Program-made: the position numbers and the translations under genes | In this document: positions 1-64,000 of the stretch, in pieces | How positions within the stretch are numbered: the stretch's first letter is position 1 | How the letters are laid out: each line of letters begins with the position of its first letter | Origin: Heterostelium album PN500 | Taxonomy: Eukaryota > Evosea > Eumycetozoa > Acytosteliales > Acytosteliaceae | DNA: 64,000 nt | Assembly: GCF_000004825.1 (NCBI RefSeq) | Contig: NW_008805063.1 | Span: 558,857-622,856 of the forward strand | Direction of reading: 5' to 3' | Notes under the pieces: generated by a model | Told to the model about the DNA's origin: nothing | The model's database searches: none | Seen by the model: the letters and a program-made list of their open reading frames with translations, nothing else

Positions 1-63
1 CAATATCGATTCTAATGTCAATGTTATATTTTCACTATAATCAAATCTAAAAATATATTAATT

Positions 64-778
64 TCAAGAGATTGTTAGTAACTTTCTTGATCTTAGATTA
101 AGATTAAGATTGATTGTTGGCTTAAGATCATACCCATAAATAAAGTTTTCGCCATAGTAGATGACGTCATAGTCGGGGATCACCAATTGGTTCGACTCCT
201 CAACAAAAGTAGCATTATAAACATTGGTTAATTCAATCGGTCTTGAATCATCAGTCGATAAACTGAATACCACTGCTTTGATTGTGTTTTTAAGATTGTT
301 TACAATAGTTCCATCAAAGATACCGTCGTTTGCTGAATAATAAAAGTCTACCTTTCCATTAATATAACCTGTGAAAAATGAATACACAAATTATGTTAAT
401 AACAATCAATCAATCAAATAATTTATTAATATATATATGTATAATTTACTTACCTGTTGGTATACAAGAAGAAGATTCTTCAATTGATAAACAAAAGTAT
501 CCATTCTTGCAATATCCACATGGATTTAAATTATTGCTACCACTGTTATCATTATGATCTCTATTATTATTGTTTTCGTTGTCGTTGTTATTATTATCAT
601 TGTCAATTTTCGAATAATAAAGTTTATTATTTAATCTATCGTAGTGTGGTTGAAGTCTATGTTGAACTTGTATTGGTTGTGAAAAGGTGAGGGAGATCGA
701 CAAGGAAATCACTGCCAACATGAAAAACAGTGATGCCGTTTTGATGCGAAGGAAATAAACAAATGATGCCGCTGACAT
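64..778 (-). CDS. Small secreted protein with CBM49-like carbohydrate-binding domain
   Basis: Two exons, 778-454 and 368-64, joined across an 85-nt GT/AG intron, encode 209 residues. I chose the ATG at 778 because it directly precedes a hydrophobic signal peptide of about 30 residues; an upstream in-frame ATG at 889 would add a charged leader before it. After the signal come an N/D-rich low-complexity linker and a short Cys cluster (CGYCKNGYFC). The C-terminal ~90 residues look like the CBM49 fold of dictyostelid cellulose-binding and spore-coat proteins: a hydrophobic strand following NNLKNTIKAVVFS, then VIPDYDVIYYGENFIYGYD, which resembles the family's Pxw...pGesytFGY ending. The likely role is secretion and binding of cellulose or another glycan in the extracellular matrix. 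The secretion call is firm; the CBM49 call is by eye. Confidence 0.6.
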
Positions 779-1629
779 TTCAATGTGTGTGTGTGAACTC
801 TTCAAACTACTAATACAATAAAAAGTTGCAACCTTTTTGCTATTTTCTAACTTTTGATGATATAATTGATGATCTGTAATAAAATTCAAAAGAGAAGTTT
901 TTTTTATTTTTTTTTGTCGAAATTATCGAAAAAGCAAAAGAACTTTACTTGGTTTGTTCGCAGATGAGCAAAAAAAAAGAATTTTTTTTTTTTTTTTTAG
1001 TATTGTGTAGTGGAATCATGGGCAAAAGCTTCAGAATACTTTCTATCGAATGCCAATCAAATTATTTACATTTCTTTTTTTTTTTGGTGTCATCTTGAAG
1101 ATCTTTAGCTCTTTAAAGACTAAAACAATAATAAAATACTTGGGATTTTTTGGAGATTCTTCTGGTTAGCTAGTTATTTGGTGATTGTATTGACAAATAT
1201 CATAAAATGAATTCTAATATTGACAAAGAATTGGGATCTTAATGAAATAGTTTAGATCAATCTCTTGTTAAAGATACATTTATAAATAATAAATGCATTA
1301 AATATCAAATTTGGTGCTTGTTCTGAATTCAATTATGATGAGTAAGTGGCATACAAATACAAGATTGATAGTAAATAGGTTTTTTAAATCAATTATCGTT
1401 GAAAGTACATATAGTCACTATTAATTAATTCAACTTCAAAACTCTTTGTGTATTTCCAGTTAATTAATTTTGAAAAGACTTTATAATATTTATTGTTCGT
1501 TTCACATTATGTGAAGTGTTTGTAGGTGTCTCTTCTACAAAAGAAGAATGGAACTTATTAAAATAAAAAATACAAAATTTAATTTAGTTTATAATTAAAA
1601 ATTTACAAACAAGAATCGTACACAACACA
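779..1629. other. Intergenic, no gene seen
   Basis: AT-rich spacer with several T runs (for example 961-1000). It holds the 5' flank of the secreted-protein gene on the minus strand and the 5' flank of tRNA-Ala. I see no open frame or structured element here. Confidence 0.6.
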
Positions 1630-1702
1630 GGGCTTGTAGCTCAGATGGTAGAGCGCTCGCTTAGCATGCGAGAGGTAAAGGGATCGATACCCTTCTAGTC
1701 CA
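1630..1702 (+). tRNA. tRNA-Ala (anticodon AGC)
   Basis: A 73-nt cloverleaf without an intron. The acceptor stem pairs GGGCTTG with CTAGTCC, with one G-U pair and one U-U mismatch, and the discriminator is A. The D arm is GCTC...GAGC, the anticodon stem is CTCGC/GCGAG around the loop TTAGCAT (anticodon AGC), and the T arm is AAGGG/CCCTT around ATCGATA. The T loop departs from TTCGA by one base, so the internal B box is slightly non-canonical. CCA is not encoded, as expected for a eukaryote. Confidence 0.95.
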
Positions 1703-1728
1703 TAAAATATTTAAAATTACTAATCCTA

Positions 1729-1738
1729 GATGCGCGCA
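1729..1738 (+). promoter_or_regulatory. tRNA 3'-flank element GATGCGCGCA
   Basis: Ten bases, GATGCGCGCA, start 27 nt after the last base of tRNA-Ala. The identical decamer sits at exactly the same distance behind tRNA-Lys, and an ATGCG-containing repeat follows tRNA-Gln at nearly the same place. Its G+C richness stands out in AT-rich flanks. Function is unknown. Confidence 0.6.
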
Positions 1739-2290
1739 GTTTGTTATTTTACCAGTTGGCAATCTCAAACATGATCTGAGAGAGCGTTGGGAATTCTATG
1801 CAGATCTATCACCTCGCCATATCTCAATCTATGCTACACTCTGTGGTACCAATTGGCAGTTCATCTCAAACATCTGGACAACATGATCAGATCTGCTCAA
1901 CCATAACACTGGTCGACGACTGTTTAAAAATCTGCATGTGGAATGTTAAAGGTGCTGCGCTTTCCACCTCTGCAGCTGATCTCAAGTCTCACCTAGATCG
2001 TTTCGCTGATGACTATGTAGTTATTACTGAACTCAACATCAGTGAAAGCGATTCCGTTTCCTCACTTTACCCAAACAAAATCGTTCTCTGCTCCAGCGGT
2101 ATGGGTACAGGTGTAGCAATCGTCAAACTCAAAGGCGGCGACCTAGATTACAAAGTAATCTATTCAAATCCAGGAGATCGTATTCTCTTTGTTACAATCA
2201 ACTACTCACTACTCATTCAATGTTCTTGGAATCTATGCTCCTGTAGACCGTAAGCGGAGAAATGGATTCTCTAGACAACTCTCTTGTCGC
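1731..2290 (+). pseudogene. Fragment of TRE-like non-LTR retrotransposon (end of ORF1, start of ORF2 endonuclease)
   Basis: One frame is open from the end of the 3'-flank element to a TGA near 1884 and contains LPVGNLKHDLRERWEFYADL, without a start codon; it is probably the tail of an upstream ORF. A second frame (1798-2253) carries the start of an apurinic-endonuclease (EEP) domain: CMWNVKG, VVITELN (metal-binding Glu) and GTGVAIV. Near 2200 the frame shifts by one base and the next conserved block, VLGIYAPVDRKRR, continues in another frame. The reverse transcriptase is absent. In D. discoideum, TRE3 elements insert 40-150 bp downstream of tRNA genes, and this fragment lies in that position behind tRNA-Ala, in the same orientation. 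It is truncated at both ends and frameshifted, so it is dead. Confidence 0.65.
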
Positions 2291-2783
2291 CGCCCACCCA
2301 TAAAGGATACAATAAACAAGATTCTACTGTATACCTATGCAGTAACGATCAAATACATGCTATATCTATTCATTTTCCTCAAAGACTAAGACCAAGAATG
2401 AGTAGAAACTAAGGTTGGAGGTCGATCGCGCCCTACAAAATATCATTGATTTTAACATTTAATTCCAAAGATTAAATAAATGATATATATATTGATCTTT
2501 TTATATATTGAAACAAGATTTCTTATTTGTAGATTAAAAAATTATTAATTTAATAATTTAAAATTAATTTTTAAAAATAATTAAATTTGAAAAAGTTCGA
2601 GTACAAAAAAGGAAAAAAAAATTCAAATAATGGCTATCCTTTAAGAATGACTCTCATTTTATTTAACTTGACATATTTGGTTAAAAAATTAAATTTTAAA
2701 TTAAAATTTTATTTAATTGAAATCGTTAATGATATATTTTTTAAAATAGATAATAACATATTCAAAAGTCTAAATTTTACACA
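2291..2783. other. Intergenic, no gene seen
   Basis: AT-rich DNA apart from a G+C-rich patch at about 2411-2437 (AGGTTGGAGGTCGATCGCGC) that may be the last trace of the retroelement. No gene is visible. Confidence 0.5.
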
Positions 2784-3741
2784 ATGAATAACTTAATATC
2801 TCTAGCAGACACAATGTTGGCTGCTGATGATCTGATCTCAAATAACAATAATGAGATGAGAAATAGTGGAACACAACCAATAGTTATTAATAGGTTGCCT
2901 GCTAATAATATGCAAATTACACCAACCAATTTGATCCAAAATCCACTACACCAATTACAGTCTCTCCCAACGATGGTCTAATGTTTCTTATTTATCTTGG
3001 ACGAAACCTTCTCTGAACTGAAGCAACAGTTATCTAAATTAAATCAGGAAATTAAAGAATTAGAATCAAATAATAATATATTCATTTATAAAGATAGATA
3101 TTACCAAATAGACTTACTCTACACATTCGATTTGAAATGTTGGCTCACGGTAATGGGTCTTGGCGATCTATTTCATTGGAACTCGACATTCAGGTGTCCT
3201 ACTTGCTTAGGTACTGGTTCATCTGGAAAAGTGGATCCTGACACTCAAGAGAAGATCGACCATTCTACAATTGGGAATGTTGCTGGATTCTTTGAGCCAC
3301 GTACTAGAGAGCTTATGAGGAAGGAAGGACAGAGAGTCAATAATAAGCTAGAAAAGTCAAAAGCTAAAAACCCAAAGGTCGAAATGAGGAGCTTCTCTGG
3401 TATGGCTGTAGTGGAGTCTTGACATTGATCCAACTAAAGTTCCACCAGACACGTTACACATGATCATGTCCATTGTTAAGACTGTTTTTAAACCGATACT
3501 ACTGCTATGTGACACCAATGAAACCTTACGAAAAGACATCGAAGACTTCCTCAAGTGTACGGCTAAACTGACATTGATAACGGTCTCACCAGGTACACTC
3601 TTGCATGGACAGCCTTATACATTCTATGACCGATTCAAACAGTCAGCTGTTAACTATATGGAATATATAAATATCTTGATTGATATTCTTATTAAGACCT
3701 TGTCGAATCATTCTGTATATAATAATGATAAGTTAGAATTG
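2784..3741 (+). pseudogene. Broken transposase-like gene (RNase H-fold core pieces)
   Basis: An open frame from ATG 2784 runs to a TAA at 2979-2981 and then continues in the same frame to 3422. It includes YTFDLKCWLTVMGLGDLF and FRCPTC, a pattern like the second catalytic Asp and the Cys-x2-Cys of a group of DDE-type transposases (DLK...G....CP.C). The next block, DPTKVPPDTLHMIMSIVKTV, resembles the I-x-D-x-LH stretch that follows in such proteins, but lies in another frame, so a one-base shift occurred around 3409-3422. The frame then stays open to 3741, where a GTAAGA donor joins in phase to the Tudor-like part at 3802. At least two lesions are present. The transposase assignment is an inference from pattern, not from an alignment. 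Confidence 0.4.
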
Positions 3742-3801
3742 GTAAGATGTTTAGTTTATTAAAAAAAAAAAAACAATTAAAACTAATGTAATTAATCAAA
3801 G

Positions 3802-4910
3802 CAATTTACAACAAATAGTTACAAGATTAAAATAAACAAGCCACAACAACAAGAACAACAACAACATGAACAACAACAAGAGCAACAAGAACAACTACAA
3901 GAGCAACAAGAACAACAAAAACAGCATCTATCAACCTCATTTCCACCACCAATAGTAAGAGATGTCAGAGAATCCAAAAGAAGAAAGATGTTTGATGATA
4001 GAATAGAAGAACTAAGACAAATGATACAGCAACAATCATCAACATTAATGCAACAAAATGTAGATGCTTTACAAAGAGTGCTTGAAGAACAAGAAAAACA
4101 ACAACAACTATCAGAAGCAAAAAAAAATAACAAAAGATCTAACATATCAACTAATTGAACGATCTATCAACATGTTTTTCATCAACAACGAGGAAGATAG
4201 TGGTAACGTTAATGAAAGTGATCATACTGCACTGAGACGTCAATGGGAAGAGTTGAGAAAGATAGAGAAAGATAGACAGCGAAATCAACATTTCAATATG
4301 TCCAATTTTGATTTAAATAGTTTATTTGGAATAGAGTCAATTGAAGTTGCTCCAACAGATTTCAACTGTAAACCAAAGTTTCTTTTAAATCAAAGAGTAT
4401 CTGTATTGTATGGTGTTGACGAAGATATAGATTGTGCTTATTATTATTCTTGGTGGGATGGTCACATTATAGATTATAATAAGAAAGATAATACATATAG
4501 AGTTGCATTCAAAGAGTAAGTAAAAATACAAACAACAAAATATGTTTTATAACTAATCTAATGTTTAATAAATTTAGTGAAGTAATTGCTAACTACAGTT
4601 ACAACACTAATAACTACAGTTAGCAATTACAACACTAAGTTATTACAGTGTTGATTATATTACAAGACAAAGTGCAACAGAAAGTATTTCGAATGATAGA
4701 ATGGTAGAAGGTAGATATGTATTGTATACTTACAAAGCTGATAAAACCCATGTTTTCTGTGCTGTTATAAACTCTATAATAACTAAGAAAAACAAAAAAA
4801 CTCTAACAATTAGACTATTAAAAACTAATGAAATAATTGAAAATGTTAATCCTGATGCTTGTTATGAGTTCTTTATCGAAAATCATCAAGTCAAAGCATT
4901 TTTTCCTTGA
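3802..4910 (+). pseudogene. Q-rich, tandem Tudor/agenet-like protein, frame-disrupted
   Basis: From the acceptor at 3801 the frame encodes a Q/E-rich stretch and a coiled coil, then shifts by one base at an A9 run (4119-4127). It continues with QRVSVLYG and YYYSWWDGHIIDYNKKDNTY, which look like a Tudor/agenet barrel (WWDG.I...yrVaF). A 62-nt GT/AG intron (4516-4577) leads to DEVIANYSYNTNNYS and a TAG at 4621-4623. A second open stretch in another frame (about 4627-4910) contains EGRYVLYTYKADKTHVFCAV, like a second small barrel. Local repeats at 4585-4638 separate the two and probably broke the frame. The A9 shift could be an assembly error. The part joins in phase to the transposase-like segment upstream, so both may have been one gene. 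Confidence 0.4.
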
Positions 4911-5283
4911 TTTTCATTAAAAATAAAAAAAAATAAAAATATATTACAAAATTAATTAAATTTTATTTATTTCGATTTTTCACTGACAAACTAACTTCCA
5001 AATATAGAATAATTTGTTTTTACATGACTTTCACCCACTTTCACCCACGATATATTAGGAATGTGAATGCAAATGATATTTTAGAGGGTTGAAGATCATG
5101 ATATGAGGAGATGCTGATTGAACAACGAATTTATTCTGTACACATTGGTTGGCTGAGGGTGGCCTGTGAGAGATGACGTTGAGGCAACTCATCAGCGAAG
5201 GTTTGGATGAAATAAAGTTGATATATACATTCGATAACTGATCGAGACTGTCAAGAATGAGAACCGGGAGAGGTGGTTCAAAT
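4911..5283. other. Intergenic, no gene seen
   Basis: 3' flank shared by the broken Tudor-like locus and the converging Crinkler-like gene. It contains a short tandem repeat TTTCACCCAC at about 5029-5048. Nothing else is recognisable. Confidence 0.5.
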
Positions 5284-7737
5284 CTACTGGATGTTCAATG
5301 TGTGACAAACACTCTTGTCAAATATAATGAGGTTGTTGAACTCTGGTCGTTGTTGTTCCAAAGAAGACCACGTGATGTATATGAAATAGGATTTCAATCC
5401 CTCGCTGACGAGACGCATTTCACTTCCATCGATTTGAGCAACACAAGTCTTTCCAGTGATCGATTCAGTGATGGAGGCAATGTTTTTGACATCGGTTGTG
5501 TTGAATGATTGAGCCATTGGACTTGAGGTTTCGTAAGCTTGGATTGTAGAGAGGGAGGTTTGAATGAAGAAGATCGAGTTGGTTGTGGGATTGTAGATGA
5601 TGAAGTCCCAAGAAGGAAAGTTGCCAGCAGATGGGATGTAGAGAGTGTTCATACCATAGTGACGAGGGACCTCGAGTTTGTGATCTCTCTTTTTGATATA
5701 CACTGTTCTTCCAATCAAAGGTAAAGGAATGTCAATGGGTGCGAACTTTGGTTGTTCTGTCTTCTTTGATCTCCCTTTCTTTGGCTTCTGTGGAGAGCTG
5801 ACAAGATGGAATCCACGAATAGGCTCTGAGAACGATCGAATCTTGAATGCTCTCTCGACCAATGTTTGGAATTGAGAACCAAGAGCGGTGTCACCCAATG
5901 AAGCCATTGTAGGGAATCCACGGAACATCCAATAGCTGTTGTGGAGCGCAAGAAATGCTCCTCTACAGATTGAGTGGTAGACATTGTCTCTGCTGTCAAA
6001 GAAGACAAGGCCAGTGTCACAGAGAGTTGAAGGGGCAGTTAGAATGTCCATTTTGTCAACTCGAGAGAAGAAGACATCCAAGAATCGATAATAATCTTCT
6101 CTTCTGTCGTGATCTGAGTCTGTTATATACTTGTTGATTTCGTCTGTGTACAACTTCTTGCGAGAATCAAGGAAACTCTCTGGTGTGGAGAATATGTACA
6201 TCTGATCATGCATTTCCTGTATCTCTCGTGGAATACGTCCAGTGATTTCCGCAAGCCTATCTATTGCATCTTGATCATCTCTCCAATCCTCTCGAATGTG
6301 AAGGCCACTCTTCTCATCCTCGATGACTTGTTTGAATGAGGCTTCACTGAAAGGAAGAACTCTGTGAATCCAGCTTGACATTCCAGAGGGGAGGTTGTGT
6401 TCGAACTTTGAATGAGCAGATCCAGAAACAACGAGAATGGTGCGAGCACCAGAGCATGGTCCAGCTTCAATGGTGAATGCCTTGCCAAACGAAGAGTTCT
6501 CGACTCCATCTTTCCAAAGGTGTTGATGTTCGTCCAAGCAGTACATGACAGGGTGCTCGACATATGATTGGAGCTGATTCATCAGTTCATCTGACACCAA
6601 GAATGCTTGAGATACATCATCTATTCCTACTACAGCAAGGTCGAGAAGAGTTGGAGCTTTCCATCTATTGTCAGCACATCGAATGGTTGATACTTTGAGT
6701 GCATTGAACGCAATAAATCTTTTGAGGAAATAGGCTGCCATCTGATTATTGTCTTGTAATCTCGACATCTGCTGAGTCAGTGGCTGAGAGAATTGTTAGT
6801 TGATGATCACTTAATTTAAGAACATATACATACGATATAGAAGAGGATGGCATTGTTCATATATGCAACACAGGTGAGGAGGTAGGATTCAAATGTCTTG
6901 CCAACACCATTGGAACCGGAGAGGATGATGCCACTCTGTTGGTTAGCATTCTTGACATTGACCTTGCCAACGTTGACCATATTGTAGAATTTCTCGACCA
7001 AATCATATCTCTCTCGGGTCAAAAGGTATGACTTGATCTTGTCTCCGAGCAACTTCATTGGAAGCTTCTCGTCTGTTCCACCAATGTTCGGCAACTCGAT
7101 GAATTGTCCAACCTTCCTCTTCAGTTGCTCAAGATTGCGAAGATAGTCCCACTTTGGATCATGACGATCGGGGAGATTAGGGTCCTGCAGTTTGGTGGCA
7201 TCTTGGGCTGATTGGAATGAGTGAATGAATTTGTTGACATTGCTTATACATACTCTTTGCAAAGATCTTGAGGTTGTTGATGGCCAAGAGAAGTTCCGTT
7301 GCTGCACCACCAGTGAGTCGGTATGGACGATCAAGGAGCTTCTGCTCGGTCAAAGTCAGGAGAGTTGGGCCGTTGACTCTCTGCTGTTTGAGAGTCTGCA
7401 CGTCGTCACTTGTGAAGATAGCGGGTGAGATGCCTGACGCCCATTTGGCGACTTCATCGACAGACCACTTCTGGATATCCTCTATTGTTGGCAGCGGCCT
7501 CGTGTCTGACTTCAGCTCTGGCAAGGATGATGACAACGACAAAGAGTTGATGTCAGGGAGTTTGTTGTCTCCTGAAGTGGAACAAAAGGAGCGATATTGG
7601 ATATGGGCTGGTCGGTGACGAAGCAGGTTGTTGATGGATTGATGCTGATTGCATACGAGGCTACGAGAGAGAACAGAGGTACATCCCCTCAAAGACCTTG
7701 AAGAGATGATACGCTGTACTATTGCTCGAGATAACAT
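5284..7737 (-). CDS. Mitochondrially targeted SAM-domain, P-loop, Crinkler-like protein
   Basis: Three exons, 7737-7254, 7207-6834 and 6783-5284, encode 785 residues; the introns are only 46 and 50 nt. Residues 1-55 are rich in Arg, Ser and Leu without acids and end in a RSFCST cleavage-like site, a typical mitochondrial presequence. A SAM domain follows at about 89-157 (WSVDEVAKWA...GAATELLLAI). A Walker A motif, GSNGVGKT, lies at 259-266 and a Walker B-like PVMYCLDEHQ beyond it, then a long C-terminal region without transmembrane segments. This order (variable N-terminal module, P-loop NTPase, C-terminal nuclease-like part) is that of Crinkler (CRN)-like proteins, which occur as effectors in oomycetes and as endogenous families in many eukaryotes. 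The target DNA or partner is unknown. The mitochondrial call is sequence-based; the C-terminal activity is not shown. Confidence 0.65.
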
Positions 7738-8220
7738 TGTTGCTATATGTACAGGATGAATGAAGTGAAAGTGAAATGAAAAGAGTTAGTTGATGACTAC
7801 ATGTTGTGTACAGTGAAGCAAAATAAATAAAATAAAACAAATTCATCCCTTTTCCAATGAAGAAAATTAAATTTAAATAAAAATTATAATATCTTTTTTA
7901 AAAAATTAATATTGACTATTCTATTATTTATTTATTTTAATGATAAAAATTTTTTTTAATCATTCATTAAAGATATCTTTCTTATAAATATAAGATCAGC
8001 ATCCGTAACTTTATTAACAGGTTCGCTCTCTGTTGATAGATAATCTCTTGAAACACTGGGCATCTTTGAATAGTTATCCAGTGATCAATCAAAAAATTAG
8101 TTTTGTTTGAACCTCAATCACTAAGAGATTTTAAAGTCCAAAGTTGTTATCACCCATTAGATATAGTCTGTTGGAATTGTGACATTAGGCATATTCTAAT
8201 TCTAATAATAATTAGTTAAA
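7738..8220. other. Intergenic, promoter of Crinkler-like gene
   Basis: AT-rich spacer between the divergent Crinkler-like gene and a doubtful small ORF. A T-rich block lies at 7870-7960. No gene is visible. Confidence 0.5.
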
Positions 8221-8554
8221 ATGGAGAATTTAACTGAACAAGATACAGTACAATTTCTAATAAGAGGCGGTTTGGGGGTGGCAGATGCTGAGACTTTGGC
8301 GAAAACCAAACCAAACACATGAGTCAATAATACAGACATTGATTGACCAAATTGTTCGAAGTTCACATATTGATGGTAGATGGACAAAAGAAAAGAAAAC
8401 AGCTGAAACTACAACAAAACCACGATTACAAAGTGACCAGTTGAAGAAGAACAACACCCAGAAATTGAAGAGAGAATCAAGAGATAAACTTGATCTGATT
8501 TTCTCTTTGTCCACAACTTCAAGTGGAAAAGAAGATAAATTTGGTTTTCTTTAA
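8221..8554 (+). pseudogene. Doubtful small ORF, possibly frameshifted
   Basis: An ATG at 8221 opens 34 codons (starting MENLTEQDTVQF) and ends at a TGA near 8324. An overlapping frame with ATG 8285 runs 89 codons to 8554 and is lysine-rich and hydrophilic. Read together they look like one short protein broken by a one-base shift, but neither part has a recognisable domain and chance ORFs cannot be excluded. Confidence 0.25.
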
Positions 8555-9190
8555 TTCTATTATATGTTGATAATAAATTCAAGAAAACATATTTCCCATT
8601 CTTACGGTATTTATAGTTAACTGTTTGTATTGGAATGAATTGAGAATGTTAAGGGTAACGATTTGAAATGAGATGACTAATGATAGATGTCTAAACAACT
8701 ATCTTCAAGTAAATTGTTTTTTATTTTCATTTCTTTTTTTTTACTCAAAATGGAATATTAATAACTTTTAACATATTGATTACATATATATACAAAAAAA
8801 GTTTCAAAGAATTAATAAATAAACCAAAAAGAGTGATGTATTTATAATTAAATAGTATTTGATTATAAAAATTTATTAGGGAAGATGTTGAATCATATTA
8901 CTGATTAAACTTTATGAATGCATCAAAATAAAGTCGAAAAGTATACCTTTCATTCGATATGAATAAATATGTTGGTAGTTTAATCCAAATCATCATGTGC
9001 TGTGTGTTGATGATTATCTAAATGTGACTTTTCACATTATTAAATCTTATGATGTTTGGTTGTTGTTTGTATGATTGTTTTGATTGTTTTTGATCGAATT
9101 TACATTTAATAAATAGTAATTACTATTATTATTGTTATTGTTATTATTAAAACTATAGATTATTGATAATGATGATTGATTTGTACTTTG
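8555..9190. other. Intergenic, no gene seen
   Basis: 3' flanks of the small ORF and of the converging arrestin/FYVE gene; AT-rich, no open frame of note. Confidence 0.5.
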
Positions 9191-11112
9191 TTAATCTGTA
9201 CTATTATTTAAACTGTTGCTCTGACTGCTGTTGCTGCTACTCGAGTTACTACCGTTGCTGCTCTTGTTGTACTCGACGAGATGTGGTTGATATCGCTTCT
9301 TTGGTGTGTTGAGTTCGTCACGCTCTTCGGCTGCGACAATATCGTCGTGGCAGAGTGCACAGACACGAACACGCTCGTTGACACCAAACTTTTTCAGGTA
9401 GAGTTTGCTGGATGCGCACTTGCCACAGAATACATTGCCACAGGAGCGACAATGGTGCTTACGAATGATGATGTTGAATTGCTCGGCACACAGTGTGCAC
9501 TTGACAGACTTGTCTTCTTGCTTGACCCAGGTTGGCATCCAGCTGACTTGCCAGTCGATGGGTTGCGATGCGCGCGGCGACAACATCTGCTCTTCGCCGA
9601 CCAGTCGACCGTGCAAATTGAATTTGATAATGGTTTCAACCTTTACCGATGGAATCGATACCTTAAAGTAGTGTTTGATACGTGAGATGCATCCGCGCGT
9701 CGACGGATAGACAACGTCGTCGCCAACCATCTGCGGAATGGTCACTTGGAATTGAGCGGATGAGACATCGTTGTCTTTGACGCGACTGTTTCGAATGTCA
9801 AAGTTGGCGGTCAACATCTTGGTCGATGCCAACGGCTGCTTGTTGGCAGAACCAGGCAGCATGAGGAAGATCTGTTGGAAAAAGTCGAGCTGCAACGACT
9901 CGATGCCAAACAACGAGAGATTGCGAATCTTGACAAAGAAGTGTACCTTCTCGCCGATGAAGCAGTCGATGTCGCCCAGACATACCGCCATTTCGATGGG
10001 ACGTGACTTGTTGGTCCAGAGGAAGCGAGAAACACGCGCGTCTACAAATCGTCGCTGCATCATGAGACGCGTCAGCTGTGAGTTGCCAACACCGTGCACA
10101 AAGAACTCTGTGGAACGCGCAATCGAGGTCTCTTGCCATTCGCGACCCTTTGAGTATTCAATCACACACTTTGCAATGTAAAAGATCGAGAGGAAGTCGA
10201 TGTAGTTTAGCGAGGGTGCCAAATAGCGCGGCAGTTGGATACTGAAAGAATAGTGATAGGTTCCCGGCTCCAGCTCCTTGGCGTCATTAGAACGCAGCAG
10301 CACTGGACTCATAATAGTCTGGCTACTACTTAGACCGCCACTACCTCCACCACCGCCGCCACCGCCTCCACTTCCTCCACCGCCATTCGTACTGGTTGTA
10401 GTTGTTGGAGCAGTATATCTATATGCAGTATGTGGATTATTACTATTACTATTATTACTACCATTTGGTAAATTGTTATTTGACGAAGATGATGAAGATG
10501 AAGATGATGATGGAATCGATGAAGATGATGAACCTAGAGGTGCAGATAACTTGGAAGCAGATCCAGTTGGTGAATAGGAGGTGGATGTTGTTGATGAGGT
10601 TGCCGGTATGCCGACGTCGGCATGAGAAGTGTTGGCTTGTTGTTGTTGTGGTGATGATGGGAATATAAGACGTGACTCTGAGTAAAACGGTATAATATGA
10701 TTGTTGTTATGTAGATTCAGATGGTTGTGTTGGTCACTGTTGAGCATCGATTGAATATAGATCTTTTCGAAACCACCCAGATGTATCTGTATGGTATGCA
10801 AAAACTGTCTCTGATAAAGAGTCAAATGAACGGTACCATTGATTGTTTCACCATTGACAAAATATGATTTCTCCAATTCCACATGAACAGAACACCTTGA
10901 ATATAATAAAGAAATAAAAGAAATTTAATGCGAAAAAAGAAAAAAAAGAAACAATAAATTAATATTTTAACTAATAATCTTTGAAGAATAAGTTTAAAAA
11001 CATACATTTCATTAGAACTGACTTGTAGAGGTATATTTTGAGAAGTTGAAGGTGGAAGTGGTGGAAGTGTATCTACCAAAGCAGATGTCATTCTAGGTGT
11101 AAATGTTGTCAT
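9191..11112 (-). CDS. adcA: Arrestin-domain protein with FYVE zinc finger (AdcA type)
   Basis: Two exons, 11112-11006 and 10895-9191, encode 603 residues; the 110-nt intron splits an ATG codon. The N-terminal half has arrestin-fold features (VNGETINGTVHLTLYQ, then the ELEPGTYHYSFSIQLP turn common to arrestin-like proteins), interrupted by a long S/N/G-rich insertion with a glycine run. An arrestin C-type lobe follows (ECL-like MAVCLGDIDCFIGEKVHFFV). Near residues 490-560 is a FYVE finger with the basic signature RKHHCRSCGNVFCGKC and paired Cys on both sides, which binds phosphatidylinositol 3-phosphate on endosomes. D. discoideum AdcA combines the same two domains and acts on early endosomes and macropinosomes, so this is probably its orthologue; another Adc paralogue is possible. 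Confidence 0.75.
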
Positions 11113-13321
11113 CTTTAATATTAGATAGATAGATTATATTATAAATATATTTTTTATAAAAAATAAAATAAATAGATAGATAAATATAAATGTAATTTTT
11201 AAAAACAAATTATTTGTTTTTGTTTTTGTTTTTGTTTTTTCTATTTTGAATTAACAACCACTAAACTAACACTGTGTAAGTTGTTATTGCTATTGTGTTA
11301 TTGTTATTTTGTGGTGTTATTGTTATTGATATTTTACAACCTGTTGTGTTGTTGTTTGTTATATTAAATATTGTTTGAACTGGTATTGGTCTTGGTGTTG
11401 GTATTGGTATTGTTAAGAGTGAGAGTCTACTGAATGATATTACTGACTACTACATTGATATTGTTTAATAAAAAACAAAACAAAAACAATTCCTTTATTG
11501 TAAAGATAACAAGCACAGTGACCAGAGTGTCAGTCGTCAACAAGTCGACTGTTGTTTAAAACAGACACACAGTGAAAACTTTAAAGTTGTTTAAAGTTTT
11601 TTTTTTTTTTGTCTTTTTTTTTTTGATTTTCTTCTTGATTTTTTTTTGTTTGCAAACTGAGGGGAGGGAATTTGTGTGTGCTCTGGTCGATAGTATGGAC
11701 GATTATGATAATCTCGATATTATTTTAGTTTCAAATCTAAAAAAAAAAAAAAATACAAAAAACCTGGTTATTATTTATTATTATTATTATTACTATTATT
11801 AAACAATTGAGAGTTGTAAAAAATGTAATTCTCTTTTAAACTGATCAAAAAACAAAAAACAAAACAAAAATCATTAATTAATAATAATAATCAATGGAAA
11901 ATCGTGTTAAAGTGCGAAGAGAAAGAAAAGAAATTAATGATGATGATGTTTAGCCAATATCTGATAATATGATTCTATTTTGAATCACACAAGAATTCAG
12001 TCGCTAAAGAACCTCCTTTTTTAAAGGACCACTCATAAAAAAATTGAAATGGGGATCAATGATTTTTCAAAAGAACTTTCAATCAATGATCACAAAAAAC
12101 AAATTTTTTTTTTTTTTCTGAATACTCAAATTCTGCAAAGGACATGCATGGAGGTGCTTCATTGTTTGGTTCCAAAGATAACCCCGACAATATCACAAAG
12201 TTAATTATTACTTTTTTTTTTTTTTTTCTTAATTATTTTGATCTTTCCATGCAATGTTGTTTAACAATTATTATCTTTGTTAAATAAATAAATAATTTCA
12301 AATAATTTCTTCATTTTATATATTTACCTTTATATTGATGACCAATACAAATTTATCAACTTAATTCACATAACCTAAATTAAAAATCAAAGTCCAAAAG
12401 GTCGCTTTTTTGTGTTGCCAATATCTAAAAAAAAAATTTGAAAAAAAATATTTCAAAATCATTATTTTAATTTTCAGGGATAGCTTTGCGTTCTACCACA
12501 TAGCTACTATTATTTTATAATCAATTATTAAACTTACTTTAAAAAGCAAACACAAACAGATAATATTAGTCATAGTTTAGTTAGTATTCAGAGTAAAGAG
12601 TAAAACATAAGGAGTAAATCAAGTTCATAAAAAAAAAAAAAGGGTGTTGTTTTATGTGTAGGTGTATTTAAGTATGTATTGAAATTTATATTCAACTCAC
12701 ATCTCATCCCAGTCAAATCAAATAAATATCATCATATTAAACTTGACACTTTATCATTTTATCACACACATCCAACATTGAAAAACAAAAAGGAAAAAAA
12801 ATATAAACTTGTTCACCACTGCTCTTTCATCCATCAATCAATCCATGGTTATTTTATCAATTTAGATTTAAATTTAACTTTGGGTTGATTATTGAAAATG
12901 AAATTCCAAATATGGAAAGAAAATAAGTGGAAGTGATATGATATTGTTATTTAAAACATAAATTTAAATATTTGCTTTTCACTTTTGTTTTTGTTATGTT
13001 TTATTACATTGATAATGTAAATAAAGTAAATCATAAATCAACCAATCACAGTAGCTGTACAAAACACAAATACATTGATAAAAACTAACAAACTCTTACT
13101 AACTAAAAACAACAAAAATTAATCATTTCAGATACTTAGTAATTGATTGATCAATTATTATTATTATTATTTATTGAAAGTGTGTGATTGATCACTAGAA
13201 CCAAGCCACTCTATCACCAATAAATAAATAAGGAAAAGCTATAGTTCAAACACATTTTATTAAAAAAAGTCAAGACAAACAGTTACGGTTACTGTTTTAA
13301 ACAAAAACATATATTGTAATC
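11113..13321. other. 2.2-kb divergent intergenic region
   Basis: Shared upstream region of adcA (minus) and the CH-domain gene (plus). It is very AT-rich with many homopolymer runs. Tandem TTTTTG units lie at about 11216-11240 and a GGTATT/GGTGTT hexamer array at about 11380-11412. I find no convincing ORF, tRNA or repeat element; transcription start regions for both genes should lie here. Confidence 0.5.
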
Positions 13322-16300
13322 ATGTTTAGTAGATTTTTAAAATGGCTTGAAACACCTGCTGAACCACAACAACCACCTCCACAGCAACAACAACAAAAAC
13401 AGCAACAGAACGACGATGATTTGGAAACTAGTAATGAACCTATTCACTATACAAATGTACCGAGCAATCGTAATGTATTTGGAAATGTAGTTGTTAAGCC
13501 AGACGAAGTCTCTGTCATCGAGGAGAAGGAACTCTCTGACAAATCACTCACTGACAAACCTAGCAAAAACAAAAGCAACAACAACAATGATAGTAATCCT
13601 CTAGCAGATTCACAATCTTCACCAGTCGAGCGATCTCCAATACTCATTCACCAACCGACAGACTCTGAGTTGTTGTCATGGGAAGTCGATTCTAGCGGTA
13701 GCAACCATGAAGATTTCGAAACGTTTGTCAAACAATTCAACTCCAACAAACCAATCGACCACAGAAAACAAACTGAAATTCAATATAATACATGTGAGTA
13801 TTGACAGTCGATAAACATTAATATTTTCATTTTTATAAAATTGGATTTCCATATTAATAAGTTTGTTTTCTATTCTTTTGTTTTTCCCTCTAGATGCTGA
13901 GATTGAACAATCAAAGAAACCAAAGCAAATTCTTGACTTTGAGGCACCTGTAGATTTGGCCACCGGTGAAGAATCGTCGTTTATGGATTTGGAAACTGGT
14001 AAGCCAGTACCCAAAGAACCGTTGGCAGGCGCCACAACAGTTACAACCGCAAAGATGGGTCAACATAAACTGCCAGCAAAGCTAACCAAGGAGAAATCAT
14101 CGATTTTCGGTTTGGATAACGATGATCTCTTCTCAACAACCAGCAGCAGCGCCAGTGGTTCATCTCTATTGGCATCGGATTCCACATCCAACAATGCTAG
14201 CTTGATTGAGAAACTCGGTATTACCACCGGACTTGAATCAGGTCTATCATTGTTAAAGACCGATTTTACATTCCCAAAGGTTAATCCTGCTTCATCCAAA
14301 CCAACTATATTGAAACAATCAGCAGCAGCAGCAGCAGCAACAACAGCAGCTACAAATGTAACAGTACCAAAGACAGCAGCTACAACAACAAATGTAACAG
14401 AACAAGCACCAGCAGCAACAACAACTACAACTGCTCCAAAGAAGAAAGTCAATGAAATTGAATCAATGTTTACAGATGAAATAACCATTGGATTAGAAAG
14501 AACACCAGTAAAACCAAAGGCAAAACAATCTGTCGATTCGCTATTTGGTGGAGATGATTTGTTTGCTAGTGTTGTGGCTGAAAAACCATCAAAACCAGCT
14601 GTCACCACTACCGCTCCAACCACTACCGCTCCAACTGTTGTTGCCGAGGTAACACCAACTGTTCCAGTAGCAGCAGCAGCAGCCACAACTACCACACCAA
14701 CTGTTGAAACTGCACCAACTGTTTCTACACCAAGTAAGCCAACATCAACATCATTGTTTGAAGAGGACGATGAAGTTAATTCACAGTTGAACAGCATTAT
14801 CAACAAAGAGTTGGCAGAGAAGAAGGAATTGGAAGAAAAGATGGCACAAAAGGCATTGGAGAACAAGAAGAAACAGAGTGAAATCGATGATCTCTTCAAG
14901 TTTGACAAGTCAGAGCCAGTTGGCAGTGGTTCACCAGCTACCAAGAAATCCGTTGATATCAACGATCTCGAGAAGAAATTCACAAAGAAACCGGCCAAGG
15001 TCGTCGAGGAAGATATCTTTGCTTCTTGGGAACAGGAGATCACCACCAAATCACAGACTACCAGAGATCTTGAGAGAAAGAAGCGTTTGGCAGAGGAAGC
15101 AGAGAAGAAGCGTTTGGCAGAGGAGGATGAACAAAACAGACTCATTCAAGAAGCTGAAAGAAAGAGACTCGCTGACGAAGCAGAGAAGAAGCGGTTGGAA
15201 GAGGAAAAGAAATTAGCAGAGGAGAAGAGAATACTCGATGAGAAACGTGCAGCTGAAGAAGCAGAGTTAAAGAGATTAGAGGATGAGAGACTGGCAGAGG
15301 AAGCCGCCGAGCAAAGAAGATTGGCTGAAGAGAAGAGAGTAGCTGAGGAGAAGCTTGCGGCTGAACAAGCTGAACAAAAGAGATTGGCAGAGGAGAAACG
15401 TTTGGCTGAAGAAGCTGAGCAAAAGAGAGTGACCGAAGAGAAGAGAGTAGCCTATGAGGCAGAGCAAAAGAGATTGGCTGAAGAGAAACGTGTAGCCGAA
15501 GAGAAGAGAGTAGCTGAGGAGAAGAGATTAGCCGAAGAAGCTGAACAAAAGAGATTGGCAGAGGAGAAGAGAGTAGCCGAAGAGAAGAGAGTAGCTGATG
15601 AGGCAGAGCAAAAGAGAATAGCCGAGGAGAAACGTTTGGCTGAGGAGAAGAGAGTGGCTGAAGAGAAGAGAGTTGCCGAAGAGAAGAGAGTAGCTGATGA
15701 GGCTGAACAAAAGAGAATAGCCGAGGAGAAACGTGTAGCTGAGGAAAAGAGAGTAGCCGAAGAGAAGAGAGTTGCTGAGGAGAAGCGTTTGACAGAAGAA
15801 GCTGAGCAAAAGTTGGCAGAAGAGAAGCGTTTGGCAGAAGAAAAGAGAGTAGCTGAAGAAGTCGAACAAAAGAGATTGGCCGAGGAGAAGCGTTTGGCAG
15901 ACGAAAAGAGAGCCTCCGAAGAGAAGAGACTAGCTGATGAGGCTGAACAAAAGAGATTGGCTGAAGAGATGAGACTTTCCCAAGAAGCTGAACAAAAGAG
16001 ATTAGCCGAAGAGAAGAGAGTTGCCGAAGAAAAGAGAGTAGCTGAAGAAGCTGAGCAAAAGAGATTGGCTGAAGAGAAGCGTTTGGCAGAAGAAAAGAGA
16101 CTTGCTGAAGAGGCTGAACAGAAGAGATTGGCAGAGGAGAAGAGACTTGCTGAAGAAGCCGAACAAAAGAGATTGGCTGAAGAGAAACGTTTGGCTGAAG
16201 AAAAGAGAGTAGCTGAAGAGAAAAGACTTGCCGAAGAAGCCGAACAAAAGAGATTGGCAGAAGAGAAGAGAGTAGCAGAAGAAGCTGAGCAAAAGAGATT

Positions 16301-17992
16301 AGCTGAAGAGAAGAGAGTAGCAGAAGAAGCTGAACAAAAGAGATTAGCTGAGGAAAAGAGATTAGCTGAAGAAAAACGTTTGGCAGAAGAAAAGAGAGTC
16401 GCAGAAGAGAAACGTTTGGCAGAAGAAGCCGAACAAAAGAGATTGGCTGAAGAAAAACGTTTGGCAGAAGAGAAGAGACTCGCCGAAGAGAAGCGTTTGG
16501 CTGAGGAAGCTGAACAAAAGAGATTGGCAGAAGAGAAACGTTTGGCAGAAGAAGCCGAACAAAAGAGATTGGCTGAAGAGAAGAGATTGGCGGAAGAAAA
16601 AAGAGTAGCTGAGGAGAAACGTTTAGCTGAAGAAAAGAGAGTAGCTGAGGAGAAACGTTTGGCAGAGGAAGCTGAACAAAAGAGATTGGCTGAAGAGAAG
16701 AGATTGGCGGAAGAAAAAAGAGTAGCTGAGGAGAAACGTTTGGCAGAAGAAGCTGAGCAAAAGAGAGTTGCTGAAGAGAAGAGATTAGCTGAAGAAAAGA
16801 GAGTAGCCGAAGAGAAGCGTTTAGCTGAAGAAAAGAGAGTAGCAGAAGAGAAGAGACTGGTTGAAGAGAAACATTTGGCTGAAGAAGCTGAGCAAAAGAG
16901 ATTGGCTGAGGTGAAGAGAGTGGCTGAAGAAGCTGAGCAAAAGAGATTGGCTGAAGAATCAAAGAAAAATCAATCAAACCAAACAGATATTTCATTGCCA
17001 GATTCTGATCACTCTAAACTCGTTCACCTTACCATTGGAAGAACCAAAGTCCAAGGTCGTAAAAAGCCAACCAGAAGACAATTGGACAAAGATGGTAAGC
17101 GTGAGAAACAAGTACTTCCCAACCTCAAAGAACTTGAACCATCTACATCCAACAGCTCTGGAGATTCCTCCAATGAGATTACATCGCCACCCAACGAACA
17201 AGAAACCAACACCACCACCACAACAACAACCACACCAAGCTCCACAGCCACTGGAAAAGTACTTCCAAAGGGTGCCGTTGCTTTGCCAGGTATGATGATG
17301 CCGAAATTCGATCCATCCGCTGCCAAACTCGGATTGAAAAAGACAACAGTCACCACTCCACCACCACCAACAAGCAGCAACAACAGCACTTCCAGTGGTG
17401 GAAGCAGTTCACCTGTATTGCAACACCAGTTGAAGCCAGTTGTTAGACCGCCAGTTGGTGGATCACAAACACCACCTCCAGCACCAAGAGCCAACCAATT
17501 CAATCGTACGCAATCGTTTGGTGGCGCACCATCGCCATCCGCTGTAAGCAAGCCAGCTGCCAACGACGGTATGAAAGCACTGGACGTTCTTCTCCAATGG
17601 GTCAAACAAAACACTCAAGGCTATGCAGGTGTCAACGTTGTCAACTTTACAACATCGTTTACCGATGGATTGGCATATTGCGCACTGCTCCACCGTTATG
17701 CACCAAAGGCAATCGATTTCCAAAGTTTGTCAAGTGCCAACCGTCTTGAAAATATGAAAAGAGCTTTTGAATTGGCTGAAAAGCATTTAGATGTTCCGGC
17801 ATTGGTATGTTTGCTATTTATATTTATAACAACTATTATAATTAACAAACAAATATTAATATTTCAAACTTTATCTTAATTTGTCTATAGATGGATGCAA
17901 ATGATTTAATGGATTTGCCATATCCAGAGAGATTGAGTAACATTACATATCTTTCCGAGTTTTATAAATCAATCAAGAGAAAAGGACTTTAA
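13322..17992 (+). CDS. Giant E/K/R-repeat helix protein with C-terminal calponin-homology domain
   Basis: Exons 13322-13793, 13894-17804 and 17891-17992 encode 1494 residues. The N-terminal ~590 residues are Q-, S/T- and A-rich with several acidic short motifs (DDLF, DDLFA) of the kind bound by clathrin adaptors. From about 15060 to 16960 the protein is a repeat of AEEKRLAEEAEQKRLAEE-type units, some 630 residues with the i/i+4 charge pairing of a single alpha-helix or long coiled coil. After a P/T-rich linker a single CH domain closes the protein (ALDVLLQWVKQNTQGY, FTDGLAYCALLHRYAP, ending in YLSEFYKSIK). Such type-2-like CH domains occur in smoothelin, MICAL and EHBP1. An actin- or vesicle-linked spacer role is inferred. 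The repeat DNA is minisatellite-like and length may vary between strains. Confidence 0.85.
15060..16960 (+). repeat. Coding minisatellite of E/K/R/A helix units
   Basis: About 1.9 kb inside the CH-domain gene built from 18-24 nt units encoding AEEKRL, AEEKRV and AEEAEQKRL. Synonymous codons differ between copies (CGT/AGA, GCA/GCT/GCC), so many copies are old while some neighbouring blocks (16560-16680 and 16680-16760) are nearly identical and recent. Confidence 0.85.
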
Positions 17993-18113
17993 GAATATAA
18001 TATAATATGTATAATATAAAAATAATATTTAATTAGAAATAAATTATTAAACTGTATCCAAACAACAACTAATAATTATCATAATAATACATAATTTTCT
18101 TTATTTTTTTTTT

Positions 18114-19982
18114 TTAAATTGTAATCAATGCAAGTCCACGACAATATCTCTCGGATTTATCATCTTGAAGTATTGATTCCCATTTATCATTGTCAATTGA
18201 ATATCGGTAGTTGAAGAACAGTCCTTGGAGAACATAGATATAGTTGTTGCTGGTGTAAATCATCCTGTGGTCAACCATTAGAAGATCTTTGGCTGGTGTC
18301 AGTTCTCTGATTTCATTGGTATTCAGATTTAAAACAATAAATTTCGATCCTGAATGAGTGTAGATATTTCCTTTGCCATCTTCACAGACAGCAGTAGATT
18401 CCATCGATATATATTTAGTGAATTGAGTGTTGTCCAGTCTCGGTAACTCTATACAAGATTTTGTAAAAGGATCGATCTTTCTTATTCCTGTTGTTTGAAC
18501 GGTGTACATTTGATTCTGGTAAAAGAATGAGAGTTCATGACATCCACCATAGAGAAAGAGAGTTGAATAACATTCGAATTTCATTGTTTCAATGTCGTAT
18601 CGATATACTTCAGTGTTCTCCTTTCCAAAACCATCGAGAAGGTAAATATACTTGTTGCCATCGTAACACGCCGAAATAAAAGTTGTCGGTTTAATCGATG
18701 TCATCGTTCCACTGATATCAATAGACATTGATTCCAGTGAGAATCTTTGGTATTTGTTAGACGATAAAAGTCCGGCACCGCCAAAAGAATAGATGTATTT
18801 TCCAACACAAACAGTTGAGTTGTATGACCAGGCGTCATTGATATCTCCTCTGATTGAATGGATCTTGTGAACTTGGTTATTCCCCGTTGGAATCGATATT
18901 AATGACAGCCTATTGCTCCTATCAACAGAAAATATATAGTTGCCATCGAATACATAAAGATCCGGACTAACATTCACCAGCTGAAACAACTTATTAATAG
19001 AGGTTTTCCAAGTTTGGAGTTTCTTTGAATCCAATTTTAACCGTTTCAAAGATTTGGTTTGAAGTTGTTGATGAGATGACTCCATAGACTTAAAAGTATT
19101 ATTAAACTTTATTATTGAATGTAGAATCGATATATCCAAAGTACTCTTATCAATCTTATTGTTGTGACGAAGATCAACATAAAAGATTGAATTGATATTT
19201 CTTGTAATGAAATCATTCAAATCCAAAGATTGTTGAATCGTTTGAATAATTGTTTCTATTTGATATTGATTGGTTGTATCTGTGTAGTTGCTATCATCAT
19301 TTTGTTGACTATTATAAGAGTTCTGAGTACTGCGACTACTATTCTGACTACTACTATTACTTTGACTACTATTAATTTTATTATTACTATTGTTTATTGT
19401 TTCAATAATTTTATTCATGGAAACCAATTGCTTAACGAGTATATCTATTTCAATGATTAATTTATCTTTATCTTTGATTATTGGTTTTTTCAAACGATGT
19501 TCTTCAATTACGAGATATTCATGAATTTCTCGGAAGTGATTGGAAATTTCATCCTCTGTTTTCTGTAGTTGGTGAAAGATAAAAGACATATTTTTCAAAT
19601 TATCAAACATTTCATTGATGCTGATATTGACGTTGTTGAATTTCGATCTGTTTCTTTTTCCAATGTTTTTCGTTTGACTACTATTATCACAAATACTATG
19701 AAGATTAGTTTGACTATTATTGTTACTGTTACTACCACCACTACTAAAACTACTACTATTACTATTTTGACTTGATGAATCAGAAAGTTTCCTATTTATA
19801 TAGCTGAAATATGAATCTGATGTTACACTTTCTTTGATATCATCGACATGTGTGGAGGTGTGGTCACTGTGATTGGAAATACATTGTTTACAAAGTAGTG
19901 TGTTACAGTCGAAACATATTAATTCCAATGATCTATTATGATCTAAACACTTGTTATCTTTAACACTATCACAAAATATCAT
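18114..19982 (-). CDS. B-box zinc finger protein with kelch-like propeller
   Basis: A single exon of 622 codons. Residues 12-50 form a B-box (C..H......C..C....C..C....H..H, seen as CLDHNRSLELICFDCN and CKQC). A Ser/Asn-rich linker and coiled coil follow, then from about residue 340 repeated blocks such as GKYIYSFGGAG, NKYIYLLDGFG and EVYRYDIETMKFE, typical of kelch/beta-propeller blades. This architecture is a multigene family in dictyostelids; no RING finger is present, so a ubiquitin ligase role is not implied. Function is unknown. Confidence 0.75.
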   Translation of the reverse strand: MIFCDSVKDNKCLDHNRSLELICFDCNTLLCKQCISNHSDHTSTHVDDIKESVTSDSYFSYINRKLSDSSSQNSNSSSFSSGGSNSNNNSQTNLHSICDNSSQTKNIGKRNRSKFNNVNISINEMFDNLKNMSFIFHQLQKTEDEISNHFREIHEYLVIEEHRLKKPIIKDKDKLIIEIDILVKQLVSMNKIIETINNSNNKINSSQSNSSSQNSSRSTQNSYNSQQNDDSNYTDTTNQYQIETIIQTIQQSLDLNDFITRNINSIFYVDLRHNNKIDKSTLDISILHSIIKFNNTFKSMESSHQQLQTKSLKRLKLDSKKLQTWKTSINKLFQLVNVSPDLYVFDGNYIFSVDRSNRLSLISIPTGNNQVHKIHSIRGDINDAWSYNSTVCVGKYIYSFGGAGLLSSNKYQRFSLESMSIDISGTMTSIKPTTFISACYDGNKYIYLLDGFGKENTEVYRYDIETMKFECYSTLFLYGGCHELSFFYQNQMYTVQTTGIRKIDPFTKSCIELPRLDNTQFTKYISMESTAVCEDGKGNIYTHSGSKFIVLNLNTNEIRELTPAKDLLMVDHRMIYTSNNYIYVLQGLFFNYRYSIDNDKWESILQDDKSERYCRGLALITI

Positions 19983-21137
19983 TATTTAAATATTTATTAC
20001 ACAATAATTTTAAAAAGATGTGCGACAATTATTTTTGTTAAACTTGATTATTAAAGTTGTATAAAATAAAAATTTTGATTGTTTTTCACTTCTGCCATTT
20101 TCATTTCCAGGAAATCCTTCTGCAAAATGGCAGAAGTGCAAGCCATTTCTTTTTATGAAGTTCAAGAATGATGAAAAAAATAAAAATCAAGAATAATTGA
20201 TTTGAAAATTTTTGTTTATCATAATTGATCACAGTTTTATTCGATATGAGATGGGGAGAATTAATTTTCAAAAATAATCATTTAGATATCCAGAGAAATC
20301 TGAATTTTCTAATTAATTAAAAAAAAGGGTTTATTTGATTTCGATCTTGTTTCTTGAATATTTACTGAAAAATTTGAGTTTGGTTGGTGACTCTTTATTA
20401 ACATGAAGATATTACCCTAAGATAAATAAACAAAAAAATGACAAATTGTTGTTGATATTGATTTGGGTATGGAGTTTGTGTTTTCAATCGTCCAAAACCA
20501 ACTAAACAAACGATAAACAATTTAATATTTTTAAAGTTGTTTTGGAGATATCTCCAAAATTAACACTCAACTCAATCAACATCATTGTATTGCAACGATG
20601 TTTTTTTAAAACTTTTATTTTAATAAAATTTTTTTTGAGCCTCAAAAAAACAACACTATTCACAATTTGTCAATCAAAAAAATCAGTCATTTCATTTCTA
20701 TACTTCTTTCATCACCTAGTTATAATATAATATTGTTAGAGAATTTATTTATGATTTTGTTGATTGACAAATCATGATGAACACAACACACCTTCACTTT
20801 ACAATGTCAACATCAACCTCTATTGAATAAAAGCTAACACCATCCCCTCTCTCCCCTTCCGGTCATGTCACCAAACTATAGTTTCAACAAAAACTAAACT
20901 AAAAAAGATTTATGCAAACTGATCTGTATCAAATTTGTTGTTGTTGTTGTTGATTTTAATGATAATTGGGTTTTTAAAATTGATAAACATGCAGTATTTA
21001 AAGTCTATCATTCATTATAAATGTCTCACAAATCATTTCTACTAACAAACAACAAACAAATACATTTATGTAACAAACATTATAACTAAAACAATAAACT
21101 ACAATCATTTTTATAAATTTCAAACACAACAACAACA
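19983..21137. other. Divergent intergenic region with hairpin and TGATTGACAAA sites
   Basis: About 1.15 kb between the B-box gene (minus) and the next plus-strand gene. It contains the perfect inverted repeat at 20087-20138 and two copies of the undecamer TGATTGACAAA in opposite orientations (20666-20676 and 20761-20771). No gene is visible. Confidence 0.6.
20087..20138. repeat. Perfect 15-bp inverted repeat
   Basis: CACTTCTGCCATTTT at 20087-20101 is the exact reverse complement of AAAATGGCAGAAGTG at 20124-20138. The 22-nt spacer itself contains ATTTCC-A-GGAAAT, a second small palindrome. In RNA or single-stranded DNA this would make a long hairpin. Confidence 0.9.
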
Positions 21138-22945
21138 ATGTCAACTGATGCGTTAAAGAAACTACAGATTGTAAGTGTTATTAATCAACCACTTGGTTTA
21201 ATTTGATAACACTATATCAGAAAATTAATATTTATTTATTTATTCTTTTTGTTTCGTTTCTTTTGCGGTTGGTTTGATTTCTATTTCTATTTCTATTGAT
21301 TTTATTAAATTATTATAGTTGAGAATTTGGAAGCTGGGTACAAATCTTGACAAAGAGGAGTCGGATGGTTTGATCAAACAACTACAGTGTCATAAAGAGT
21401 TTATCTCGGTGCTTGAAAGTTCTGGTTTGGACATCGATGCTATCTTGGCTACAATTGGCTCCTTCCCAACTTTGTACATCAGACAAATACTCATTCTCTG
21501 GGCAATATTTCAAACGACTATTAGATCAAATCAAGCTGTAAGTGTTTTCAATTTGCAATGATAAATCTAAAGACACTTTGAACTAATCAATATCATTTTG
21601 CTTCTTACTCTACTATTGATATTTGCAGAATAAATATCCACTTGATGCAATTGATCGAGTTCCAGAGGAAAGAGGACCAAAGAATAAAGGCAATTGGAAA
21701 TCCAGTACCATTAGAAAGACTAATTCCTCCAAGAAGAAGAAAGAGGAGTTGCGACAACAGAAAGAGATGGAGCAACAACAAAAAGAGATCGAGCAACTAA
21801 AGACGACAACCACCAACACCACAAGAAAGTCAAAGGCAACAAACGATTCTGTTGCGCAAGCCATACAGCCACCAACCAGAAATAGCAATGGTAGAGGTAG
21901 AAAAGCAAGCAAGAAGGTTGTTGTTGCGCCACCTTCAAGTCCCATTGTAACACCTACTCTTTTACCTGTTGCCAATAGTGTTACTGCTACTGCTACAGTT
22001 ATTGCTCCTGTTACTGCCACTGCAGTTGCAAAGACACCATCGAGAAAGAGAACACAAGCACAAACGGATAGCTTGTCGACATCCGTTCAATCAAACACTT
22101 TACAATCGGTGCCCGTAGCTAAGCATACAGCCATCGAGACTGTTCCACCAACTCAACAATACGGTCTTTACTATCCATTCCCGTTTTACTATGAGCAATG
22201 TGGTAATGCCGTCCCTCAGATGTATCCACACCTGGTACTCTCTACATCTTCATTGGATTCCTCGCCGATGTTACTCTCTTCGTCATCCAACGAACATCCC
22301 AACAAGAGAGCCAAGATAGAGGAGGAGGAGGAGGAGGAGGAGGAAGAAGTAGAAGAAGAAGAAGAAGAAGAAAATGTAGAGAGTGACATCACCAGTGACT
22401 TTGACAGTGACAGTCAAAGCGATAATGATAGCCATCAAAGCGATAGCGATAGTCATAGCTATCAAAGCGATAGTGATTATGAGAGCGATGAAGAAATTGA
22501 AGTTGAAGCTCAAGAGCTAAAAGTAGAAGTACAACCACAATCACAACAACAACAACAATTTGTAAAAGTAGAGAAAGATGAAGAATTTGAGGATTTTGAA
22601 ACATCGTCGGATTCAACAACAACAACAACTACCACTACCACAACAACAACATCTGCTAATCTACCACCACCATCACCAACACAAATACAACCGTTACCAA
22701 TGACATCACAAGTACTTGTAGATACTACCAATAACAATCTAATGGATGAACACTACAATCATATGAATATCAACAACAATATGTATTATGATCCATTCTA
22801 TTTCATTGGAAACAACATTGATTCTGGCTATGGCTATACCTACTCCGATGCTTTGAACAACAGCTACATTCCAATCGCACCTGAATCATTCTACAACACT
22901 CAAAACTCAAACAACTATGATGAAATGTTTCAATACTCACTTTAA
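21138..22945 (+). CDS. Unrecognised nuclear-looking protein, acidic/Ser-rich
   Basis: Exons 21138-21170, 21319-21537 and 21629-22945 encode 522 residues; all introns are GT/AG and phase 0. The first ~90 residues form a predicted all-helical domain (IWKLGTNLDKEESDGLIKQL, then SGLDIDAILATIGSF and a hydrophobic helix) that recalls TFIIS N-terminal-like bundles, but I cannot assign it. Next come a lysine-rich coiled coil and basic patches (GRGRKASKKV, TPSRKRTQ) that could be nuclear signals or AT-hook-like DNA contacts. The rest alternates a long E run, S/D-rich repeats and Q/T/N tracts. No enzyme motif is visible. Confidence 0.7.
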
Positions 22946-23603
22946 TAAAACAAAAACACAACAACTACAACTACAACTAACAAACTACAACTATATTTTC
23001 TGTTATAAATTGTATTACCAACCAACTAACCAGCCAATCAACCTTTAAATAATTATTCGATTTGTTAACTTTAAATTGGTTAAACAAATAAAATAAATAA
23101 AATAAAACATACAAATAAAAAATCAAAAAAAAAAAAAAACAATTTGCAAAAACAAAAAAGTCATTGGTCTGTGTGTGTGGTAAAAGCCTGGGTGAGTGTC
23201 AAAACAAACAATTGTTAATGCTTAAAATTTTAATTGAAAATATCTATTGTTTTATTTATTTATATAAATATATATGTATGTAGTAATTATATAGAATAGT
23301 GGTGATATGGAAGATAAATTTGTGTTTAATTAAGAAATAAATAAAACTTAGTTGTAATAATAGTAGTAGTAGCAGCAATAAGCATTTACTTTTTTTTTAA
23401 ACAATTACATTACATTATAATTTTTCAATCTTTGAAAAAGGGAAATTTGTAATAATAAAATAAATACATTACTATTTATATATATAAATAAATAAATATT
23501 AGATATTAGAATCTATCTTTTAAAAAAAAAATATTAACCAGACAGAAGTAAGGGAAAGAACGAAAAACAACAAGAGTGAAGAAAGTAAATAAATTTATCA
23601 GAT
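22946..23603. other. Intergenic, no gene seen
   Basis: 3' flank with ACAACT repeats just after the stop codon, then AT-rich promoter DNA of the cystinosin gene. No other feature. Confidence 0.5.
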
Positions 23604-24678
23604 ATGAGTAGTCACGCTATCACTATTATTTCGGCTATCATTGGATGGGCTTACTTTTTTGCATGGTCACTCTCATTCTATCCACAATTATATTTAAATT
23701 TTAAGAGAAAATCGTATGTATAGAAACACAGAGTTATAGTAAATCTCTTTATTTCACATCGAAAGTTGATCTAAACTTACTAATATTATTGTATAATTAA
23801 TGTTATTGTTATTAGTGTAATAGGATTATCTTTTGATTTCTTATTGTTTAATATTACAGGTTATATATGTTACTCCGTTTATAATTGTGTATTGTTTTGG
23901 GTACCTTTTGTAAAGGATGAATATCTACACAAGTATGGTCCACCCATTCCAGTTCAACCAAATGATGTGTAAGTTATAATTTCGAGTGGAGCTTGAAATA
24001 TGAACAAACAAATCTAATTAAAAACTTTAATCTTTTTAAATAATATTATTTAGTGCATTTGCTTTACATGCACTGGTTATTACTATTTTAACTATTATTC
24101 AATGCTTTATCTATGACCGAGCAGGTCAGAAGAATTCAATCTACTCCATCGTAATTGGTATTGGAATTTGGGTGTCGATTATCATTGTCGTTGGTTTGGG
24201 TGCAGGTCATGTTGTAACTTGGCTATGGATGATCAACTATCTCAGTTATGTCAAATTGTTCATTACATTCATTAAGTACGTACCACAGGCATGGATCAAT
24301 TACAAACGTAAGAGTACCACCGGTTGGAGTATTGGTAATGTACTATTGGATTTCAGTGGTGGTATTCTATCATTACTTCAAATGTTATTGGACGCAGTCA
24401 ATGCAGGTATGTTAAACATTCAAATTCGCATGTTGTTTGTTGATAGATCAGTTTTAACTTACTTTTTATATTCTATAGATAATTGGAAAGTATTTATTGG
24501 TGATCCAGTTAAATTTGGTTTGGCTCTCTTCAGTATAGCATTCGATATTCTTTTTATGATTCAACACTATGTTTTATATAGAAATGCACATAACAAGCCT
24601 GGATATCAACAAATTCAAACACCACCAGAATCATTCGAAGATATCTCACCAAAGAGTTTCGATGAGAAACAAACATAA
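23604..24678 (+). CDS. ctns: Cystinosin, lysosomal cystine/H+ symporter
   Basis: Exons 23604-23713, 23816-23968, 24054-24406 and 24479-24678 encode 271 residues. Two PQ-loop repeats are present: SFYPQLYLNFKRKSVIGLSF and YVPQAWINYKRKSTTGWS, the latter followed by LLDFSGGILSLLQM, a block highly conserved in cystinosin. Seven hydrophobic segments fit the family's seven-helix fold. The C-terminal tail carries GYQQI, a YxxPhi lysosomal sorting signal in the place of human GYDQL. The protein exports cystine from lysosomes with protons. It is shorter than the human protein (367 residues) because the glycosylated luminal N-terminal region and signal peptide are missing, as in many protist homologues. 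Confidence 0.93.
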
Positions 24679-25035
24679 TTAAATCGATTTTATTTATAAC
24701 TTATTAGAATAGTTTCATTGGTTTACATATTTCTTTACAAGATGAATCTGTTGTAATAAGATCAATCTATTACTTTGTCATCAAATTTGAAGCCTAATGG
24801 GATAAACACTTTGCTCTTCACTTCGAATGATAGTGGTCGAACACTCTGGTTAAAAGATTAATAAGTACATACATAGGATTATTGATTCTAAATATCGGTT
24901 TTATTTAATACATAAAGTATGAGTTATCACTTTTTTATTGATTTATTGTTATTTTTATTTGTTATTTAATTCGTTATATTTTTGGATATGTAATACATGG
25001 TTGGTTTTTGATTTGTTGTGTTTTTTTTTTTTAGT
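24679..25035. other. Convergent 3' intergenic region
   Basis: Short AT-rich spacer between convergently transcribed cystinosin and the coat-like gene; nothing recognised. Confidence 0.5.
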
Positions 25036-28000
25036 TTATGGTGTCAAATGAGTATCGTTTAATAATGATGTTACTGGTGTCAAAGATGATGGAGTAAGTG
25101 GGTTTGGTTGAGGTGGTGAAGAGGATGTCGATTGTTCGTCTTCGTGGTCGGTAGTGATAGAATCGACATCGTCGTGACTTTGTACCGATTCTAATGCTGC
25201 TTTCATTTGATCCTCTATAGTCTTTTGAACCAATTTCAAATCTTCTTCGGTCTCGCTGTCGACGTCGGCGTCTGCACCGGAAGCAGAGTCCGATCCGGAA
25301 TCGAAATCTTCAAACTCCACGTCGGAATCGGTGTTGGCACCGGTGGTCTTACTGAATTCCTTAATTTTCGTAATGTTTTCCGCTGATGGCGATCTTCTCA
25401 GGGTTTGTGTCGACGACATGTGAGTCTTGGTGGAGAGTTTGTTGGCGACCAGCGACATGAGTGTTCTTGGTGGCGATAGTGCAACTGAGTGTTTGAAATC
25501 TTCGGGTGGCCATCTTTCGTCGGGTGCTCTCAGCTTATGTCGGGTGGTGCCATGCGAAGATGCAGTGTTGCTGAACGATACGGTGATAGGGAAGTATCGG
25601 TTGATGGAATTCAAATTCATTGGCGAGAGGTAGTCGGCTCCAATCTTGACACCGACGTTGATGGACGCTGTCGGTTCCCATGGTAGAATCTTGATTACTG
25701 GCGGATTGATCTTGGGAGGAGTGCTGACCTTCTTGTTGAGGAATCGCTCACATGCAGCAACCATAACCTGGTCATTGGAGAGCTCTGCGTCTTTCTTTAG
25801 CTGTTGGATGGCGTCACGGTCATTCAGTAGAATGGAGATCTGTAGCAAATAGATCGATTCACCTAGGATTACAAAACATTCTTTTGCCAGTTGATAGTAA
25901 CCGGCGTTCATACATTCACGTCCGAAATCACGGATATATTCTTTCAGCTTGGTGAGTTGGCGACGATCGCTCTCCTTTGAAGCTTTGTTGTACTCTTCGG
26001 TAAGATAGCGGTGTGCGTCCACATACTGCTTCGATTGCCATGCTAGTCTGAACTTCTCAACGGAACTCAACTTGTTCTGACATGGACGCATCTGGTTAGC
26101 CAGTGAGTAAGCCAAGTCGGCAAATCCACGCTCACGCAAACGATCCAAGATGTAACGTGAGCAACGACTATGGTCGAAACGTGAAACTACATTCTGTAGA
26201 TACAGTCCTATGGTTCGCTTATCGGGAGACAGCCAGCTTGGCAACGCCAAGAGTCCAGCAATCAGCGGCTCCAGCAATCCTGTAGACAAACAATGGATGG
26301 TGGTGTCGAAACGGCCGGGCACACCGACACCTGCATATCCATAGAGTATACGATCCGGTAAAACAGTGGCCAAGTAGACAGGTGAAAGACTAATCGAAAA
26401 GATGGGACGTGGTGCCAAGTTGTTTTGCATTGTCATGTACATAATGTTGGTCGGTGTCGTGTAGATCAGTGTCCATTCCAACCAGTAGATCGATCCAAAG
26501 TAGCGTGAATCCGAGCGGTGTCCAGGTGGAATTCGGGTTTGTGTGATAATGGAGAGTCGCGAGTTGGTTATTACAATACGCATATCGGTCATGATTGCGC
26601 AAACGCTATTGTTGTGCTGGTCGGATTGCCATTCGATACGCAAAACATTTTCGTTTTTGTAGAGATTGAGAGCACGCGATGTATCGACCGCATAGTTATC
26701 GATGCCCACCGAACTGTTGATATTCTTTGAGAAATAGAGTGACGAAGTGTCGTGACTAAAGTATTGTACGACACGACCCTCGTTCAACGGTGTTTTGTAG
26801 ACCGAGGTGACACGTGGTGCCAGCTGAGTCGATTTGAACGACGACAATCCCTGTGCAGTGACACTAGCGATCTTTGCCAGCTTTCCATCCAAACCGAGCA
26901 CCAAAATCTGCACTGGTTTCGTCGACAATATAACTGAATCGATTCCATCGCCCTGTTGATTGATACCACCGGAAACATCACAAATCAAATACTTACTCAA
27001 CATTGTCTGAGTAGTAGTTGAATAGCTATCATATATTAAACTAACCAATTGAAATTCTGTATTATAATTAAAACTCTTTGGTTTACATAATTCATCTTGT
27101 CCCTATATGGAAATAAAAACAAATATTAGCATATTACGAATCATCTTTGGATTTACACAACTTACAATTGGAATTAATGGGTTGGTTATTAAACGTTTTT
27201 GTACTCCATTCAATGGAATATAGGATTTGAGATAGGTTCCATCAAAGAATATTAATTCCGGTGGATAGTTGAAGGTGTGTTCGGGAGTGAGGAAGAATCC
27301 GAGTGGCAGCGGAACGGTTGAGACTAGCGGGAACGACGATTGAAGATGATCGAACGAGTTGATTGAATAGATGAATTGGTTGATGTGTCTGATGCCTAGG
27401 AGCGAGCCACCGAGTTGCGCCAGATCCCATTGGAAGGTGAGGTAGTTACGCGTGGGATGGAAAATCACTTGAATAGGATTCAACTTGGGTGTCGACAATG
27501 GCTTGGCATACTTTGAAAGGTAGTGAAGCGTATCGTTGTGTGGCGATGGTATATAGGTTGGCACTTGATTCGATTGTACCACCGATTTCATCTGTTGATT
27601 GACTTCCCATGCCGACAGCTCCTCGACACCATTGATATTCACCGACAACACAAAGAATATCGGTAACTGAGGATGATGTGTAACCGATAATATTGTATTT
27701 CCTCTACATATAAATCCACTATTATTTTATAATAATTGTTTAAAAAAATGAATAAGTATTTTCTTCTTGTTTTTCAATGCTTCATTTTCTTCATTTTCTT
27801 CTTTTTCTTCATCATCTTACTTTGCAATAATCTCTGGTGAACCACCAGCAGTTATATCACCATATACCAATGTTAATCCAGATGATCCAGTCATTACCAT
27901 GTATTTACCTTGTGTCGCTTCGAAAGCGAGGAAGAAGTTGTTAGAGTGTTCGATGTTTCGCGAGTTTTCATATGATACAAAGTCCTCGAGATTGTGGTTC

Positions 28001-29241
28001 GCCATTTGAGAACGTGTCTCCCATATCTTGAGTGATCCATCTACACTAACCGATGCCAAGATCGACTTGGTTGGATGATGAGCCAACGATGACAGTGGTC
28101 TCTTATGTCCTTTCAATTTATATGGTAGTGATCCTTTAATTTGACAATCCACAACTAATAACAATAATAATATTAATAATAATAAGTAAAGTAGATTGAT
28201 ATGATATTAATATATGTTATTATTTTTCAGTTCTTTTTCATGAGTGATTTGTTTACCATTGATATCTTTAGAGTTTGCTTTTGAGTAGAATAACATCTTT
28301 TGTGAATTGGTTCTGCATGTGACTGCTCTGTTGTCAAACTGCTTCAGTGGATGAACGATTGTCAGTAGTTTGTGTGACTCTGTATCCCATTGGTAGATCA
28401 ATCCTTCATCAGAGAATCCCACCAATATCTTTGAGGTATTGGAAGGTGATGCGTTTGGTCCACTTATATAATTTAGAATCGACAAGAATCTAATCGATTC
28501 TCTCTGATCAATTGTTATCTTTCCAATAATACTCTGTGTCAATAAATCATACACTAAATTAGTTTTTTAAAAAAATAGTAAGTATAATAATAATAATTTT
28601 GAAAGAATAAGATGTTTTGTTTTGTTTTGTTTTGTTTACTTACTATATATTTCATTTCTTACGGATACATAAACGATTGGAGCGGTCGGGTGGAAGCAAA
28701 CGCTGGTGAATATCGGTGTTGTGAAGAGCGGTGAATCGATAGAGTTGGTGGAGATTGCACTTCCGTTGATGACGCCGTTGTGTGTTTGGAATTGGATAGA
28801 CGATTGTCCGGAACCTGATCCTATCGATATTTGGTTGGCATCTTGATTCGAGTTGGAAGTGGCTGAAGATCCACTACCGCCAGTACCACTGCCACTGCCA
28901 CTACCACTACCACCAGTTGAGTCCGATCCACTACCGCTTGGCACAACTATGATACCGCCACTCGATGGCGATGACTGATGTGTTGATACATGGTGGTATA
29001 CACCGCTGTTTGAGAGTTGCGGTGAGAACGATGTCTGATCCGATGAGCTCGATGACGATAGCTGCTGAGCACCACCATTCAAAGTGATCGATGGATTGGC
29101 CACTGATCCATTCTGATGATGATGATGGTGATGATGATCATTCTCTGTAATCTTGATCACCGTTGAAGATACAATCGAATGATACGCAGCTGATTGTGTA
29201 TTCGATATCTTTATATTCGAACAAACACCAATCTTTAACAT
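25036..29241 (-). CDS. WD40 beta-propeller/alpha-solenoid coat-like protein (candidate TSET TTRAY subunit)
   Basis: Five exons, 29241-28644, 28553-28257, 28154-27821, 27703-27166 and 27102-25036, give 1277 residues. After MLKIGVCSNIKI and an S/G-rich insertion, WD40-type blades begin (TSVCFHPTAPIVYVSVRNEI, SLAHHPTKSILASVSVDGSL, KIWETRSQ). Residues around 850-1050 are helical and coatomer-like (LRERGFADLAYSLANQM, FRLAWQSKQYVDAHRYL, LAKECFVILGE). The tail is acidic and serine-rich. Propeller plus solenoid is the plan of COPI alpha/beta' and of TTRAY1/TTRAY2 (plant TWD40-1/-2) in the TSET complex, first described in Dictyostelium. The N-terminal blade spacing fits TWD40-1-like proteins better than canonical alpha-COP, and the C-terminal epsilon-COP-binding domain is not seen. 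TSET membership is an inference. Confidence 0.65.
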
Positions 29242-29781
29242 CTTGCTATATAATATTACTTTATACTAACTATACTTTACTATACTATCTATACTATACA
29301 AAAAAAAAATAATAAAAATAATGAGAATATTATTTAAAAATACAAAATTTGTTTATTGATATCTATATTTTATTTATATTAGAATCAATATATCTAATAT
29401 CCTATCTATATTCGGAGTGTTTTTTGATTTTATATCTATATAAAGCTGCTTAGAAGTAGTGAAAATAGACTATTAAAAAAAAAAAAAATTTTTAAAAAAA
29501 TTCAATTTTTTTTTTTTTTTTTCAAAGTTTGTTTTGTTGTGTTTAGATTCAGATAAAAATGAATCATTTTTCACTTAATAATAATAATTGGTTTGATCTT
29601 TAATTGATATCTAATTATAAGTTTTGATTGATTAAGATAAGATATAAATATAGTAATAAATAAAAAAATAAGATTTTTTACATTTTTTTAAAATAATAAA
29701 TATATTTTTTTTTGATTTTTTTTTTTTTTTTTTCAAAGTTAAGTTGTTAAAGTATTAATAAACAAAAAAAAGATAAATTAG
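29242..29781. other. Intergenic, promoter of coat-like gene
   Basis: AT-rich DNA with long A and T runs (29475-29520, 29705-29735). No gene is visible. Confidence 0.5.
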
Positions 29782-30912
29782 TTAATTGTCTTGAAAGAAA
29801 TAACCGATGGAATCCCACATAAGTTGTGATTGAATGGCTTGTTGTGGTGAGAGCATATCAATGTTCCAAACGGAGAGTCCACGAAGATTCATTTTCTTGG
29901 CGAGCGAAACTTTGATTGTCAGTGACTCGGGATTGTCGTACCAGACTTGACGGAGTGTTTGAGTGGCTGGATCGATGTAGTTGAAGAATGGCGATGCCAA
30001 TTCCTCTGACCAGAGTTCGCCTGTGCTTTGGATGGCCGGATTGTCTAGGATGTCAAGCAAGTCCGAGTAGTTGTATTGCTCGCCGGCTGCATCTGAGCAA
30101 CTGACGTTTCTGAATGGCACGAGTGCAATGTTGCATTGCAGTGTCTCCAAGCTGTTCGAGTTGACACAGTTGTAGACGTAGCCATACCATGGCAATCCCA
30201 TGACAAGTTTGTCGGGCGAGATTCCGAGTGCTGTGAAATTGTACATTCCTTGCTCGACGCTGGTTGGTGGTGAGTTGGCGCTGGCTGTGCACAACGAGCT
30301 GAAGACCTGCGAGCGCAGATCGTAGTCCATCACGACGAGGAAGTCCGACGCCTGTGCCAGCCCGACATAGTCGTAGTAGCGACCGTCGATTCCATTTGGC
30401 GACCAGGCGACATCCACTGTCACTTGGTAGTTGGGATTGGCCGACTTGAAAGCGACGCTGGTCTGTGCCACCAGACCGGTGTAGAGTGCGGACAGTACCG
30501 ATTGCTCGGGATAGATTGGATCCTCAACATCGAAATTGATACCGTCAAAGTGCGAGTTTTGCACGAGCGCCAGCTGTTCGGCGATCCACTGTTGTTGGTA
30601 CGATTGGTTGGTGAGCTGGTCGATGGGGAAGCCCGTTCCATAGACGAGACGCACGCCATGACTGTGCGCGGTGCAGAGCAGTTGTGGATCGGGATTCGAG
30701 TAGAAAAGAGCGATCGTTGTCAAGATGCTCCAGTCGTAGGTCTGGTAGGTATTGTTGTCCGTCGAGAATCCGAGGAACTCTTGTCTTGGACCGATATTCA
30801 ATGGTTGACACAATGAAACATCGGAGCAAGGGCAATTGTTACCAGTAGCAGCAGCAACTGATATCAAATTGACAAAACATAAAAATACAACAACAAATAA
30901 GATCTTTAACAT
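29782..30912 (-). CDS. ctbs: Di-N-acetylchitobiase (GH18), lysosomal
   Basis: A single exon of 376 codons. Residues 1-22 are a signal peptide (LKILFVVVFLCFVNLISVA). The mature protein begins with a Cys cluster (CPCSDVSLCQP) as in animal chitobiase. The GH18 catalytic signature at 123-130 reads DGINFDVE, with Asn in place of the second Asp of chitinases, the same change as in mammalian chitobiase; the final Glu (130) is the proton donor. Further barrel strands are LVVMDYDLRSQ, LVMGLPWYGYVY and GLSVWNIDML. The enzyme removes the reducing-end GlcNAc from chitobiose cores of N-glycans in lysosomes. Length is close to the human enzyme (385 residues). Confidence 0.9.
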   Translation of the reverse strand: MLKILFVVVFLCFVNLISVAAATGNNCPCSDVSLCQPLNIGPRQEFLGFSTDNNTYQTYDWSILTTIALFYSNPDPQLLCTAHSHGVRLVYGTGFPIDQLTNQSYQQQWIAEQLALVQNSHFDGINFDVEDPIYPEQSVLSALYTGLVAQTSVAFKSANPNYQVTVDVAWSPNGIDGRYYDYVGLAQASDFLVVMDYDLRSQVFSSLCTASANSPPTSVEQGMYNFTALGISPDKLVMGLPWYGYVYNCVNSNSLETLQCNIALVPFRNVSCSDAAGEQYNYSDLLDILDNPAIQSTGELWSEELASPFFNYIDPATQTLRQVWYDNPESLTIKVSLAKKMNLRGLSVWNIDMLSPQQAIQSQLMWDSIGYFFQDN

Positions 30913-32131
30913 ATTAATTTTTCAGTAATTATATATTAGTAAGTAAATTAATTGGATTGACTGACAATCAATTCCCAAAACAACATGTTCAGAAGAACAA
31001 ATGTTTGCAAACAGAAATTATTAACAAATTAAAAAAAAATAAAATTCATTCAGATTTTTTTTAAATGTTTTTTTTTTTTTTTTTGAGAACCAAGATATGA
31101 TTTTGAGAGACAATATAATTGGGTTCCGATGATTAAACTCTTCAAACCCATCCTTATTTCGAAAATCAACAAATATCTTAAATGATTAAAGAGAGGATGT
31201 TGTTCAATTATTTTATTTTTTAATTTGTTTATTTTTGTGATGATGATCAGCACTATTCAATCAAAAAAAAGGTTATAACTTAAATACCAACATTATTATC
31301 ATTAAATTTTCAAGTGAAATCTTTAAAGAATTTTCATTTGAGCATTACCAACAAAGCAAGTATCAGATGGTGAGGAATGAAATAGAAATATTTAGGTTTG
31401 TAAACTTTTTAAAAACACTTTATTTATTACTTACAAGTAACGTCTTTAAATAAGAATATGATGATTAAATAGTATTTCAAGTTTAATTATTAACTCTATT
31501 TTATTATTGGAAGAGTTGTAAAGTTTATTTTTATATTCACAAACAATTTATAATTGAACACAATTTTGTGTGTGTAAAGTATAATCTATTTTAAAACTTT
31601 TTTTTTTTGAAAATAAATAAACAAAAACATAATTATGTTTTAACAATTATTTAGATAAAAATAATCAATTAAACATTTACAATATTATTTTTATTTGTTT
31701 TTATTTTTTATTTTTTTTGAAATAGTTGCAATTGCCTAATTTTTTTGTTCAACCTTGAATTCCACTGGTGGATGTAAAACCAAAAAAAATATCCAAAAAG
31801 TTTAAAAAAAAAAGGATTCAATCACGAGTGATCTGAAATTTCAGTCAAACAATCAATTCAATTAGAGGTGTTACAAATTGTTGGGCACATATCCACAACC
31901 TCTATTTAACGTTTTTATTTTTTATTTATTTTTTTCATCACAAAACAAAATATCTTTCATAACTTTGAACTTAACATTTAATTACTTTATTTAGTTAAAT
32001 ACTTACTATATTTATATTATATTAAATATCTATTAGATATTATAGTTTAGTTTATAGGTTATAAATAGATATATATATATATTTATATTTAGATTAGTTA
32101 TTTATTTATTGAAAAAAAAGAAAAACAAAAA
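30913..32131. other. Divergent intergenic region
   Basis: 1.2 kb between divergent chitobiase and beta-amylase genes; AT-rich with several homopolymers. A TA-rich stretch lies at 32060-32080, 50-70 bp ahead of the beta-amylase start. No ORF or repeat family was recognised. Confidence 0.5.
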
Positions 32132-33976
<1,845 letters not shown>

Positions 33977-34357
33977 ATTTAATATATTCTAGACCACAAA
34001 CAATAGAATCTTAATTATAAATAATAAAATCTAATAAAATTTATTATTCTTTTTCTGATTGACAAACAACTAAACTAGATTTGCAATGCTTTTACTCCAC
34101 CACTCTTTTTGTCAATCAAAAAATGTTTGTCTATTTTGTCAATCATCCTGATTTTGATGATTGACAAACTAAATAACTCAATTTTAGTGCGGAAAGTTTA
34201 ATGACTGAGAAAGATTGCTAGTTGAAAAAAGTTAACTATAAAATGGATGTTTAAGTATCAAATCATTATAAAGCAAGTTTAAAAGTACTACTTTCTTTTA
34301 TACATAAATAATATATATATTTAAAAGTTATATCCTTATAGCTATAAATATTTAAAG
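33977..34357. promoter_or_regulatory. Intergenic region with four TGATTGACAAA elements
   Basis: In 113 bp there are four exact copies of TGATTGACAAA: plus strand at 34056-34066 and 34158-34168, minus strand at 34108-34118 and 34135-34145. The last two form a perfect 13-bp inverted repeat (34135-34147 and 34156-34168) with an 8-nt loop. The cluster sits 190-300 bp ahead of the next start codon and just past the beta-amylase stop. Confidence 0.6.
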
Positions 34358-34750
34358 ATGAATTTAAAACTTAAACAATATTGTCAAAGAGCATTCCCAA
34401 CTGTGAAGGAGATGGTAACCGGATATGTTGAACTGCCAGCCAATTCAGTGGAACGACCATTCTGGGTGGTGATGTCCGAGCAATTCCAAGAACCAAAGGT
34501 CTACAAGTACCACAATTCCAATATCAACAGAATAAAGTTACAAAAGGAGTATGATACCAAATTCTTTGTACCGAGAATTAACGAGGGTAGATCTATCAGA
34601 TATTTCAGTGACGAGAAATTGGCAATTCCAAGACTCGATGAGTCTGAGGTTCAAGCGATGCTACAACAATTATCAGCCAAAGAAGATTCCCCAGAGATCA
34701 AAGATAAAGCCATCTTTTTATCAAATCTTTTAAAGAACTCAAGAAAATAA
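34358..34750 (+). CDS. Small protein of unknown function
   Basis: A single exon of 130 codons with ATG in an A-rich context (AAAGATG) and a TATAAATATTTAAAG stretch just upstream. The protein is basic in its first half (NLKLKQYCQRAFPTVKEM) and ends in a helical segment rich in K, L and S. No signal peptide, membrane segment or known domain is seen. The composition and the PFWVVMS strand would suit a small mitochondrial or ribosome-associated protein, but nothing decides this. Confidence 0.65.
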   Translation: MNLKLKQYCQRAFPTVKEMVTGYVELPANSVERPFWVVMSEQFQEPKVYKYHNSNINRIKLQKEYDTKFFVPRINEGRSIRYFSDEKLAIPRLDESEVQAMLQQLSAKEDSPEIKDKAIFLSNLLKNSRK

Positions 34751-35503
34751 ACAACATCTTTCTTTTTATATAATTTGTTTCACATAATATTTTACACTTG
34801 AACTCTTGCAGTTGTTCTTTTCTTTATTTATACATTTATAGTTATATCTTTTATTTTTTTATGATAATTCCACCACTGTTCTTGGGTAATGAAAGATTAT
34901 ATTGATTTTTGATTAAATATACAACTATTGTTATTATTATCTATAACAACGATGTGACTTGATATCAAGTCATGTGACACATTTTAGCTATTTCTTTTTT
35001 TTTTTTTGACAGCTTCTTTATCTTCACTTCGAAAAAAAATGAAAATAAAGAATCTTTTGGTTAAATTTTTTTCATTATTTTTTTTCAAACAAGTATAAAA
35101 AAAGAGCTAGTTATAACTCTAACCATAAACAAAAGATATATCTATCTATCGAAATCGAGAGCCGAGAAAAAAAAAAACAAAAAGAAAAGAAAAGAAAAAT
35201 CAAGAGTTATTTATAAGAAGCCAAATTTATTAAACGACAATCAAGATTTCTTTTTTTTTTGATTGTAAATTTTTGAATTGATAACAAATCTCTATTATAA
35301 TTACAATACTGTTTTGTAATTGGTTACATTTAGTTCGGTTCAGTTCAGTTCGGTTCGGTTAGGTTCGGTTCAAGTTTGGTTGATTTATAGTTTCTGTTTG
35401 TTCGTTTCGTTTTGTTTTGTTTTGTTTTGATTGTAGTGATTGGTTGGTTGGTTGACTCTAATATCAAATACAATACACAATCTTACATTACATACATTAC
35501 AAC
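34751..35503. other. Intergenic with 18-bp palindrome and GGTTC repeats
   Basis: Contains the perfect palindrome TGACTTGATATCAAGTCA at 34955-34972 and a tandem pentamer array (GGTTC/AGTTC/GGTTA units) at about 35334-35382, followed by TTTTG and TTGG repeats up to 35450. These lie upstream of the Q-rich zinc-finger gene. No ORF is seen. Confidence 0.6.
34955..34972. repeat. Perfect 18-bp palindrome
   Basis: TGACTTGATATCAAGTCA equals its reverse complement and is flanked by ATGTGAC words on both sides (34952-34958 and 34972-34978). Confidence 0.9.
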
Positions 35504-38047
35504 ATGTTTAAAACACAAACATTCAAATCTATAGATTGTCCATTCCAAGATCGGTGTCATCTTGGCGTTGAGATATGTCCTTTTCGACACAAAGACACAA
35601 GACAGCAGATCTTTCAAGTTGCAGATGATCTGTCTTTTCTCTTTGGTATACAAGATAAACAACCACAACAACAACAAGCACAGACACAACAAGCACAGAC
35701 AACCCTATCTTCACCTTTACAACACCAACACCAGCAACAACAAATACAGCCACAACAAGTACAGACAACTTTATCTTCACCTTTACAACACCAACACCAG
35801 CAACAAATTCCACAGGTACAAGTACATCCACAAGTACAACCACAGCAACAGCAACAACAACAACCACTAGATGATATAGGATTCTTGTTTAATCCTAAAC
35901 CTGTGCAACAGTCGCCACAACAACAACAAACTACACCTCCCCTACCACAGCAACAGCAACAGCAACAACCACAACATAGTCAACAAGCATATAATAATAA
36001 CAACCCACAACAACATAATGGAATGGATATCGATAGAGTTAATCAGCAGCAACAACAACAACAAAATAAACAAGGTTATCAACAGCCATATAACCAACAG
36101 CAACAACAACAGCAACCACAGGGATATAATCAACAGTCGCAGCAGCAACATGGATATAATCAGCAACAACAGTCGTATAGTCAGCAACCAGGTTACAATC
36201 AACAACAACAAGGATACCAGCAGCAACAACAACAACCATATAATCAACAGCAATCGGGATATAATCAACAGCAAAACTACAATCAGCAACAACAACAACC
36301 ATATAACCAACAACAATCGGGATACAATCAGCAGCACTATCAACACCAGACACACAGTCAGCAACATCAGCAGCCATATAACCAACAACAGCACTACCCA
36401 CAACAGCAGCACCAGCAACCATACCAACAACAATCAAACAATCAACAATATAATGTATACAATCAACAATATCAGCAACAACCATACCAACAACAACACC
36501 AGCAACAACAACAACAACCATACCAACAACAGCATCAACAATCATATCAACATCAACATCAACAACCTTATTCACAACAGCAACAACAACAACAACCACA
36601 GCAACAACAACATCATTATCAACAGCAACATCAACAACCTTATTCACAACAAGACTATGGTAATCATCATCATCATCATCAACAACAACAATCACAACAA
36701 CATCACCATCATACACAACATCAACAATCACAATCACAACAACAACAAAGTTCATATAATCGACAATATTCTAGTCCATCACCACAACGTTCACAACAAC
36801 AACAACAATCACAACAACCACAGGTACCATCAATTCAAGATCCAAGAAAGAAAGCAGCACAACTACCTATTCCTTACGTTAAACAACAACCCGAAGATAG
36901 TAGCGATAGTGAAGCATCCTCTTCAGAGTCACATTTGAATCCACCACCTGCCACCGCCCGAAAAGTCAAGGCAAAAGTTAAAGACACCGCTACATCTCAG
37001 CCACCAAAGAAAGTGCTCAAATTCAACAACGACGACAACGGACAAGAGACCTCTTTACACTCATCTACCGACTCTTTAAACAACACCAGCAGCAGTGGTG
37101 GTAGTAACGTCAGCAAAACACTACCACCCAAGAAACAATATAAATTCGCCAGTACTGGTGAAACAGTAGTTGCCAACACCTATCCCGTCCCGCTGAAACA
37201 GATGAACTCTTCGACGTCGATAACGAACGTACCGATAATGATGACCACTGCAACATCACCTACACTCGGTTCTTCAAATAACTCACACTCACACTTACAC
37301 TCACACTCACACTCACTCAATACAAGTAACTCTAATATTAACAACAACAATAATAATAATACAACAGCACAAGCATTGTCATCAACACCTGTCAAACAAG
37401 AAGAAGAGAAATCAACAACGACTACAACGGCAGCTGCAGCAGCACCACCCGTACTTGACGTACAGAAACTAAAGACATCGATATGGAATCCATCGCTCAA
37501 GAACATCCTCTCTAAGACACCGTCACAGGAGATGCAAAATATCGTATCGAACGACAACTACGACGTCACAAAGTGGAAAGAACTTGGCATTGACATTGCA
37601 CTACTACCTACCATACCAGCTGAAACAAGAGCTAAAGTACCAAGATCTGTGAGGCAATCGTAAGTACAATAATGACAATGATAATAATAAAATGCGTCAA
37701 ACATCTCATCTAATCTATCAAAAAAAAAAAAAAAAAAGAATATTATTTTATATTTTAGAGAAATGTATAGGTATTGTATCAAATAGTCATACTGCAATCG
37801 ATGCATCGAAATCCATCGAGGAGAAACTGTATTCCACTGCCACCAGTAAAAATGGTAAGAACAACATATCAATCTTAATTAATATTAATTATAATAACAA
37901 AAAAAAAAAAAAAAAAAGCATTTTACTAACATCTACTATTCATCTACTGACTATTCATTTATTTTTGCGAAAAAAAAAGTATATTTAAATTTAGTTGAAA
38001 ATGAATTACCAAACTATTTGAAGCAACTGTCTGGTTTATCGAATTAA
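35504..38047 (+). CDS. Q-rich CCCH-type protein resembling REXO1 N-terminal and central regions
   Basis: Exons 35504-37659, 37787-37854 and 37995-38047 encode 758 residues. The first 30 residues (FKSIDCPFQDRC...CPFRH) resemble the N-terminal Cys/His motif of REXO1 (RNA exonuclease 1 homologue, Elongin-A-binding), where the same FxxIDCP start occurs. Some 300 residues of Q, QY, H and N repeats follow, then S/T-rich linkers. Near the C-terminus IPAETRAKVPRSVRQS resembles the ip...KVP...RQ segment of REXO1. No DEDD exonuclease domain is present; the gene ends soon after with KQLSGLSN. Exon 2 requires an acceptor at 37786, since the earlier AGs lead to a stop. It may be a scaffold that lost or never had the nuclease. 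Confidence 0.7.
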
Positions 38048-38923
38048 CAAAATAAAATAAATAAAAAAAAATCAGATAATAATAACAAAACTTTTTATTT
38101 TATTTTATTATTGATTAGCATTTTTAGATATTATCTTATCTCTCTTTTATATAATAATAATAATCAATTATCTATTCACAATATTTTAAAATATTGAAAT
38201 TTCATTATCATTGTTTGGATTGTTCATATTTGATACTTTTTCATTTTTTTTTTTAATTTAATAATCAATCTAAATAATTGTCATTTTACAATATTATAAT
38301 TCTTTTTATTGATAAACTATCTAATCTTATAAGAATCAATGTTATTTATTTGAACAAAACTGTTAAACCTGAGAGAAAGTGCGCCAAAATTTAAAAAAAT
38401 AAAAGAATTTCAAATTCACAGGGTTTTGCCGCCTTTTTCGTTAAAAAAAAAAAATAAGTTTTAATTTATTACTTTTTAATGATTATGAAAAAAAATGTTT
38501 AGTTTATCATTTAACTCAAGGACTAATTTGCTTTCAATTATTTACTTTTTCTTTATTTTTATTATTTTTAATTTTTAAATATAAGAAAATATAATAAAAC
38601 TTAACTTATGTATATATCAATTGATTGTTGTTAACTTTTTTTTAACTTATTCATAATCAATAATAAAAAAAACAATCACAAATCACTCTACCTACTCTTT
38701 AATTAGAAAAAAACTAAACTAAAACAAAAAGAACACTTATTTAAGTATAATTGCTTTTTATTTTATTTTTCTAAATTTATTTATCTTTCTTTCTTTTTTT
38801 TAAATTCTACAAACCTTTATAATCACAATCTATCTTATTTTTTGTAGTTAGTTAGTTAGTTTTATTTATTTATTTTCTTTTTTTATCACTTTAACATCAT
38901 CATCATCATACATATAATCAAAA
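38048..38923. other. Intergenic, promoter of FHA gene
   Basis: AT-rich spacer of about 0.9 kb. The only G+C-rich words are an E2F-like site (38381-38389) and TTTTGCCGCC about 35 bp further on. No ORF is seen. Confidence 0.6.
38381..38389 (-). promoter_or_regulatory. E2F-like site TTTTGGCGC
   Basis: Read on the minus strand the nine bases are TTTTGGCGC, a full match to the E2F consensus TTTSGCGC. It lies 535 bp upstream of the FHA-protein start codon. D. discoideum has an Rb/E2F pathway, so the site could give S/G2-phase transcription. A single site in an AT-rich region may also be chance. Confidence 0.45.
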
Positions 38924-41900
38924 ATGGCAACAGCATCACCATTACCACAATCTGCCTATTTAACTTTGTTTGAGGAAAATAACAAGCCCTCAAAGAAATT
39001 CACATTAAAATCAAATAAATTCACTATTGGAAGGTAAGTCTTTATAATTTATAAATTAATTAAAAATAAAAAAAAAGACAATAATGATATTAATTTTATT
39101 TTTGAATAAATATTAGTGGTTTGGAAAACAGTCTTAGAATTCATTTACCTGGTGTATCTACACTTCATACTGTAATCGAATTGGAAAATGGAAATGTAAT
39201 GTATATTCTTTTTTTTTTTTAATAATAAACTAAAAATGAACATATTTATTAATTTAAATTTAATATTATTTTTAGGCAATCTTATCCAATGCAAGCAAGA
39301 CCAATCCAACTTTTTTAAATGAGAAAAAAGTACAGAAACCAACTCAATTGAAAGACGGTGATATCGTTTCGATTCTTGGTAGAAAATTCCAATTCAATAC
39401 CTCGCAACTCATCAGCACTCCAAAGACACCGAAACTCTCCAAAGTTCCAATAAGTGAAAGAGTATGTTATAGATGATAACAAACCAACAACTAACAATAG
39501 TTAATTCATAGTCAGATTACTTACTTTTATTTATTCTTCTTGTTTTTATATGTTAACATAAAAATAGAAAAAGATTCCACTTCAACCACTCGATAATATT
39601 ATGGCAGATAACAATAGCAATGCTGCTTCGCCTGCTGCCACCAAGAAGCCGTTGGTCGCACCAAGCACCGTCGCAAAGATCAACGTCTCCAAAGGAACAC
39701 AATTGATAAAGAAACAACAGCCAATTAAATTGTTTGCTGAGCCAACTCCTCAGAAGCAAACAAAGCGTGCCGCCACTCCCTACAAGAGAGTTCAATTGGA
39801 AGATTGTTCATCCGATGAAGAGGATGAGCATATGGACAACAATGAAAATAATAGCAACAACAGTCAATTCAGTAGTGATGAAGATGACAACTCTGAGAAT
39901 TACAATTATGACAACAACGATGTAATGTCTACACCAGGCTCACAGTATTCCACACCGACCAGCATGTTCAATGCCTCGTCGAGTATGTCGCCACCAAACA
40001 CTCCGTACTCTGTGTACTCGAATAACTCGGCACTCTCTGCCAACTCCAAGACCACCAAGTCTGGTAGCAAGTCGACACCCGGCGTCGTTCAGTTTGACGT
40101 CGCCACACCGGCACCTTCCACAACCAAGCCAATTCGTGGCATCCTCAAGACCCCACGTCCAAAGCCATACGAAATGACACCGGAAGGTACACTCGCCATG
40201 TCCACCTTTATGAACTCGACTTCCAACGTTGACGGTACCATCCCATTCCACCTCACTCAAAGTGTTCTCCAATACCAACAACCACAACAAACACCAGCCA
40301 GACAACAAGTTACTACTGCAAAGACACCGATTTCCATCCTCAAGTCATCGATTGCCAAAGTAGATCAACAACAACAACCAAACACTACCACTCCAAACAA
40401 GAAGGGAATCAAGATTGCAGCCAACAATCACACATTGGAGTTCAAAAAGAATGAAGTAATCTTGTCCACTCCAGCCAAACGTCTCAGTACCAACAACTCT
40501 CCAATGTCCACTGATGATCTTGAAATGGAAGAAGAACCAGTTGTTGTTGCTAGTGAAGAACAAGAACAACAACAACTTGAGGAGATGGAGGAAGAACAAG
40601 AGGAAGAGACTACCACTTCAACAAAGAATAAGAAGAACAAGAAGAAGAAGAACAACAAGAAAGCTCAGCCACTTGTTATTGTTCCAAGACATACTCCAGA
40701 CGAGAAGAATCAAAACAAGCCAAATACATTCAATCGTATTGATGGATCTTTGATTTCTCCAGCTGCCACTCCAGTCGTCGCCACTAGAACTTCAGATCCA
40801 TTGGTGAAGCGTACCGTTCGTGAGCAAATCAGATCCACCGATGCTGATATTGTCACATTCGATGACTCTTTTGCCAGTGACTACAGTATCTTTACACCAG
40901 CCGCAAGTCGTCGTGCCTCCACACTGTCCAACAAGAACTCACCCATTTTCACACCACAACGCTTGTCCTTGCCCACATCCGCTGGTACCCCACTGTCCAG
41001 ACAATCCACACCAAACTCTGCTCGTAAATCTCTGTTCGAATCGATCTCATCTGCCATTTCTTCTCTCTCCAATTCTTCAACACCAAACAAAAGACAACAA
41101 GTCGAAGAAGAAGAAGAAGTCGAAGAGGAAGAAGATGTTATGATGGAAGATGAGTTGGAAGAAGAAGAAGAAGACGAATATTACTCTGCTAATGACAGTA
41201 TCTATACTGAGAATCAAGAAGAAGTAGAGGAGCAAGAAGAGTTAGAAGAGCAAGAAGAGTTGGAGGAGTTGGAAGAAGAAGAAGAAATTGAAGAGGAGGA
41301 GGAAGTTGACGGTGTGTCTTACGAAGGAGTCGAAGAAGCCGATGAAGAAGAGGAAGTCGACGAAGAGTTTGAAGATGCTCAAGAGAATAACTATGCTGAT
41401 GTAGAGTTTGACACCGATAATCATTTTGCTTCAAGTGCTTCCGATGAGCAAGATCAAGAGGAAGTAGAAGAGGAAGAAGAAGACGACGATGAGTTGTACG
41501 TAGAAGAAGCTGATGAAGAAACTGAAACCGATCAACTCGAAGGTGAACAAGTCAATGCCGAAATTTCTCAGCTTGCCGAAGAAGAGATCATTTCTGAAAT
41601 TGCTGATTTGGCTGAAGAAGCAGCAGAGTATTTGGAAGAGGAGTTGGAACTTCAAGAAGATGAGGAACTTGAATTGGCCGAAGAGGAAGCTGAGGAAGAA
41701 GAGGAAGAAGTAGAGGAAGATCTCGAAGAGAACCTTGAAACTGCTGATCCTATTGAATTCCACCAAGACGAATTGGAGTTGGCTCATGCATTGGACGCTG
41801 AGAATGCCGAGGCTGAACTGGCCGAAGACGAGTTGGAAGAAGAACTCGAAGAAACAGAGTTGGCTGAGGAAGAGGTTGACGAAGAACAAGATGCTTCGAA

Positions 41901-44334
41901 CTTGGTCGAGCAAGACGATGACGAGACCGACGAAGACCAAGAGGAGCCAGACTTTGATGCACTCGAGTATGCAGAGGACTACGAAGAAGAAGAAGAAGAA
42001 GATATAGGAGAACTCGAAGAATTCGAAGAAGCCGACCAATACCCAGAGGAAGAGGCAGACTCTGATGCGCTTGAACTTGAAGACGAGTTCAATGCCGATG
42101 AAGAGTTGGTTCAAGACGACGCTGACGAATTGGATGCCGACAATCAAGAGGACATCATGGATGGTGTTGAATACGAAGAGGAGTTGAAGGAAGATGACTC
42201 TGAAGAAGAAGAAGAGGAAGAGGAAGAGGAGGAGGAGGAGGAGAATGTTGATGATATTCAGATGGATGACGAGCATTACATTCAAGAGTTTGATGAAGTT
42301 CCATTTGAAGATGAAGTGGCGGAAGAGGAAGAAGAGGAGGAGGCAAACATTCAAAATGTTGTTCAAACCCCTGTAAAATCCTCCACTCCAGTCAAGTCTC
42401 AAACACCAGCTAAGATTCAGACACCACTCAAGACTCAAACGCCAGTCAAGTCTCAAACCCCAGCCAAGGTTGAGCAAACTCCACTCAAGACTCAAACACC
42501 AGTCAAGACTCAGACACCAGTCAAGACTCAAACACCAGCCAAGGTTGCTCAGACACCAATCAAGGTTGAGCAAACACCACTCAAGTCTCAAACACCAGCC
42601 AAGTCTCAAACACCAGCCAAGACTGCCCAAACCCCAGCCAAGGTCGAACAAACACCAATTAAGACTCAAACACCAATTAAGGTTCAAACACCAGCCAAGA
42701 CTCAGACACCAGTCAAGACTCAAACACCAGCCAAGACTCAGACACCAGTTAAAGTTGAAAGTCCAGTTGTCACTTCACAAAGTTCCACACCAATTTCCGA
42801 TCCAAAGAAGCGTAAGAGTATTTCAATGAGTGATTTGTTCACTGACTCTGCTGTCAAACCAAGAAAATCATTGGCCACAACACCCAGCACTGAAACTCCT
42901 TCTGCCATGCGTTCTTTGAGAAGAAGCTTTGTTTCTACCATTGACAGTTTCGATCCAGATTTAGTCCACTCTGTCTCATCCAGACCACAGATTCCACAAC
43001 AAGATGACTCCAATCTCGAGAAGGAATTCGAATCTGAATTGACCATCGAGGAGCAACCAGCCGAAGTCGAGCAACCAACTCCATCAAAATCAAAGAGATC
43101 AAAGCGTGCCAAGAAATCTGTAGTCGAAGAAGAACCACAATTCACTGAGGAGCATGTTGATGAACCAATGATTGAGGAGACTTCAGCAGATGTTGTTGAG
43201 GAAGAAGTACAAGAAGAGGTTGTTCCAGAGCCAACACCAAAGAAGTCCAAGAGATCCAAGACCAAGGCAAAGCGTAATCAAGAACCAGAGCCAGTCGTTG
43301 AAGAAAAACCAGAGCCAGTCGTCGAAGAGGTAGTTCCAGAGCCAACAACAAAGAAGTCGAGAAGATCAAAGAAAGAGAAAGTTGTCGAGACTCCAGTTGA
43401 AGAGGAGGAACCACAACCAGTTGTAGAGGAAGCAGTCCCAGAACCAACAACAAAGAAGTCCAGAAGATCAAAGAAGACTGTTGAGCCGGTTGTTGAAGAA
43501 GAACCCGAGCCAGTCGTCGAAGAGGTAGTTCAAGAGCCAACAACAAAGAAGTCGAGAAGATCAAAGAAGACAGTTGAACAAGTCGTCGAAGAGGAGCCTG
43601 AGCCAGTCGTCGAAGAGGTAGTTCAAGAGCCAACAACAAAGAAGTCGAGAAGATCAAAGAAAACTGTTGAACCAGTCGTCGAAGAGGAAGTAGCGAAAGT
43701 TGAGGAAGTCAAGCCAACCAAAAAGTCATCAAAGAAGAGAGCTGCCGTTGAGGAACCAGTTGTCGTCGAAGCCGAAGAAGAAGTAGTGGAGGAAGTCAAG
43801 CCAACCAAATCTTCAAGAACCAAGTCATCAAAGAAAGAACAACCGGAAGTTGTTGAGCAAGAGGAGAAACCATCCAAGAGATCAAAGTCTTCGAAATCAT
43901 CAAAGAAGGAACAACCAGTCGTTGATGAAGCTGAGCAAGAACAAGCACAAGTTGAGGAAGTTGCAGCCAAGTCTTCCAGAACCAAGTCTTCTAAATCAAA
44001 GAAAGCTGTTGTTGCTGAGCCAGTAGTTGAAGAGGTCGTTGAGGAAGTCAAGTCGACCAAGTCTTCAAAATCAAAGACATCATCAAAGTCCAAGAAGGAA
44101 CCAGTCGTCGAGGATGAAGAAATGGAACAAGAGGAAGTTCAAACCAAGCCAGCCAGTAAATCATCTTCAAGATCAAAGTCATCATCAAAGTCAAAGAAAC
44201 AACAAGAGGAAGTAGAAGAAGTAGAACAAGAGGAAGAGGAGAAATCAACAAAGAAAGGAAAGAGATCAACTACCTCTGCTCCAATCGAAGAAGAGAAACC
44301 AAAGAAGAAATCAAGAGCAAAGTATCATTACTAA
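38924..44334 (+). CDS. Ki-67-like FHA-domain protein with tandem TPxK repeats
   Basis: Exons 38924-39033, 39117-39195, 39276-39461 and 39568-44334 encode 1713 residues. An FHA phosphothreonine-binding domain occupies about residues 10-110 (KFTLKSNKFTIGSGLENSLR, VSTLHTVIE, TFLNEKK). A T/S-P-rich region follows, then some 400 residues of acidic repeats (41110-42350). Next come 21 copies of a TPxK unit (42360-42760; QTPVK, QTPAK, QTPLK), each a full CDK consensus site, and finally alternating PVVEE and KKSRRSKK modules ending in a basic tail. FHA plus a huge TP-repeat, charge-patterned region is the plan of Ki-67 and other mitotic chromosome-periphery proteins. A nuclear, cell-cycle-phosphorylated role is inferred. 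I found no clear PP1-docking RVxF motif. Confidence 0.85.
42360..42760 (+). repeat. Coding repeat of 21 TPxK units
   Basis: Tandem 15-18 nt units inside the FHA gene encoding QTPVK, QTPAK, QTPLK or QTPIK with one-residue spacers (S, T, V, E, A, I). All carry T-P-x-K. Confidence 0.9.
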
Positions 44335-44562
44335 AATGATCAAAAAAAAACACAACTTTTTAAATATATAATTGTACAGTAATCAAATCAAATCCTTTGT
44401 TGGATATCGATTTAGAAATAAATAAAATATATAAAATTCAAATTAAATTAATTTAAACATTTATAAATGTTATATTAAAATCATTGCCAATTGATTTAAA
44501 ATATAAAAATAGATATATCTTAATTTATTATTTTTTTATTACAAATTTGTAAAGATGTTGAT

Positions 44563-45811
44563 TTAACGTCTATGCCTGTTCTTCTTATTGTTTCCAGATG
44601 ATTTTTCTTGTTCTTTTCTTTGATTTCTTTCTTCTCTCTTTTGTAGTTGTTGTTCTTTCTTTTCTCTATATTTCTTCTTTATCTCTTCTTCATCCTCTTC
44701 TTCCTCCTCTTCTTCATCATCTTCATCTTCGTCATCATCGTCTTGATTAGTTTCACCTTTATTTTCTTCTACTTTTCCTTCTTCCTCTTCTTCCTCTTCC
44801 TCTTCCTCTTCTTCTTCTTCTTCTTCTTCATCTTCCTCCTCTTCATCCCCGTCATCATCATCATCGTCATCATCATCATCTTCTTCTTCACCATATTCTA
44901 TATCTTGTTGTACTAATCTATTTGGATTTGAAATTAAACCATCGTCGTCTGTTATGCTCAATGCGTTGATCTTCTCCAACTGCTCCTCTTGACACTTCTT
45001 TAGGAATTCATTCTGTACATTGACAACATCAGTACTATCTTTACACAATGAGTATCTTTCAAATAGATCTTTGTTCACAGTGTAGAACGATGGTCCCCAT
45101 TTGAATCCACTCAATATCTGATGTGCTTCCTTATCGAAACCAGTGATGAACAGACAAGCTGCAACTGCTTCTACACAGGACAACTTGAATGGTTTACCAT
45201 AATTAACTGGATTCGCAGCAATAAGGAATGGTACTGGAAATAATTAAAAATAAAAAACAAATTAGATAAACACAAACTACTGCATATGTATATTGATTGT
45301 TGATAGACGGTTATAACTTACACAATCTATCATGACCACCTCTCATCTTTGCAAATGGAATCGATTCCAATTTAGCCCATGAACAATCGACTACTGATAT
45401 ACCAAGTTGTTCAACTATTTCTCTATCTATTGGTGAAATAGATTGCTTACCATCAGGTCTAGTAGTAAGTAGTAAAGTAAATAAAACTTTAATAACATTG
45501 TTCCTCAATCTCATTATTAAACATACATACGTTAGAACAATACCTCTAAATTTATTTCCAAGACTGATTGCTTTGACATAACCGAGTCTCTCTAGTTTTC
45601 TACCTGTACACTTCTTGCTGTCACACTGACCGAAATCCCACATTGCCAATTTTATAGGATAGCTTTGTGCAAGAATACGATGTTTCTCTTCACCTTTACT
45701 GATGGAAACGTCAACTTCATGTGTTTTGCCATTGTCTTCGAATGATCTTTCTTTATGTTTACTTGTTGTAACTTTCTTTTGCTTATTTGATTGTGATGTT
45801 GATTTAACCAT
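44563..45811 (-). CDS. tsr3: Tsr3, 18S rRNA aminocarboxypropyltransferase
   Basis: Exons 45811-45531, 45458-45322 and 45233-44563 encode 362 residues. Conserved Tsr3 blocks appear in order: LAMWDFGQCDSKKCTGRKLE, LGNKFRGIVLTP, VVDCSWAKLE, PFAKMRGGHDRLLP, AANPVNYGKPFKLSCVEA and FITGF, then FKWGPSF. The enzyme transfers the aminocarboxypropyl group of S-adenosylmethionine to a hypermodified uridine of 18S rRNA during late 40S assembly in the cytoplasm. After the enzyme core comes a ~130-residue tail with a long E/D run and a K/R/Q-rich end, typical low-complexity growth in this genome. The gene converges with the FHA gene. Confidence 0.93.
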
Positions 45812-46064
45812 TTCTATTCGTAATCAATCTGTGAAACAAACTGAGGAATGTTGTACACAATTTAATAATTAAAAAAAATCAAGAATCGTCGCTCGTTTTT
45901 TTTTTTAATTAATTTACATTCATCAATATTAATAAACAGTGCTAACCAACAGTGATTTAAGATAGATGTTAAAAAAAAAACTATTTCCTAGATATTTGAA
46001 AATTCAGCAGTTCATTTTAGAACTACAAATTAAAAAATTTAATTTTAGATCTTCATCAACAAGC

Positions 46065-46137
46065 GCCCGGTTAGCTCAGTCGGTAGAGCGCACGGCTCTT
46101 AACCGTGTGGTCGTGGGTTCGAGCCCCACATTGGGCG
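46065..46137 (+). tRNA. tRNA-Lys (anticodon CTT)
   Basis: A 73-nt cloverleaf without an intron. The acceptor pairs GCCCGGT with ATTGGGC (two G-U pairs), and the discriminator is G. The D arm is GCTC...GAGC, the anticodon stem CACGG/CCGTG with loop CTCTTAA (anticodon CTT), and the T arm GTGGG/CCCAC with TTCGAGC. A T5 run at 46143-46147 is the likely Pol III terminator. Confidence 0.96.
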
Positions 46138-46163
46138 TTAAGTTTTTAAAAATGTTAACCCTT

Positions 46164-46173
46164 GATGCGCGCA
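46164..46173 (+). promoter_or_regulatory. tRNA 3'-flank element GATGCGCGCA
   Basis: Identical to the decamer behind tRNA-Ala, also preceded by a CCT word (CCTTGATGCGCGCA versus CCTAGATGCGCGCA) and also starting 27 nt after the tRNA. It lies beyond the T5 terminator, so it is probably not part of the mature transcript. Confidence 0.6.
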
Positions 46174-46350
46174 TTGTTCCAAAAAAAAAAAAAACAAATG
46201 TCTGGAATTCTTTTTCTAGACGTCTTTTTTTAGAAATTTTGCCACTAAGATTCTAATTTTTCTATATTTATCTTTTGTTGGTACCAAAAATTCTAAAAAT
46301 TTGATTAAATTGCTAGCCTTTTGAAAGAATCAACTAAAAAAATCTGGTTG

Positions 46351-46370
46351 AAATTACAGTACTGTAATTT
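46351..46370. repeat. Perfect 20-bp palindrome
   Basis: AAATTACAGTACTGTAATTT equals its own reverse complement. With one mismatched position the symmetry extends two more bases on each side. Confidence 0.9.
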
Positions 46371-46811
46371 AAAACATTTGAAGTTTGCAAACTCAATGTT
46401 TAAAATTTACTTCATTTTCTTTAATTAATTATAATTGGATTATTATATATCCCTTCAACAAAACAAAATCAACTTAAAACAATTAATCCTGTTTTACTAG
46501 ACATGAAGGTTCAATAACTACAGCAAAAATATGCACAGTTAATTTTTGTTTTTTATTTTTTTATTTTTTTTAAAATGGTAAATGTTTTAATTTTTTTCTA
46601 ATAATTAATCTTTAACAAAGATCTATCTTAGAATATATTTATTTGTTATAGAAACTAATAAATGTATAACTGTTTGATATTTTGAAACCTCTGTCCTGTT
46701 TCTCAGATTTTGGCTGTATAACAGGTATTCAATTTCTTTTTTATCTAATTTTTAATTAATTTATGGTTCAATAAGATTTACAAATTATAATTATTGTAAT
46801 AAATCTATTAT

Positions 46812-47888
46812 TTACTTGTATCCTATGAACTTTCCATCTGGTTTTTGTACAACAAAGGAATTTGCTGGTTTTAAAAACTTTTCTTCGGTTATCGGAACAC
46901 CACTTGTTACGCAATATAAGGTCTTGATCGTATCCACTGGAATTGATAGAGTCTCTGCAATAGTTTTCTTATAGTTTTCAATGGTCTGTGGCTTTGGAAT
47001 CTTGAAAGTTTGATAGAGTTCTGGTTCTCTATTCGTTAAAACTTTGCAGTAGTCGGCAAATTCATCTTCACTAACTTTAATGACTTGTGGTAATTCATAT
47101 TCAGTGACAATTCCCATCTCTTTGAGGAGTGCAACAGTTGAAGGGTCATGTGAAGCCAAATCCAACATCAATCTCTTCTTTGCAATTTCCAATAGTGTCT
47201 TACTAGTTCCTTTGGCACCAGATTTGTTCGAATAGAGTGTCTTTGATCCAGTTCCCTTCAATTGATCCCACTTGGAAACTTGATACGTTTCAAATTCACC
47301 AGTTTCCAAATTCAATCTAATATTCTTGTTGATGATAATCTTTGCATTTAATGATATTGTTTCGATATGTTTTCTACCTGAACCACCATTAGTTGATACA
47401 TCGGTGATCTGTACATCATGCATTTCATATTCAATGATTGGTAGGACGCGATTTGATATCTTTCCAATGACACGAAAGATGACATGTGGAATGATTTCAT
47501 CACGCATTGCCATGTAATTAAAGTTTGGTGATCGATCACAAGTATATTTGGAACACATCAATTTACCAACACGTTTTCTTTTCTTGATTGACCCAGAAGA
47601 CACATTGTGTGAAAAGCTCATTACGTCAATCCATGGTGATACAAACTCTTTGAATCTTTTTGAAATGAGTTTTTCCATTGGATCGGGCGTTTCTTGTTGT
47701 CTTCCTCTTCCTCCATAGTTGTTGCCATGATCATAGTCATTAATATTGGCTAATTCTTCATCATCCTCTGCTGCTGGTGCAATTAATCTCATCAATGTAT
47801 CCTTTTGATTTTCAATAGTTGGAATTTGATAGTCTTTAGCATTGACATTTGTATCTATTGGGATCCATAAAACAATTGTTTCTTTCAT
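46812..47888 (-). CDS. Protein with domain resembling bacterial type VI secretion Hcp tube protein
   Basis: A single exon of 358 codons. Residues about 83-192 match the pattern of the Hcp (T6SS tube) family: WIDVMSFSHNVSSGS near the start (Hcp has IeVlsfSwG.sq.gs), MCSKYTCDRSPNFNYMAMRD in the middle (Hcp: f.k..DkaSP.L..a...G), then YEMHDVQITDVSTNGGSG and HIETISLNAKII (Hcp: y.l.da.ItsvstsGs......E.vsLnf.ki). The C-terminal ~60 residues (TIENYKKTIAETLSIPVDTI) look like a ubiquitin/doublecortin-type fold. The N-terminal 80 residues have no match I know. No signal peptide or membrane segment is present. The gene is intronless and lies between tRNA-Lys and tRNA-Gln. The family relation is by eye, and the function in an amoeba is unknown; transfer from bacteria is possible. 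Confidence 0.6.
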   Translation of the reverse strand: MKETIVLWIPIDTNVNAKDYQIPTIENQKDTLMRLIAPAAEDDEELANINDYDHGNNYGGRGRQQETPDPMEKLISKRFKEFVSPWIDVMSFSHNVSSGSIKKRKRVGKLMCSKYTCDRSPNFNYMAMRDEIIPHVIFRVIGKISNRVLPIIEYEMHDVQITDVSTNGGSGRKHIETISLNAKIIINKNIRLNLETGEFETYQVSKWDQLKGTGSKTLYSNKSGAKGTSKTLLEIAKKRLMLDLASHDPSTVALLKEMGIVTEYELPQVIKVSEDEFADYCKVLTNREPELYQTFKIPKPQTIENYKKTIAETLSIPVDTIKTLYCVTSGVPITEEKFLKPANSFVVQKPDGKFIGYK

Positions 47889-48320
47889 TTGTGGTTGTTA
47901 AATATAAAAATTTTACTAGTAAACCATAATGGCAAACAGATAAGATTAGTTGGACTATCCTCAAAAAAATTTAAACATGAAAACTAATCAGAATTTTTTT
48001 AGAAATTTTCTGTATTTTGGTGGATATATCATAAATTGTTCAATTTTTTTTTTTTTTTTTATATTTCATTGACTTGTCGTATTGTTGCAAGACTTCCCTG
48101 TGAACCCAGCGTTGGCGATATGAACCACACGGCATTAAATGAAGATGTGTTTTGATATTTATGTTTAACAATACATGTAACACTTGAAGTTACCACCTTT
48201 ACCAAAGGAAAAAGTTTGAGAAGATCTTCACATTATCAGGTACCAGAAAGAGGTGAATTCAATTTTCGACTCCAAATTAGAAAATAAAAACATAAGTATT
48301 TTCTGGATCATCAAGAAAAA
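47889..48320. other. Intergenic, with a G+C-richer block of unknown origin
   Basis: 5' flanks of the Hcp-like gene (minus) and tRNA-Gln (plus). A T18 run near 48045 precedes a G+C-richer block at about 48068-48150 with one short open frame (TCRIVARLPCEPSVGD). It may be a relic, but I cannot identify it. Confidence 0.4.
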
Positions 48321-48392
48321 TGCTCTGTCATATAAGGGTTAGTATCCTGGACTTTGAATCCAGTCATCTGAGTTCGAATCTCAGCAGAGCAA
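48321..48392 (+). tRNA. tRNA-Gln (anticodon TTG)
   Basis: A 72-nt cloverleaf. The acceptor pairs TGCTCTG with CAGAGCA perfectly, starting with a U-A pair, and the discriminator is A. The anticodon stem is CTGGA/TCCAG with loop CTTTGAA (anticodon TTG); the T arm is CTGAG/CTCAG with TTCGAAT. A TTTT run at 48401-48404 can terminate Pol III. In dictyostelids with the standard nuclear code this tRNA reads CAA, the dominant Gln codon in the poly-Q genes here. Confidence 0.95.
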
Positions 48393-48772
48393 CTTAAATA
48401 TTTTAAAATAGCCCATAATGCGGCCATAATGCGGAATTTTTGTTTAAATTCCTTTTTTACTACCTCCATCTCTCTTTTGTTGATCTGTACTATCTTAGTG
48501 GCTGGTACTATCGTGGGAATATTCCATCTTACAGTTTTTTTGAATGATCAGATACAATTTATTGTATTTTTAAAAATAACTGATGACAACCCAATTTTAT
48601 ATCTTTAAGAAGTGTCATCAGAAAACTGAAAAAAAAAAAACAAAATAGTAAACTAGTTGTACTATACTAAATCTATACTGTTATCTTTATTATATTTATA
48701 AACTTTCAAACTGTAGTGTTGTATTTTGTTCATTACCAATTGATAAGTAATTGATTCCACAACAAATGATTA
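48393..48772. other. Intergenic with ATGCGG repeat and small inverted repeat
   Basis: After the tandem CCATAATGCGG element the DNA is AT-rich. A 9-bp inverted repeat (CTGATGACA...TGTCATCAG) lies around 48580-48620. It converges on the 3' end of the spatacsin gene. No ORF is seen. Confidence 0.5.
48413..48434 (+). promoter_or_regulatory. tRNA 3'-flank element, tandem CCATAATGCGG x2
   Basis: The undecamer CCATAATGCGG occurs twice without spacer (48413-48423, 48424-48434). The first ATGCG starts 26 nt after tRNA-Gln, close to the 28th position of ATGCG behind the other two tRNA genes. Confidence 0.5.
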
Positions 48773-51700
48773 TTATTTCTTTGGAGTCATGCCCTGACTT
48801 GATTTAAAGTATCCGATACCTAAAGATGAACTGACAGTTTGTGCTACAATATCTTCAAATCCTGATTCTTTTGCAAGATCATAGCGTAGATGCTTATCAT
48901 TTAAAAAGTTGTTTAAAAGATACTTAACATGTTGAACTTTAACTTGTTTGGTTGTATCACCCTTAAACTATAGTTATGTTTAATATATATTAATAAAAGT
49001 TTAAACCTATTCATATTTATAAGGTTACATACTCTTTTAATCAAGTCATGGAATAGATTTTGTGGAACGGAAAAGTTGGCAATATAATCTTGAAGGTATG
49101 TGAAATTTCCAAGACAAAGAACCTGTTGGAATAATACACTATAGTTGATAATTTAATTAGTCAGTTAGTTGGTTACTAGATATATCTGTAAAATTTAAAA
49201 ATTGATCTATTACTTTATCCAGTCGGAATAAATATTCAGATTATAAGCATTTGCAATGATGAGTGACTCTCTAAATGTTTGACGAGATATCATTGTTTGT
49301 CTTGCTTCCGATTGCTTTAGATTGATGAGTTTGATATCGGGTAGTTTAATTTGTAGAGCAACGAGTGTACCCATAGCCACACAATACTGAGAGGTGCGAT
49401 TCGATCTCTCCTTTGCATAGTTGTCGGCGGCATTCAAGAATGACTCCATCACTATCAGTAGATCCTTGATGTAATTTCCAGGTTGTTTTGGATCTTTGAC
49501 AATGGATTCCAACTTTTGTTTGGCACGGTGTTCGTGCAGTGCTGCGATTTCACGATACATATTGAAACGATAGAACAACATCTCAAGTTTATCTTGATAG
49601 AGTGGCTGTTTCTTCAAGAGGTAGCTGTGAAGTGCAAGTTTCAAACCGTTGTGATCTTCGTGTTGATGAATCTTCTTTCGAAGCAGCAGTTCAAAGCTAT
49701 CGTGTTGTAAGAGAATATCGAGAATTCCTTGTAGTTCATTGTAGCATTGCATTCCAGTGATGAGACGAACAAGCAGTTTGAATTGTCCGGCATCTGCATA
49801 ATAGTTGATACGTGACTTTACAATGTTTTGAACGAGGATGCTTCCGTCGACACTACAAGCTACAACAAAACAAAAGTGTGCACGAACAAATAGCTCTACC
49901 TCTGCTTCCATTCCCGATGGCGACAATGAGTTTGCTTTGGCAAACACTGGTGAACTAGTGACGGCTGCCTTGTCGAAATCAATTCCGGTTGCTTCCAACA
50001 GTCTCATACCAAAAGTGAATGGATCACGACCAAGTCTAATGTATTCGTTGAATTCCTCCGATGTCCAAGCCGGATCGATTCCCGCTGAAGAGGAGCTTCC
50101 TCCACTGTCGTGCAGCGAACTGCCACTGCTGTTTGGATAGGATTTCTGAGGTGTCGAAGGAGCACTACGATTACCATTGTAGTAGTCACCAGAGATATTG
50201 GAATTCGAAATAGATTTCGATAGTGATGATTTCACAGGGAATTGAACTTTGACAGCCTTTGCAAAGGTATCGGCAAGTTGGATGTTGATCTTGGCAAGAT
50301 CGAGATGATTGGTCGAAAGGTATGATTTGATCAAACGGAAACACTCTTTGCCTTGAAGTAGGAGAAGGTTGACTATGTCATAGTGATTTTCCAACTGTAG
50401 GTCAGAGTAGTTCATCGATAGTTTCTGACTGACGTTGTACTTGGTGAGAATGGACTTGGCTGCCTCTTTGGCAAGGTGACAACACGACGATAGCGCTTCG
50501 AGAGCCAACGAAATTGGATTGTTATTGGTTCCATTGGATGTCAACGAAGAGCCAATCAACGATGTACTGCTGTTCATCTGTTGTTGTTCATTTTGTTGCT
50601 TGATCCATTTCAATCCGTGATAGCTGTTTTCAAGCATAGACAAGATTGTCGGTGAGAATGAATGTGGACTTGGACTAATGGTTTTGTTGGCAACGGAAAT
50701 CATTGTCAAGACAATCTCATAGTCTAAACTCTTGAATGAGAATTGCTTTGAGATTTGTTCGGCTTGTGCATAGTTGCCAGAGTTGAGAAGTTTCGCAATG
50801 ACATTGTCCAATCCCTTGGGATCGATTGACATTGGATCCAATCTTGGTGTTGGTTTCGACGGTGACAAATAGGCAGAGGGTGTAGACATTGTCATTGGAG
50901 TCATCGATGACATTGGTATTGCACCAACACCAAATCCACTGCCACCACTCGATGGAGGTGAAGTTGAATAACGATTACTGTTGTTGTTATTATTGGTATT
51001 CTGTTGTTTCTTTATGTGTTCACGGAATGGATTGGGATCAAAGTTGTCTGGGGAAGATGAGAGTGAAGTCGATGGCGATTGAAGTGGCGATGTAAAGGAG
51101 GAATGAGGCATGTGGGATGGACGATACGGTGAGGTGGAGGGTGACACCGATGTCGATGAGGAATCACGATCGTCTTGTTGTTCGCTCTCCAAAGACAATC
51201 CTACAGAGATGAGCAGTATCTGTTTCTTGAGGTCTTCAACCTGCTGTTGTTGTACATTGTTGGATGATGCTCGTTTTTCGAACCAATCTGCAGTGGTCTG
51301 AAGAAGGAACACCTTCTCGTTGGAGGGTGCCAACTTTTGTGAGATCTGGTGGAAGAAGTCACCCGCAACTTCAGGACGACATTGGTGAATGACGAAATAG
51401 TGTTGACACTTCTTCCAGAGGTTGATACGCTCTTGCTCCAACTCCCAAAGGCATCCATGCTTGTAGTGAGCAACGAGTGACTCGACTTCGGCGAGAGTAA
51501 TGATGTCCTTATCGAGGTGATTTTCATTGGAGTAGGTACGCGCCTCGGCAAACAGATTCTTTTCCAAGAGACGATCGATAATAACCTTTGGATCCAAACG
51601 GATATTCTTATCTTCGAGCATGGTACGCTTCATCAAGTGAAGAGTGGAGTAGAGTGTTGAGAAGTTATTCGATAGGTTGGAACGATGCAAGATTCCCAAG

Positions 51701-54700
51701 AAGTGTTCTCTCTCGTAGGAACTGTAGAGATCCAATAGACCTTCACATACGTCAATAGCCAATCGTTTGATTGTTGATAATTGGTCTTGTTGAAGACGAC
51801 CTAGTTCCTCAATGAAAAGAGCCAAGCTGTTTTCAGAGTCTTCGAAACGATATTGATGGAACTGACTGATGAATCTGAGGAATGTCATCAACGGACTTTG
51901 AGGCATGAATATCTTTAGACCTTGAAGAAGAATGAATGTCTTTCTGTTTTGAACGATATAGTGAATCGATAGATGTAGATCGTCCAGTGTCCATTTAGTT
52001 TGTAGTGGAATTTGGTCAGTGTCAGAGTCATCGTCTTCGTCAACCTGTTGTTGGAGTTGTTGCTGTTGTTGTTTGGTTTGAGAAACATTGGATAAATGAG
52101 TAGCCAACGATGGAATAGAAACAGATAGCCATGTAACTAAACAAACGGTTGTATTGATCGATGCAAATGATGATTGTTTGTTTTGTTCAGCTGCAGCAAT
52201 ACACGCCAAAACAGCGAGCAATGCTCTTTCGTGTGTGACTGCATAGTAGAGTAAATAGTTTGCTGGATCGGTTGTACGGTATGATGATAGTAGATAGTCC
52301 ATGATATCATGTGACATCTTTGTTGGTTCTATCGGGTTGAATTCAATCGAGAGTGACAACAACTCAGAGTCGGTAGTGGGTGGTGGAGTGTCATGGATGC
52401 GCAGACGTTGAGTGGATATCTGCTCGAGAACAAGAGTAAGATGATTGCGAATTCCTTGGTTGGAGAACATCTTGATGATTTTCGCTATTTGTGACATTGG
52501 GAATTGGTGTTGTTGTGATTCGTAGAGGAATGCCAACCAGTTGTCTTGTCGCGCCAGATACTCTAGACGACGAGTAACCAGAGATACCGAGTGAACCTGA
52601 CAGAATCGTGAGAGAATAGCCCAGTTTGAGCTGGATTCACTTAGTTGTTCATCAAGTGGTAAGGTAGCTTCGAAAGCACTGATAATCTTAGAGATGGGTG
52701 TGCCGGCTGCCACTTGTCTGTGTGACACTTCACTTTGTTTCAGCGGGAGAGTCGAAGGAGCTGGATATATCGAGTGGAAAACATTGATTAAATCGATAAG
52801 ATCGAATGGATTCGCTTCGAATTCCTCTTTGTTTGATTGTTGGTGTTCTATGATGCGTTTGGCAACCAAATAGTCGACTTTGACCATGGTCGCCAGGAAT
52901 TTCAAATTCATCAACTCCAACAAGGTTATCGCTGAACAAACAGAGGTTTCATCACTAACCCTGTTCAAAACGAATGAACGAATCAACCAACCAATGAGAC
53001 TGATATGTTCGTTTGACAGTTGATCAAAAGATTGTTTGGTGTTGCGACGGTGTCTATCAACAAGGAACTGATAGGCAAGCATCGGTCTACCTTTTTCAAG
53101 ATAGTAAAACACATCGATTCTATCGATGTATGCCTCTTTGAATTGTTGAGTTGCAATGTCGGCAACACGCACCGAGAGTGGGTCGGCTCCAACCGCGCCA
53201 AACAACGAGGAGAGCGAGAATGTTGAGTTGGCTTCAATGATCTCAGAGAGAGTGATGTCCGACTTGGAACTTATGATATCTCTTGGTTTGGACATCGATC
53301 GTTTGTTTGGTTTGAAGCTGGATTGTTGCTTGTGGAGGATGGTGGAGAGTGTTGAGTGCAAAGTTGGGTTGGCTTTGAACGCTTGGAGCAGTGGGGTGGT
53401 ATCCAACTTGGTGCCGTGGTCAGTCACCTCGGTGAGCAGCGAAGCAATAGAGGTAGGAGCATAGATCATTGCCGACAATGCAAGCAGTGGTCTGTTGGCA
53501 GAGATCGCACTGTTCAAAGTCGAGAGGAAACCATCGATTCCGCTTGATTCCAATGGTGGATTCGAGTGGAGAGTCATTGCCATGTTGACAATGTTTGCAC
53601 GAAGCAAATCTGCAGGCGAACGCGTACGAAGCAAGAAGAGTAGCTGTGACTCTGAGCTAAGTGAATCTAGTTGGTCAACTCCGATATGTTGAGCACGTAC
53701 ACTCACACAATTGGCAAGTTGATATGATTGGATGTAACTTGACAACAACATCATGTTTTTGTTTTCAATACAAAAGTTGATAAAGAATCTGTGGAATGGA
53801 GAGGTTTCTCCAATGGGAAGGATCATGCTCAGTGGATAGGAATGTGGTTGGACAACACCATTGTTAATCACTGGGAACAGTTGGAATGTATTGGATAGAC
53901 GTTTGAGTAGAATTATTTCCTTGGTGGAACGACGGTATCTACTGTCGATATAGAACAACGGTGCAGTCTCCAAATCCAACAAGAATATTCTATGTCTTGC
54001 CAGTTGATTCAAAAAGATATCTTTTATGAATGGCAGAGCGATTGACATTGCTTGGTAGATGGATTTATGTAATTCTAAAACCAAAGGTTCAGGTTGAGGT
54101 TGTTGGTATTGTTGAGCGTTGGATGATGCCGGTGAAAAGTCGGTCAATACCAACGATCTAAAGTATTGAATCTCAGTGGTTGTCAACTCATTATCAACCC
54201 ATGTAATAACATCTTGTGAACGAGAGTGAGAAACGGCAAAGAAGAGACGAGCGATACGATCACGCTTCTCCATCTCAAAGTTTCTATCGATCAAGATACG
54301 CTCTTTGGTGAGCGACGACCATTTCGATGCCCAGTTGAGAGTGAAATGACTGTAACCTATGTCGTTGTTATCGACCGATTGGAAAGGAGTATCATTCTTG
54401 ATTGGCGGATACAGAGTGATTCTTCTTCCAGTGTCTTGTCTGAGTTGTGCCTGTAGGAAATTATTGTTTGGCATCTGTTGGTAGATGTTTCCACTGCTGC
54501 CACCAATGTTGTGAGTGACAATGTGGAATCCATAGTTGTTCTCAGTGTCGGGCAGGATGTCGTCCACTTCTTGACAGAGTGGTTTGAGATCATCGTCGAT
54601 TGTTTGGCTCTCAAAGGAAGCGTGTCTTGGCAGACCGATGGTTGGCGACTGTGACTGTTGCAACAAGGGTGGTGGACGCGACTCGTGGAATGGACGGTAT

Positions 54701-57700
54701 CTAAAAGAAAGACGTGAGAACTCGCGGTAGTAACTTGGATTGGGATAGAGTGTCTCGATTTGCTTGGCAAACGACATTAGTGCGAGGAATTCAGTGGAGA
54801 AGATCGACCTGTCGGTTGCCAGTGGATGGTTGGCAAGCGCATCCAGTAGCAGCGATCGAATGGAACGACGCGAAGTCGATAAGGCAATCTGGCGAAGATG
54901 CGGAACAATAGGCTGTCCCATGTGCGCAAGATATTCGAGTGCTGGTTCGAGCTGAGCTTGGCTTATCGCTTGGAACACAAGACACGCTGCAATCTGTTGG
55001 AAGTGAGCCAGTGTGAATGTTCCGCTCGATGGAATGATCTTTGGAAGTTGGCTGTCTTGCGAGCGAGTCATTGGATTGCTCGAGGTGGCGACAACACTTC
55101 CACCGCCGTCCATCTCTAGGAACTGTGAGCTCGAGAGTAGCAGACCATTGCGTTCACGTTTCCAATTGATAAAAGCTATGGCCGAGGAAACAGTGTTGTT
55201 AGAAAGCGACTCTTTAACAAGCTCCAACTCTTCCATACGCTCCCAACGCTCACACAATCCACCGAACCACGGTCCCATATCAATCTCATCGGATGACAAC
55301 AACACGGCCGATCCGCTATTCATCTGATGGTGTTGCATTTGCACCGATGATCCTGGAATACTCATTGGATTGCGATTGGCATAGCTAACATTGGATTTCG
55401 CTTTGGAAGAAGGTTGCTGTTGTTTCTGGAACATTCTAAATGCTTCGAGAATAGTAGTGAAATTCAAAAGATCTTGAATTGGCGAGCTTATATCGTGCGA
55501 AGTGGAATTGGAGTCACAAACGCCAGATGGTGAGACACTGCTACTATTGTTGTTGCTGTTGTTGTTGTTGTTGTCTGTTCTGGACGGCGATAGAATTACA
55601 TTGAGTGAAGACAGCGTCAAGTTTGATTGGTTGAGTGGAGTGGTAAGTGTTTCCGTCCAGTTGAAATTGATACAGTTGTCACCGAGATGCGGGATGGCTG
55701 CGTGAACCAGTGAAGCACGATCCTTTATAATCAAACCAATAAAGTTCATTCCAATGTGTAGTAGCTCTGAGGTGAACGATTCATTGTGAACGTTGGCATT
55801 CGAAGCATTGGCAGTGTACTCCAAGATCGTGTTGACGAGCAGACGACTACCGATCAACTGTTGATCCAAATCCAGTGATTTCAAAGCCGGCTCAACGACG
55901 TCCAACTGGCGATACTTGAGACCGAGTTGCAGCGCGTGAATCTTTAGGTCACGTTTGTTCCAATTGTTGATCTCACACAGGTGATTGGCACTGGCACTTC
56001 CCTCAAACATAATCATGTTGTTTAGAATCTGCTGTTGATTCTGGTCGATCAGGACAACGTGCAGACCAACACTACTGATGTAAAAGAACGACTGGTCCGC
56101 TAGCATTACAACTTGTAATCGCTCAGAGTAGGCGTGGAACGACTGCTTTGTGAATGGATCGGATCTACTCACAAAGTGAAGCTCACAGCTAAACGAACCA
56201 GTGACACTGTCATGGTAGTTTCTTTGATATACAATTACAAGAGGAGTTATCCATACACTCGAATCAACCAACTCCAATCCACCGTTATTCACTGACAAAC
56301 TATTACTATTCTTTAAGTTTAGATTATAACAATTGATATCATCTGGTTGTTGATCTTTTGCATTATTACTAACTAACTGAGTTTCTGATAATAAATTAAC
56401 TTCTGAATGATTTTGTTGATTATGATGATGATCATTGTTATTAAATGATGATATATCTTGATTTGAAATCGATCTACTTAATAACGATGCATTATTAAAT
56501 GAACTCTCTCTTGATATTTGTCTTTTAGATTGTTGTTGTTGTTGTTGCTGTTGATAACTAGTACTACTGCTATTATTACTATCATTGTTATTATTGTTGT
56601 TTAGGTTATTGATGTTACTTATTTTATAACCGTTGGAAGGGTAGTTAATTGGATGATTAGGTAACCACCCAACCATGTTATCATACTCTTTGATGGAATC
56701 AAGTGGCATACACTTGCTATCTTCACTCTCGTACCAATGCAACAGGAACAAGTCGTCTTCGAGACAGTCGTCATACTCGTCGGAATCCAAGTCCGATTCA
56801 GCACCATCGTTCTCAGTGTGCTCCGTATCGGTATCGTGTTGACTATGATCACCTTTAAGTGACATCGAAGAGAGATCGTTGATACTGTTATGATTACTTC
56901 CACCACCACCACCACCACCAGTAGCATTCATATCAGTGGTATTGTATTTACTGAAACTACCATGACTTCCATGACTACTACCACCAAACTTTGTACTACC
57001 ACTACTACCATTCAAATCGATATGATTGGCATTCGATGTAGATGACGATAGAGCAGTTGCGGCGGTGTTACTAGTTGTCTGGTCGGCAAACAACAGATCG
57101 GTGGCGGTACTACCACTACTATCTCTATTGAATTGACTGTCGAAGCAAACCAACTCGTTCGTGTGATAGGCAGGTTGTTCGACACTCTGGAAGTAGTGAT
57201 CCAAGTTGATCAAATAGATACGTTCCTTCTCATCGAGAACCGACAGTAACTCTTTATCCGATGACACAGAGATATCTTTTATCATAGCAATAGATTTATC
57301 TTTTACGAAATTATCTAAACCAATAATAATAATAATAATAACAACATTTTTAGTTAGTTTACATAACAACATCATTATCAATTGATTAGTTATATAACAT
57401 TACCATTATTATTATTATTATAGTTATTATTGTTATCATTTAAATTGTATTTCTTTAAATAGTTTATGATATCTAATGAACCACGTTGTTTACCGTTCAA
57501 ACTCCATATATCTAAACGTTGAGAATACAATGAATTCCTATTGAATACGAATAACCATTTATCAACTATTTTGAATATTTGTCTATTATTATTGTCATTT
57601 CTATCTTCTTTTCCTTCTGTTTCTTCTTCTTCTTCTTCCTCCTCTTCCTCTTCTTCTTCTTCTTCATCATCAGAATCTACAGTTGACTTTAAACTAAAGT

Positions 57701-58406
57701 ATCTATCTATATATACAACAAATCTAGAATGATCTACTTGTTTAATTTTTATAATAACAATTCTAATATAATTGATCAGAACTACAAGTTGTCCAACCTT
57801 TTCACTTGGAATAATCTGTAAATTAACTTTTTCATTAACTAACATTAAATAACACAACAATAAATAGATAGTTGTTAATAAAGATCATATCATTATGTTA
57901 TATTAAAGATACTAAATATACATACCATCTGGTTCAACTTGTATTAATGTTAATAATTGGTTATAGGTAATTGTAAATGAATGAAATTGAAATAATGGTT
58001 GTTGTTGTTGTTGTAGTTGTTGCTGTTGTTGTGTTGAATGATTATTAAATAACTTTGTAGTACCATGTAAATCATTAGAATCAGTTGATATAATAGTAAG
58101 TTGTTTCTTTACTTTATATTTGTTATTATTTGTATTATTACCAGCATTGTTGTTAACATTGATACTACTACTATTGTCTTTAAATATTGATAGAATATGT
58201 AGAGATGTCTGTGATGCTGTTGTTGACGATGAGAATGCCAAGATTGCCGGTATATTTTGGAGTGATTCCGATTCACTTGAGTAGAGAGCAATCGTCGAGT
58301 ACATAGGAACCGGTCTACACCATTGAAGTGTCTCTCCAACCGTTGCCAATTGATTACTAATAATCTGATTAACAACGTCACCCAATAAACTAATCTCTAT
58401 TACATC

Positions 58407-58438
<32 letters not shown>

Positions 58439-58793
58439 GATGGTGTTGATCTAAATGATTATGACTATGACTATGACTATGACTATCTAATACAATTGAT
58501 GATTTAAATAGATCTAAATCATTTGAAGACGAAGTACTTCCTCTTCTATGATTGGTTGACAATGATTGAATACCACTGATATTCAATATTTGTAATTGTT
58601 TTTGTTGTTGTTGTTGATTTAACTTTGATATAGATGTTGTTGATGTTGTTGATGTTGTTGGTGAAGTAAGTGTAGCTATGAAAGTACCAACAGAACCATC
58701 GGATAACAAAGTCAGTTTCTGATCGATAGGTTTACATCCTGTTGGCCACTTTGAGACTGGTATAGATCTGATTAACAATGGTAATGTCTCCAT
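48773..58793 (-). CDS. spg11: Spatacsin (SPG11) homologue
   Basis: Five exons, 58793-57926, 57838-57404, 57314-49214, 49138-49033 and 48967-48773, encode 3234 residues; the junctions all close in phase. The N-terminal ~700 residues are propeller-like strands broken by Q, N, S and E tracts. The rest is mostly helical. The C-terminus is the diagnostic spatacsin C domain: FYRFNMYREIAALHEHRA, FRESLIIANAYNLNIYSDWI, then VLFQQVLCLGNFTYLQDY and HLRYDLAKESGFED. Human spatacsin (2443 residues) works with spastizin (SPG15) and the AP-5 adaptor on late endosomes in lysosome reformation. AP-5 and both partners are retained in Dictyostelium. The extra length comes from low-complexity insertions. The last two small exons carry conserved sequence and would be missed if only the long exon were read. 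Confidence 0.88.
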
Positions 58794-58796
58794 TGT

Positions 58797-58830
<34 letters not shown>

Positions 58831-59465
58831 TATATGTTCGTTTGATAGAACTATCAAACTTAGATAAGTTGGCTAATTATATAGTTTGAATTGTGTTGTA
58901 TGTATAGTATGCCTCCTAAAAAAATATATATATATCTATATAAATGTGATATTTTATAAAATAAAAATGATATTTTTTAAAAAAAACAAAAATAAATCTG
59001 ATCAAAATTGAACCACATAAAAAAAGAGCACACTACAACATGTTCAAAAGAACTTTCTTTTAAATTCATTTTTGAGTCAAAATTTTGACTAATTTGAAAT
59101 TGTTTTTTAAAAAATATCTGTAACATAATATGAAATATTTTGTCATTCAATTTTTGTTAATACCAACAACTCTGAGCCGAAAAATAAAATCAGAGATTAT
59201 CATGCGAAAAAGTTCAATAGAAACCACAATTATTATTATTATTTGTTTTTTTTTAGATGATCTACTACAATACCACTTTAGTTATTATAAAAAAAAAAGA
59301 ATGATATACTACATGATTTATACAAGTAGATTTATTTTGATTCATGATCATTATTGTAATAGTGTGTTTATTAAAAATTTAATAACACAGTTCAGATATT
59401 AAATAAATGCATTGCGTGCATTCTTTATGTTATTTATTTCCTCTTCTCTTCATTAAAAAATAATA
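58794..59465. other. Divergent intergenic region with TA microsatellite
   Basis: A (TA)n tract lies at about 58799-58823, directly ahead of the spatacsin ATG, with a second at 58925-58940. The remainder is AT-rich promoter DNA of the spatacsin and M20 genes. No ORF of note. Confidence 0.6.
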
Positions 59466-60899
59466 ATGAAATTAAATATTTATATTTTTTTAATTCTATA
59501 TATTATAAATATTAATAGTATTTTAGAAATAAAAGGTTATCCTCAAAGTAAAGAAAATGTCATTTCTTTAAAGCTTGCAAATGTAATAATTTTTATTTTA
59601 ATTCTTTATTATATTATTTTTTAATACAGATTTAATTGAATATATCATATCTAGGCAATCAAAATACAAACAATATCATATGGAAGTTATGATGTAAATT
59701 CAAAAAAGGATAATCAACAATTCGATGAGTTTATCAAATATCTAAGAGTGACATTTCCATTGATACATAATAAATTGAAGGTGAATATTATCAACAATCA
59801 CTCTTTATTATATCAATGGGAAGGTAAAAACAAAGATTTACTTCCAATCTTGATAAACAGTCATTATGATGTTGTTCCTGTTGATAAATCAAGCTGGACG
59901 GTTGATCCTTTTGGTGGTGTCATAAAAGATGGTTATATATGGGGTCGTGGTGCAATCGATGATAAATCAAGTGTTATAGCATCAATGGAAGCTGTTGAAT
60001 ATCTCTTAAGTCAATCATTGACACTAAAGAGATCAATCTATCTTGCAATAGGACATGATGAAGAGTTACAGGGTGCCCAAGGTCACAAAAAGATAGCAGA
60101 ATATTTGATGAACAATAAAATCAAAGCAGAAATGATAATTGATGAAGGAAATCCTTTGAGAGAAGCTGGGTATATGGGAGTTAAAAATAAAACATCAGTA
60201 ATTGGTGTTTATGAAAAAGGTTCTCTGTTCTACACCATTTCAGCTAATGGAACAACCGGTCATTCTTCAATGCCACCTTCATTGAAATCACCAATAGGAA
60301 TCTTGGCAAAAGCAATCATTAAATTAGAATCTAATCCTGTTCCATATTTCGAAGATAAACAATATCAAAATCCATACTTGGATCTGTTTAGTCCAGAACA
60401 GATCTCAACTAATCCTTCACTTTACTATATAAAGAGGACAACAACAACAGTTACAATGTTCAATTCTGGAATCAAACCAAATGTATTACCTGTTTCTGCA
60501 ACTGCATGGGTCAGTCATAGAGTTGCACCTGGTATCGATATTCCATCTTTAGTCGAAAGAAATATAAAGCTAATTAATGATACAAGAATAACTTTAAAGG
60601 TTTTAAGTACTCGTCCACTATCACCCTACTCTTCCCCCAATAGTACTTCTTACAACGCTGTTAAACAAACAATTCTCAGGGTATTTGGAGATAATACTGA
60701 AGTGTACTCTGGAGGAATGCTAGCCAACACAGATACCATTCACTATTGGCATATCTCTCCAAATATATTTAGGATAACACCAATCATCGTAAATGATAAT
60801 GATTATGGTATTCATAAGTCTGATGAGAAATTATCAACAACCAATCTTTTAAATTTTGTAAATTTTTATGAAAATTTAATATTAAATATGAATAAATAA
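59466..60899 (+). CDS. Secreted M20 metallopeptidase, PM20D1/carboxypeptidase S-like
   Basis: Exons 59466-59582 and 59655-60899 encode 453 residues. Residues 1-19 form a signal peptide. Metal ligands of the M20 dizinc site are visible in order: SHYDVVPV (His, Asp), GRGAIDDKSS (bridging Asp), GHDEELQG (catalytic Glu and ligand Glu), IIDEG (acidic ligand) and GIHKSDEKL (last His). The lid domain with the substrate-binding His is in GTTGHSSMPP. PM20D1-type enzymes make or hydrolyse N-acyl amino acids and dipeptides; carboxypeptidase S is the vacuolar fungal relative. The exact substrate cannot be read from the sequence. A decayed copy of this gene's tail lies about 2.1 kb downstream. Confidence 0.88.
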
Positions 60900-61288
60900 A
60901 TTAATAAAGATTATTATTTATGTATTCTCAACTCTCAAATTAGAGTATTCAGATTTGTTCAAACTATCAATTGCACTTTATTAAATTATAAATATCAAAA
61001 TAAAGTTATCTCTATTTATTAATATTGATTGATTTCTATTTATAATTAATTTTTAATTAATTATTTGAACAAATAAAAAAAGACAATTAAATTCACATTG
61101 TACCATTATTGATAATATATATAATTAAATTTAAAATCAATCATAATTTATCAATTTTTATAAGATAGAGAATATTGAAAAACAAAAATATAAGTTGTGG
61201 ATTGTGGTTAGAAAAGAGTGGTCCACCAATAAACAAACACATACTTTTACTAAATATTTTCTAAAAAACAAAGATAAAAATATTATAT
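60900..61288. other. Intergenic, no gene seen
   Basis: AT-rich 3' flank of the M20 gene; nothing recognised before the relic exons that begin at 61289 on the minus strand. Confidence 0.5.
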
Positions 61289-61556
61289 TTAAATCTTGAA
61301 TCTCATTAATTGTTGTGGTTGTGATTGTTGTGTTTGTATCTGTTGGATGTTCGGTTGGATCTGTAATTTTATCATACTATTAATAAAAATTAATTAATAA
61401 TAAGATACTTATTTAATTGACTTGATTTAATAAATTAATTAATTGACCATTACTATTATACTGTTGTCATATGTTGGCTGGTGAATATTACTAATATTGT
61501 TTAATAGGTACTAACATTGCTTTGGCGGCTACTCTATTGTCCTTAGACGGACTACA
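61289..61556 (-). pseudogene. 3' exon relic of an unidentified gene
   Basis: Three short stretches on the minus strand have coding character and join in phase with splice-like ends. 61556-61512 encodes CSPSKDNRVAAKAML, 61460-61422 encodes YNSNGQLINLLNQ, and 61360-61289 encodes a Q-rich end that finishes QLMRFKI and stop. Acceptors AAAG, ACAG and ACAG precede them; the donors GTACCT and GTCAAT are weak. No start codon or upstream exon is found before the methyltransferase gene at 61630, so the 5' part seems lost. The parent gene is not recognised. Confidence 0.35.
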
Positions 61557-61629
61557 CTTTATAAAATTTCATTTCATTTAATAAATAAATAATATCATTT
61601 CATAAAATTATATTTTATCTTAAATAAAA

Positions 61630-62862
61630 ATGGAACAAAATTTAATCTTTCAATCTATGGATAGTGATTCCATTATGAATTTAATGAGTAGAGCTGTTCA
61701 GCATATGCCAATAAAAAAGTTTTATGGCAATCAGCTAATGGTAAAGTGTATTTATATCTGCGCAAAGTTACGAATCTGTGAAAATCTTGGAAACTCTCTA
61801 GAATCAAAGAAATCATGCTATGATATTGCTAAAGAGGTTGGCGCTCATGGAGAGTCCCTCTACCGTATGATGCGTGCAATGACGGTAGAAGGTTTCTTTT
61901 CAGAGTGTCTTGGAGAAGGTTTTGAGAAAGGAATCTTCCAACACACCAATCTTTCAATCCAATTGTTGAATGAAGTCACTCGTGATGAGGCTCTTGTTCA
62001 TTGTGGTACAGCTTTCTTTTTGTCTTGGGAATCACTCTATGAGACAGTAATGACTGGAAAGACCTCTGGATTCAAAAGCCTTGACTCCTCATCTTTGTGG
62101 GACTTCCTCAAGAAGAATCCAGAAGCAGACATTGAATTTACCAAGGGTATGGCTTCAATGTCAACTCCATATCACCAAAATTTAGTTAAAATGGTTGACT
62201 TTAGTAGATTCGAAATTGTTTGTGATGTTGGTGGATCTCATGGATTGTATGTTGAATAAAAAAATTTATAAATGGTACTATAATTTTTAATTAATAACAT
62301 ATGAATTATATAGATTGCTTAATGAAATTTTAAAGAATTATCCAACTATTAAACAAGGTTTGAACTTTGACCAACCTATTGTATTTGAAAACCTAAACAA
62401 ATTAGGAAAAAGGGATCTTGATCCAAGATTCTCAGATGTAGGAGGAAACTTTTTCGAATCTGTTCCTCAAGCTGATTGTTATGTATTCAAGTTAGTATTA
62501 CATAACTGGAATGATGATCAATGCGTTCAAATATTGGACAATGTCTCAAAAGCTATGAGAGAAAATGGAAAAGTTTATCTAGCGGAACATATCATGGAAG
62601 ACTCTGTCGGTGACTTTACTATAAAGAAAAAATATATTGCTTGGACTGATTTGCGTAAGAAATATTTAATTTTTAATTATAAAATTATTAACACCTAGAA
62701 TTTTATTTTACTTTTAAAGATATTATGAACCTGCTGAATGGAAAAGTTCGTAGTAAGTCCGAATGGGATAAATTAATTTCAAGAACCGATTTCAAGATTG
62801 ATCAAATAGTGGAATCAGATCAAGAATTAACCCAAAACTATATAATCCTTTCCAAAAAGTAA
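61630..62862 (+). CDS. SAM-dependent O-methyltransferase (plant-type, DIF/polyketide methyltransferase family)
   Basis: Exons 61630-62246, 62314-62654 and 62720-62862 encode 366 residues. The N-terminal ~110 residues are the winged-helix dimerisation part (YDIAKEVGAHGESLYRMMRA). The SAM-binding motif I is VCDVGGSHGLLLNEILKNYP, followed by the ...FDQPIVFEN strand, FFESVPQADCYVFKLVLHNW with the catalytic-type His of LHNW, and the closing KSEWDKLISRTDFK. This family includes D. discoideum DmtA, which methylates the polyketide signal precursor of DIF-1, and many paralogues. Position 2 of the usual D-x-M-M motif is HIMNL here, so the conserved Asp is His. Substrate unknown; small phenolic or polyketide compounds are likely. 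Confidence 0.88.
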
Positions 62863-62939
62863 ATATTTAATCAACAAACGGAATATATCAAAAGTAGAAA
62901 ATTTAGAGACAAAGGAAAAGAGGAAAAAATGTTTTCTAT
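62863..62939. other. Short spacer
   Basis: AT-rich sequence between the methyltransferase stop and the decayed M20 tail. Confidence 0.4.
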
Positions 62940-63185
62940 TTCAACAAAGAGTAATTCATGTAACTCTCTTAAAATAAACAATTTACAAAGTATTTGGAGC
63001 TGATACTGCTGTTTACCCTGGAGGAATGCTAGTCAAAACAGATACCTGAGACTATTGGGATATCTCACCAAATATATTTAGGATGGCACCGATTGTAGTA
63101 TAGTATTCATCAGTTGATGAGAGAATATCCAACCAATCTCTTTCTTTCTGTGAATTTCTATGAAAATTTAATACTAATAAACAAT
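62940..63185 (+). pseudogene. Decayed duplicate of the M20 peptidase 3' end
   Basis: Nucleotides about 62955-63185 align by eye to 60640-60899 of the M20 gene. Shared words include GTATTTGGAG, GGAGGAATGCTAG, ACAGATACC, CCAAATATATTTAGGAT and TATGAAAATTTAATA. The reading frame is broken (CTGGAGGAATGCT is kept, but ATTCAC became TGAGAC, giving a stop), and a deletion removed the block around the final metal-binding His. Only the tail remains. Confidence 0.8.
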
Positions 63186-63312
63186 TAAAAAATGATTAGA
63201 TATAAGAATAAGATTACAACAAATTAAAATCTTTGATTAATAGAATTAATTAAAGAAAAAATAACTGAAATTGAAGTTCATTGTCGATAAAATATAAAGC
63301 TTTATATTTAAT

Positions 63313-63970
63313 TTAACTTCTGAAATCCAAATTGAATAGACAAGCTTTGGCAGTTTTGTCCCAGCTGCCAGAGATGATTGTTGATTCGTAAGTCTTCAAC
63401 GATGAGATACGATGACCATGATTGTGAATGGTTCGATGCGATTTGCCTGTATCTACATCCCAAAGTTTGATGGTACCATCGAAAGAGCCAGACACCACAA
63501 TGTTATTGATAAAGTGATCGACGAGAACCACTTCATCCGAGTGTCCAGAGAGTGTGTGATAGGATTCAGCATAGTTTGAATCCCAAACCTGAATCGTGCT
63601 GTCAGCAGATGCTGTAATGAACTTTTTGTGTCCATCTTCCTTCTTGTGATGCAGTAGCAATGAATTTACACTTCCACTGTGTCCCTGGAGTGTACGAATA
63701 CATTCACCACTCTCCACCGACCAAACTTTGACTTTACCGTCGCATGATCCACTCAACAAAGTATCGGAATCATACTGTAGACATTTCACCCAATCGGTAT
63801 GTCCAGACAATATCTTTGTGGTGCTCATCGTTCTCAAGTCCCAAATCCTTATATTTGTATCTCTGCTACCAGAGATTATCTTGTAACCATCACAAATGAT
63901 ACTCATAATCGGTTGTTGATGACCAACCAGAGTTGAAGATGGTTTAGTTGTTCTATCATCCCAAACACAT
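63313..63970 (-). CDS. WD40-repeat protein, 3' part (5' end outside window)
   Basis: The last exon runs from 63970 (acceptor TATTATAG at 63978-63971) to the stop at 63313 and encodes about 219 residues. Five WD40 blades are clear: CVWDDRT, GSRDTNIRIWDL, GSCDGKVKVWSV, ASADSTIQVWDS and GSFDGTIKLWDV, then GSWDKTAKACLF as the ring-closing strand. Short blades with GH-x-WV or GHS-x-V spacing resemble F-box/WD40 substrate receptors (Fbw7/beta-TrCP type), but the N-terminal part that would carry an F-box is beyond the window. Confidence 0.8.
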
Positions 63971-64000
63971 CTATAATATCAAATTACTTTTGTTAATATT

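Follow-up and report, generated by a model that had tools for sequence, protein, structure and literature searches.

The genome of the amoeba Heterostelium album PN500 contains a family of seven genes which are almost certainly domesticated bacterial Hcp genes. Hcp is the ring-forming tube protein of the bacterial type VI secretion system (T6SS), and the family suggests that part of this injection machine was acquired long ago and adapted by a eukaryotic cell to another purpose. An old acquisition is the best reading of the homology, the single clade of the amoeba proteins, the predicted introns, the purifying selection and the absence of three T6SS families. Our preferred explanation is that a bacterial Hcp3-type gene may have been taken up and, through domestication, have become a scaffold or adaptor that forms rings; for this statement as a whole we estimate a probability of about 0.5. 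One of the seven genes (L001, the window copy) lies in the window, which is the whole stretch of 64,000 nt of DNA that was analyzed.

The window copy is a single uninterrupted frame from ATG to stop, in agreement with the initial annotation, which had described an intronless gene of 358 codons. Its parts and its relatives in the same genome are listed in Table 1. The protein matched the family T6SS_HCP (PF05638) with 32.8 bits (cut-off 23.5; E = 9.4e-8), and this was the sole Pfam family reported at E ≤ 10. A phmmer search of the PDB retrieved 9qpe_A, an Hcp family T6SS protein, with E = 1.9e-7 (next match 0.037). Nothing significant was retrieved from NCBIfam or PHROGs, where the best E values were 0.028 and 0.18, respectively. 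The motifs on which the initial annotation had based the Hcp assignment are present in the order quoted, and the assignment was retained; the end point given to the domain was not, as the domain reaches about residue 208. A profile built from the Hcp domains of L005, L004, L002 and L003 matched the Hcp3 structure 9qpe_A with E = 2.6e-24 and 88.9 bits, and the next Hcp structure after 9qpe reached only 22.3 bits. In a PF05638 scan of the seven family members, five were clearly above the cut-off, L006 was equal to it (23.5 bits) and L008 was below (18.9 bits), with L005, L006 and L008 entered as second exon only. A predicted model of residues 84-212 (pLDDT 78.1) showed the beta-barrel fold of Hcp and tail-tube proteins and matched Hcp structures in Foldseek and VIA-align. 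The agreement in fold and the similarity in sequence are not independent of each other, because the alignment used for the model contained bacterial Hcps, including three of the IMG/VR loci L040-L049 described below. The full-length model was built from two sequences and was of no use (pLDDT 38.8), leaving the N-terminal part without a usable structure.

Table 1. Positions of the window copy, its segments, the neighboring tRNA genes and the other family members; positions without a contig name refer to the window
Feature	Position	Strand	Evidence or remark
Protein-coding gene L001 (window copy, Hcp domain, intronless, 358 aa)	46812..47888	-	ORF, PF05638 match, paralogues in own genome
N-terminal segment, residues 1-36	47781..47888	-	Family motif in alignment; pN/pS 0.19 vs L004
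Acidic low-complexity linker, residues 37-68, fast-evolving	47685..47780	-	pN/pS 0.50 vs L004
Hcp domain, residues 86-208	47265..47633	-	Pfam 86-181; PDB 9qpe_A 87-208; model of 84-212 with Foldseek and VIA-align
Connector, residues 209-268	47085..47264	-	Higher identity than any other segment in L001-L004
C-terminal domain, residues 282-358, weakly ubiquitin-like (probable beta-grasp)	46815..47045	-	Sub-cut-off Pfam matches across the family
tRNA-Lys(ctt), neighbor	46064..46138	+	tRNA scan of window
tRNA-Gln(ttg), neighbor	48321..48393	+	tRNA scan of window
L004 and L002, adjacent	C2:262981-265870		75-77% identity to window protein (range includes L003)
L003	C2:278614-279690		75-77% identity to window protein (range includes L002 and L004)
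L005	C37		45% identity to window protein
L006	C24		37% identity to window protein
L008	C10		27% identity to window protein
L007, fragment with connector and C-terminal sequence only, internal stop	G000:C25:467679-467951		

As noted before, the gene lies between tRNA-Lys and tRNA-Gln, and it is on the opposite strand to both. A significance of this bracket was rejected, since no tRNA was found at the seven scanned loci of the other copies and the L007 fragment; the bracket is probably incidental. The neighbors in the window are eukaryotic and include spatacsin, FYVE-arrestin, B-box/Kelch and calponin-homology genes. Spatacsin is a single ORF of 2721 codons (49210-57375) near tRNA-Gln. Two further observations concern other parts of the window: a frame of 1577 codons at 39601-44334 has a short match to Cementoin (transglutaminase-binding repeat; E = 2.2e-10), possibly a repeat artefact, and GH18 and GH14 reading frames lie near each other at 29782-33726.

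When the window protein was compared to its own genome (32.9 Mb, 39 contigs), seven family genes on four contigs and one decayed fragment were found. The search was repeated with L005 and L008 as queries and returned the identical seven genes, without the L007 fragment, which is a sign of gene loss within the family. PF05638 itself matched at six places in this genome, all above the cut-off, and among 14 control genomes only E. coli was matched. The window is part of contig C2 (2.0 Mb), on which L002, L003 and L004 form a three-gene group; kinase-like and WD40-like frames around this group were recognized by eye only. Just ahead of L003, a near-identical frame (MSNLLLDVD...) occurs twice (L038 and L039, G000:C2:274724-278189), and L003 may, therefore, have been moved as part of a larger duplicated segment.

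Single introns with GT...AG borders were predicted for L005 (77 bases), L006 (83 bases) and L008 (61 bases) and none for L001-L004. Removal of the introns resulted in proteins of 369, 365 and 316 aa, respectively, which align nearly end to end with the window protein. The predicted introns of L005 and L008 are both in phase 0 and precede WIDI, the motif at the start of the Hcp domain, by 8 and 11 codons, respectively. This similarity suggests, without amounting to proof, that both derive from a common ancestral intron.

Nei-Gojobori counts gave dN/dS values of 0.17-0.20 for the window gene compared to L002-L004 (dS 0.72-0.84). For L004 the values were 0.32 against L002 and 0.29 against L003. 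The youngest pair is that of L002 and L003, with a dS of 0.09; its dN/dS of 0.49 indicates weaker constraint. In comparisons with L005, dS was 1.65-3.42, with synonymous sites near or past saturation. Selection on the family is purifying overall, and together with the predicted introns this characterizes the copies as host genes. The suggestion that the gene is more than a recent copy is borne out by the divergence among the seven paralogues, by the introns predicted for three of them and by dS values which range from 0.09 to near saturation. Constraint differs along the protein. The connector is the most conserved part, with 57 of 60 residues of the window protein identical to each of L002, L003 and L004 (pN/pS 0.05 vs L004), and the acidic linker is the least conserved (16 of 31 residues identical between the window gene and L002). 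The N-terminal segment has the motif xPIDxxxxxxYxIPTIENQKDxL in most copies of the alignment.

Other parts of a secretion system were searched for in all six frames of the unspliced genome with three T6SS families, VipB (sheath), Phage_GPD (VgrG) and T6SS_VasE (TssK). None of them gave a match at E ≤ 0.01. The positive control E. coli matched all three, and Synechococcus also matched Phage_GPD. On the basis of these three negative searches we rejected a T6SS in the amoeba, and the amoeba Hcp is not considered as part of a secretion system.

Among bacterial Hcps, the Hcp3 type was the closest. The amoeba profile was applied to 19 bacterial Hcps and scored 87.8 bits for L026, 61.0 bits for a Phycisphaerales Hcp (L015) and at most 35.4 bits for the rest. 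L026 is a plasmid-borne Hcp3 of Pseudomonas (WP_003089495.1) within a tssB-tssC-hcp-tssE-tssF-tssG cluster. With L005 as query, the plasmid collection yielded two Hcps at E ≤ 0.01, from Pseudomonas (44% identity) and Salmonella (41%); the window protein retrieved only the Pseudomonas Hcp (27.6% identity, E = 2e-3). In Planctomycetota, 9 of 392 genomes matched at E ≤ 1e-5. For one locus of this search series (L017, genome G354), the Hcp-like stretch lies in a long frame together with an apparent amidohydrolase, recognized by eye, which is either a fusion or a frame artefact. A scan of genome contigs gave 31 candidate stretches, of which one was confirmed as a relative, the Phycisphaerales Hcp, so that a closer bacterial Hcp may have been overlooked. 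Judged from the neighboring frames, this Hcp lies within a putative T6SS locus. In a tree of 26 rows, comprising the seven amoeba proteins and 19 bacterial Hcps from plasmids and Planctomycetota only, a branch with support of 100/100 separated the seven amoeba rows from all others. Two of 21 fetched bacterial loci (L030 and L035) were left out of the tree, as no frame matched the amoeba profile. Because of the midpoint root, the long branch of L008 and the small bacterial sample, the donor cannot be named, and the Hcp3 type is the best match by sequence rather than a proven donor.

A connector and a C-terminal domain were added to the Hcp domain in all seven copies. The C-terminus had been called ubiquitin/doublecortin-like, and this description holds only as a faint resemblance. 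When the seven C-termini were scanned singly, GRHL1_C was matched by five (best E = 0.0015, 18.8 bits, cut-off 27), ubiquitin by two (best E 0.0099), and PAS_6, DCX2_DCDC1 and DCX by one each (E 0.08-0.22). In a separate scan ubiquitin reached 14.6 bits (cut-off 25.4), and the GRHL1_C and ubiquitin scores are thus both below their cut-offs. The connector and C-terminus of the window protein alone gave no Pfam match at E ≤ 10. A C-terminal profile matched polyubiquitin in the PDB through sums of single-domain scores, each of them insignificant. In this genome GRHL1_C matched L005 only, below the cut-off, and since it had no match in the 14 control genomes, there was no positive control for this family. 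Matches of the C-terminal part to Sdh5 (two of five proteins), DUF5343 (one of five) and PAS_6 (one of seven) were taken as chance. From the matches across the family, the C-terminal part is probably a beta-grasp domain. The connector and C-terminus of L005 retrieved only the seven family genes from this genome at E ≤ 10, and we rejected the idea that the module is a separate host family. A bacterial origin of the extension was likewise rejected, as a search of the plasmid collection yielded no convincing relative of the connector or C-terminus (best E = 0.06).

We propose the following sequence of events. One bacterial Hcp gene, most like Hcp3 of the H3-T6SS, would have been acquired by an ancestor of the amoeba and, after domestication, would have given rise to the present family of seven. 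The Hcp barrel would still form rings in the cytosol, as homohexamers or as heterohexamers among the paralogues, and the conserved connector and the beta-grasp-like C-terminal domain would attach the ring to a host partner. Such a ring could be a multivalent scaffold, or it could be a chaperone with protein cargo in its lumen. As a mechanism, this ring scaffold or chaperone is a tentative choice, to which we give slightly less than even odds.

The behavior of Hcp3 and the mapping of its contact residues are the reasons why we favor a retained ring that may hold host cargo or present the C-terminal domains to a partner. The diameter measured for Hcp3 rings is about 85 Å. According to PMC13323088, Hcp3 of P. 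aeruginosa forms hexamers in a concentration-dependent manner, binds effector cargo first in a 1:1 ratio and contacts it at its inner surface through S29, S31, E56, T60, G121 and K123. We mapped these sites on our alignment through L026, which equals the 9qpe sequence over the stretch aligned in the PDB match (compared by eye). All six residues are kept in L002, L003, L004 and L005, and the loop GGxGGKPVE, which reaches the lumen in Hcp3, is kept in four amoeba copies. The window copy keeps four of the six, with K109 and S113 in place of E and T, and is one of the less typical family members, with a core identity to the Hcp3 row of 26% vs 43-47% for L002-L005. L006 keeps two of the residues and L008 one. 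These changes of lumen residues in the window copy, L006 and L008 argue against a retained ring. The 18 bacterial Hcps besides the Hcp3 row keep one to four; among rows of similar identity to Hcp3, L032 (44%) keeps four and L033 (41%) keeps two. Retention of the six residues is expected under common descent as well as under function and, therefore, does not decide between the readings.

The Hcp domain may instead have become a monomeric beta-barrel adaptor that has lost the ring and links the N- and C-terminal parts, which we regard as unlikely, though less so than any other alternative. The first strand, beta1, is not recognizable, and its loss could impair ring packing: a crude profile of 13 columns, made from 15 bacterial N-terminal stretches for the strand before the W-I motif, performed no better than shuffled sequences on the first 60 residues of all seven proteins (627-1964 of 2000 shuffles scored as high). 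The idea that the N-terminal segment contains a displaced first Hcp strand found no support in this comparison. Insertions and extensions on both sides of the domain, the strong divergence of L006 and L008, and a connector outside the Hcp domain as the most conserved part also fit a monomer. On the other hand, most of the domain, including the GGxGGKPVE loop, is kept in four copies, and assembly of Hcp3 is driven by concentration, as described in PMC13323088.

The complete set of six cargo-contact residues is kept by four amoeba copies, as opposed to one to four residues in the 18 other sampled bacterial Hcps, and a role in defense by trapping of effectors is, therefore, possible. The Hcp3-like proteins would bind anti-eukaryotic T6SS effectors injected into the amoeba through the hot-spot residues of the lumen that Hcp3 also uses, and the ubiquitin-like domain would pass them to degradation or another host pathway. 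The 1:1 binding of cargo, the use of several contact residues for different effectors and the description of the H3-T6SS as mainly anti-eukaryotic (PMC13323088) are in line with this role, and the three-gene group on C2 would fit an arms race. The residues may, however, be kept merely through descent from an Hcp3-type gene, given the core identity of L002-L005; two of the sites are changed in the window copy and more in L006 and L008, and selection is purifying overall. We consider effector trapping improbable. That the tube protein of an anti-eukaryotic weapon was turned into an intracellular antidote, catching effectors in the same lumen pocket and handing them on through the ubiquitin-like domain, would from the sequences be a shade less probable still.

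It is very improbable that the amoeba proteins act as decoy subunits which join incoming bacterial Hcp and block the tube or cargo release. Hcp proteins can make heterohexamers, as stated in PMC13323088 and indicated by the title of PDB entry 9vne, but injected Hcp is probably pre-assembled.

Instead of a T6SS, the source could have been a tail-tube protein, either ancestral or inherited from a phage or giant virus; in the structure comparison the fold is common to Hcp, eCIS and phage tubes. Of 50,697 phage records, one matched L005: OR851090.1 of Salmonella phage S.Kent 1-2-1, an unannotated record of 2.9 kb with an Hcp-like stretch of 41.5% identity (E = 9e-8). This short record may be a bacterial fragment. 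Two scans of IMG/VR with the amoeba queries revealed no viral relative. With bacterial queries, two scans were empty, and two others gave four and six loci with Hcp, respectively (together L040-L049); four loci of the later scan share their contigs with the four of the earlier one. These records classed as viral, like OR851090.1, carry bacterial-type Hcp and possibly represent chromosomal flanks of prophages. The specificity for Hcp3 in the structure matches (88.9 vs 22.3 bits) also speaks against a viral or tail-tube origin, which we regard as highly improbable. Bacterial contamination or a dead recent insertion, which the otherwise bacterial nature of the domain and E. coli as the only PF05638-positive control genome might suggest, was rejected because of the position on a 2.0-Mb contig, the eukaryotic neighbors, seven copies on four contigs, three of them with predicted introns, and dN/dS of 0.17-0.20.

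The domain as such is known. To judge from the open-licence literature searched, a eukaryotic gene family that combines it with these extensions is undescribed. No description of a eukaryotic Hcp gene was present in titles and abstract openings among the matches listed, and the terms Hcp and type VI are absent from the main text of the dictyostelid genome paper (PMC4931340). A conserved and expanded eukaryotic Hcp family would be a clear case of eukaryotic domestication of a part of a contractile injection system. It raises the questions whether rings form, what occupies the lumen and whether predatory amoebae reuse part of a weapon of their prey for cell biology or defense.

The closest known protein is Hcp3 of the P. 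aeruginosa H3-T6SS, under the name used in PMC13323088 (PDB 9qpe; L026), which resembles L002-L005 in the Hcp domain, with the core identity and the six contact residues given above. Hcp3 is a bacterial single-domain protein of 165 aa encoded in a T6SS operon, whereas the amoeba proteins carry extensions, are 316-369 aa long and are encoded by eukaryotic genes in a genome without the tested T6SS families. PDB 3he1, an older entry also titled Hcp3, is less close (13% identity) and was absent among the profile matches listed. Extended bacterial Hcps with a C-terminal toxin (Hcp-ET), as presented in PMC13323088, likewise consist of Hcp followed by a C-terminal extension. In contrast to these, the amoeba extension matched no toxin family, and its connector and C-terminus had no convincing plasmid relative. 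The beta-grasp domains of GRHL1_C, ubiquitin and doublecortin show weak profile similarity to the amoeba C-terminus; the amoeba scores are below the GRHL1_C and ubiquitin cut-offs, and the module of L005 matched nowhere else in the genome (E ≤ 10). Other dictyostelid genes of bacterial origin are chlA, dgcA and iptA, which, as reported in the main text of PMC4931340, were likewise transferred laterally from bacteria and then put to use by the host. These genes encode enzymes or sensors, whereas the amoeba Hcp derives from a structural component that forms the rings of an injection machine.
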